Assembly (NCBI RefSeq): GCF_003852705.1
Contig: NZ_REFA01000020.1
Location: 1 to 41,483 of the forward strand
Source of the DNA: Amniculibacterium aquaticum
GTDB lineage: Bacteria > Bacteroidota > Bacteroidia > Flavobacteriales > Weeksellaceae
Length of the DNA stretch: 41,483 nt
Reading direction: 5' to 3'
The notes under the pieces were generated by a model that was not told the DNA's origin, ran no database searches, and worked only from the letters and a program-made list of their open reading frames with translations. Position numbers and translations under genes: made by a program. Below, piece by piece: positions 1-41,483 of the stretch (positions are counted from its first letter, which is position 1; each line of letters begins with the position of its first letter).

Positions 1-2
1 TT

Positions 3-119
3 GAAAGGGTAATAAATATTTTAAACAACAGACCACGAAAAAGATTTGGTTTTAAAACGCCCAATGAAATTTTCGCTCAAAAATTGAATGAAAACTGTGA
101 TGTTGCATTTATAACTTGA
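3..119 (+). CDS. IS30-family transposase, C-terminal end only (cut by window edge)
   Basis: The frame is open from the left edge and ends at TGA 117-119, giving the last 38 residues of a protein. It contains INILNNRPRKRFGFKTPNE, a stretch typical of the C-terminus of IS30-family DDE transposases (LNNRPRKRLGFKTP...). The catalytic core lies outside the window. The insertion sequence end must lie just downstream, but I could not place its terminal inverted repeat. Too little is visible to tell whether the element is intact. Confidence 0.75.
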   Translation, partial: ERVINILNNRPRKRFGFKTPNEIFAQKLNENCDVAFIT

Positions 120-335
120 ATCCACCAGGTAATAATTTCTCTTTTTTCTCTTTTTTTAACTAAGTATAAAAATTAAGACACACGCTAAGATTAAATAATA
201 GCAAGTATCAAATTAAATTCTGCATCTAAAACAGAGACAGCAGATAACAAGCAGTTTGGCGCAATGCGGGAAGAAGTTCCAATAAAAAAAATTTATACAT
301 TTATTTGCCATTGCTTTTTTATTTCACTATTTTTC

Positions 336-700
336 TTAATTCAGTTGTTTAGTGAGAGAAAATAGAAAAAGTATAATCATTGTTCTTGACAAATAGTCCA
401 ACCCGTACCTGAAGATGCTTACAGTTCTGCTTCCGTGTTTTTTAATTTTGATCGGTTTAATGCTGCTATCAATGTAATTCCCAATCTTATAACACCAAAC
501 AAATGCTATAATTACCAAAAGAATTAGTCTTTCAAATCTATCTAAATGAGTGACATAAGTATCTTCTAAATTAAAACCGCTTGATTTCAATCCTCGGAAA
601 AGTGTTTCAATTTGTTCATGTTTTTTATTGTTTTTTCAGAGGTATTTACGAATACTTTGCATTTGCCATCTTTTTTGATATGTTTTTAATGAACAGACTC
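336..700 (-). pseudogene. Decayed IS4-type transposase, C-terminal remnant
   Basis: On the minus strand one frame reads TYQKRWQ near 660-680, then a TGA stop at 636-638, then QIETLFRGLKSSGFNLEDT and IAFVWCYKIG, ending near 336. YQKRWQ-IETLFRALKSSGFNxEDTHxT is the conserved C-terminal block of a group of IS4-family DDE transposases; the Glu of IETLFR is the catalytic E. Here about 16 extra codons, including the stop, separate Q from IETLFR, and the N-terminal two thirds are missing. The 84-codon open part (336-590) is therefore a remnant and not an independent gene. The fragment lies between the IS30 end and metG. Confidence 0.7.
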
Positions 701-741
701 TAAAAAAAGTACCGTTTACAATGGATTTTAATTAGAAATTG

Positions 742-757
742 GAAAGAATATTCTTTC
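742..757. promoter_or_regulatory. 16-bp perfect palindrome upstream of metG
   Basis: GAAAGAATATTCTTTC is its own reverse complement and ends 9 bases before the -7 box of metG. The position, across the spacer and -33 area, is where a dimeric regulator would bind. No regulator can be named from the sequence. Confidence 0.4.
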
Positions 758-766
758 GTTTTGAAG

Positions 767-774
767 TATATTTG
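767..774 (+). promoter_or_regulatory. metG promoter -7 box
   Basis: TATATTTG matches the Bacteroidota -7 consensus TAnnTTTG and lies 17 bases before the metG ATG. No good -33 TTG stands at the usual 17-20 base distance; the nearest upstream TTG (739-741) is 25 bases away. Confidence 0.55.
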
Positions 775-791
775 CAAAAATTATTTAGAAA

Positions 792-2825
792 ATGTCGAAG
801 AAAAAACTGATTACAGCGGCACTTCCTTATGCCAATGGGCCGGTACATATTGGGCATCTTGCAGGAGTGTACATTCCGGCAGATGTTTTTGCCCGTTTCC
901 AAAGAAGATTGGGAAATGATGTTGCTTTTATCTGTGGAAGTGACGAGCACGGTATTCCGATTACCATTCGTGCAAAGAAAGAAGGCGTAACCCCACAGGA
1001 TATTGTTGATAAATACCATGAAATCATCAAAAAATCGTTCTCGGATTTGGGAATTTCTTTTGATGAATACTCCAGAACGACCTCTAAAAACCACCACGAA
1101 GTAAGTCAGGATTTCTTCAAAACATTATACGAAAAAGGAAAATTCACCGAAGAAGTTTCTGAACAATATTATGACGAACAAGCCGGAGAATTTTTGGCAG
1201 ACCGTTACATTGTTGGGACTTGCCCAAGTTGTGGAAACGATGGTGCCTACGGAGACCAATGCGAAAAATGCGGTTCTACCCTATCCCCAACCGAACTCAT
1301 CAATCCAAAATCTGCTTTGAGCGGAAATATTCCTGTCCTGAAAGAAACCAAAAACTGGTATCTTCCACTGGATCAATATGAAAATTTCTTGAACGAATGG
1401 ATCATTGAAGGCCATAAAGACGATTGGAAAACCAATGTTTATGGTCAGGTAAAATCCTGGTTAAATGATGGTTTGAAACCAAGAGCCATGACCAGAGACC
1501 TAAACTGGGGAGTTCCTGTCCCACTTCCAAATGCCGAGGGCAAGGTAATGTATGTTTGGTTTGATGCTCCCATCGGCTACATTTCTTTCACCAAAGAATG
1601 GGCTGAGAAAAACGGTAAAAATTGGAAAGACTATTGGCAAAGCGAAAGCTCGGACTTGGTGCATTTTATTGGAAAAGACAACATCGTATTCCATTGCATC
1701 ATTTTCCCGGCAATGATGAAGGCTCATGGCGATTATATTATGCCTGCCAATGTCCCTGCATTTGAGTTTTTGAACCTTGAAAACGATAAAATTTCCACTT
1801 CCAGAAACTGGGCAGTTTGGGCACACGAATATGTAGAAGATTTCCCTGGGCAGCAAGATGTTCTGAGGTATGCACTTCTTTCATCGGCACCAGAAACCAA
1901 AGACAATAATTTTACTTGGAAAGATTTCCAGACCAAGAACAATTCAGAATTGGTGGGTATTTTCGGTAACTTCATCAACAGAGTTGCTGTATTGATGCAC
2001 AAATACTACAACGGTGTTATTCCGCAAGAAACGGCTACCCATGAAGAGCTTTCGGAAATTACCAAAGCCGCCAAAGAAATTCATGAATATTTGGAAAAAT
2101 ACGAATTCCGAAATGCTCTAAGTGCTTTGATGAATTTGGCGAGACACGGCAACCAATACCTGCAAACGGAAGAGCCTTGGAAAACCATTAAAGATCAGCC
2201 TGAAAAAGCGGCGCATGCATTATTTGTATCGGCGCAAATCGCTGTAGCTTTGGGACAACTTTGCGAACCGTTTATGCCGTTCAGTTCCGATAAACTGCTA
2301 AAAATGTTCAACATAGATCGTCAAGATTGGAAAAACTTGGAAGAACCCAATATCCTGATCGAACCGGGACATCAAATAAATGAAGCTTCGCTGTTGTTCG
2401 GTAAAATTGAAGATGATGTGATTGATGCTCAGATCCAAAAATTAGAAAATACCAAAGCCAATAATAAAAAAACCAACCCTAACGCCAACCCTATGAAAGA
2501 CGAAATTCAGTTTGATGATTTTACAAAAATAGACCTAAGAACAGCCACCATTTTGGAAGCTGAAAAAGTTGAAAAAGCAGACAAACTATTAAAATTAAAA
2601 GTAGATACTGGTGTCGATGTAAGAACTGTGGTTTCTGGCATTGCCGAAAGTTTTACCCCGGAAGAGGTTGTTGGCAAACAAGTGATGATCTTATTGAACT
2701 TGGCACCGAGAAAGATCCGAGGTATTGAATCTCAAGGAATGTTGCTATTGACAACAAAATCCGACGGAAAATTATCTTTCGTTACTCCTGATGAAAAAGT
2801 AGAAAACGGTATTGAAATAGGGTAA
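792..2825 (+). CDS. metG: Methionyl-tRNA synthetase
   Basis: Class I aminoacyl-tRNA synthetase that charges tRNA-Met in the cytoplasm. The HIGH signature is at residues 19-22 and the KMSKS loop is KISTS at 333-337, a usual form for MetG. A single zinc knuckle has Cys144, Cys147, Cys157 and Cys160. After a low-complexity linker rich in Asn and Lys (about 555-565), the last 100 residues form a Trbp111/EMAP-type tRNA-binding domain ([20 protein letters not shown]), which dimerises MetG. The 677-residue length is normal for the two-domain form. The ATG follows a TAnnTTTG box by 17 bases, with no Shine-Dalgarno sequence, as is usual in this phylum. The gene is monocistronic; a strong terminator follows after a MITE-like insertion. 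Confidence 0.97.
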
Positions 2826-2856
2826 AATTTACTTAAAACTTAACCTTATATTCTTA

Positions 2857-3047
2857 GAGCCTTTTTAAAATTTTACCGAAATAATAATTCGACTATTTCT
2901 AATCTTTCTTATCTGCTTTTTTGTATTCTATTTAGCGTATTTTGCATTTTAAATTTTTGTTTTAGCTCGCTAAAACTTCAATTTTAAAACCCAAAATCCA
3001 TCTAAATATCGATACAAAAAATCTAGATATAAAATTTAAACAGGCTC
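2857..3047. mobile_element. MITE-like non-coding element with terminal inverted repeats
   Basis: The left end reads GAGCCTTTTTAAAATTTTA and the right end, reverse-complemented, GAGCCTGTTTAAATTTTA, giving imperfect terminal inverted repeats of about 19 bp. TTA stands directly outside both ends (2854-2856 and 3048-3050), consistent with a 3-bp target duplication. The 191-bp interior has no coding frame of note. It sits in the 3' UTR of metG, before its terminator. The parent transposon is not in the window and I cannot assign a family. Confidence 0.55.
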
Positions 3048-3055
3048 TTAACATA

Positions 3056-3099
3056 AACAAAAAAAGATTTCGAAAAGTGATTCGAAATCTTTTTTTGTT
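3056..3099. terminator. Bidirectional intrinsic terminator between metG and the pseudouridine synthase gene
   Basis: A perfect 18-bp inverted repeat (3056-3073 against 3082-3099, loop of 8) has A7 on one side and T7 on the other, so it can stop transcription from both strands. It is the terminator of metG. The next 190 bases (3100-3292) hold nothing I can identify. Confidence 0.9.
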
Positions 3100-3292
3100 G
3101 GATCAAATTTCTGAATATAACGGATCAAGATCAAAAGTTGGGGGACTAAGCAAAAATTTGGGCTAGTCTGAATAGAAAAAAGGCTTTATCAGTCACCACT
3201 CTTAAATACACTGAATATCAGTTATATATAATAATCCACCTGTCTTTTTTTACTTAATTTTAGGAATAATTAACATTAAAAAGTTCAAGGTA

Positions 3293-3322
3293 TAAAAAAG
3301 GAGCTCCACGAACGAAGCTCCT
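3293..3322 (-). terminator. Terminator of the pseudouridine synthase gene
   Basis: On the minus strand AGGAGCT and AGCTCCT (3299-3305 and 3316-3322) form a 7-bp stem followed by a run of six T. It lies 25 bases past the stop codon of the gene ending at 3348. Confidence 0.75.
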
Positions 3323-3347
3323 AAAATTTCATTTTTAAATCCTAAAA

Positions 3348-4568
3348 TTATAACATTCTTAGGTTGTTGACTTCTAGCTCATCTAGAATTCTCCAATGTC
3401 CTCTTTTGATGTTCTTTTTGGTTAGTCCAGCAAACATCACTCGGTCTAGAGCTTCTACTTCGTAACCCAATCTTTGGAAGATACGACGAATAACGCGGTT
3501 CCATCCGATATGGATTTCTACACCAACCTCATTTTTAGGTTTTCCTTCGATGAAGGAGATTTTATCTACCGTTGCCACACCTTCTTCCAAACGGATGCCG
3601 TCGATGATCGCTTGCATATCGTCTGAAGATAATTTTTTATCCAAAGTTACATGGTAAATTTTCTTCATTTCGAATGAAGGATGGGTTAATTTTTTAGTCA
3701 AATGCCCATCGTTGGTCAACAAAATTACCCCTGTTGTAGAGCGGTCCAATCGACCCACCGGGAACAAACGATACGGCGATGCATTGGCGACCAAATCCAT
3801 TACGGTTTTTCTGGCTTTGTCGTCTTTGGTTGTAGAAATGTAGCCTTTCGGTTTGTTAAGAAGGACATAAACCGATTTTTCCGGGCTGATGTTTTGTCCA
3901 TCGAAAACGACTTTATCGTTCTTTTGAACTTGATGTCCCATTTCGGTAATCACTTCACCGTTTACCAAAACCAAACCTTGTTTGATGAGTTCATCAGCCT
4001 CTCTTCTGCTGCAAATACCGGCATTTGCCAAATATTTGTTTAGGCGGATGGTATCTTTATGGATGTCTTTTTCAATTTTTTGGAGTTTTCTTTTTTGGAC
4101 AAAATTTTTGGTTCTGTCCTCGTCATTTCCAAATTTATTGTACGGTTTTTTATTTCCGTATTTTAGATCTCCTTTTTCGTATTTGTCTCGGCTATCAAAG
4201 GATCTTCCACCTCCTCTAGAATTGCCGAAACCACCTGGTTTTTTGTAGGAATTGTTACCATCAAAGGATCTTTCACCTCCTCTGGTATTTCCAAAACTTG
4301 GTTTTTTGTAAGAGCTACTATCAGAATTTCTGTCGCTTCTGTCGTAACCCTCACGGCCTTCAAAAGATCTACCGCCACCTCTGGAGTTTCCAAAGTTGCT
4401 TGATTTGTTGTACGAACCTCTTTCGGAGTCGCCTCCTCTTTTGTCGTAACTTTTTGGTCCATCAAAGGAACGACCTGTTTTTTTGGAAGGAAACGAGTTT
4501 CCAGATCCTGAATTGGACTGTATTCTCGGTCTTTTTGGTCTACCTGATGAATTTCTGTCTTCGCTCAT
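3348..4568 (-). CDS. 23S rRNA pseudouridine synthase (RsuA/RluB/E/F family) with RGG-rich N-terminal tail
   Basis: Converts a uridine in ribosomal RNA to pseudouridine. An S4 RNA-binding domain (IRLNKYLANAGICSRREADE) is followed by the catalytic domain with GRLDRSTTGVILLTNDG, whose Asp is the nucleophile. The first 150 or so residues are low complexity: repeated units such as SRGGGRSFEGR, TRGGERSFDGN and SRGGGRSFDSR, mixed with Lys, Asn and Tyr, resemble RGG boxes and probably bind RNA. RluB-type enzymes of Bacteroidota often carry such tails; most other family members are about 250 residues. I start at ATG 4568 (406 residues) because the only longer start, TTG 4589, lies inside the -7 box. 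It is divergent from aroB. The exact rRNA target cannot be told. Confidence 0.9.
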   Translation of the reverse strand: MSEDRNSSGRPKRPRIQSNSGSGNSFPSKKTGRSFDGPKSYDKRGGDSERGSYNKSSNFGNSRGGGRSFEGREGYDRSDRNSDSSSYKKPSFGNTRGGERSFDGNNSYKKPGGFGNSRGGGRSFDSRDKYEKGDLKYGNKKPYNKFGNDEDRTKNFVQKRKLQKIEKDIHKDTIRLNKYLANAGICSRREADELIKQGLVLVNGEVITEMGHQVQKNDKVVFDGQNISPEKSVYVLLNKPKGYISTTKDDKARKTVMDLVANASPYRLFPVGRLDRSTTGVILLTNDGHLTKKLTHPSFEMKKIYHVTLDKKLSSDDMQAIIDGIRLEEGVATVDKISFIEGKPKNEVGVEIHIGWNRVIRRIFQRLGYEVEALDRVMFAGLTKKNIKRGHWRILDELEVNNLRML

Positions 4569-4586
4569 TAGTATGAAAAATTTTTG

Positions 4587-4594
4587 CAAAGATA
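4587..4594 (-). promoter_or_regulatory. -7 box of the pseudouridine synthase gene
   Basis: On the minus strand TATCTTTG, 18 bases before ATG 4568. It overlaps the TTG at 4589, which rules out that upstream start. No clear -33 element. Confidence 0.65.
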
Positions 4595-4630
4595 GTTATT
4601 TTAATTGCCATTTAAAGAATGGAAGTTTCA

Positions 4631-4658
4631 TTGTTTTTTCGAATAAATCCTACATTTG
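4631..4658 (+). promoter_or_regulatory. aroB promoter
   Basis: TTG at 4631-4633, a 17-base spacer and TACATTTG at 4651-4658 match the Bacteroidota TTG/TAnnTTTG promoter. It supports the start at ATG 4672 and excludes the longer open frame that begins at 4483, inside the divergent gene. Confidence 0.75.
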
Positions 4659-4671
4659 CAAAAAATGTTCT

Positions 4672-5712
4672 ATGATTTCAGTTTTGGATAGCGATTTCAC
4701 TTCGCTCAACGAATTTATTTCTGCAGTTTCTTTTTCAAAAGTTTTCATTCTTTGTGATGAAAATACACACGAATATTGCTTGCCAACCCTTTTGGGAAAT
4801 TTAGAAATCGATATTCCTTTTGAGATCATTGAAATAGAACCGGGTGAAGACCTAAAAACCATAGAAACGGCCGTACAACTTTGGGAAATCCTTACCGAAT
4901 TTCAAGCGGATAAAAAGGCATTGCTCATCAATTTGGGTGGCGGCGTTATTACCGATTTGGGTGGTTTTGTGGCTTCAACCTATAAAAGAGGCATTTCGTT
5001 TGTCAATATTCCAACCTCATTGTTGGGAATGTGTGATGCCGCCATTGGCGGGAAAACGGGTATTGATCATGGTTTTCTAAAGAATATTGTAGGTACTTTT
5101 TGTCAACCCGAAAAAATATTTCTTTACAGTCCTTTTCTGAAATCCTTACCCATTGATGAACTGAAAAGTGGTTTTGCAGAGATGTTGAAACACGGCTTAA
5201 TCGCTGATAAAATCCATTGGGAAGCATTGATCCATACGGACATCAACAGTATTGAAAACCTTTATCCATTGGTGTTGGAATCCATGAAAATAAAAGAATC
5301 GGTTGTAAACCAAGATTTTAAAGAACAAAATGTTCGAAAAAATCTGAATTTCGGACACACGGTAGGACATGCTGTAGAAAGTTTATTTTTACATCAACAA
5401 AATCCCATAAAACACGGTGAAGCTGTTGTTATTGGGATGATTGTGGAAACCAGGCTTTCTTTTCTTGAAGGTTTGATCGATGAGGAATGTTCTGAAAAGA
5501 TCATCCTGAATTTACAAAAACTGTATCCGTATATTTCAATTAATGATTTTGATAATAAAACGCTCATTTCCTTGATGATGAACGATAAAAAAAATGAAAA
5601 TTCCAAAATTAATTTTTCTTTGATTGAGGAGATTGGTAAAGGAAAGTACAATGTACAATGCCGCTTGAACTCTATTGAAGAAGCACTCAATTATTATAAA
5701 AATCTAGAATAA
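4672..5712 (+). CDS. aroB: 3-dehydroquinate synthase
   Basis: Second step of the shikimate pathway: DAHP to 3-dehydroquinate, NAD- and metal-dependent, cytoplasmic. The NAD-binding loop GGGVITDLGGFVASTYKRG, the substrate block PTSLLGMCDAAIGGKTGID, the motif LKSGFAEMLKHGLI with its metal-ligand Glu, and the metal-binding NFGHTVGHAVES are all present. The 346-residue length is normal. The frame is open upstream to 4483, but that part overlaps the divergent gene and lies before the promoter, so ATG 4672 is chosen. No other aromatic genes are nearby. The next gene is 188 bases downstream; 5713-5900 is AT-rich with no clear terminator. Confidence 0.96.
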   Translation: MISVLDSDFTSLNEFISAVSFSKVFILCDENTHEYCLPTLLGNLEIDIPFEIIEIEPGEDLKTIETAVQLWEILTEFQADKKALLINLGGGVITDLGGFVASTYKRGISFVNIPTSLLGMCDAAIGGKTGIDHGFLKNIVGTFCQPEKIFLYSPFLKSLPIDELKSGFAEMLKHGLIADKIHWEALIHTDINSIENLYPLVLESMKIKESVVNQDFKEQNVRKNLNFGHTVGHAVESLFLHQQNPIKHGEAVVIGMIVETRLSFLEGLIDEECSEKIILNLQKLYPYISINDFDNKTLISLMMNDKKNENSKINFSLIEEIGKGKYNVQCRLNSIEEALNYYKNLE

Positions 5713-5900
5713 AAATCTAGAATAAACATCTTTATTAAAAGTTAAAAATAAAGTTCATTTTAATTCTAACCATTAATTTTAATTTCGATTCAATACTGTT
5801 TTCATTAAAAAAATAAATTAATAATTGATTTTCATTTTATATTTTTTGTAATTTAGTTTTCGAAAAATAAATTTATTCTTAAACTAAAAAACTAAAAATT

Positions 5901-7409
5901 ATGAGCAGACATGGAATGATGTATCAGGATATAGTTCCTTATACTTCTCGTTATTACGACAAAGGGAAATTTGGTCGAATGTTTTCCTCTTTACCACCTT
6001 TTGCACCGGACAACAAAAAAGTGAGAGATGCACTAAAAGACATGGGTAAAAAAGGGGGAATTATGGATGCCAAAGACGATCTGACCCAAGATCCAAAATT
6101 TCTAATTACCGATCCAAATTTGCAAATTAAAAATCCCAATTCGCCCATTATGGGAGCTGGGATGACATTCTTGGGACAATTTATCGACCACGACATCACT
6201 TTCGACCCTACTTCAAGCTTAGAAAGGCAATCGGATCCTGAATGTGTGGAAAATTTTAGAACACCAAGTTTGGCATTGGACAACATTTACGGTTCTGGAC
6301 CTGGAGCCTCACCTCATTTGTACGATCAATCCGACGGACAAGGCATAAAAATGTTGCTAGAACCTTTGAATGTACAAGGTAAGGAAGGTATTGATAAATT
6401 TGATGTTCCAAGAAATTCACAATTAACAGCGTTGATAGGAGACCCGAGAAATGATGAAAACTTAATTGTCTCTCAATTGCAAGTATTGTTTCTAAGATTT
6501 CATAATATTTTGGTTGATGCTTTGCGTGTGAAATTCCCTTCTAAATCGCCCAGTGAAATATTTAATCAAGCTCAAGAATTGGTGAGATGGCATTATCAGT
6601 GGATTGTTTTACACGAATTTCTCCCATTGCTTTGCGGTGAAAATATGGTAAAAGATGTATTGGACAACGGTAGAAAATTCTACGGTTGGCACAACGAACC
6701 GTTTATCCCGGTTGAGTTTTCGGTGGCGGCATATCGTTTTGGTCATAGCCAAATTCGACCTTCGTATCGAGCCAATTTCGGAATCACCAATCAACCCTCT
6801 CCAACGTAATTTTTTGCAGATATTTTTGATTTTACCGTGAGTCCTACCCATCCGGATCCCAACGATCTTAGAGGAGGCAAAAGAGCTGCAAGAAGATTTA
6901 TCGATTGGCACACCTTTTTCAATTTGGGCGATGGCAGCATGAAAGCCAATAAATTAATCGATTCCAAACTCTCTACACCACTCTTTAATTTACCAGGATT
7001 CACAGACATCGATTCCTTGGCAAGTCGAAATCTGGTGAGAGGTCTAGCATTCAGTTTGCCTTCAGGTCAAAGGGTTGCTCATGCCATGCGAATAGAGCCT
7101 CTTGGAGCCGAACATTTTGATGAATTGAAACACTATAAACTCAATTTTGAAAACAGTACTCCATTGTGGTATTATATTTTGAAAGAAGCAGAAATACAAC
7201 AGATGGGTGTACATCTCGGTGAAGTTGGTGGTAGAATTGTTACCGAAGTACTTATAGGTTTGATGGAGGGAGACAATACTTCATTTTTATCCCAAAATCC
7301 GTTCTGGAAACCGACTTTACCATGTTGGGAAGCCTATAGAACCGGCAAGCATTTTACCATGGCCGATTTGGTTAGAATTGCAGAACATAAAATTGCTGTT
7401 AGTTTTTAA
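5901..7409 (+). pseudogene. Animal-type heme peroxidase interrupted by one in-frame stop codon
   Basis: Two open segments (5901-6809 and from 6810 to 7409) are in the same frame and together would give a 502-codon protein of the animal heme peroxidase family (An_peroxidase). The first has the distal block FLGQFIDHDITFDPTS, with distal His97 and the heme-contact Asp96, and the proximal block YRFGHSQIRPSY with proximal His282. A TAA at 6807-6809 (codon 303) follows QPSPT, and FADIFDFTVSP continues the family directly after it. No frameshift is needed. The GTG at 6837 is not a convincing start. There is no N-terminal signal peptide. Either a recent nonsense mutation or a sequencing error explains it. 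It is a lone gene with its own terminator. Confidence 0.85.
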
Positions 7410-7424
7410 CATTCAATCCAAAAT

Positions 7425-7461
7425 AAAAAAAACTTCAAACCGTCTGGTTTGAAGTTTTTTT
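7425..7461. terminator. Bidirectional terminator between the peroxidase gene and carB
   Basis: ACTTCAAACC pairs with GGTTTGAAGT around a GTCT loop, flanked by A8 and T7, so it works on both strands. It serves the peroxidase gene (plus) and carB, which ends at 7480 (minus). Confidence 0.9.
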
Positions 7462-7479
7462 ATGAATTAAAGTCATCAA

Positions 7480-10400
7480 TTACATGCACTCCATTTTGAA
7501 GGACATGCTTTCGATTACTTTCAGTGTTGCTTCTACAGTATCCATGGAGGTCAGACACGGCACACCGTTTTCAACCGAAGCTCTACGGATTTGGAAACCG
7601 TCTCTCTCAGCTTGTTTTCCTTTCGTAGTCGTGTTTACCACATATTGTACTTTACCTTTTTGGATTAAATCGATGAGGCTTAGGTCTTCTTCATTGATCT
7701 TGTATCCAATTTTTGTAGGGATACCTTTTTCGGTGAAATAGTTAGCGGTACCTTCAGTAGCCCAAATTCTGAAACCAATTTCATGGAATCTCTTGGCCAA
7801 AACTGAAGCTTCTTCTTTGTGTTTATCGGCTACGGTAAACAAGATGGCACCGTGAAGTGGCATTTTTCTACCTGCACCAATCATCCCTTTGTACAACGCT
7901 TTTTCTAGAGTCGAGTCTTTACCCATTACCTCTCCTGTCGATTTCATTTCCGGGCCTAAAGTGATGTCCACTTTTGTAAGTTTGGAGAAAGAGAAAACAG
8001 GAACTTTTACAAAAACACCTTCTTTGTTTGGAGCTAAACCATTTTTGTAGCCCAAGTCGGTTAGTTTTGCTCCCAAAATGGCTTTTGTTGCCAAGTTTGC
8101 CATTGGGATTTCCGTAATTTTTGAAAGGAAAGGTACCGTTCTAGACGCTCTAGGATTCACTTCGATTACATAAACCTGACCTTCAAAAAGTACATATTGT
8201 ATGTTCATCAATCCAACGATATTCAATCCTTTTGCTAATTTTTGGGTATAATCGACTAAGGTTTCAATTTCGCTTGGACTGATGTGTTGAGGAGGATAAA
8301 CCGCGATTGAGTCTCCGGAATGTACTCCTGCTCTTTCTATATGCTCCATGATACCCGGGATAATCACCGTTTCGCCATCACAAATGGCATCCACTTCTAC
8401 TTCTTTCCCCACCATGTATTTGTCAATCAACACAGGATGCTCTGGACTTGCATCTACAGCATTTTCCATGTAATGTACCAGTTCGGCTTCGCTGTACACG
8501 ATTTCCATAGCACGACCGCCCAATACATAAGAAGGTCTCACCAAAACAGGATAACCGATTTCTGCAGCGATTGGTGTGGCTTCTTCTTTGGAGAAACATG
8601 TTTTTCCAAGCGGCTGAGGAATGTCCAATTCTTGAAGTGCTTTTTCAAATTTCTCACGGTTCTCGGCTCTGTCTAGATCTTCCAAAGAAGTTCCTAAGAT
8701 TTTCACTCCATGAGCTTCTAATTTATCGGCAAGGTTGATGGCGGTTTGACCTCCAAACTGAACGATAACACCTTTTGGTTTTTCCAGCTCGATGATGTTC
8801 ATTACATCTTCTTCAGTAAGCGGTTCGAAGTAAAGTTTATCCGAAATCGAGAAGTCTGTAGATACGGTTTCTGGGTTGTTGTTGATGATGATGGCTTCGT
8901 ACCCCATTTGTTTGATGGCCCAAACCGAGTGTACCGTTGCATAATCAAACTCTACCCCTTGTCCGATACGGATAGGTCCTGAACCTAGAACTACAATTTT
9001 TTCTTTTTCAGAAACAATGCTTTCGTTTTCGTCTTCGTAAGTTCCGTAGAAATACGGAGTTTCCGACTCGAATTCGGCTGCGCATGTGTCCACCATTTTA
9101 TAGACCGGCATTACTTTGTTTTCTTTTCTGAAATCGAAAACTTCTCTGGCAGATATTTCCCAAAGATGAGCAATGTTAACATCTGAGAAACCTAACTTTT
9201 TAGCTTGAAGAAGGACTTCAGCATTCAATTTATTGTTCTTGATGGTGGTTTCAAAGTCCACCAATTTTTTCAATTTCCAGATGAAGAATTTATCAATTTG
9301 GCTCCATTCTACAATTTGTTCCCAATCATAGCCTCTTCTAAGAGCTTCACCAATGATGAACAATCTTTCGTCGTCACAAACTTTTATTCTTCTTTCGATA
9401 TCAGCATCGGTTAGTGCTAAAGCTGCTTTAGATTTTAATCCCAAATGCTGTATGCCTACTTCTAAGGAACGAACGGCTTTCATCAAGGATTCTTCAAAGT
9501 TTCTACCGATGGCCATTACCTCTCCTGTTGCTTTCATTTGGGTTGAAAGTCGTCGGTCTGCCGTTTCGAATTTATCAAATGGGAATCTTGGAATTTTAGC
9601 AACCACATAGTCCAAAGCCGGTTCGAAACAAGCGTAAGTTCTACCGGTAACCGGGTTCATCATTTCGTCTAAGGTAAGACCAACAGCGATTTTTGCGGCT
9701 AATTTAGCAATTGGATATCCTGTTGCCTTACTTGCCAAAGCCGATGAACGGGAAACTCTTGGGTTCACCTCGATCACATAATAATTGAACGAGTGCGGAT
9801 CTAAAGCCAGCTGAACATTACAGCCACCTTCAATTCCTAAAGCACGGATTATTTTTAGAGATGCATTTCTCAGCATTTGATACTCTCTATCCGAAAGCGT
9901 TTGCGATGGCGCCACCACGATAGAATCTCCGGTGTGTACCCCAACGGCATCTACATTTTCCATGTTACAAACCACAATGGCGTTGTCGTTGGCATCACGC
10001 ATTACTTCGTATTCTATTTCTTTGTAACCTGCAATGGATTTCTCAATCAGACATTGAGTTACAGGACTGTATTTCAGTCCATTAGCTGCGATTTCTTTAA
10101 GTTCGGCTTCGGTGCTGGCAATACCACCACCAGTACCTCCCATGGTAAAAGCAGGTCTAACGATTACCGGATAACCGATGTTGTTTGCAAATTCTAAGGC
10201 ACCTTCAACGGTATTTACGATGTCGCTTTCAGGAACAGGTTCTCCCAAATCGTTCATCAAAGTACGGAAAAGATCTCTGTCTTCGGCTTGGTTAATGGCT
10301 GAAAGCTTGGTACCCAAAACTTCTACTCCACATTCTTCTAAGATGCCCGAATTCTGCAATTCAACCGCCATGTTCAGGCCGGTTTGTCCTCCCAAAGTAG

Positions 10401-10659
10401 GCAACAAAGCATCGGGTCTTTCTTTGCGAATGATGTGACTTACGAAAGGAAGTGAGATGGGTTCAATATATACTTTATCCGCAATTTCGACATCCGTCAT
10501 GATGGTTGCCGGATTGGAGTTGATAAGGATTACTCTGTAACCCTCTTCTTTAAGAGCCAAACAAGCTTGTGTCCCTGCGTAATCGAACTCTGCTGCTTGA
10601 CCAATAATAATGGGGCCACTACCTATAACTAAAATGGTTTTTATATCGTTTCTTTTCAT
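7480..10659 (-). CDS. carB: Carbamoyl-phosphate synthase, large subunit
   Basis: Makes carbamoyl phosphate from bicarbonate, ammonia (from CarA) and two ATP, for pyrimidine and arginine synthesis. The protein shows the usual internal duplication: each half begins with a GSGPI(I/R)IGQ..EFDYA motif and holds an ATP-grasp domain with VIEVNPR(V/A)SR. The C-terminal MGS-like allosteric domain ([19 protein letters not shown]) is complete. The 1059-residue length is normal. I use ATG 10659; a TTG four codons upstream is unlikely. It is the last gene of pyrB-carA-carB, 51 bases after carA. Placing car next to pyrB suggests control by pyrimidines. Confidence 0.98.
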
Positions 10660-10710
10660 AATTTTATACAATATTGATGTTTAACAATGGTGAAGATTAG
10701 TCCTAAATAA

Positions 10711-11793
10711 TTAGGCGTTTGCACTGTTATTTTGTTCCATTAATTCAATAAATTCATCAAACAAATAGTTGGCATCTTCAGGGCCTGGGCTGGCTTCCGG
10801 ATGGTATTGTACGGAGAAACAAGGATGGATTTTATGTTTGATACCTTCGTTGGTTCTGTCGTTCAGAGCGATGTGGGTCTCAACAAGATCCGTGTTTTTC
10901 AACGAGTCTTGATCTACAGCGTAACTGTGATTTTGAGAAGTTAAAGCCACTTTACCGGTGTTGACATCCAAAACCGGATGGTTGCCTCCTCGGTGTCCGA
11001 ATTTTAGTTTGTAGGTTTTTGCACCACAAGCCAAAGCAATCAATTGGTGGCCAAGACAGATTCCGAAAATAGGCACTTTCCCTAGAACACCTCGGATCAT
11101 TTCGTGAGCATGAGGGACATCTTGTGGGTCACCAGGACCGTTGGAAAGCATGATTCCGTCTGGGTTCATCATTAATATTTCTTCGGCTGTTGTATTGTGA
11201 GAAACCACCACGATGTCGCAATTTCTTTGAGAAAGTTCTCTGATGATTCCGAGTTTTGATCCAAAATCTACCAAAACGACTTTATGACCTCTTCCCGGAC
11301 ATGCGTATGAAGTTTTTGTAGAAACAGAAGCCACTTGGTCGGTGGCAAAATTTGTTGCTTTCAGATCTTCGATCACTAGTTTGTCATCTTCAGAAGCATC
11401 TACAATTCTCCCTTTTACAGAGCCAAAATTTCTAATGATACGGGTAAGTTTTCGGGTATCAATTCCTGAGATTCCAGACATGTTTTTCTTTTGAAAGAAT
11501 TCGTCCAGAGACATTTGGCTACGGAAATTGGATGGCAAGTCGCAAAGTTCTTTTACGATAAGTCCTTTAATTGCTGGTTCCATACATTCGTAATCGTCTC
11601 TATTGATGCCGTAATTTCCGATCAAAGGATAGGTCATGCAAACGATTTGTCCACAATAAGAAGGATCGGAAATGAGTTCCTGATATCCGGTCATCCCGGT
11701 ATTGAAAACCACTTCACCTTCTGTTTGTACATGGGCACCGAAACCTTCACCGTGGAAAACTTCGCCTGTTTCTAATATGAGTTTCTTTTTCAT
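10711..11793 (-). CDS. carA: Carbamoyl-phosphate synthase, small (glutaminase) subunit
   Basis: Hydrolyses glutamine and channels ammonia to CarB. The N-terminal CPSase domain begins KLILETGEVFHGEGFG; the class I glutamine amidotransferase domain has the nucleophile Cys in GICLGHQLIAL and the His-Glu pair in VQYHPEASPGP. The 360-residue length is normal. It lies between pyrB (67-base gap) and carB (51-base gap) on the same strand, with no promoter or terminator visible in either gap, so one transcript is likely. Confidence 0.98.
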   Translation of the reverse strand: MKKKLILETGEVFHGEGFGAHVQTEGEVVFNTGMTGYQELISDPSYCGQIVCMTYPLIGNYGINRDDYECMEPAIKGLIVKELCDLPSNFRSQMSLDEFFQKKNMSGISGIDTRKLTRIIRNFGSVKGRIVDASEDDKLVIEDLKATNFATDQVASVSTKTSYACPGRGHKVVLVDFGSKLGIIRELSQRNCDIVVVSHNTTAEEILMMNPDGIMLSNGPGDPQDVPHAHEMIRGVLGKVPIFGICLGHQLIALACGAKTYKLKFGHRGGNHPVLDVNTGKVALTSQNHSYAVDQDSLKNTDLVETHIALNDRTNEGIKHKIHPCFSVQYHPEASPGPEDANYLFDEFIELMEQNNSANA

Positions 11794-11860
11794 TTTCTTT
11801 TTATATCTTATTCAGTATAACTGTCTTTTAATAATTTAATTGCTTTGTTGGAAGAGGTTC

Positions 11861-12760
11861 TTAATACTGGTTTTCAAATTCAAAACCTTTTTCTTCTAAA
11901 GCTTTTTTTAGAATGGCCATTCTCGCATACACTCCATTTTCCATTTGTTTGAAAATTCTGGATCTTGAGCATTCTACCAATTCTGTATCAATTTCTACTC
12001 CTCTGTTGATGGGTGCAGGATGCATGATGATGGCATTGGATTTCATTTTTTGTTCTCGTTCTTTGGTTAAGCCGTATTTTCTGTGATATTCTTCTTTACT
12101 GTAAGACATCTGACTGTCGTGTCTTTCGTGTTGTATTCTTAGAAGCATCACCACATCGACTTCTTTGATTAATTCATCCAAAGGTAAAAAAGTACCGTTG
12201 ATGATTGCGCCTTCGTCAAACCACTGTTCAGGACCGGAAAAATAGACTTTAGCTCCTAATTTTCTCAGTGCTTCAGCATCGGAATTGGCTACTCTGCTGT
12301 GTTTTACATCACCGACAATGGCAATTTTCAATCCATCAAATTTACCAAATTCTTGATAAATAGTTAGCAAGTCCAACATGCATTGGCTTGGGTGGTTTCC
12401 TGTTCCATCGCCTCCATTTATGATTGCAGCTTTTACCGATTGTAAGTCTTTATAATATTCATTTTGTTTGTGACGGATCACCATAGCATGAACGCCAATG
12501 CTTTCTAAAGTTTTTACCGTATCGTATAGGGTTTCGCCTTTATTTACAGAACTGTGTTGCACATCGAAAGGTACCACTTCTAGTCCCAATTTTCTTTCGG
12601 CTACATCAAAGCTGGACTTGGTTCGGGTACTGTCTTCAAAAAACAAGTTGGCAGCAAAAACTTGACCTTTAACTTTGGCCGTTTTACCATCAGAAAATGA
12701 GATGGCATCGTTAAGGATATTTAGCAATTGTTCTCTGTTGTAGTCTGTTATTGTAATCAT
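11861..12760 (-). CDS. pyrB: Aspartate carbamoyltransferase, catalytic subunit
   Basis: Joins carbamoyl phosphate and aspartate to give carbamoyl aspartate, the committed step of UMP synthesis. The carbamoyl phosphate site is [33 protein letters not shown] and [11 protein letters not shown] are further family signatures. The 299-residue length is that of a normal catalytic chain. No pyrI regulatory chain adjoins. It is the first gene of pyrB-carA-carB and is preceded by a leader ORF plus terminator hairpin that probably attenuates the whole operon. Confidence 0.97.
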
Positions 12761-12770
12761 AGCTCAAAAT

Positions 12771-12800
12771 AAAAAAAAACGAAGCCGCAATGACTTCGTT
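12771..12800 (-). terminator. Attenuator hairpin in the pyrB leader
   Basis: Read on the minus strand, AACGAAG (12800-12794) and CTTCGTT (12784-12778) form a 7-bp stem with a 9-base loop. T9 follows (12779-12771), ending 10 bases before the pyrB ATG. A terminator inside the 5' leader of the gene it precedes marks attenuation. The leader ORF stop codon overlaps the first bases of the stem, and a U-rich stretch (TATTTTATTT) directly precedes it. Confidence 0.75.
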
Positions 12801-12879
12801 AAATAAAATAAATATCGTTATGGTCGGAAAATCCGCCTATTAAATGCTCAAGTGGAAAAGTGTTTTTCAATGTATTCAT
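12799..12879 (-). CDS. Putative pyrB operon leader peptide (26 codons)
   Basis: An ATG at 12879, 6 bases after the -7 box, opens a 26-codon frame beginning MNTLKNTFPLEHL and ending HNDIYFI, with TAA at 12801-12799. The stop lies on the first two bases of the terminator stem. A ribosome that follows RNA polymerase closely would prevent the hairpin from forming. The final codons are encoded by a U-rich run that could make polymerase pause when UTP is low, as in E. coli pyrBI. The ATG is at or within a few bases of the expected transcription start, so translation may be leaderless. The frame is too short for coding statistics; function is inferred from architecture. Confidence 0.55.
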   Translation of the reverse strand: MNTLKNTFPLEHLIGGFSDHNDIYFI

Positions 12880-12885
12880 TGGGTG

Positions 12886-12893
12886 CAAAGATA
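12886..12893 (-). promoter_or_regulatory. -7 box of the pyrB-carA-carB operon
   Basis: On the minus strand TATCTTTG, a full TAnnTTTG match, about 125 bases before the pyrB ATG. The start of transcription should fall near 12880, so the transcript contains the whole leader ORF and hairpin. The -33 region is weak (TTTCA about 18 bases upstream). Confidence 0.65.
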
Positions 12894-12954
12894 CAAATTA
12901 TTTTTAAAATTGAAAGCAGTGCGCTTTATTTTATCATTTATGATTTCTTTCATA

Positions 12955-12984
12955 TTGAATTAACGCTAAATTAATATATATTTG
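12955..12984 (+). promoter_or_regulatory. Promoter of the InsA-like regulator gene
   Basis: TTG at 12955-12957, a 19-base spacer and TATATTTG at 12977-12984 match the Bacteroidota promoter; ATG 13004 follows 19 bases later. It is divergent from the pyrB promoter. Its presence argues that the downstream gene is a resident gene and not a transposon scrap. Confidence 0.7.
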
Positions 12985-13003
12985 CTAAATAAATATACTT
13001 AAT

Positions 13004-13417
13004 ATGATAAAATGCCCTAAATGCTCACAGTCAAATGTTGTTAAAAGTGGTATAATAAAGGACAAACAAAGGTTTCTGTGCAAAGACTGTACCTATTACT
13101 TTACCGTAGATAAAATGGGAAAACAGATAGATGATTACTATGTTATCAAGGCTTTGCAACTGTATTTGGAAGGATTAAGCTATAGAGAAATTGAGAGGAT
13201 TATCGGTGTCTCCCATGTTTCCATTTCATCTTGGGTGAAGAAATACAATCTTAAAAGACCTGAAATAACGAACAGCAAATCCAATTATAAAATACTGAAA
13301 AAAAGTGAATTAATAGAATATTTGCAGCAAGAAAACCAAATGAAAGGCGCAGGTTTCATCATCACAGAATTTGCGGATAAATTCATGATGATCAAATGGG
13401 AACGATTCAAAAAATAA
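13004..13417 (+). CDS. InsA-like zinc-ribbon/HTH protein, probably a domesticated IS1-type DNA-binding regulator
   Basis: A 137-residue protein resembling the DNA-binding N-terminus of IS1-type transposases (InsA). A zinc ribbon uses Cys4, Cys7, Cys26 and Cys29 (CPKC and CKDC). A helix-turn-helix follows near 54-75 (GLSYREIERIIGVSHVSISSWVKKY). The last 55 residues are Lys/Glu-rich and end MIKWERFKK. There is no DDE catalytic domain, no second insB-like frame downstream and no visible terminal repeats, so it is not a working IS. It has its own good promoter and stands in the same direction before a porin/transporter/acetate-sensing gene set. I infer a transcription regulator of that set; a dead IS fragment is the alternative. 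Confidence 0.65.
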   Translation: MIKCPKCSQSNVVKSGIIKDKQRFLCKDCTYYFTVDKMGKQIDDYYVIKALQLYLEGLSYREIERIIGVSHVSISSWVKKYNLKRPEITNSKSNYKILKKSELIEYLQQENQMKGAGFIITEFADKFMMIKWERFKK

Positions 13418-13520
13418 AATTATATATAATATTAACAAAAATATACATCATTTTTTGTTGGTTAAATTTTTAGTTACAATTTTGATTTGTTAAAAAATTC
13501 ATAACAAAACGATTTCATTT

Positions 13521-14756
13521 ATGAAAAAACTAAAAATTACTTTAGCTGCTTTTTCATTATTGTTTTCCCTAAACCAATTAAAAGCTCAGGAAAAACAAAG
13601 TGATTATAAAGTAAGCGTTTACGGTTTTGCAAGAGCAGATTATATCTTTGACAGCAGACAAACACTTTTCGCAAGAGAACAACAAGTGGATCTTTATCCT
13701 TTGGATGTTAACTTGGATGCCAACGGCTCCGACATCAATGCAACGGGATCAAGCAACTTTCTTACCGTTGTTTCCAGAGTGGGCGTAAAGGCTACAGGGC
13801 CCAATGTTTGGGGGGCAAAAACTTCTGCCGTAATCGAAGGGGATTTCTACGGAAACACCAATACCAACACCGGATTGTTCAATATCCGCCAAGCCTATGC
13901 CAATTTAGAATGGGAAAAAACCTCCTTATTGTTGGGGCAAACTTGGTATCCGGCATATGTTACCGATGTTGCACCTGGAGTCGCCAATTTCAATACAGGA
14001 AGTTTATTCAATCCGTTTGGTCGAGCTCCACAGATTCGTTTAACTCAGAAATTATCCGATAATTTTTCCTTGGATGTTGCCGCTTATAAAATGAGTACAC
14101 ACTCTGCTCCATCGGTTACAGCAAATGCCAACGAAGCTTCTTACAATTCATTAACACCGAGTTTTCACGGTAAAATCCAGTACAAAGACGCTCATGTTAC
14201 CGCCGGTGTAGGAGCAGAATATCAATCGCTAAAACCACAAATTGTATCTGCCGGATTGGTATCCGATCACAAAGTAGATTCCAACATGTTTATGGCGTAT
14301 TTTAAATATTCAGATTCCAAATTAATTGCTAAAGCCTACGGTGTTACGGGGAGTAATCTTTATCAATTTGTTATGTTGGGCGGATTTGCGGGTTATACAG
14401 AGCCTAACGGACAAGAATCTTATAAAGCAACAAAGACATCCGCTTTCTGGGCAGATTTCGCAAGCAATAACGCCAAAATTGCACCCGGACTTTTCTTTGG
14501 TTATACCAAAAACAATGGTGTAGATGCTGGATATAACAAACTATACACGCGTGGTCTAGGTACTGCAAGATCTTTAGACGATGTTTGGAGAATCTCCGGA
14601 AGGGTTGAATTCAAACAAAATAAATTTAAAATTGCCCCAGAATTAGAATACACTTCTGCAACATGGGGAGACAGCGATACAAATGCCGTAGCTGGCAACA
14701 ATAAGGCTACCGTAGCCAACTTCCGTGCACTGGTTTCTGCAGTGTATTCTTTCTAA
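13521..14756 (+). CDS. Outer-membrane porin-like beta-barrel protein
   Basis: Starts with a signal peptide (MKKLKITLAAFSLLFSLNQLKAQ, cleavage probably before EKQ). The mature part has alternating aromatic/polar beta strands (KVSVYGFARADYIFD, NLEWEKTSLLLGQTWYPAY, KFKIAPELEYTSATWG) and ends in VYSF, a C-terminal Phe typical of proteins inserted by the BAM complex. The block QTWYPAYVTDVAPG resembles DcaP-type porins. The 411-residue length fits a 16- to 18-strand barrel. It lies 113 bases before an MHS transporter gene, so the pair may carry one substrate, probably an organic acid, across both membranes. Substrate is not visible in the sequence. Confidence 0.8.
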   Translation: MKKLKITLAAFSLLFSLNQLKAQEKQSDYKVSVYGFARADYIFDSRQTLFAREQQVDLYPLDVNLDANGSDINATGSSNFLTVVSRVGVKATGPNVWGAKTSAVIEGDFYGNTNTNTGLFNIRQAYANLEWEKTSLLLGQTWYPAYVTDVAPGVANFNTGSLFNPFGRAPQIRLTQKLSDNFSLDVAAYKMSTHSAPSVTANANEASYNSLTPSFHGKIQYKDAHVTAGVGAEYQSLKPQIVSAGLVSDHKVDSNMFMAYFKYSDSKLIAKAYGVTGSNLYQFVMLGGFAGYTEPNGQESYKATKTSAFWADFASNNAKIAPGLFFGYTKNNGVDAGYNKLYTRGLGTARSLDDVWRISGRVEFKQNKFKIAPELEYTSATWGDSDTNAVAGNNKATVANFRALVSAVYSF

Positions 14757-14786
14757 TCATCATTTTGTAAATAGTAGTTTGAGTTC

Positions 14787-14807
14787 AGGCTTATTTTTAA
14801 TAAGCCT
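14787..14807. terminator. Hairpin between porin and transporter genes
   Basis: AGGCTTATT and AATAAGCCT form a perfect 9-bp stem with a TTT loop, 31 bases after the porin stop codon. No T run follows, so it may protect the porin mRNA end or be a weak terminator that sets porin and transporter at different levels. Confidence 0.5.
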
Positions 14808-14869
14808 ACTCATTCTATGCCTTACACCACCATACACACAAATCAAACAAACATTAACACTATATTATT

Positions 14870-16462
14870 ATGAATGAAAACCAAAATGCTCAATCCTTGC
14901 ACGATGCCAAGGTAGAGCAAAGAAAGAAAAACTCCACGCTTTGGAGTGTTATTACGGCCTCGTCATTGGGTACGATGATCGAGTGGTACGACTTTTACAT
15001 TTTTGGAAGTTTGGCCATAGTATTGGCGGGAAAATTTTTCCCAGCCGATAATCCAACTGCTGCATTTTTATCAACATTGGCCACCTTTGCCGCTGGTTTT
15101 GTTGTTCGTCCTTTTGGAGCGTTATTTTTCGGCCGATTGGGAGATCTTATCGGTAGAAAATATACTTTCTTAGTCACACTCCTCATCATGGGATTCTCTA
15201 CTTTTTTGATCGGATGTGTCCCATCCTACGAGACCATCGGCTTTATGGCTCCGGTTTTGGTATTGGTTCTTAGATTGTTGCAAGGGCTTGCTCTTGGTGG
15301 CGAATACGGAGGCGCTGCAACCTATGTTGCTGAATATGCCGAAGAAAACCGTCGTGGCTATTGGACTTCTTGGATTCAGACGACTGCTACCATCGGGCTT
15401 TTTGTCTCTCTAATTGTGATTTTATTGACCAAAACCTCACTTACGGCAGAAGAATTTGATGCTTGGGGTTGGAGAGTTCCGTTCTGGGTTTCTATTTTGA
15501 TGGTTGGCGTTTCTTACATCATCAGAAAAAACATGAAGGAATCTCCTCTTTTCGCTAAAGCGAAGAAAGAAGGAAAAACTTCTACCAATCCTCTTAAAGA
15601 ATCTTTTGGTAACAAATACAATTTCAAATATGTTCTTTTGGCATTGTTTGGAGCCGTTATGGGACAAGGGGTAATTTGGTACACCGGACAATTTTACGCC
15701 ATGAGCTTTATGAAAACCGTTATGAATTTGGACTCCGCTCAGGTCGATTCTTTAATGGCAATTGCCTTGTTTGTGGCAACACCTTTGTTTATCTTTTTTG
15801 GATGGCTGTCCGATAAAGTGGGCAGAAAAGCCGTTATGATGCTTGGGATGTTCCTTGCAATACTGGCATATCGACCTATTTATGATGCCATGTACACTTC
15901 GGTAAACATCAAAGAAAAATCGTTGGCTACCAACGGATTAATCCAAAAAAGAACGGCAACAGAACATAAGAAAGTCGCTGGAGACAGCTTGATCACCTTT
16001 CATACCGAGAAAACTTTTACAGACGGTACTTTGCTGAAGAAAGATTCCGTAGTGCATTGGTCTCCAAAGGGTGAAGTTCTGAAAGCCGATGGCACACCTG
16101 AAGCTGCAAAAGTAACTACTGCCATAACGGTGGAAAGTAATACCCGTTGGTATTTGGCCTTCCTGGTTTTTGTACAGGTTCTTTTTGTAACCATGGTTTA
16201 TGGACCTATCGCTGCATTTTTGGTTGAGATGTTCCCGATACGCATTCGTTATACCTCTATGTCGTTGCCGTATCATATTGGTAATGGTATTTTTGGAGGA
16301 TTGTTGCCTGCAGTTTCCACTTATTTTGTGACGACGGCCAAGGAAGCCGGAAATCCTAAATTTTATTTGGAAGGATTGTGGTATCCTATTGTTGTAGCAG
16401 CGGTTTGTCTGGTTATCGGGATGATCTATCTGGACGGTAAAGACCGAAATGTGAAGGATTAA
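14870..16462 (+). CDS. MFS transporter of the metabolite:H+ symporter (MHS) family, ProP-like
   Basis: Inner-membrane proton symporter, about 12 transmembrane segments. The first segment has MIEWYDFYIFGSLA, the signature of MHS carriers such as ProP, KgtP and ShiA, and loop 2-3 has GRLGDLIGRKYTFL. The sixth-seventh loop region shows DKVGRK again. Unlike ProP it has a polar insertion of about 75 residues at roughly 345-420, with many Thr, Lys and charged residues, between two transmembrane helices near the C-terminus; by position it probably faces the periplasm. The family moves proline, betaine, oxoglutarate, citrate, shikimate and other organic acids. Its neighbours (porin, SSS-type kinase, acetyl-CoA synthetase) suggest a carboxylate. 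The exact substrate is unknown. Confidence 0.85.
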   Translation: MNENQNAQSLHDAKVEQRKKNSTLWSVITASSLGTMIEWYDFYIFGSLAIVLAGKFFPADNPTAAFLSTLATFAAGFVVRPFGALFFGRLGDLIGRKYTFLVTLLIMGFSTFLIGCVPSYETIGFMAPVLVLVLRLLQGLALGGEYGGAATYVAEYAEENRRGYWTSWIQTTATIGLFVSLIVILLTKTSLTAEEFDAWGWRVPFWVSILMVGVSYIIRKNMKESPLFAKAKKEGKTSTNPLKESFGNKYNFKYVLLALFGAVMGQGVIWYTGQFYAMSFMKTVMNLDSAQVDSLMAIALFVATPLFIFFGWLSDKVGRKAVMMLGMFLAILAYRPIYDAMYTSVNIKEKSLATNGLIQKRTATEHKKVAGDSLITFHTEKTFTDGTLLKKDSVVHWSPKGEVLKADGTPEAAKVTTAITVESNTRWYLAFLVFVQVLFVTMVYGPIAAFLVEMFPIRIRYTSMSLPYHIGNGIFGGLLPAVSTYFVTTAKEAGNPKFYLEGLWYPIVVAAVCLVIGMIYLDGKDRNVKD

Positions 16463-16527
16463 TATTTTGAATATAAAAAGTGATCTTAATCATTAAAAAA
16501 TTATATAAATTTAAACGATAAAAAATT

Positions 16528-16755
16528 ATGGACTCTATAAAAAAAATATTAGGGATTGTATGGTTAGCTATGGCTTTGGCAGTACTTTACTACGGACTTA
16601 CCGTTTTCGGATTTCCAAAATTAGCATCCGACCATCAGGAGGATTTGGTTTTCGGGATCATCATTGTATTCATCTTATTGCCTATTGTAGTGGGCGGATT
16701 GGGTGTTTTCGGGTGGTATTCTCTGAAAGGTGAATATTCTAAGGAAAATAAATAA
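16528..16755 (+). CDS. Small two-helix membrane protein, DUF6814-like
   Basis: 75 residues with two hydrophobic helices (about 8-28 and 40-65) separated by a short polar loop (PKLASDHQED) and ending in a charged tail. I recall this as the DUF6814 type that accompanies MHS transporters in Bacteroidota, but cannot check. It follows the transporter by 65 bases on the same strand, so it may be an accessory subunit. No enzymatic motif is visible. Confidence 0.7.
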   Translation: MDSIKKILGIVWLAMALAVLYYGLTVFGFPKLASDHQEDLVFGIIIVFILLPIVVGGLGVFGWYSLKGEYSKENK

Positions 16756-16770
16756 GTGAAAATTTATCTT

Positions 16771-16808
16771 GGAGGCCGATTCTTTCGGATGAAGCCTCCT
16801 TGATTTTT
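16771..16808 (+). terminator. Terminator after the DUF6814-like gene
   Basis: GGAGGC (16771-16776) pairs with GCCTCC (16794-16799), with an inner CCGA/TCGG stem; TTGATTTTTGA follows. It probably ends the porin-transporter transcript before the kinase genes. Confidence 0.6.
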
Positions 16809-16830
16809 GATAAAATAGGAATGTATCTCT

Positions 16831-16943
16831 ACCCTGCAGCCAGACTTGAGTGGAGCTCTTTTTATTTTTTTGTATCCTGAGCGTAGTCGAAGGATACAAA
16901 AAAATAAAAAAGCGGGAACGGAAGGCTGAAATGCTGCCCAAAT
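16831..16943. repeat. Repeated extragenic element, copy A, with a 20-bp palindromic core
   Basis: The flanks (CCTGCAGCCAGACTTGAGTGG on the left, GGGAACGGAAG...GCTGCCCAAATAAA on the right) recur at 26900-26992 in reverse orientation. The core 16859-16910 is a perfect inverted repeat with 20-bp arms and the 12-base loop GAGCGTAGTCGA. The motif CTGAGCGTAGTCGAAG is, from memory, widespread between genes in Flavobacteriia. The element ends 11 bases before the ATG at 16955. Confidence 0.65.
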
Positions 16944-16954
16944 AAAAAAAAAAC

Positions 16955-17149
16955 ATGAAAATAAAGCATCAACAAAAATTGGCCATCCTGAGCGTTGTAC
17001 TCTTTCTACTGTTCAATGCTCCTTTTCTACTCTTGTTCAATGATCATGAATTGAATTTGGGTATCCCTATTTTTTATATTTATATTTTCCTTATTTGGAT
17101 GATTTCTATTGTTGTTTCGTATTCTATTTTTAAATTGTTTGATGAGTAG
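16955..17149 (+). CDS. Very small membrane protein paired with the SSS-type kinase (DUF3311-like)
   Basis: 64 residues, two hydrophobic helices (about 8-28 and 36-60) around the loop FNDHELNLGIP. It resembles the small DUF3311-type partners encoded beside sodium:solute symporters. Its stop codon overlaps the start of the next gene by 8 bases (ATGAGTAG), which implies translational coupling. I infer that it associates with the SSS domain of the kinase. Family assignment is tentative. Confidence 0.7.
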   Translation: MKIKHQQKLAILSVVLFLLFNAPFLLLFNDHELNLGIPIFYIYIFLIWMISIVVSYSIFKLFDE

Positions 17150-19790
17150 TCCAATTTTATTTTTATTGGTTGTCGTTTACCTGGCCGTATTGTTTGTCAT
17201 TGCCCACAGTGCTGAGAAAAGAAGAACTGCATTTTGGGTGGACAATCCGTATGTCTATGCGCTGTCGTTGGCGGTGTATTGTACAGCCTGGACCTACTAC
17301 GGCAGTATTGGCGTGGCAGCCACTTCGGGATTGGAATATCTGACCATCTATCTTGGACCTGTCATGGTAATACCGCTATGGATTTTCATCAATACAAAAA
17401 TCATTAGAATTTCGAGGGTCAATAGGATCAGTTCCATCTCGGACTTTATTTCTTTAAGGTACGGAAACAGTAGATTTCTAGGAGCTTTGGTGACATTGGT
17501 TTGTATTTTTGCGATCATTCCGTACATTGGTTTGCAGATCAAAGCCATATCCGAAACTTTCCACTTACTGTCGGAAAGTCCACAATCCGACAATATTATT
17601 CAAGATTCTGCCACTTATGTTGTGGTGATTATCGCTTTGTTTTCTTCGTATTATGGCACTCGATATGTAGATGCTTCGGAGAAAAGATTGGGGATTGTAT
17701 CTGCCGTTGCTGTGGAAAGTTTTTTGAAATTAATCTTTTTCATCATCCTTGGATTTTATGTGGTGTACGGCATTTTCAACGGCTTTGGCGATCTGTTTTC
17801 TCAAGCATCTAAATTGGAAGATTTTGCTAAGAAAAATACCATTAACGGGTTAGAAGGCGCCTTCAATTGGTTGTTTTTGCTCTTACTTTCGGCTTCGTCT
17901 ATATTTTTACTACCCCGACAGTTTCATACCTCTATCATCGAAAACAGAAAAGAAAAACACATTAAAACCGCCATTTGGTTGTTCCCGTTGTACTTGTTGC
18001 TCATCAATGTATTTGTAGCGCCCATCGCTTGGGGCGGAAGGGTTTTGTTTGAAGGAATGCCCATCAATACAGAGTTTTTGTCGATTCTTATTCCTCAAAA
18101 AATGGGGAATACCATCGTTGCTACCATGGTGTTTTTTGGAGGGTTAAGTGCCAGCATCTCAATGATCATTATCTCCAGTATCGCCCTCTCGGTCATGCTT
18201 TCCAACAACATCATCATCCCCTACGGATGGTTGGATCGATTTGCAATAAAATCCGATTCGGCAAACAGCAAAAGCATTGTAAACATTCGTAAATTCAGTA
18301 TTTTTTTATTGATTATTGCTGGATTTATGTTTTACAAATATTGGATTTCCAGTTCTACTCTTTTTTCTGTAGGCTTGGTATCTTTTGTATTAATTTCGCA
18401 ATTGGCACCTGCATTTTTTGGAGCATTGTTTTGGAAAAGAGGCAATTATTACGGAGCCGTAGCGGGGATTGTTGCAGGAAGTATTTTTTGTTATGTCAAT
18501 TTAATTTTACCCGAATACAACCCCAATATCCTGAACAGTTTTGGGGTTACCACTTTCAAAATCCCCTATCTATCGACCATTGCCAATACTTTTTTTTGGA
18601 GCATGATGATTAATTTTGGATTGTATGCCTCCATTTCCAGCAGCAGCAACGGAAATTATAGAGAGAGAAACTATGCCGAATTGTACACCGACATCAACGA
18701 TTATATCCACAATCACGAAAATGCCTACATCTGGAGAGGTACCGCCAATAAGTCGGACATCATCAAAATTTTAACGAAATTTTTGGGTACTAAAAAGACA
18801 GAACAAGCCCTGAAAATTTTTAATTTGAAATACAACCTAACCGACGAAAACGATACTGCAGACAGCAGATTTATTAAGTTTTCAGAGAATTTACTCAGTG
18901 GTAGGATTGGTACGGCATCGGCAAAAATAATTATTGAAGGAGTAGCCAAAGAAGACAAAATCTCGCTCCCCGAAGTGTTGAAAATTTTAGAAGAAAGTAA
19001 GGAAAACATCAGCATTAACAAGCAACTTACCGAGCAGTCACAAGAACTTAGGACACTTTCTACAGAATTGCAAAATGCAAACGAAAATTTATTGATAAAA
19101 GACCAGCAAAAAGACGAATTTTTGGATACCATTGCCCACGAACTTCGTACGCCGGTAACTGCCATCCGAGCGACAAGCGAAGTCCTTTTGGACGATGACG
19201 AAATGCCTGCTGAGATACGAAAAGAATTTCTAAACAACATCATTTCCGAGAGTGATCGTTTGGCAGAAATCATCAACGACATTCTTTATCTGGACAAGTT
19301 GGAAGCCGGAATGATTGTCCTGAATAGGGAAGAAAAAAACATTGTGGACACCTATCACAAGGCACTGAAACCGCTTTCGCATTTATTTGAACAAAAGTTA
19401 TTGCACCATTCCGAAGTCAACCTGACTAAAAATGCAGTGTTTTTGCATGATGAAGGAAAAATGATCCAAGTATTTCAAAATATTTTGGGCAATGCATTGA
19501 AGTTTGCTAACCATCAGGGTATGATACAAACCAAATTTCAGGAAACGGAAGAGTGCCTAAAAATTTCGATTTTCAATACCGGAAAAACCATTCCAGAGGA
19601 AGATTTGAACTATATTTTTGATAAATTTTATCAAAGTAAAAACCAGAACATTCTAAAACCTGTTGGCAGCGGATTGGGATTGGCCATTTGTAAAAAAATA
19701 ATACAAGCCCATGAAGGCGAAATCTCAGTAAAAAATAAAGAAATAGGAGTGGTTTTTGAACTGCTTCTGCATAAAAAAAGTAAAAAGTAA
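17142..19790 (+). CDS. Hybrid sensor histidine kinase with sodium:solute symporter input domain (SSS-STAC-HK, CbrA/CrbS-like)
   Basis: The first 490 or so residues are a PutP-like SSS domain with about 13 transmembrane helices (YCTAWTYYGSIGVAA, SASISMIIISSIALS). Next comes a STAC domain (SRFIKFSENLLSGRIGTASA, about 580-620), then a short coiled linker with no PAS domain that I can see. The kinase core has the H-box FLDTIAHELRTPVTAIRA with phospho-acceptor His666, the N-box FQNILGNALKFA and the G-box GSGLGLAICKKIIQAHEG. I start at ATG 17142 (882 residues); a longer frame from 17109 overlaps the preceding gene. The relatives CrbS/MxtR and CbrA control acs and carbon use in proteobacteria, and acs lies two genes downstream here. 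It probably senses transport or levels of acetate or a similar acid. Confidence 0.92.
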   Translation: MSSPILFLLVVVYLAVLFVIAHSAEKRRTAFWVDNPYVYALSLAVYCTAWTYYGSIGVAATSGLEYLTIYLGPVMVIPLWIFINTKIIRISRVNRISSISDFISLRYGNSRFLGALVTLVCIFAIIPYIGLQIKAISETFHLLSESPQSDNIIQDSATYVVVIIALFSSYYGTRYVDASEKRLGIVSAVAVESFLKLIFFIILGFYVVYGIFNGFGDLFSQASKLEDFAKKNTINGLEGAFNWLFLLLLSASSIFLLPRQFHTSIIENRKEKHIKTAIWLFPLYLLLINVFVAPIAWGGRVLFEGMPINTEFLSILIPQKMGNTIVATMVFFGGLSASISMIIISSIALSVMLSNNIIIPYGWLDRFAIKSDSANSKSIVNIRKFSIFLLIIAGFMFYKYWISSSTLFSVGLVSFVLISQLAPAFFGALFWKRGNYYGAVAGIVAGSIFCYVNLILPEYNPNILNSFGVTTFKIPYLSTIANTFFWSMMINFGLYASISSSSNGNYRERNYAELYTDINDYIHNHENAYIWRGTANKSDIIKILTKFLGTKKTEQALKIFNLKYNLTDENDTADSRFIKFSENLLSGRIGTASAKIIIEGVAKEDKISLPEVLKILEESKENISINKQLTEQSQELRTLSTELQNANENLLIKDQQKDEFLDTIAHELRTPVTAIRATSEVLLDDDEMPAEIRKEFLNNIISESDRLAEIINDILYLDKLEAGMIVLNREEKNIVDTYHKALKPLSHLFEQKLLHHSEVNLTKNAVFLHDEGKMIQVFQNILGNALKFANHQGMIQTKFQETEECLKISIFNTGKTIPEEDLNYIFDKFYQSKNQNILKPVGSGLGLAICKKIIQAHEGEISVKNKEIGVVFELLLHKKSKK

Positions 19791-19802
19791 AAAGTGATTG
19801 AC

Positions 19803-20168
19803 ATGAAAAAGATATTGATAGCAGATGACGAACACAAAATCATCATGACCCTAGAGTATGCCTTTCGTAAGGCAGGATACGAAATTTTTATTGCCAGAGA
19901 CGGATCCGAAGTATTGGAAATTTTGGAAAAAGAAATCCCCGACCTGATGCTACTGGATATCATGATGCCCAAAGTAGACGGTTTTACCACGCTCTCCATC
20001 ATCAAAGAACAAGAAAAATACAGCCAAATAAAAAGCATCTTTTTATCCGCAAAATCCAGCCAAGAAGATATCGAAAAAGGACTTTCTCTAGGAGCAGATG
20101 CCTATGTTACAAAACCATATTCCATCAAAAAATTATTGGAAATTGTAGACGATCTTTTATCAAAATAA
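19803..20168 (+). CDS. Stand-alone response regulator receiver (REC only)
   Basis: 121 residues that form one receiver domain and nothing else. Acidic pocket Asp8-Asp9, phospho-acceptor Asp52 (LLDIMMP), Ser82 at the switch position and Lys104 (TKPY) are all in place. There is no DNA-binding or enzymatic output domain, unlike CrbR of Vibrio, which carries a LuxR-type HTH. The start is ATG 19803; a GTG three codons upstream is less likely. It lies 12 bases after the kinase gene, so the two form a pair. How the signal reaches DNA is not evident; a partner protein is needed. Confidence 0.92.
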   Translation: MKKILIADDEHKIIMTLEYAFRKAGYEIFIARDGSEVLEILEKEIPDLMLLDIMMPKVDGFTTLSIIKEQEKYSQIKSIFLSAKSSQEDIEKGLSLGADAYVTKPYSIKKLLEIVDDLLSK

Positions 20169-20205
20169 ACAACCATCAACACAACACCTAAGCATAATTA
20201 TTAAA

Positions 20206-20415
20206 ATGAAAAATGAAAAAGCAGATGCACTGTTCCATGAAAGCATCAAAAATAAAGAGCAATTTTGGCGACAGCAATCCGATGCCATTGCGTGGTATAA
20301 AAAACCAGAAACCATGCTGGACGGAAAAGAATTTCAAATCCCATCTACCATCGATGATGAAAAAATTATTACCAAAATCCAAGAATCTATAAATCAATAC
20401 AATATAACCTATTAA
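20206..20415 (+). CDS. Stand-alone ACAS_N-like mini-protein
   Basis: 69 residues. The segment FHESIKNKEQFWRQQSDAIAWY matches the ACAS_N domain found at the N-terminus of acetyl- and propionyl-CoA synthetases, and parallels KKSIKNPKKFWDKVADENFVWY in the acs product encoded 20 bases downstream. The following KPETMLDG is closer to propionyl-CoA synthetase (PrpE). It has its own start and stop, and no adenylation domain follows in this or another frame, since acs has a complete ACAS_N of its own. It is either a remnant of a lost paralogue or a small protein that acts on Acs. It lies in the presumed kinase-receiver-acs transcript. Confidence 0.65.
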   Translation: MKNEKADALFHESIKNKEQFWRQQSDAIAWYKKPETMLDGKEFQIPSTIDDEKIITKIQESINQYNITY

Positions 20416-20435
20416 TACGAAAAATATTTATCAAA

Positions 20436-22343
20436 ATGAGAAATTATCACATTCAAGATTTACCGGACTATTTCAAACAGTATAAGAAATCCATAAAAAA
20501 TCCTAAGAAATTTTGGGATAAGGTGGCCGACGAAAACTTTGTCTGGTACCAAAGATGGTCTAAAGTTTTTGAATTTGACATGGAAGAAGCCAACATCAAA
20601 TGGTTTAAAAATGCCAAACTAAACATTACCAAAAACTGTTTGGACAGACACCTGAACGAAAGAGGAGATAAAACAGCCATCATTTGGGAGCCCAACAGTC
20701 CGGATGAAGAAGCCCAACACATCACCTATCGCGATCTTTATGAAAGGGTGAATAAAATGGCCAATGTACTCACGGATTTGGGCATCAAAAAAGGAGACCG
20801 AGTGTGCATCTACCTACCCATGATTCCAGAGTTGGCCGTTACCATGCTTGCCTGTGCAAAAATGGGAGCCGTACATTCCGTAATTTTTGCCGGATTTTCA
20901 GCCTCGGCTGTAGAATCCAGAGTGAACGATTGTGAAGCAAAAATGATCATCACCTCCGATGGAAGTTACAGAGGAAACAAAGCCATAGATCTGAAAGGAA
21001 TTATTGATGAAGCGGTAGTGAAATGTCCTACGGTAGAAAAAGTTCTTGTAGTTAAAAGAACAGGTGGTGAAGTGAAAATGAAAGAAGGAAGAGACATTTG
21101 GGTGGAGGATTTGTATGAAAAAGCATCTACCGATTTCGTAACAAAAATTATGGATGCCGAAGATCCTCTTTTCATCCTATACACTTCCGGATCAACAGGA
21201 AAACCCAAAGGAATGCTGCACACCACTGCAGGGTATATGGTCTATACAGCATACACCTTCAAAAATGTTTTTAGCTATAAAGAAAACGACATCTATTGGT
21301 GTACCGCAGATATTGGTTGGATTACGGGACATTCCTACATCCTTTACGGACCTTTGGCAAACGGTGCAACTACGGTCATTTTCGAAGGTGTACCTACCTA
21401 TCCAGAACCCGATCGTTTCTGGGAGGTTATCGAGAAACATAAAGTAACACAATTCTACACGGCACCAACCGCCATTCGATCTTTGGCAAAAGAATCTGCC
21501 GAGTGGGTAGAAAAACACGATCTTTCCAGCCTAAGGGTAATTGGCTCGGTGGGCGAACCCATCAACGACGAAGCTTGGCATTGGTACAACGACCATGTTG
21601 GCAAGAAAAAATGTCCAATTGTCGATACTTGGTGGCAAACCGAAACCGGAGGAATTATGATATCGCCTCTTCCTTTTGTAACACCAACCAAACCCACTTA
21701 TGCGACACTTCCGTTACCGGGCATTCAACCGGTTTTGATGGACGAAAAACGAAACGAAATTACGGGTAACCAAGTCGATGGCAATTTGTGCATCCGTTTT
21801 CCTTGGCCAGGAATTGCCAGAACCATTTGGGGCGATCATCAACGATACAAAGAAACCTATTTCACGGCTTTTCCGGGTAAATATTTTACAGGAGATGGAG
21901 CATTGAGAGACGAAACGGGATATTACAGAATAACGGGTCGTGTGGATGATGTGATCATTGTTTCTGGACACAATTTAGGTACAGCGCCTATAGAAGACAG
22001 TGTAAACCTGCACCCAGCAGTTGCCGAATCGGCCATTGTTGGATATCCTCACGATATCAAAGGAAATGCACTGTACGGCTATGTAATCCTAAAAGAAAGT
22101 GGTGAGACCCGAGACAAGGACAACCTTAGAAAAGAAATTAACATGCTGATTTCCGACTCCATTGGTCCTATAGCAAAGTTGGACAAAATACAATTTGTGA
22201 CCGGATTACCAAAAACCAGATCTGGAAAAATCATGCGTAGGATTCTGAGAAAAATTGCCGAAGGCGATTTTAGTAATTTCGGAGACACCTCTACCCTGCT
22301 AAATCCAGAAATTGTTGATGAAATAAAAAACGAAAAAATATAG
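20436..22343 (+). CDS. acs: Acetyl-CoA synthetase
   Basis: AMP-forming acetate--CoA ligase: activates acetate to acetyl-AMP and then acetyl-CoA. Order: ACAS_N (about 10-65), AMP-binding core with the P-loop-like YTSGSTGKPKGM, the acetate pocket region DTWWQTETGGIM, and the C-terminal domain with TRSGKIMRRILRKIA, whose Lys is the catalytic residue inactivated by acetylation in Salmonella Acs. The 635-residue length is normal. It follows the ACAS_N mini-protein by 20 bases and the SSS-type kinase/receiver pair, which suggests direct control by acetate sensing. A strong terminator follows. Confidence 0.97.
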   Translation: MRNYHIQDLPDYFKQYKKSIKNPKKFWDKVADENFVWYQRWSKVFEFDMEEANIKWFKNAKLNITKNCLDRHLNERGDKTAIIWEPNSPDEEAQHITYRDLYERVNKMANVLTDLGIKKGDRVCIYLPMIPELAVTMLACAKMGAVHSVIFAGFSASAVESRVNDCEAKMIITSDGSYRGNKAIDLKGIIDEAVVKCPTVEKVLVVKRTGGEVKMKEGRDIWVEDLYEKASTDFVTKIMDAEDPLFILYTSGSTGKPKGMLHTTAGYMVYTAYTFKNVFSYKENDIYWCTADIGWITGHSYILYGPLANGATTVIFEGVPTYPEPDRFWEVIEKHKVTQFYTAPTAIRSLAKESAEWVEKHDLSSLRVIGSVGEPINDEAWHWYNDHVGKKKCPIVDTWWQTETGGIMISPLPFVTPTKPTYATLPLPGIQPVLMDEKRNEITGNQVDGNLCIRFPWPGIARTIWGDHQRYKETYFTAFPGKYFTGDGALRDETGYYRITGRVDDVIIVSGHNLGTAPIEDSVNLHPAVAESAIVGYPHDIKGNALYGYVILKESGETRDKDNLRKEINMLISDSIGPIAKLDKIQFVTGLPKTRSGKIMRRILRKIAEGDFSNFGDTSTLLNPEIVDEIKNEKI

Positions 22344-22350
22344 AAATTTT

Positions 22351-22383
22351 AAATAGTCTTACCTCCAGTAAGGCTATTTTTTT
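22351..22383 (+). terminator. Terminator of the acs operon
   Basis: AAATAGTCTTAC pairs with GTAAGGCTATTT (one T-G wobble) around the loop CTCCA, followed by eight T. It begins 8 bases after the acs stop codon. Confidence 0.9.
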
Positions 22384-22414
22384 GTTAAATTTCATTAAAT
22401 AGTGTTTTTTACTA

Positions 22415-22445
22415 TTGAAAATAAAAAGGTTTATTCCTAAATTTG
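22415..22445 (+). promoter_or_regulatory. Promoter of the unknown gene at 22467
   Basis: TTG at 22415-22417, a 20-base spacer and TAAATTTG at 22438-22445. The TTG at 22443 that opens the longest frame overlaps the -7 box, so ATG 22467 is the start. Confidence 0.6.
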
Positions 22446-22466
22446 TTTACACTAAAAATCAAAAGC

Positions 22467-22823
22467 ATGAAAAATCTAGTAGCAGGATGTTTTAATATAA
22501 GTCACGATTACAAACACCTTGAAAGTTCTTTGTTGGACTCAGGAATCTCTAACGAAGATTTTACCATTTATTTGAATAATGAAAACGAACATTATTTAGC
22601 AAGTGTCAAAGTTAATAACGAAGCCGAAAAATTAGCCATTCACGAAATATTTAACAGCCACAAAGTGGTCAACACTTATTATTTCGAAGATCTTCCGGAA
22701 GATTATTCTTATGAAAATTTAAAAGAACTTATTGGGCGAATTGCACATTCTAAAATTTCAGAAGCCCAAGAATTGATCATTAAAAAATCAACCGAAGGAA
22801 TGAATGATGAAGTTGCTTTTTAA
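22467..22823 (+). CDS. Conserved-looking protein of unknown function
   Basis: 118 residues, acidic, with no signal peptide or membrane segment: MKNLVAGCFNISHDYKHLE at the start, then alternating strands and helices (FTIYLNNENEHYLASVKV, LKELIGRIAHSKISEA). I do not recognise a family. The clear promoter, start and normal composition argue for a real cytoplasmic protein. It sits alone between the acs terminator and an unrelated pyrophosphohydrolase gene, so context gives no function. Confidence 0.7.
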   Translation: MKNLVAGCFNISHDYKHLESSLLDSGISNEDFTIYLNNENEHYLASVKVNNEAEKLAIHEIFNSHKVVNTYYFEDLPEDYSYENLKELIGRIAHSKISEAQELIIKKSTEGMNDEVAF

Positions 22824-22852
22824 AAAATTGAAGAACTTATCACAAACTTTAA

Positions 22853-22914
22853 AAATTCATGAGAGAGATTAGCAATCGTACACCATTTTCTTTCTCATGA
22901 ATTTATTATATTTG
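22853..22914 (+). promoter_or_regulatory. Inverted repeat next to the pyrophosphohydrolase -7 box
   Basis: AAATTCATGAGA (22853-22864) and TCTCATGAATTT (22893-22904) are a perfect 12-bp inverted repeat with 28 bases between. The second arm ends two bases before TATATTTG (22907-22914), the -7 box of the next gene. No T run follows, so an operator pair is as likely as a terminator of the gene upstream. Confidence 0.45.
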
Positions 22915-22934
22915 TCCGTATAATAATTATTAAA

Positions 22935-23402
22935 ATGGACAAATTAGATAGCCTTAATCAAGTAGCAGAATTTCACAAAACCTTTAACGCACCTATACTA
23001 CAACATCCACAAATCCCGTCAAAAGATCGATGCGATTTGAGAGTATCTCTCCTTCAAGAAGAACTGAATGAACTGAAACAAGCCATTGCCGATAACAATT
23101 TAGTGGAAATTGCCGATGCTCTATGCGATTTGCAATATGTATTGAGTGGTGCGGTTTTAGAATTTGGTTTGGGCGAAAAGTTTGCGACACTTTTCAACGA
23201 AGTACAAAGATCCAACATGTCCAAAGCTTGTGCTACAGAACAAGAAGCTCAAGATACTGTGGAACATTATTTGCACCTGGGACAAGAAGCTCATTATGAA
23301 AAATCTGGAGACAAATACAATGTACACCGCATCTCTGATAATAAAGTGCTGAAAAACAAATACTATTCTCCAGCAGATTTAGAAACCATTATCAATCAAT
23401 AA
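22935..23402 (+). CDS. MazG-like / PRA-PH-type nucleotide pyrophosphohydrolase
   Basis: 155 residues. The all-alpha NTP pyrophosphatase core shows the two metal-binding acidic helices: LLQEELNELKQAI (ExxE) and VEIADALCDLQYV (ExxD-type). Such enzymes hydrolyse nucleoside triphosphates or related phosphates to monophosphate and pyrophosphate and often clean damaged nucleotides. The C-terminal 50 residues (GDKYNVHRISDNKVLKNKYYSPADLE) are usual for the stand-alone form in Bacteroidota. There are no his genes nearby, so a role in histidine synthesis is unlikely. The true substrate is unknown. Confidence 0.8.
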   Translation: MDKLDSLNQVAEFHKTFNAPILQHPQIPSKDRCDLRVSLLQEELNELKQAIADNNLVEIADALCDLQYVLSGAVLEFGLGEKFATLFNEVQRSNMSKACATEQEAQDTVEHYLHLGQEAHYEKSGDKYNVHRISDNKVLKNKYYSPADLETIINQ

Positions 23403-23446
23403 AATATTTGTTTGAAATATTCGTTTCAACACAAAAAAATCATTAT

Positions 23447-24022
23447 ATGAAAAATAAATTTATCAAACTTTTATTTGCTACTGCGTTTTTAGGAACTTCC
23501 TATTTTGTAAATGCCCAAAAGGTAGTGGTAAACCGTGAGTTAGAAACCACACAAGATGGAAAAATGCTTGTCGGCATTCAGCTAAGAGAACAATTGCAAA
23601 AAGCTCCTTATTCCGACTGGTACACAACAGAATATCAAGAATATCAGACCGATAAAAAATCCATTTCCGAGCTCAAAAAACAAAAAATTGGAACTTATCA
23701 CATCATCGCAGTACTGGGCACATGGTGCGACGATAGCCACAGAGAATTGCCTAGATTATTAAAAATATTGGATGAAGCCGGATATCCTGAAAACAAATTG
23801 CAACTTCTAGCCGTTAACAGAAAAAGAGAATCTCCTACGGGTGAAGAAGGATTGTACAACATCCAAAAAGTACCCACTTTTATTGTATTCAAATACGGAA
23901 AAGAGATCGGTAGGATTTTGGAAGCTCCAAAATCCGGTTGGATTGAAAGGGATTTATTAGAAATTTTAAAAAAAGACGACAAATCTTTTAAAGAGTTATT
24001 TAAAAAAGATGATCAGAAATAA
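23447..24022 (+). CDS. Exported thioredoxin-like protein with a single-Cys WCDDS motif
   Basis: 191 residues, starting with a signal peptide MKNKFIKLLFATAFLGTSYF (cleavage probably after VNA). A thioredoxin fold follows: AVLGTWCDDSHRELPRLLKILD around the active site, and a cis-Pro motif KVPTFIVFKYGKEIGR. The usual CxxC is replaced by CDDS, leaving one cysteine, so it cannot be an ordinary disulfide oxidoreductase; isomerase- or resolvase-like, glutathionylating or purely binding roles are possible. I use ATG 23447, because the longer frame starts at a TTG (23408) whose extension ruins the signal peptide. It overlaps the next gene by 14 bases. Confidence 0.85.
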   Translation: MKNKFIKLLFATAFLGTSYFVNAQKVVVNRELETTQDGKMLVGIQLREQLQKAPYSDWYTTEYQEYQTDKKSISELKKQKIGTYHIIAVLGTWCDDSHRELPRLLKILDEAGYPENKLQLLAVNRKRESPTGEEGLYNIQKVPTFIVFKYGKEIGRILEAPKSGWIERDLLEILKKDDKSFKELFKKDDQK

Positions 24023-24623
24023 AAAATATCTCATCGCATTTTGTATAGGAGCCATAACCATGTTGCTCCTATTTTTTGCGCTGAAAAAAGCATTCAACTT
24101 TAGCAGCAAAGACGAAAAAAACGACCATTACATCATTGCCAACCAAATTTCTAAAATGAATAAAATGGTGGTGATGGAACAGGATTTTTCAGCCATGCGA
24201 AAAAATAAAGTCACTTACTCCGTTTTTGGAAAATCGATTTCCGAAAACTCAATTGTCACCTTCACCAAAACCAATGTCCAGGTATCCTACGACCTCAATA
24301 AAATGAAAATGGAAGTAGATTCTGTGGATAGAAAATTAATCATTCGCAAACTTCCTGAACCGGATATTAAAATTAATCCGAATGTCGAAATACAAAGCAT
24401 GGACGACTCTTTCTTTAATCGGATAAATGAAGCCCAGGTTAAAAAAGTCACTCAAGAAGCTAAAGATCATGCGATAAAATCGGTAAACGAAGATCAATTA
24501 AAAGAAGAAGGAAAAAAACAATTGATGGAAAATCTCAATCAGATTTTTGTGCTGGCAAAAGCCTTAAATTATGAAATTGTGGACGAAACCCATTCCCTAA
24601 ACTTAAAACAGTTTTTGGATTAG
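24009..24623 (+). CDS. Membrane-anchored DUF4230 protein
   Basis: 204 residues: one N-terminal transmembrane helix (about 7-27), then a periplasmic domain rich in Lys and Glu. The pattern KVTYSVFGKSISENSIVTF, VQVSYDLNKMKMEVD and the C-terminal helix block matches DUF4230 as I know it. The function of the family is unknown. Its start overlaps the thioredoxin-like gene by 14 bases, so the two are probably translated together and may act together in the cell envelope. A bidirectional terminator follows. Confidence 0.8.
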   Translation: MIRNKKYLIAFCIGAITMLLLFFALKKAFNFSSKDEKNDHYIIANQISKMNKMVVMEQDFSAMRKNKVTYSVFGKSISENSIVTFTKTNVQVSYDLNKMKMEVDSVDRKLIIRKLPEPDIKINPNVEIQSMDDSFFNRINEAQVKKVTQEAKDHAIKSVNEDQLKEEGKKQLMENLNQIFVLAKALNYEIVDETHSLNLKQFLD

Positions 24624-24647
24624 AGATTCCATTCAATATAAAAAAAT

Positions 24648-24677
24648 AAAACCGCAAATTTTTCAATTTGCGGTTTT
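24648..24677. terminator. Bidirectional terminator between the DUF4230 gene and tRNA-Arg
   Basis: AAAACCGCAAATT and AATTTGCGGTTTT form a perfect 13-bp stem around TTTC. It ends the DUF4230 transcript and, on the other strand, lies 5 bases after the tRNA 3' end. Confidence 0.9.
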
Positions 24678-24682
24678 CCTTG

Positions 24683-24756
24683 TGAACGCGGAAGGAGTCG
24701 AACCCTCAACCTCCAGAGCCGTAATCTGGCACTCTATCCAATTGAGCTACGCGTCC
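24683..24756 (-). tRNA. tRNA-Arg (anticodon ACG)
   Basis: Folds as a full cloverleaf on the minus strand: acceptor GGACGCG with CGCGTTC, D stem GCTC/GAGT, anticodon stem CCAGA/TCTGG with loop TTACGGC (anticodon ACG, reads CGN codons after A34 deamination), T stem GAGGG/CCTTC with loop TTCGACT, discriminator A. CCA is not encoded (ACA follows). 74 bases long. Confidence 0.95.
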
Positions 24757-24771
24757 GTTCTTAAAGGTTTG

Positions 24772-24779
24772 CAAATATA
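24772..24779 (-). promoter_or_regulatory. -7 box of tRNA-Arg
   Basis: On the minus strand TATATTTG, 15 bases before the first base of the tRNA. It matches the Bacteroidota -7 consensus. Confidence 0.65.
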
Positions 24780-24803
24780 CATTTTTTTTATTTACTTTGA
24801 AAT

Positions 24804-25850
24804 ATGAAATCAAAAATTATCGCATTATTTCTGTTTTTAGCCCTTGTTTCCTGCAAAAACACTGAAAATCAGGAACAAAAAAAATGGAATAAAATATCAG
24901 AAAGAATACAATATCGAATTTCCGAAGGAGATTTTGAATTGAAATCGGGAAAATACAACTACAAAATCCCAAAAACAAAGCTGCCGTACAAAAAAATCGT
25001 ACTTCTAAATGCCAGTTTGGTCGGCTATTTTACCGAATTGGGAAAAGAAAATACCATAATTGGATTGTCCAGTCCAGAATATATTTTCTCTGAAAAAGTT
25101 TTAAAAAACATCAAAAACAATAAAACCACCGTGGTGGGCGACGAAGCCAAATACGATTTGGAAAAAATACTTTCTCTAAAACCCGATGCCGTTTTTACCA
25201 ATTACATAGAAAGTTTCCAAAACACCTACGATTTACTGAAAAAAAATGGAATTGAAGTTATTTTTATTGATGAATATTTGGAACAAAAACCATTGGAAAA
25301 ATCAAGAATTATAGAACTTTTTGGCGAAGTTTTAGGAGCAAGAAATGAAGCTGAAAAAGCATATATAAATATTGAAAAAACATACCATACCCTTTCGGAC
25401 AAAGCACAAAAAACCAAACACAAACCCATTGTTATTGCCAACGAAATGTACGGAACACAATGGTACATGCCCGGCGGAAATACCAATGTTGCTCAGTTGC
25501 TAAAAGATGCCGGCGCACAATACATACTCTCAGAAAATAAAGAGTCCAGAGCAGTTCCCCTGAGTTTTGAAGAAGTCTATGCCAAATCCAAAAATGCCGA
25601 ATATTGGGTGAATATTGGTGTCTATAACGATAAAAAGGCTTTGCTTTCCATGAATCCCAATTATTCCAAATTGTCTGTCTTCAACCAAGGAAAACTCTAT
25701 GCTGTAACCGGAAAACAAAAAAACAGAGCCAACGATTATTTTGAAAGTGGCGTGGTAAGAGCCGACAAAGTTCTAGCAGATTACATCCGAATATTCCACC
25801 CAGAAATCCTAGGAAAAGACAGTCTTCAGTATCAAAAACAATTGCAATAA
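24804..25850 (+). CDS. BtuF/FecB-like periplasmic substrate-binding lipoprotein
   Basis: 348 residues. The N-terminus is a lipoprotein signal with lipobox LVSC (Cys17). The rest is a class III binding-protein fold of the cobalamin/siderophore type: first lobe KKIVLLNASLVGYFTELG and LEKILSLKPDAVFTNY, long connecting helix, second lobe PIVIANEMYGTQWYMPGGNT with the usual GGNT(N) site, and NAEYWVNIG. Family members deliver vitamin B12, heme or iron chelates to an ABC importer. No permease or ATPase gene adjoins here, so the ligand cannot be told and the importer must be encoded elsewhere. Confidence 0.87.
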   Translation: MKSKIIALFLFLALVSCKNTENQEQKKWNKISERIQYRISEGDFELKSGKYNYKIPKTKLPYKKIVLLNASLVGYFTELGKENTIIGLSSPEYIFSEKVLKNIKNNKTTVVGDEAKYDLEKILSLKPDAVFTNYIESFQNTYDLLKKNGIEVIFIDEYLEQKPLEKSRIIELFGEVLGARNEAEKAYINIEKTYHTLSDKAQKTKHKPIVIANEMYGTQWYMPGGNTNVAQLLKDAGAQYILSENKESRAVPLSFEEVYAKSKNAEYWVNIGVYNDKKALLSMNPNYSKLSVFNQGKLYAVTGKQKNRANDYFESGVVRADKVLADYIRIFHPEILGKDSLQYQKQLQ

Positions 25851-25878
25851 AATACGAAAAAATCAGTGAAAATTGACT

Positions 25879-25909
25879 TTTGCATGTCCTAAAGATTGGC
25901 CTATATTTG
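25879..25909 (+). promoter_or_regulatory. mtgA promoter
   Basis: TTTG at 25879-25882, a 19-base spacer and TATATTTG at 25902-25909. It supports ATG 25945 as the start; the longer frame opens at TTG 25873, upstream of the promoter. Confidence 0.75.
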
Positions 25910-25944
25910 CAGAAATTATCCAAAAAAATAAAGATCTAATACCC

Positions 25945-26589
25945 ATGTGGAAGTTCATCAAGAAGCTGATTTATTTTATCATCATCGCCAATGTTTTATT
26001 TATCATTTGGGGCCGATTTTTCAATCCGCCCATTACCCTAACACAAATTGGGGGCATAATGACTTATGGAAAACTGGAAAGAGATTACATTTCTTATGAC
26101 AACATGGGATCTAATGTAAAAAAAGCCGTAATCGCCTCTGAAGATCAAAAGTTTTATAACCACAACGGATTCGATTTTCAGGCCATAGAAAAAGCATTAG
26201 AGCACAACGAAAAAGGCAAAAAAATCCGTGGTGGAAGCACCATTTCCCAACAAACTGCAAAAAATATTTTCCTGTGGCAAGGCAGAAGCTGGATCCGAAA
26301 AGGCCTGGAAGCTTTCTACACTTTCATCATAGAAAAAGTTTGGTCCAAAGACATCATCTTGGAAAGATACCTGAATTCTATCGAAATGGGGCAAGGCGTT
26401 TTTGGTGTAGAAGCGGCATCACAGTATTATTTTGGCAAATCTTCCAAAGACCTTACCAAGAGCGAAGCCGCTTGGATAGCTGTTGTACTGCCCAATCCAC
26501 AAAAATACGACCCGAAAAATCCCTCTGCCTACCTTTCTAAAAAGCACCGATGGGTGATGCGCCAGATGAACAATGTGGTCCTACAATAA
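25945..26589 (+). CDS. mtgA: Monofunctional biosynthetic peptidoglycan transglycosylase
   Basis: Polymerises lipid II into glycan strands on the outer face of the inner membrane. One N-terminal transmembrane helix (about 8-24) is followed by a GT51 domain: catalytic Glu66 in VIASEDQKFYNHNG, the RGGSTISQQTAKNIFLW motif, and LERYLNSIEMGQGVFGVEAA with the second Glu. The 214-residue length is normal for the form without a transpeptidase domain. It converges with the DUF721 gene, with 5 bases between the stop codons and no visible terminator. Confidence 0.95.
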   Translation: MWKFIKKLIYFIIIANVLFIIWGRFFNPPITLTQIGGIMTYGKLERDYISYDNMGSNVKKAVIASEDQKFYNHNGFDFQAIEKALEHNEKGKKIRGGSTISQQTAKNIFLWQGRSWIRKGLEAFYTFIIEKVWSKDIILERYLNSIEMGQGVFGVEAASQYYFGKSSKDLTKSEAAWIAVVLPNPQKYDPKNPSAYLSKKHRWVMRQMNNVVLQ

Positions 26590-26594
26590 CAGCG

Positions 26595-26885
26595 TCACAC
26601 AACAATCAAATCTTCAAAAGACTGATTGGTAAATTTTTCATTAAATTTTTTCAAGAAAAATGATTTCCTCAACCGGAAGTCATTTTTTAGTAAAGGCGAG
26701 TTTATTTTTATCGTCAGCACATTATTTTTCAAATCCACCGAAACGATCTCGGCAAAAAGCTCTTCCGACAGATATTCTTCCAAAAAATCTCGAACTTCTA
26801 AAGCCACCAATTTTTGTTCAAAACCGTAAATTCTGGCAAACGATTTCACCAAATCCGAACTCTGAAACTCCCTCCTTTTCTTCAT
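26595..26885 (-). CDS. DUF721 family protein (DciA-like)
   Basis: 96 residues: MKKRREFQSSDLVKSFARIYGFEQKLVALEV at the start, then a KH-like pattern (VDLKNNVLTIKINSPLLKNDFRLRK). This matches the short DUF721/DciA proteins of Bacteroidota. DciA proteins load or activate the replicative helicase in bacteria without DnaC, so a role in replication is plausible, but this short form has not been tied to it here. Copy B of the repeated element ends 15 bases before its ATG. No TAnnTTTG box was found directly upstream. Confidence 0.8.
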   Translation of the reverse strand: MKKRREFQSSDLVKSFARIYGFEQKLVALEVRDFLEEYLSEELFAEIVSVDLKNNVLTIKINSPLLKNDFRLRKSFFLKKFNEKFTNQSFEDLIVV

Positions 26886-26899
26886 TATTTATTTCGATT

Positions 26900-26992
26900 T
26901 TTTATTTGGGCAGCTGTTCCCGCTTCCGTTCCCACTCTTTTATTCGTCGTACCTCCTCATAAAAGGAGTTCCACTCAAGCGGGGCTGCAAGT
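26900..26992. repeat. Repeated extragenic element, copy B
   Basis: Reverse-complemented, it reads GCAGCCCCGCTTGAGTGGAA...GTGGGAACGGAAGCGGGAACAGCTGCCCAAATAAA, matching the flanks of copy A (16831-16943). Its core differs: ACTCTTTTAT pairs with ATAAAAGGAGT with one bulge. As in copy A, the GCTGCCCAAATAAA end points at the start codon of the next gene (DUF721, minus strand). Confidence 0.6.
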
Positions 26993-27228
26993 TTAGAACC
27001 CCCAACAAAATTACAAAAAAAATGGACTAAACCCATCCATCCACCATTTATCATTTGCTTTAGATGCTCCGTTTTTTATTTCAGGACAACGATTTTCAAG
27101 GTTCATTTTAATAATTTTAGTACAGAAAAAGAACAATTCTTGTCCAATGTCATCATAATAAATTCAAAATAATTATCTTCGTCACTTGCTTTTCAACATT
27201 ACAATAACCGACAAAATTTTTATCAAAA
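26993..27228 (+). other. Non-coding stretch upstream of the DPP-IV-like gene
   Basis: 236 AT-rich bases without a coding frame. TATCTTCG at 27174-27181 is one mismatch from the -7 consensus and could be the promoter of the peptidase gene, leaving a 5' UTR of about 40 bases. Nothing else was recognised. Confidence 0.4.
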
Positions 27229-29361
27229 ATGAAAAAATTAGGATTGCCACTATTTTTGGCTTTAGCCTTTACACAAATGGGATTTTCTCAAGAAATTACC
27301 TTAGACAAAATATATTCTGGATACTATCGTGGAAAAGGAATTAACGGAATTTCGTCCATGAAAAATGGTGAAAATTATGCCGTTATCGAAAGCGATGGCA
27401 TTGCCAAATACGCCTACAAAAACACCCAAAAAATAGGCTTAATCGTTCCTGGGCAATTCGAAAATTATATCTTCTCCAACGACGAGTCCAAAATTTTATT
27501 ACAAAAAGAAAGTCAGCCCATCTACAGACATTCTTTTCTCGGAAAATTTGATGTTAAGGATCTAAATACCGGTAAAATCATAGCCCTAAACAACGGAGAT
27601 TTTGTACAAGAACCTCGATTTTCTCCAGATGCCACCAAGGTCGCATTCATCGCCAACAACAATTTGTATTACCAAGACCTGAAAACGGGAGACATCGTAC
27701 AATTCACAAAAGATGGCGAGAAAAATAAAGTCATAAATGGATTGGCCGATTGGGTGTATGAAGAAGAATTTGGCCATGCCAGACAATACGAATGGACCAA
27801 AAACTCCAACGCCATTGTTTTTGTTAAATCCAATGAGACGGAAGTCCCGGTGATGCACATCCCCATTTATGAAAACAACCTGTACCCGATAGATTGGCAG
27901 TACAAATACCCAAAAGCAGGTGAGAAAAACTCGGTGGTATCTGCACATCTTTATCAGTTGGACAAAAGAAAAGTCATTAACCTGGATCTTAGCAACTTTA
28001 AAAAATATTACATCCCGAATGTTATTCAGACTTCCAATTCAGATGAGATTATCCTCATCACTTCCGAGAGAACTCAGAATGCATCAGACATCCTGAAGGT
28101 TGATACCCAAACGGGAGCCATAAAAAAACTCTTTACCGAAACCGACGAAAAATGGATAGAAACGGACAATGTAACTTTAGAATTTTTAGAAGATAATTCC
28201 TTTATTTGGGGTTCCGAAAGAGACGGAAACCGACATCTGTATTGGTACAATGCCGATGGCAGCCTGAAAAAACAAATCACCAAAGGCTCTTGGGAAGTAA
28301 CGGACTATTACGGTTATAACCCAAAAACCATGGATGTTTTCTTGCAAACGACACAAAATGGGAGCATCAACAAAGTGGTTTCTAAGGTGAATATAAAATC
28401 CGGAAAATCGACCATCATCTCTAATCCACAAGGCAACAACACCGCGAATTTTAGCAAAAATTATCAATATTTTATAGAAACTTCGTCCTCTGCAAAAAAA
28501 CCAAATACCTTTGTATTAAAAGACAATTCTGGGAAGACTTTGCAAGAGTTGCAAAACAATAACGACCAACTAAAACGATTGGAAAACGATAATTTTGTAT
28601 CCAAAGAATATTTCACCATTCCCAACGAAGCAGGAGACCAAATGAATGCTTGGATCATAAAACCAAAAAACTTTGATCCCAATAAAAAGTATCCACTATT
28701 TATGTTCCAATATTCTGGACCCGGCTCTCAGCAAGTGTCCAATTCTTGGGATATGGGCAACGGATTGTGGTTCAACCATCTTGTACAAAAAGGATATGTT
28801 GTAGCCTGTGTTGACGGTCGCGGAACGGGATACAGAGGAACGAAATATAAAAAAGTAACCTACAAAAACCTAGGGAAATACGAAATCGAAGATCAGATTG
28901 CAGCGGCAAAATGGCTGGGAAAACAAAGCTACATCGACAAGGAAAGAATCGGAATTTTCGGTTGGAGTTTCGGTGGATATATGGCGAGCCTTGCAATGAC
29001 CAAAGGAGCAGATGTCTTTAAAATGGGAATTGCTGTGGCTCCTGTTACCAACTGGAGGTATTACGACTCGGTATATACGGAAAGATTTATGCTGACTCCT
29101 CAGGAAAACCCAGCAGGATATGACGACAACTCTCCTACTTCTTATGCCAAGTTATTGAAAGGGAAATTCTTACTGATCCACGGTACTGCCGATGACAATG
29201 TGCATTTCCAAAACGCTTTAATCTTTTCTGAAGCCTTAATTCAGAATAAAAAACAATTCGATTTTATGGCGTATCCGGACAAAAACCACGGCATCTATGG
29301 TGGACAAACCCGCCCGCAGTTGTACCAAAAAATGACTGATTTTATTTTGGAAAATTTATAG
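27229..29361 (+). CDS. Dipeptidyl-peptidase IV-like serine peptidase (family S9B)
   Basis: Exported peptidase that removes X-Pro or X-Ala dipeptides from the N-termini of peptides. Signal peptide MKKLGLPLFLALAFTQMGFS, beta-propeller domain (about 25-450) with the substrate-amine motif DWVYEEEFG, and a C-terminal alpha/beta hydrolase. The nucleophile is Ser580 in GWSFGGYMAS, the Asp is in HGTADDNVHF and the His in DKNHGIYGG. The 710-residue length is normal. It probably works in the periplasm or outside the cell in peptide nutrition. It stands alone, between repeat copy B and the candidate small RNA. Confidence 0.95.
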   Translation: MKKLGLPLFLALAFTQMGFSQEITLDKIYSGYYRGKGINGISSMKNGENYAVIESDGIAKYAYKNTQKIGLIVPGQFENYIFSNDESKILLQKESQPIYRHSFLGKFDVKDLNTGKIIALNNGDFVQEPRFSPDATKVAFIANNNLYYQDLKTGDIVQFTKDGEKNKVINGLADWVYEEEFGHARQYEWTKNSNAIVFVKSNETEVPVMHIPIYENNLYPIDWQYKYPKAGEKNSVVSAHLYQLDKRKVINLDLSNFKKYYIPNVIQTSNSDEIILITSERTQNASDILKVDTQTGAIKKLFTETDEKWIETDNVTLEFLEDNSFIWGSERDGNRHLYWYNADGSLKKQITKGSWEVTDYYGYNPKTMDVFLQTTQNGSINKVVSKVNIKSGKSTIISNPQGNNTANFSKNYQYFIETSSSAKKPNTFVLKDNSGKTLQELQNNNDQLKRLENDNFVSKEYFTIPNEAGDQMNAWIIKPKNFDPNKKYPLFMFQYSGPGSQQVSNSWDMGNGLWFNHLVQKGYVVACVDGRGTGYRGTKYKKVTYKNLGKYEIEDQIAAAKWLGKQSYIDKERIGIFGWSFGGYMASLAMTKGADVFKMGIAVAPVTNWRYYDSVYTERFMLTPQENPAGYDDNSPTSYAKLLKGKFLLIHGTADDNVHFQNALIFSEALIQNKKQFDFMAYPDKNHGIYGGQTRPQLYQKMTDFILENL

Positions 29362-29429
29362 ATGCATCGCCGTTTTTTTGTAAAGTTTTTTTTGTGAAAT
29401 ATTTATTACAGGCTATTTAAAATTAGCAG

Positions 29430-29437
29430 TATCTTTG
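29430..29437 (+). promoter_or_regulatory. -7 box of the candidate small RNA
   Basis: TATCTTTG matches TAnnTTTG. It is 68 bases past the peptidase stop codon and leads into a structured, terminator-ended segment with no coding frame. Confidence 0.6.
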
Positions 29438-29442
29438 CAGAG

Positions 29443-29512
29443 CCAGGCATACATCTGTCTGACGACCTATCAGGGATTCATATTTATAATATAAGTCCCT
29501 GATGTATTTTTT
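29443..29512 (+). ncRNA. Candidate small RNA, about 70 bases, two hairpins
   Basis: A promoter box at 29430-29437 is followed by hairpin 1, CAGGCA/TGTCTG with loop TACATC (29444-29461), a single-stranded linker ACGACCTA, and hairpin 2, TCAGGGA/TCCCTGA (29470-29502) with an inner 5-bp AT stem. Hairpin 2 leads into TGTATTTTTT and works as the terminator. No start codon or open frame of note lies inside. It does not match 4.5S, 6S, tmRNA or RNase P RNA as I know them. It could also be an attenuated leader, but the genes downstream run in the opposite direction. Confidence 0.55.
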
Positions 29513-29672
29513 AAGCTTAATGTGGACAAAGAAATAAGATAAAAGAAATTGGTTATGCGGAGTTTTGTCCATAGAAAATAGTTGCATTTTTGCAATGCGA
29601 AGCGAGAAGTTTAGACTGTCAATTCGCTACCAAAAAGAAAGCCGTCTCATCACTGAAACGGCTTATTTTATT
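29513..29672 (-). terminator. Terminator of the 328-residue protein gene and adjoining spacer
   Basis: On the minus strand AAGCCGT (29639-29645) and ACGGCTT (29658-29664) form a 7-bp stem with T-rich tail TTTCTTTTT (29638-29630), 9 bases past the stop codon of the gene ending at 29673. The rest of the spacer, 29513-29629, holds an inverted repeat TGGACAAA/TTTGTCCA (near 29523 and 29564) and a small TTGCA/TGCAA hairpin near 29582, both of unknown use. Confidence 0.7.
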
Positions 29673-30659
29673 CTAAAAAGGTAAATTTATCTTTTCGGGT
29701 GCAATAAAATCTTTGGTATAAGGATCTTCCAAATAACTCAGGATAGGATTGGGAAACTTGAGGATGTTCTTTTTTTCAATTCCATATACGGTCCAATATC
29801 CTGCCAATACACTGGCAAATGTATCTTCATCCCAAAAACCAAACAACGGACGGTTGGCATTTTCAGTGACAGGTAGGGATTCTATTTTTAATCTATCCTC
29901 ATTTTTTTCAATGAGGTATTCCGGTTCGTATTGCAAAAGATAATTGGAATAATGAAACCTTGCATACAACTCTTCAAACTGAACGGGATGCAAAACATGA
30001 TCTCCAATTTTTTCTAAAATGGCTTTTTGATGATCGGCAACCACCTCATTGTCGTGCAAACTGGCAATAATCCCAAAATCCTTCAACCCAAGTTGAAACA
30101 TCAGATTCACCGTATCGTCACGGTAATTCATAATATCTGCAGAAAATTTGTGCCTCACTACGGTGATGCTCCACGGATTTTTTCCGGTGAACTCCATAGG
30201 GATAATGATGGATTGCAGCATCAGATGAAAAAGTCCGAATCGTTCTTTCAAAAAAGGAGATACCGACAATTCTTTGTCGAATTTTGCCAATCGTACTTTT
30301 TCTTTGGACATTTCGTGGAACAAGGTTCCGTACACCATCCTTCCCAACCACAAAAACAAGTCGTGACTGTCCAATGCTTTTACAGCATCATAACCTTTGT
30401 CAAAAGCCTCAGAAATTTTTTGATCCAAGTCATCAAAAGCTTGTTTAACTTTGGTGGTGCAAGGTACTTTCAGCTCGTTGTAAGTCACGGATTTCAGCTT
30501 GTCCATCATCTCGAAAACTTCATCTCCCAACTTATATTTATCCATAAACCATTCGGGGAAAATGGTCATTTGTTCTGAGGTTTCTTTTCCGGTTAGGAAA
30601 CAAATATGATCATCGAAAGTTAAAGTCTGAAAAGGATGATATAGCGATTCTGTAAGCAT
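29673..30659 (-). CDS. Unrecognised 328-residue cytoplasmic protein
   Basis: No signal peptide or membrane helix. The N-terminus MLTESLYHPFQTLTFDDHICFLTG suggests recognition of a small structured site: FLTGKETSEQMTIFPEWFMDKY could be a zinc-less HNH-like or treble-clef start, but the Cys pairs are absent. Later parts are aromatic- and acid-rich (LFGFWDEDTFASVLAGYW). I do not recognise the family. The start is ATG 30659, since the longer frame opens at TTG 30668. It has a -7 box and terminator of its own, so it is a single-gene unit, divergent from a glycosyltransferase gene. Confidence 0.75.
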   Translation of the reverse strand: MLTESLYHPFQTLTFDDHICFLTGKETSEQMTIFPEWFMDKYKLGDEVFEMMDKLKSVTYNELKVPCTTKVKQAFDDLDQKISEAFDKGYDAVKALDSHDLFLWLGRMVYGTLFHEMSKEKVRLAKFDKELSVSPFLKERFGLFHLMLQSIIIPMEFTGKNPWSITVVRHKFSADIMNYRDDTVNLMFQLGLKDFGIIASLHDNEVVADHQKAILEKIGDHVLHPVQFEELYARFHYSNYLLQYEPEYLIEKNEDRLKIESLPVTENANRPLFGFWDEDTFASVLAGYWTVYGIEKKNILKFPNPILSYLEDPYTKDFIAPEKINLPF

Positions 30660-30694
30660 AAAATTCAATTTTAAAGTCTAAAAATAAAACGGTG

Positions 30695-30702
30695 CAAAAT
30701 TA
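30695..30702 (-). promoter_or_regulatory. -7 box of the 328-residue protein gene
   Basis: On the minus strand TAATTTTG, a full TAnnTTTG match, 35 bases before ATG 30659. Confidence 0.55.
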
Positions 30703-30768
30703 AGGATAAAAGCGCTAATTGTCTTGCTAAAATACGATAAATTCATCCCATTGTCTTACTTTTACAGC

Positions 30769-31989
30769 ATGAAGCATTTGGTCATTATAGGCATGGTAAT
30801 TCCGGAGCCTAATTCTACAGCCGCCGGAAAAAGAATGTTGCAATTAATCGATTTTTTTTCTCAAGCAAATTATAGAATTTCATTTCTAACAGCTGCCGGA
30901 AATGTAGAGTTCAGTTTTAATCTTAAAGAACTGAATATCAACCTTTTTCCAATTGAAATTAATTCTCCAATTTTTGAGACCATACTACAAGGTCTGCAAC
31001 CCGATGTCGTATTGTACGATCGTTTTGTTACCGAAGAACAGTTTGGTTGGAAGGTTGCGGAAATCTGTCCCAATGCTATAAAAATATTGGACACCGAAGA
31101 TCTTCATTTCTTGAGAAAAGCCAGAGAAAATGCTTACAAAAAAGGTCTAAACCTAAACGAAATCGATTTTCAAAATGAAGTTTTTATTCGGGAAATGGCT
31201 TCCATTTACAGATCCGATCTTTCTCTTATTATTTCCGAATTCGAATACGATTTACTGATCCATACATTGAAGGTTTCGCCGGATATTTTACTTTATATTC
31301 CTTTATTTGCCGAAGTTACGCCGGACTCGGTATCGTTTATCAATAGAAAAAACTTTGTGAGTATTGGCAATTTCTTGCACGAACCCAATTGGCAAACAGT
31401 CTTAATACTGAAACACATTTGGCCCAAAATAAAAAAACAAATTCCAGAGGCCGAAATACACATCTACGGTGCTTATATTACCGAAAAAGCCAAGCAATTA
31501 CACAATGAAAAACAAGGTTTTTGGGTTAAAGGAAGGGCAAATTCTGTTGAAGAAGTTTTCAACAATGCCAGAGTCTTGCTTGCGCCCATCCCTTTTGGTG
31601 CGGGTATTAAAGGAAAACTTTTGGACAGCATGAGATTGGGTCTGCCCAACATAACTACAAAAATTGGAGCCGAAGCCATGCACGGCAACTTACCTTGGAA
31701 CGGCTTTGTTGTAGAAGACGATGACCGTTTTGTTGAAAAAGCCATCAATTTGTACAACAACCAAGATCTTTGGTATCAATGCCAAAAGCAAGGTTATAAT
31801 TTGGTAGAAAATAGATACAAAAAAGAACAGTTCTACCCTATTTTTGAAGAGAAAATACAAAGTATTTCCACAAAAATAAAGGCACACAGGATGCGCAATT
31901 ATTTTGGTAAAATCCTCTTGCACCATACCCTACAAAGTAGCAAATACCTTGGAAAATGGATAGAAGAAAAACAAAAAAATCGGGAATAA
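30769..31989 (+). CDS. Glycosyltransferase, GT-B fold (family 4-like)
   Basis: 406 residues. The N-terminal lobe has an atypical acceptor domain (LVIIGMVIPEPNSTAAGKRM, KILDTEDLHFLRKARE). The C-terminal lobe holds the nucleotide-sugar site: FVSIGNFLHEPNWQTV, EIHIYGAY and APIPFGAGIKGKLLDSMRLGLP, with the Glu/Lys-type donor contacts of GT4 enzymes. Donor and acceptor sugars cannot be read from sequence, and no polysaccharide genes adjoin. The start is ATG 30769; the longer frame begins at a TTG. Its last codons overlap the terminator of prmA on the other strand. Confidence 0.85.
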   Translation: MKHLVIIGMVIPEPNSTAAGKRMLQLIDFFSQANYRISFLTAAGNVEFSFNLKELNINLFPIEINSPIFETILQGLQPDVVLYDRFVTEEQFGWKVAEICPNAIKILDTEDLHFLRKARENAYKKGLNLNEIDFQNEVFIREMASIYRSDLSLIISEFEYDLLIHTLKVSPDILLYIPLFAEVTPDSVSFINRKNFVSIGNFLHEPNWQTVLILKHIWPKIKKQIPEAEIHIYGAYITEKAKQLHNEKQGFWVKGRANSVEEVFNNARVLLAPIPFGAGIKGKLLDSMRLGLPNITTKIGAEAMHGNLPWNGFVVEDDDRFVEKAINLYNNQDLWYQCQKQGYNLVENRYKKEQFYPIFEEKIQSISTKIKAHRMRNYFGKILLHHTLQSSKYLGKWIEEKQKNRE

Positions 31990-31998
31990 GCCCGATTT
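31973..31998 (-). terminator. prmA terminator inside the end of the glycosyltransferase gene
   Basis: On the minus strand AAATCGGG and CCCGATTT (31998-31977) pair around a 6-base loop and T7 follows (31979-31973). The stop codon of the convergent gene lies in the loop. Confidence 0.85.
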
Positions 31999-32020
31999 AA
32001 TGTTAGTATAAAAGTCCTGC

Positions 32021-32848
32021 TTATTTCTTCAACAAAAGGCTCATCCACTCTTCTTTTTGTTGTTGACGGATCAGTTCCAAATTTTGTTCTTTACACACTT
32101 CCAAGATATCATCAACATCGAAAAAACAAAGACCGGAAAGCAGTAAATACCCTTCTTTTTTTAGTACTTTAACATAAGTTGGGATGTCAGAAATCAAAAT
32201 ATTCCTGTTGATGTTTGCCAATATAACATTAAAATTTTCTGTGCCAAGGTTTTCTGCTGTACCCAGCTCTATATTCAACTCAACATTATTTCGTTCAGCA
32301 TTTTCCTTAGAATTTTCCACAGACCATTCGTCAATATCAATGGCTTTTACATACTGTGCCCCTTTTTGTTTGGCATAGATCGCCAATACCGAAGTACCGC
32401 AGCCCATATCCAACACATCTTTTCCATGGAAATCCATGTCCATCATCTGTTGTACCATCAAATGTGTCGTTGGATGGTGTCCCGTACCGAAAGACATTTT
32501 GGGTTGTATCACAATTTCGTGCATGTCGGGATTGGCTTCATGAAATTCTGCACGGATAAGGACTTTGTCCTCCACATAGATTGGTGAGAAATTCTTTTCC
32601 CATTCTTCATTCCAATTGATATTGGGCATGGCTTGGTAAGTATACGAGATGTTTACTTCTTCAGAATTTAGCAACCAAAGACTGTTAAGCTCTTGTTCCT
32701 GATACAGCTCTTCTTGGATGTACCCTAAAATTCCATCATGCTCTTCGGTAAAACTGTCGAAACCAATTTCGATCAGTTCCGCCATGAGGATTTCGTTCCA
32801 AGGTTGAAGAGGTGATATTTTAAAATTAAATTCTAAATACTGTTGCAT
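32021..32848 (-). CDS. prmA: Ribosomal protein L11 methyltransferase
   Basis: SAM-dependent enzyme that methylates lysines and the N-terminus of ribosomal protein L11. N-terminal L11-binding domain, then the SAM site: KMSFGTGHHPTTHLMVQQM, VLDMGCGTSVLAIYA (motif I) and NVILANINRNIL (the N-x-x-x catalytic loop). 275 residues from ATG 32848; the longer frame reaches back to 32938, past the -7 box. It is divergent from hpt. The protein is a little shorter than E. coli PrmA (293). Confidence 0.94.
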   Translation of the reverse strand: MQQYLEFNFKISPLQPWNEILMAELIEIGFDSFTEEHDGILGYIQEELYQEQELNSLWLLNSEEVNISYTYQAMPNINWNEEWEKNFSPIYVEDKVLIRAEFHEANPDMHEIVIQPKMSFGTGHHPTTHLMVQQMMDMDFHGKDVLDMGCGTSVLAIYAKQKGAQYVKAIDIDEWSVENSKENAERNNVELNIELGTAENLGTENFNVILANINRNILISDIPTYVKVLKKEGYLLLSGLCFFDVDDILEVCKEQNLELIRQQQKEEWMSLLLKK

Positions 32849-32863
32849 GATAAAAATTTTGAG

Positions 32864-32871
32864 CAAAGATA
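32864..32871 (-). promoter_or_regulatory. prmA -7 box
   Basis: On the minus strand TATCTTTG, 15 bases before ATG 32848. It fixes the start and excludes the upstream frame. Confidence 0.65.
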
Positions 32872-32946
32872 AGGAAGTATCACAGAAAGTTAAAGTCCAA
32901 ACGCTTATTTTTAGTGTTATAATTAAAGTATTAACCAAAAAAAGCT

Positions 32947-32954
32947 TAATTTTG
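32947..32954 (+). promoter_or_regulatory. hpt -7 box
   Basis: TAATTTTG matches TAnnTTTG, 13 bases before the hpt ATG. The -33 side is not clear. Confidence 0.5.
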
Positions 32955-32967
32955 TGCTTTTGAAATT

Positions 32968-33522
32968 ATGGCAAGTATAAAAATACACGACAAGTACTTT
33001 GTGCCTTATCTAAAGCACGATGAAATCCAGCAAATGATTAAGGAATTGGCTGAAAAAGTATATGAAGATTACAAGGACGAAACACCTGTTTTCATTGGAG
33101 TTTTGAACGGTGTAATCATGTTTTTTTCCGATTTCTTAAAGTACTATCCTGGAAAATGCGAAATTGCCTTTATCCAAATGAGTTCGTATTCAGGAACTCA
33201 ATCCACAGGGATTGTTTACAAAAAAATGGAACTGACCAAAGAAGTAGAAGGACGACACATCATCCTTATGGAAGACATCGTAGATACTGGAAACACCTTG
33301 GAAAGTTTGTATCATTATTTTGAAAATACACAAAGACCAAAATCTCTGAAGGTCGCCTCTCTACTTCTAAAACCTGAAGTGTACGATAAAGATTTCAAAA
33401 TAGACTATGTAGCCAAAGAAATCCCGAACAAATTTGTATTGGGATACGGTTTGGATTACGATGAATTGGGCAGAAACCTTCCGGATCTGTATCAATTAGA
33501 AGAAGGGAGAATCAACCATTAA
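32968..33522 (+). CDS. hpt: Hypoxanthine phosphoribosyltransferase
   Basis: Purine salvage: hypoxanthine (or guanine) plus PRPP to IMP or GMP. The PRPP-binding motif is ILMEDIVDTGNTL, with the two acidic residues before DTG. The flexible loop (SSYSGTQSTG) and base-binding VAKEIPNKFVLGYGLDYDE are also present. The 184-residue length is normal. It is followed after 72 bases by adk and then obgE, the order I know from many Flavobacteriia, though adk has its own promoter. Confidence 0.95.
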   Translation: MASIKIHDKYFVPYLKHDEIQQMIKELAEKVYEDYKDETPVFIGVLNGVIMFFSDFLKYYPGKCEIAFIQMSSYSGTQSTGIVYKKMELTKEVEGRHIILMEDIVDTGNTLESLYHYFENTQRPKSLKVASLLLKPEVYDKDFKIDYVAKEIPNKFVLGYGLDYDELGRNLPDLYQLEEGRINH

Positions 33523-33568
33523 TTCTTCAGAAAATAATATCAATCTAATAAAAATCGACAAAACATTT

Positions 33569-33576
33569 TATTTTTG
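33569..33576 (+). promoter_or_regulatory. adk -7 box
   Basis: TATTTTTG matches TAnnTTTG, 18 bases before ATG 33595. It overlaps the TTG 33574 that opens the longest frame. Confidence 0.6.
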
Positions 33577-33594
33577 TCAAACCAGAAAAACATC

Positions 33595-34173
33595 ATGATC
33601 AACATCGTATTATTCGGTCCTCCGGGAAGTGGTAAAGGAACACAAGCTCAGTTTTTGATTGAGAAATTTAATTTGAAACAAATTTCCACTGGAGATTTAT
33701 TTCGTTATAACATGAAAAACGATACCGAATTGGGCAAATTAGCCAAATCGTATATCGACAAAGGCGAATTGGTTCCGGACCAAGTAACCATAGACATGTT
33801 GATTGACGAACTTAAAAAACCTACCACTGCTGAAGGATTTATTTTCGACGGATTCCCAAGAACTGCAACTCAAACCGAAGCTTTAGAAAACATCGTACAA
33901 GAGGTTCTTAATCAACCTATTAGCGTTTGTTTATCTTTGATCGTTGAAGACAAAGTATTGGTAGAACGATTGCTAAAAAGAGGCGAAACCAGCGGCAGAA
34001 CGGACGACAGTAATGAAGAGATCATCACCAATAGAATTAAAGAATATTATAGCAAAACGGCAGAAGTTGCCGAATTGTACAAACAACAAGGCAAGTATGT
34101 GGAAATAAACGGGATCGGCGAGATCGAGGAAATTTCTAAAAAACTTTTTGCCGAGGTTGAAAAAATTAAATAA
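33595..34173 (+). CDS. adk: Adenylate kinase
   Basis: Interconverts 2 ADP with ATP and AMP. The P-loop GPPGSGKGTQ is at residues 8-17; the AMP site has STGDLFRYNM and FDGFPRTATQTEAL. The LID is the short form without zinc cysteines (RLLKRGETSGRTDDSNEE). 192 residues from ATG 33595. It lies between hpt and obgE on the same strand. Confidence 0.96.
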   Translation: MINIVLFGPPGSGKGTQAQFLIEKFNLKQISTGDLFRYNMKNDTELGKLAKSYIDKGELVPDQVTIDMLIDELKKPTTAEGFIFDGFPRTATQTEALENIVQEVLNQPISVCLSLIVEDKVLVERLLKRGETSGRTDDSNEEIITNRIKEYYSKTAEVAELYKQQGKYVEINGIGEIEEISKKLFAEVEKIK

Positions 34174-34235
34174 CAAAACCTTCTGCTCTCTCTTTTCATT
34201 TTTGTGAAAGGATATTGTAGAAATAAAGAAAATTT

Positions 34236-35219
34236 ATGTCAAATTTTGTAGATTATGTAAAAATCCATTGCCAATCGGGTCATGGTGGAGCTGGATCGGC
34301 ACACTTGCGCCGTGAAAAATACATCCCTAAAGGTGGTCCTGACGGTGGAGATGGCGGAAGAGGTGGACACATCATCATGAAAGGAAACTCTCATGAATGG
34401 ACTTTGTTGCCCCTGCGCTATACCCGACATGTGAAGGCCGAAAGAGGTGTGAATGGTGCAAAAAGCCAATTGACCGGTGCCGATGGAGCAGATATCTATA
34501 TCCAAGTTCCTATCGGGACTATTGCTAAAAATGAAGAAGGCGAAATCATTGGCGAAATCCTTGAAGATGGTCAGGAAATTATCCTGATGCGTGGCGGAAA
34601 AGGAGGTTTGGGCAACGAACATTTTAAATCGGCGACCAACCAAACTCCAAGATATGCGCAACCCGGACTTCCTGGTGAAGAAGGATACATCGTTTTCGAA
34701 CTAAAAGTCTTGGCAGATGTTGGTTTGGTAGGATTTCCAAATGCCGGAAAATCAACACTTTTGGCTTCCGTCTCTGCAGCGAAACCCAAGATTGCCAATT
34801 ACGCATTCACCACTTTAACACCCAATTTGGGAATTGTAAATTATAGAAATTACAAATCTTTTGTCATGGCAGACATCCCCGGAATTATCGAAGGAGCTGC
34901 CGAAGGTAAAGGTTTGGGACACCGTTTCTTAAGACATATCGAAAGAAATTCCATCCTTTTGTTTTTAATTCCTGCCGATTCTGAAGATCATTTCCAAGAA
35001 TTTAAAGTTTTAGAAAATGAACTGAAAGAATACAACCCTGAATTGTTGGACAAAGACTTCATCATCTCCGTATCCAAATCCGATTTGTTGGACGATGAAT
35101 TGAAAGCCGAGATCGCTGCCGAATTTCCGGAAAACAGACAACCCATCTTCTTTTCTGGCGTGAGCCAAGAAGGCTTGATGGAGCTAAAAGATGTTATTTG
35201 GAAAAAACTTCACGGATAA
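34236..35219 (+). CDS. obgE: GTPase Obg/CgtA
   Basis: Essential GTPase that takes part in 50S ribosome assembly and the stringent response. The Gly-rich Obg fold fills residues 1-158 ([30 protein letters not shown]). The G domain follows with G1 [11 protein letters not shown], switch [11 protein letters not shown]3 [16 protein letters not shown] and G4 SKSD. The 327-residue length is that of forms without the C-terminal OCT extension. It comes 62 bases after adk, with a strong terminator after it. Confidence 0.97.
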
Positions 35220-35288
35220 CATTCTACAAATTTTAGAAATAATATTCACAAGAAGAATATCAAATAAATCATAAACCATAAAATTCTC

Positions 35289-35322
35289 AAAAGATTTCGG
35301 ATTATTTTCCGAAATCTTTTTT
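35289..35322 (+). terminator. Terminator after obgE
   Basis: AAAAGATTTCGGA and TCCGAAATCTTTT pair over 13 bp around a short T/A loop, with a T run after it. Confidence 0.9.
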
Positions 35323-35349
35323 ATTTTTGAAAAGAAAATTCAAAAATAA

Positions 35350-35814
35350 ATGAGAAAAATAGATATATTGTTTTCAGAGTACGGAAAAAGTCATAAAAAC
35401 AAGATCAACAAAGCCATTCATTGGGTCTGTGTACCGCTGATTTTTTGGTCCATTCTAGGATTTATTTCACTCATACCGACACCACATATTTTTATACAAT
35501 TTATGGGGTATATCAGTGTTGCCAGCTTGGTTTCGGTACTTTTGGTAAGCATTTATTATTTACTGTTGAACTGGAAAATGGCCATCATTATGTTTTTTGT
35601 GATGATGGTATTTGAAAAATTTGTTTACGAAACCAATATTTTTTTCGAAAGAAAATCGTGGTTGATATTCGTGTCTGTTTTTGTTATCACATGGATTTTT
35701 CAGTTTGTTGGTCACAAAATAGAAGGTAAAAAACCGAGTTTTCTAAAAGACATACAATTTCTACTGATTGGTCCCATTTGGCTAATAAAAAAAATACTCC
35801 CTTTTAGAATCTAA
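35350..35814 (+). CDS. DUF962/Mpo1-like membrane protein
   Basis: 154 residues, four predicted membrane helices. The start FSEYGKSHKNKINKAIHWVCVP and the end TWIFQFVGHKIEGKKPSF with LIGPIWL are the two conserved blocks of DUF962, including His15, His24 and the His of FVGH. The yeast member Mpo1 is an iron-dependent dioxygenase that shortens 2-hydroxy fatty acids; a similar lipid role is possible here but unproven. It converges with batD, with 8 bases between the stop codons. Confidence 0.85.
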   Translation: MRKIDILFSEYGKSHKNKINKAIHWVCVPLIFWSILGFISLIPTPHIFIQFMGYISVASLVSVLLVSIYYLLLNWKMAIIMFFVMMVFEKFVYETNIFFERKSWLIFVSVFVITWIFQFVGHKIEGKKPSFLKDIQFLLIGPIWLIKKILPFRI

Positions 35815-35822
35815 GAGTCCTT

Positions 35823-37586
35823 TTAATTCAGCTGTTTTATTTTTTGATAAACGGATGTGATTTTCACAGACAGTTCCATCAAGGTTTCTTTTGATTTGAA
35901 CGGGTTGAATTTTTCAATTTCAATTTGATGTTTCAATTGTGTTAATTCTTGTAAAACATCGTGTTGACCTTTTTGTTCCAGCCATTTTTCTACCGATAAT
36001 TGATGTCCGGCTTGAATTGCATTTTCCAATTCGGCATGAAAATCATCAAAAGATTTAAAGAACAAGTCCGACTTCTCTTCGTTTGCCAAAATGCTGAAAT
36101 AATTGAAATTACTTTCAAAATCGATTCCTTTATTTTTCCGAATTTCAGCTTCAGTTTCGGCTACAGAGCCCATAGACTTGTGGTGTCTTGAGCTGTGAAG
36201 AGCTCTTTTTTTCTTGGATTTTCTGTAACGGCTGTACAACAACGAACCATAAATCACACCAAAAACCAATACCAAATTTCCCAAAACAATTTTCCAATCA
36301 ATTTTTGATTTTTCTTTAACCTTAAATTCTGAAGTTTTTAGAATGGGAGTTTCCACTTTTTCCAAAACCGTATTGGTATAGTTGTTTACCTTTTCGATAG
36401 TCGTCTGGGTTTTCGCAAATTGTTCGGCACTTAGAATGTTTAGTGGCAATACCGTTTCGCCTTTGTCGATGTATTCATTTTTTTGATCGTTAAAAAATGA
36501 AAAATGATCCGCTTTTATTGTAATTTCACCTGCTCTGTTGGGCACAACAACATAGTTCACCACTATTTCACCTTGGAAATTTTGACCTTTTGGCTGAATG
36601 TTTTTACTTACTTTGGGCTTGTAGAAAGTATAATCTTTGGAAGGATACAACCTTGGCAGTTCTACCGTATTCAGATTTCCGATACCCGAAAGTTTTAGAG
36701 TTATATCAATGGGTTTGCCTATTTCGTAAAAATTTTGTTTGGAAGTATTTTGTAGGGTCAGCTCATAATTTCCAACGGCATTTTTAAAGTTTTTTGTGGA
36801 ATTTTCCGGAAGTGATTTCACATTCAGATTCACTTTATTGCCTACAATTTTGGTTAGATTTCCATTCGATTTTATGTGAGCAATTGCTGACGGCAATTCA
36901 ACTTTTCCACTTTCATTTGGGGTTATGCTGTAGATCGCAACAATCTGGGTGAGCCAGTTGGCGTGACTTTCAGAAGGTTCTATTTCTTGTGGAGTCAGAT
37001 TGATTGGTTCTATTTCAACATCACTTTGTTTAGAAAAATGTATGTTATTTACTTTTCTAAATTGGTCATAATCTTTGCTATAAATCCTAAGTACGGCTAC
37101 TGTAGGCTGATATTGATAGACCTCTTTATCCTTTATTTCTAAATTAAGATAGACATCGTTCTGGTTATTTGCAACAGAATTTGTTTCACTTTTTCGTACC
37201 TCTTCTTTCACAAAAATGTCAAACGATTCGGATTTGTACATTTTGCCGTTTACCTGGACCAACGCCGATCCAATCTTCAATTTCCCACTTTGTTTGGGCT
37301 GCAAAACATATTGATATACAATTTGGTTAACTCTATACCCGGTTCTTTGATCAACAATGGTATTTTGTTCTGAAGCCGATCCCAATTCTTCAAATTTTGA
37401 GAAATCAGGCAGTTTTATCGGACTTTCTTGAATATAATCGTCTCCATTGATTTGGATGATGAAAGTAAGAACAAATTTTTTGTTTTGTCTAAACTCTTTT
37501 TCGTCCGTCATTCCCACAATATTGACCTGACCATAAGATTTTATGGCGAAAAGAATCAATAGTATTTGTAGAAATTTTAGTTTCAT
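35823..37586 (-). CDS. batD: BatD family protein
   Basis: Last gene of the Bat (Bacteroides aerotolerance) operon. Signal peptide MKLKFLQILLILFAIKSYG, then repeated beta-rich oxygen-tolerance modules (about 22-400) that face the periplasm, a transmembrane helix near 430-450 (VLGNLVLVFGVIYGSLLY) and a cytoplasmic helical tail. 587 residues. Its ATG overlaps the stop of batC by one base (TAATG), so the two are translationally coupled. Bat proteins form envelope complexes that help cells withstand oxidative stress; the biochemical role is not known. Confidence 0.9.
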   Translation of the reverse strand: MKLKFLQILLILFAIKSYGQVNIVGMTDEKEFRQNKKFVLTFIIQINGDDYIQESPIKLPDFSKFEELGSASEQNTIVDQRTGYRVNQIVYQYVLQPKQSGKLKIGSALVQVNGKMYKSESFDIFVKEEVRKSETNSVANNQNDVYLNLEIKDKEVYQYQPTVAVLRIYSKDYDQFRKVNNIHFSKQSDVEIEPINLTPQEIEPSESHANWLTQIVAIYSITPNESGKVELPSAIAHIKSNGNLTKIVGNKVNLNVKSLPENSTKNFKNAVGNYELTLQNTSKQNFYEIGKPIDITLKLSGIGNLNTVELPRLYPSKDYTFYKPKVSKNIQPKGQNFQGEIVVNYVVVPNRAGEITIKADHFSFFNDQKNEYIDKGETVLPLNILSAEQFAKTQTTIEKVNNYTNTVLEKVETPILKTSEFKVKEKSKIDWKIVLGNLVLVFGVIYGSLLYSRYRKSKKKRALHSSRHHKSMGSVAETEAEIRKNKGIDFESNFNYFSILANEEKSDLFFKSFDDFHAELENAIQAGHQLSVEKWLEQKGQHDVLQELTQLKHQIEIEKFNPFKSKETLMELSVKITSVYQKIKQLN

Positions 37587-38323
37587 TACCAGTCTTTCTC
37601 GTTGCTTTCCGGTATGGAATAGGCATTTTTGTTCAGGATGCGTTTTGTGGTTCTTTTCTCACGATTTCCCACTTCATTCATGATCGCATCTCTTAATTCT
37701 TTGGGCATTCCGGATTGTTTACCCTCCTGTTTTTCATCACTCCCTTTACCCTGACCTTGTTGCTCTTTTTGGTTTCCTCCGCTGCTATTTTTAGGACTAT
37801 CACCATTTTCGTCCCCTTCTTTAGGATCTTTTCCGTCTTTACCTTTTTGGTTATTGGGATTGTTTTTTTCTTTTTGATCTTGTTTTTCTTGAGATTTTAG
37901 CTTTGCTATTTCAAAATTTTTCCTGGCGGCTTCGTTGTAAGGATCTAGTTTCAGAGCTTTCTTGTAAATTTCAGCAGCTTGTTCCGGTTGCTGTTGTTGC
38001 ATGGCTACATTGCCTTGGTTGTACAAACTTGCCATTTTATCGGTATTGTTTTTAGCAAGAGCTTCGGCTTTTTTGTACTCGGCATTAGCTTCATCGTACT
38101 GTTTTTTTTTGTACAATGAATTTCCTAAATTGTAATGGGCTGCGAAGTCTTTAGAATTTTGTTGGATGGCATCCATGTATTTGGATGAAGCCTGGTCGTA
38201 CTTTTCGCTTTTAAAATCTTCATTACCCTCGAAGATTAAAGCATTATAATTTTTCTGAGCCGAAGCATTTTCGACAAAGAAAAAAAGCATAAAAAAAGAA
38301 TAGAAAAGTAGATTTTTCTTCAT
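37586..38323 (-). CDS. batC: TPR protein BatC
   Basis: 245 residues from ATG 38323, chosen because MKKNLLFYSFFMLFFFVENA is a clean signal peptide; longer starts at 38368 or 38440 would bury it. Three tetratricopeptide repeats follow (SSKYMDAIQQNSKDFAAHYN, AEYKKAEALAKNNTDKMASL, AEIYKKALKLDPYNEAARKN). Then comes a long Lys/Gly/Glu/Gln-rich low-complexity stretch and a conserved C-terminus ending KDW. Position between batB and batD identifies it as the Bat operon TPR protein, a likely scaffold. A TAnnTTTG box at 38374-38381 suggests an internal promoter. Confidence 0.88.
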   Translation of the reverse strand: MKKNLLFYSFFMLFFFVENASAQKNYNALIFEGNEDFKSEKYDQASSKYMDAIQQNSKDFAAHYNLGNSLYKKKQYDEANAEYKKAEALAKNNTDKMASLYNQGNVAMQQQQPEQAAEIYKKALKLDPYNEAARKNFEIAKLKSQEKQDQKEKNNPNNQKGKDGKDPKEGDENGDSPKNSSGGNQKEQQGQGKGSDEKQEGKQSGMPKELRDAIMNEVGNREKRTTKRILNKNAYSIPESNEKDW

Positions 38324-38373
38324 AGGCATTCCATCAATCAAATTGATATTGGAAAACTTTGTTTTCATCGATG

Positions 38374-38381
38374 CAAATGTA
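38374..38381 (-). promoter_or_regulatory. Internal -7 box ahead of batC
   Basis: On the minus strand TACATTTG matches TAnnTTTG, in the 122-base gap after batB, the only real gap in an otherwise overlapping operon. It may give batC and batD their own transcript. Confidence 0.5.
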
Positions 38382-38445
38382 TTCTTTTTATATGTTAAAC
38401 TTAAGTTTGAATATGTTAAAATTGGGTTAAAACAAGGCATCTAGC

Positions 38446-39456
38446 TTAAAGATTAAGATCGTTTTTGGGGTTAAAAACATAAATCACCAAAAAACACAAC
38501 AAAGAAACCGCTAAAAAATATTGATAATACCTTTCGGCATTGTCGGATTTCACCCAATGATTGGTTGCAGATGCTGCATTTTTCAATGCTTTTTCCAACC
38601 CATTTATAGTCGTTTTCAAATCATTTCCATCCAAATATTCACCTCCGGTTTGTTGGGCAATATTTTGTAAATCCATTTCTTTTCTTGATGAAATTACCGT
38701 ATCTCCCGTATTCATATCCGCTTTGTATCCCATCAATTGTCCCATGATGTATTCCGGAATTGGAGCGCCTTCCGCAGTACCAACTCCAATGGAAATCACG
38801 GTTATCCCTTCTTCTTTTGCCAGTTGTATGGCTTTTTCAGTATTGTTTTCATTGTCTTCGCCATCGCTTATCAAGATCACCTGTCTGGATCCTTTTGGGA
38901 TGTTTTTAAATTTTTTTACCACTTCTTGCATCGCCAAAAGCAAATCCGTCCCTTGTCTTTTGACAATCCCTGTATTGATGGCTTCTATGTACTGATCAGC
39001 TGAAGAAAAATCCGTTGTTAAGGGCATAATGGAAGCTGCTTCGCCTGCAAAAACCACAATGCCTACCCTATCGTTGTTCATGTTTTGCAAAGAATTGAGC
39101 ATGATGTTTTTTGCTTCTTGCAAACGGTTGGGCTCTACATCTTCGGCATTCATCGAATTGGAAACATCAAACAAAAAAATCACATTATTCATTTTCTGTT
39201 TTGTTTTTATTTCTTCACTTCCTTTCATCAAATCGACCAAAGACAGAGCTAAAAAAACAAAGCCTATGCAATACAAAATGGGGATAATCCGCACATATTG
39301 AGTTGTTTTCTGAAACAAATCTATTTGAAATCTTCCTTCAGCAAAAAGTTCTTTTTTACGGTTTCTCCACTTCAAAAAATTTGACATCAACAAGCCCATC
39401 CCCAACACCAAAAGGATCAGTAATAAATTCCAATAATTTCCTATAGTCCAATCCAT
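38446..39456 (-). CDS. batB: BatB, von Willebrand A-domain membrane protein
   Basis: 336 residues. Two N-terminal membrane helices (about 9-25 and 57-75) and one near the C-terminus (about 312-330) flank a vWA domain. The metal site (MIDAS) is present: FDVSNSMNAED (DxSxS), the Thr of PLTTDFS and ISDGEDNEN. Its first codon overlaps the batA stop by one base (TAATG), so the two are coupled. The vWA domain probably binds other Bat proteins in the periplasm. Confidence 0.93.
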   Translation of the reverse strand: MDWTIGNYWNLLLILLVLGMGLLMSNFLKWRNRKKELFAEGRFQIDLFQKTTQYVRIIPILYCIGFVFLALSLVDLMKGSEEIKTKQKMNNVIFLFDVSNSMNAEDVEPNRLQEAKNIMLNSLQNMNNDRVGIVVFAGEAASIMPLTTDFSSADQYIEAINTGIVKRQGTDLLLAMQEVVKKFKNIPKGSRQVILISDGEDNENNTEKAIQLAKEEGITVISIGVGTAEGAPIPEYIMGQLMGYKADMNTGDTVISSRKEMDLQNIAQQTGGEYLDGNDLKTTINGLEKALKNAASATNHWVKSDNAERYYQYFLAVSLLCFLVIYVFNPKNDLNL

Positions 39457-40457
39457 TACAGTATCGATTTAAATAAAACCCATCTTAACAATCCGTCCAA
39501 AACCAAAACCAGCAGAGCTGTCCATAGAAAATATTGGAAAAACTCTTTGTAGTTGTACATCTTACTGGACTTAACATCGGTTTTTTCCATTTGGTTAATC
39601 TGATCGTATATTTGTTCCAAACTTTCGTTGGATGTGGCACGAAAGTACTTTCCACCCGTTGTTTGTGCAATATCTCGTAGCGAAGGCTCGTTGATTCTTA
39701 CCTCCTGTTCTGTAAAAATAATATCTCCAAAAACATCCTGACTGGTTGGGAACAGTGCATATCCGTTGGTCCCAATCCCAATGGTGTACACTTTTATGCC
39801 GTAGCTTTTCGCCAATTCGGCAGCCGTTTGTGGTGGAATGGCATTTTCAATATTGTTTTCGCCATCGGTCATTAAAATGATGACTTTACTCTTGGATTTT
39901 GCATTTTTCAGATGATTGACCGCCACCGCCAATCCTTCACCAATAGCAGTTCCGGGTTGCAACTCGAAAGGATCCAGGTTGCTCAATTCATCTATGATTA
40001 CTTGATGATCTGTCGTCAGTGGAACTTTTGGAAATGCCTCTCCCGAATAGGTGACCAAACCAATTTTGTCCATGGGTCTTTTATCGACAAAGCGTTTGGC
40101 AATATTTTTAAGAGCCGTCAAACGGTCTGGTTCTAAGTCTTTCGCAAGCATGGACAATGATACATCTACGGACATAATGATATCGATGCCTTTATTTTCG
40201 TCGTTATCGGTAGAAATGGTAAAAGATCTTGGCCTTGCCATGGCGAGGATAAGCGAGGAAAGTATGATGTATTTTGTAAATTTCAACAAAAACAAAATAC
40301 CGTTGTACTGCCCATCTACAGACATATTGGAAGTTGATGGTACAACAATTCCTACTTGTTTTTTCTTTTTGAATTCCTTAATTAGCAAAGGAATTAGCAA
40401 TAAAAAAAGAAGTAAAAACCAAGGGCTATGCCATTCGAAATTCCAAAAACTAAACAT
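39456..40457 (-). CDS. batA: BatA, von Willebrand A-domain membrane protein
   Basis: 333 residues, a paralogue of BatB. N-terminal helices (WFLLLFLLLIPLLI and a second near 58-75) precede a vWA domain with MIDAS residues in SVDVSLSMLAKD, PLTTDHQ and MTDGENNIEN. A C-terminal helix follows (FLWTALLVLVLDGLL). It overlaps the gene upstream by 8 bases and batB downstream by one, so all are probably made from one transcript. Confidence 0.93.
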   Translation of the reverse strand: MFSFWNFEWHSPWFLLLFLLLIPLLIKEFKKKKQVGIVVPSTSNMSVDGQYNGILFLLKFTKYIILSSLILAMARPRSFTISTDNDENKGIDIIMSVDVSLSMLAKDLEPDRLTALKNIAKRFVDKRPMDKIGLVTYSGEAFPKVPLTTDHQVIIDELSNLDPFELQPGTAIGEGLAVAVNHLKNAKSKSKVIILMTDGENNIENAIPPQTAAELAKSYGIKVYTIGIGTNGYALFPTSQDVFGDIIFTEQEVRINEPSLRDIAQTTGGKYFRATSNESLEQIYDQINQMEKTDVKSSKMYNYKEFFQYFLWTALLVLVLDGLLRWVLFKSIL

Positions 40458-41349
40458 CTTTTCTTAATTTTTCAAATTCGATATCCTTTAACGAAGCCTT
40501 TACCAAAGCAGAGCAAGAGTTCCAATCTTCATTCATCATCTCTACAGATGGAAAAATTTTAGCAAATTTCACCAAATCGCCACGGAGAAAAACTTTTTCG
40601 ACAACCGCTTCATTTTCTTGTGAAATGCTGTGATTTTGTTTCATGTAAGCAATAAGATCGTCCGTAAGCAAAACATCAGCCGGAATGCGATACTGCACCG
40701 ACAAAAATCTTCTCATAATGTCGATCAGTTCAACATAAAAATCTCTAAAATTTCCTTGTTCAATGTGTTTTTTATCTTTTAAAGCATTCAACTCCTTCAG
40801 GGCTTGATTGGTTAATTCTTTTGGACTGTCTTTTGGTTTTTTACCGTATCTGACAAGACCAAAAATTAAAATTGAGAGTGCAACAATCGCAATAGCAGCC
40901 AAAACCCAAAATTTGTAGATTTGCCAATAATCTTTCAGCTCCAAACCAACTTCTTTATTCTTCATAATGTCATTGATTTTGTCGTCTTTACTGGCAGTGT
41001 TCACCACTTCGATTTCGTAGGGAGTTGTTTTTTCAATTTTTCCATTGATGTTAAATTCTAAGGCGGGAATGGAAAATTTACCTTCCTGAAAAATGGCAAA
41101 CTCTATCGTTCTTTCGTAGGTATCCATTTTCTTGAAAAGGGTATCTTTGATGATTTCAAAATGAAAAGGCAACAATTCGTTTTTCGGAGCCGAACGAACA
41201 TCCTTGCCACCAAGATGATCCACTTTTATGGTGAGTACATTGGGCTCGCCCAATCCCACGGTTTTCTTATCCAATCGGGACGAAAGGGTTTGGGAAAACA
41301 TGAAAATTCCCAATAGAAATGAAATAAGAAAATATATTTTTTTTAACAT
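40450..41349 (-). CDS. Bat operon membrane protein (BatD-like N-terminus, DUF4381-like C-terminus)
   Basis: 299 residues: signal peptide MLKKIYFLISFLLGIFMFSQ, a beta-rich periplasmic domain resembling a BatD module (about 22-120), one membrane helix (FWVLAAIAIVALSILIFGLV, about 148-168), and a cytoplasmic helical domain with FRDFYVELIDIMRRFLSVQY and DLIAYMKQN. That last domain matches the DUF4381 type that stands before batA in other genomes. It overlaps batA by 8 bases. The usual upstream partners, DUF58 and moxR genes, are replaced by a transposase end 18 bases before its ATG. Confidence 0.85.
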   Translation of the reverse strand: MLKKIYFLISFLLGIFMFSQTLSSRLDKKTVGLGEPNVLTIKVDHLGGKDVRSAPKNELLPFHFEIIKDTLFKKMDTYERTIEFAIFQEGKFSIPALEFNINGKIEKTTPYEIEVVNTASKDDKINDIMKNKEVGLELKDYWQIYKFWVLAAIAIVALSILIFGLVRYGKKPKDSPKELTNQALKELNALKDKKHIEQGNFRDFYVELIDIMRRFLSVQYRIPADVLLTDDLIAYMKQNHSISQENEAVVEKVFLRGDLVKFAKIFPSVEMMNEDWNSCSALVKASLKDIEFEKLRKDV

Positions 41350-41367
41350 TTTTGAAATTGAACTTGT

Positions 41368-41483
41368 TTAATGTTTCCTAATCAAAATACAACAGAATGC
41401 GAGCAGATGAAAATCCCTCCAATGTTTTTCTTTAGTTTCATATCGTATTAATAGCGCTTTAAAGCTATCTATCCAAGCGTTCA
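41368..41483 (-). CDS. IS5-like transposase, C-terminal end only (cut by window edge)
   Basis: The minus-strand frame is open from the right edge and ends in TAA at 41370-41368. It encodes the last 37 residues: NAWIDSFKALLIRYETKEKH and then WRDFHLLAFCCILIRKH. The pattern (R/N)xxAWIDSFKxLLxRY(E/D)T...WxxxHxLAFxxIxIRK is the C-terminal signature of IS5-type DDE transposases (the catalytic E lies just upstream, outside the window). It points in the same direction as the Bat operon. The TIR is probably within the 18 bases between its stop codon and the next ATG. Confidence 0.7.
   Translation of the reverse strand, partial: NAWIDSFKALLIRYETKEKHWRDFHLLAFCCILIRKH

Follow-up and report, generated by a model that had tools for sequence, protein, structure and literature searches.

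How is transcription of the pyrB-carA-carB operon controlled in Amniculibacterium aquaticum, and what do the short open frame and the terminator that precede pyrB contribute to it? Read directly, minus strand 12893–12761 of the window (the whole stretch of 41,483 nt analyzed) carries a promoter box, a leader frame, a U-rich tract, and a terminator upstream of pyrB. This element probably acts as a transcription attenuator of pyrB-carA-carB that works like the one of Escherichia coli pyrBI; we put the probability at roughly three in four, since the spacing of the box, the open frame, the helices, the U-rich tract, the position at pyrB, and the absence of PyrR, all properties of sequences, point in this direction. 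The features of the locus are the following:

12886–12893, minus strand: −7 promoter box TATCTTTG, following the TAnnTTTG consensus of the Bacteroidota primary sigma factor (read directly)
12868–12881, minus strand: 5′ hairpin CAATG-AATA-CATTG with the ATG of the leader inside it, a possible gate on leader translation (fold)
12799–12879, minus strand: leader frame of 26 codons plus TAA, with the stop at the base of the terminator (read directly)
12822–12837, minus strand: putative pause hairpin GGCGGATTTTCCGACC within the leader frame (fold)
12801–12820, minus strand: U-rich tract from the pause hairpin to the terminator, a putative UTP-sensitive slow zone (U fraction 0.60)
12771–12800, minus strand: intrinsic terminator (attenuator) AACGAAGTC-ATTGC-GGCTTCGTT with its T run (terminator scan and fold)
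11861–12760, minus strand: pyrB, aspartate carbamoyltransferase catalytic subunit, the putative first gene controlled (NF002032 and TIGR00670 over cut-off)
10711–11793, minus strand: carA, carbamoyl-phosphate synthase small subunit (TIGR01368 over cut-off)
7480–10671, minus strand: carB, carbamoyl-phosphate synthase large subunit (TIGR01369 over cut-off)

The identities of the three genes were confirmed by Pfam and NCBIfam. Six bases (CACCCA) separate the box from the leader ATG at 12879, and the frame translates into MNTLKNTFPLEHLIGGFSDHNDIYFI and closes with TAA at 12801–12799. The terminator stem CGAAGTC/GGCTTCG (12798–12780) has seven pairs including one G-U, or nine (12800–12778) when the flanking A-U pairs are included. 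It is followed by T9 at 12779–12771 and, ten bases on, by the pyrB ATG at 12760. A sequence-only reading of this DNA had described the box, the ATG six bases behind it, the 26-codon frame, the TAA at the base of a 7-bp stem, the U-rich run, the T9, and the distance to pyrB, and direct reading found every one of these in place; the hairpins at 12837–12822, ahead of the U-rich tract, and at 12881–12868, including the leader ATG, are additions to that description. The 126-nt leader RNA folds moderately better than its shuffles (z −2.3; 5 of 200 shuffles equally good). A terminator-type hairpin is by itself not significant, three having been found by the scan in 3.4 kb against 2.3 expected. The element stands above chance because it is conserved in relatives, not because of the hairpin alone.

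For the comparison within Weeksellaceae, 108 regions were used: 80 named loci of Chryseobacterium and relatives, A. aquaticum itself, and 27 regions of Weeksellaceae genomes. They cover part of the family, in which 286 of 320 genomes have a PyrB match. The same arrangement precedes pyrB in 106 of the 108 regions and, with the 12 repeats removed (compared over the last 150 bases), in 94 of 96 distinct ones; the two regions without it are a locus whose contig starts inside the element (L098) and genome G017. A TAnnTTTG motif lies at the place of the promoter in 106 of 108 regions, 88 of these 106 having exactly TATCTTTG, and 51 distinct leader frames occur among the 106. One region, G005, has ~100 extra bases between terminator and pyrB compared with the others. 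Among the 80 named loci, carA was matched in all, starting at most 1.75 kb from the pyrB start in 79, and carB in 78 (presence only). Most tests below use 31 representatives of ~25 genera, some genera being repeated; same-contig repeats, G021, and G017 were left out, and P values overstate independence because the sequences are related.

A covariance model (R2) was built from 18 of these sequences. In the genome of A. aquaticum, its best match is the pyrB element (E 1.7e-12) and the next has E 0.34 (best 150 of 3897 candidates scored); around the latter, C1:172736, the frames that were read have no link to pyrimidine synthesis, and six others range from E 2.6 to 6.6. With the best 62 candidates per genome scored, R2 finds the element at pyrB in 26 of 36 Weeksellaceae genomes, a scan that is not independent for the sequences that built the model; 10 of the 26 lay outside model building, with E from 8.8e-9 to 0.024. 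No match at pyrB occurred in the 23 order-level relatives, one of which (G036) has a weak match away from pyrB (E 0.068). Further weak matches elsewhere are seen in G013 (C15, E 0.0017, between unrelated frames), G022, G010, and G012; candidate preselection and the stricter filters in the scan of the relatives could let weak copies elsewhere escape. As for the 10 family genomes without an R2 match, G001 has a partial pyrB near a contig edge, G002 has no pyrB, G017 has pyrB with no recognizable leader, and the remaining seven are absent from the genomes that match A. aquaticum PyrB at E 1e-40. In this context, several family genomes of high completeness (G002, genera g10 and g21), one of them from the genus of A. 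aquaticum, were observed to be without a close PyrB match, which suggests that the pathway was lost more than once or that another enzyme has taken over.

The expectation that relatives share open frame and hairpin holds for most Weeksellaceae genera examined, genus g16 being an exception. Its nine genomes have a divergent pyrB and no recognizable box and ATG; by eye, a terminator precedes pyrB in seven of eight readable regions, the ninth locus being too short. In these g16 loci (L015 and L219–L226), the terminator of the seven regions is like AAACATCTT..AAGATGTTT with a T run, a clear leader start is not seen, and L015 contains, by eye, an open frame with a similar NNNIIF stretch that has no ATG.

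The leader frame itself was evaluated in a core reaching from the ATG to 16 bases before the stem in the 31 representatives. These cores contain one stop in the leader frame vs 47 and 37 in the other two frames. Open cores number 30 of 31 against 11.0 expected from dinucleotide shuffles (P 1.6e-13, a significance inflated by relatedness), and the prediction that relatives keep the frame open to the terminator is borne out in the same 30. Across the 106 regions, the stop codon ends between −16 and +1 nt of the stem start in 97, at least 10 nt into or past the stem in nine (L070 and L071 within Chryseobacterium among them), and earlier in none. For the representatives, it ends within the 16 bases leading up to the stem, the stem start itself included, in 25; the frame runs at least 15 bases into or past the stem in the other six (L099, G018, G015, G003, G016, and G024), and in G003 no stop is met upstream of pyrB. 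The requirement seems to be a frame open up to the terminator rather than a fixed stop position, and an open frame of this extent is what blocking by a ribosome would need.

The peptide appears to be a different matter. Leader peptides diverge between genera, and the 66 Chryseobacterium-type leaders comprise 17 distinct sequences and 14 distinct peptides. Their variable sites fall 3, 8, and 7 on the three codon positions, and 10 of the 11 sense codons that vary encode different residues, so that silent changes are not in excess. The leader frame seems to be under selection and the peptide much less so.

The helices within the frame were counted in the 18 of 31 sequences that could be aligned, after realignment and with the structure set by hand (13 were dropped). 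Compensatory change in the stem, an earlier suggestion, is found herein insofar as both helices keep pairing throughout the 18 sequences. The terminator helix has 100% of cells paired, with two of nine pairs changed on both sides and four of nine invariant, and the pause helix 83%; counted jointly, their covariation score and percentage paired were reached by 0 of 500 shuffles. Sliding the partners by one to three columns lowers pairing from 95% to 27%–57%. A free RNAalifold consensus of all 31 sequences gave no pairs, which we attribute to a misalignment by one base of the Chryseobacterium-type stem. A sequence-only model (R1), built after this null result, was dropped.

In the folds of most representatives, by reading, a small hairpin precedes the U-rich tract. 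Its stem varies—GGC-GCC in many, GGU-ACC, CGGUU-AACCG, or GAGGAA-UUCCUC in others—and its exact position moves by several bases from genus to genus, the copy of A. aquaticum being shifted and carrying one bulge. The U-rich tract that follows, part of the original description, is retained in relatives: the 20 bases before the stem have a mean U fraction of 0.526, against 0.286 for the remainder of the leader, and are the richer part in 30 of 31 representatives (Wilcoxon p 6.5e-7), to be read with the caveat that A+T-rich genomes commonly hold U-rich sequence.

At the other end of the element, the spacing between box and ATG is constant, considering how near the promoter this start lies—six bases in 100 regions, five in five, and seven in one of the 106. 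According to excerpts of PMC9723704, the box of Flavobacterium psychrophilum extends from −12 to −5, and just 5.5% of the mRNAs examined are leaderless; for Bacteroides thetaiotaomicron, PMC7366714 (likewise in excerpt) puts the share of 5′ UTRs below 10 nt at ~3.7%. Because of this F. psychrophilum placement (PMC9723704, excerpted), the transcript would be expected to start at ~12881, ~2 nt ahead of the leader ATG (ATG at ~+3). The leader is probably nearly leaderless, and the idea of a near-leaderless start in the sequence-only reading gains support from the constant spacing and the analogous box position.

In A. aquaticum, the start codon is paired with a probability of 0.97 when the six nucleotides after the box are included in the fold. 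For 24 less redundant representatives, the mean is 0.66 vs 0.45 in shuffles with this 6-nt 5′ end (permutation p 0.00015); if the RNA is given only 2 nt ahead of the ATG, it is 0.56 vs 0.38 (p 0.0003). Pairing of at least 0.9 is reached in 10 of 24 (2.2 expected) or, with the 2-nt end, in 7 of 24 (1.5 expected), so that most are not strong. The partner strands differ by lineage, for example, CUAAUG with CAUUAG, or CAAUG-AAUA-CAUUG in A. aquaticum. These folds suggest that the 5′ hairpin may be a gate on ribosome loading and not a fixed part of the element. If so, the ribosome would have to load before the hairpin closes, and slow transcription would delay the 3′ arm and lengthen this checkpoint.

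Taken as a pyrBI-like attenuator, the element could work as follows. RNA polymerase would start ~2 bases before the leader ATG, the first ribosome would load onto the almost leaderless RNA, and the polymerase would slow at the small hairpin and the U-rich tract. With plentiful UTP, it would leave before the ribosome arrives, the terminator would fold, and transcription would stop after ~110 nt. With low UTP, the polymerase would linger over the U residues, and the ribosome would catch up, halting at the stop codon where the stem begins; in some genera, it would instead read into the stem. Covering the 5′ arm of the terminator, it would allow transcription to go on into pyrB-carA-carB. We infer transcript start, pausing, termination, and UTP as the signal alike, low UTP on the grounds of the U-rich tract, the kind of genes under control, the missing PyrR, and the resemblance to pyrBI.

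Measurements in E. coli, as given in excerpts of the respective papers, bear on the geometry. When a stop codon 28 bp ahead of a terminator was brought to a distance of 5 bp, termination fell from ~90% to <10%, and termination in the same system was maximal with the stop codon more than 27 nt away (PMC4824070). The authors of that paper argue that a ribosome is unlikely to catch the polymerase within the first 100 bp unless pausing couples the two, as in pyrBI (PMC4824070), and suppression of the pyrL terminator needs tight coupling (PMC5021804). The leader of A. aquaticum is ~80 nt long, contains a pause-type hairpin and the U-rich tract, and has its stop codon touching the stem.

The same ribosome-coupled attenuator might instead sense translation in general—initiation rate, ribosome supply, or growth rate—with the U-rich tract being AT-rich filler. 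The frame test does point to translation and not to UTP as the signal: frame and stop position implicate the ribosome, whereas the UTP signal is something we only infer. The start codon within a 5′ hairpin in some lineages, moreover, hints at control of initiation. However, in 30 of 31 representatives U is raised specifically, with C and G low, in just the stretch that separates the pause hairpin from the terminator, and the element is found at a pyrimidine operon in a family without PyrR. We regard general translation as an unlikely signal, though one deserving attention ahead of the readings that follow.

A second alternative is an attenuator in which the nascent peptide arrests the ribosome or in which the ribosome senses arginine, aspartate, or glutamine. 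Two recurring patterns could speak for it: one resembling [ND]IYF, loosely kept at the C terminus, and [FP]L[DE] near the N terminus. In 23 peptides (first 25 residues) compared with the proteins of the window, Asp is slightly raised (6.8 vs 5.3%), but pathway amino acids show no marked excess: Arg equals its background (3.2 vs 3.2%), and Gln falls short of it (1.5 vs 3.5%). F and N are enriched most, followed by I and Y, all of them residues with A/U-rich codons. In addition, IYF varies to IFY or FYF while the peptides diverge between genera, and a competing antiterminator did not stand out in single-structure folds. For several lineages, the bases encoding the recurring L[DE] stretch overlap those paired to the start codon, which weakened a reading of FPLDD/ISLDL as conserved peptide. 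Either form of this alternative is, hence, quite improbable.

Still less credit is due to an unregulated leader, i.e., a partial terminator with an incidental short frame. It fits as long as function is known from sequence alone, but despite the divergence in sequence, frame, spacing, hairpins, and U-rich tract persist as a set.

For pyr operons, attenuation under the control of PyrR is an established arrangement. With PyrR of the order-level relative L017 as query and a threshold of E 1e-5, no PyrR was found in the 36 Weeksellaceae genomes; G017, the sole g16 genome searched, is also without it. Strong matches occur in 17 of 23 order-level genomes, in all 17 directly before pyrB. For other families, 40 regions were hand-picked among the matches listed, one per family (39 in the class and one in the order), and pyrR lies at most 149 bases before pyrB in 34 of them; some of the six regions without pyrR are suspected to encode ornithine-type rather than aspartate enzymes. 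Rfam assigns no family to the element at gathering level, and over 12700–13010 at E 5, only SNORA27, at 19.2 bits against a gathering score of 64, and the L20 leader, at 15.8 bits against 58.7, appear, both far below cut-off; a PyrR-binding motif is not among these matches, with Rfam coverage of a Bacteroidota form being an assumption. A PyrR-type or riboswitch-type RNA element, for which the established PyrR arrangement and the adjoining pyrR of other families speak, is very improbable given that the 36 family genomes have no PyrR, that Rfam yields just these two sub-cut-off matches, and that the sequence from start codon to pause hairpin lacks the conservation expected of an aptamer.

The distribution of PyrR also bears on how a pyrBI-like attenuator came about. 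Loss of pyrR and gain of the attenuator in Weeksellaceae is the parsimonious reading, and an origin independent of enterobacterial pyrL is suggested because PyrR adjoins pyrB in so many other families (34 of 40 regions). A fuller scenario is offered tentatively and is doubtful as a whole: the ancestor of Weeksellaceae may have lost PyrR and independently evolved a UTP-sensing attenuator that has no dedicated regulator, the leaderless start and, in some lineages, the 5′ hairpin serving as a second kinetic checkpoint.

Compared with known systems, the element is closest in layout to E. coli pyrBI. As the sequence-only reading had it, the order of leader frame, U-rich stretch, and terminator is the same in pyrL, whose leader frame before pyrB contains first a hairpin, then a U-rich stretch, and finally a terminator followed by T8 (NC_000913.3). 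The pyrL frame, however, has 44 codons, reads through the terminator, and ends three bases before pyrB, whereas the frames of A. aquaticum and 24 of the 30 other representatives stop at or before the stem. The leader peptides of Weeksellaceae and that of pyrL are unrelated by eye, and the operon is pyrB-carA-carB in A. aquaticum vs pyrB-pyrI in E. coli. The 5′ leader, predicted at ~2 nt in A. aquaticum, is longer in E. coli pyrBI, and to our knowledge no PyrR protein is involved in the control of the latter. As far as sequence comparison goes, the pyrBI-like interpretation is well supported: the logic is shared with pyrBI, but in a different phylum, with a predicted near-leaderless start, a stop codon at the base of the stem, and no PyrR.

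In the E. coli pyrE attenuator behind rph, translation ends just before the terminator, and a ribosome at the stop can block it. The stop of the leader adjoins the terminator here as well, but rph is a full gene, whereas Weeksellaceae have a dedicated short leader. In the Bacillus type of PyrR-dependent attenuation, pyr genes are controlled by early termination; early termination would be alike, as predicted here, and the difference lies in PyrR, absent from all Weeksellaceae genomes searched.

For the phylum, the sequence-only reading knew of nothing similar. This holds for pyrimidine leaders, as no paper on a pyrimidine leader attenuator in Flavobacteria or Bacteroidota was found in open-license literature, supplements excluded; such an absence is weak evidence because only open-license main texts are covered. 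It does not hold for leader attenuation as such, since leader-peptide attenuation has been proposed upstream of amino-acid operons of F. psychrophilum (PMC9723704, in excerpt). Those attenuators likewise place a short translated leader, here a predicted one, before a biosynthetic operon (same excerpts), but the leaders of Weeksellaceae have no marked excess of codons for an amino acid of the pathway. Small ORFs reminiscent of leader peptides were noted in B. thetaiotaomicron (excerpt of PMC7366714), and the excerpted main text of a survey of premature terminators leaves Bacteroidetes unmentioned (PMC2965389).

If the pyrBI-like reading is true, a textbook mechanism of coupled transcription and translation would have arisen twice, the second time in a phylum with different promoters and translation starts. 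Control by the timing of polymerase and ribosome would require real coupling in Bacteroidota, and the swap from PyrR to a protein-free attenuator at one operon would be a clean case of control-system replacement.

Some minor features of the window complete the description. At 26912–26990 on the minus strand, a Flavo-1 RNA (RF01705) scores 42.3 bits, barely above its gathering score of 42. A divergent gene at 13004–13417 on the plus strand adjoins the pyrB promoter and encodes a 137-aa IS1-like protein with a zinc ribbon and a helix-turn-helix. It scores under the cut-off of the IS1 transposase model, has matches upstream of pyrB in four of the 80 named loci, and is possibly a regulator derived by domestication. 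This gene is preceded at 12965–12989 by a pair of direct GCTAAA repeats with a distance of 19 bases (by eye), and similar repeats are present in several Weeksellaceae regions, again by eye.
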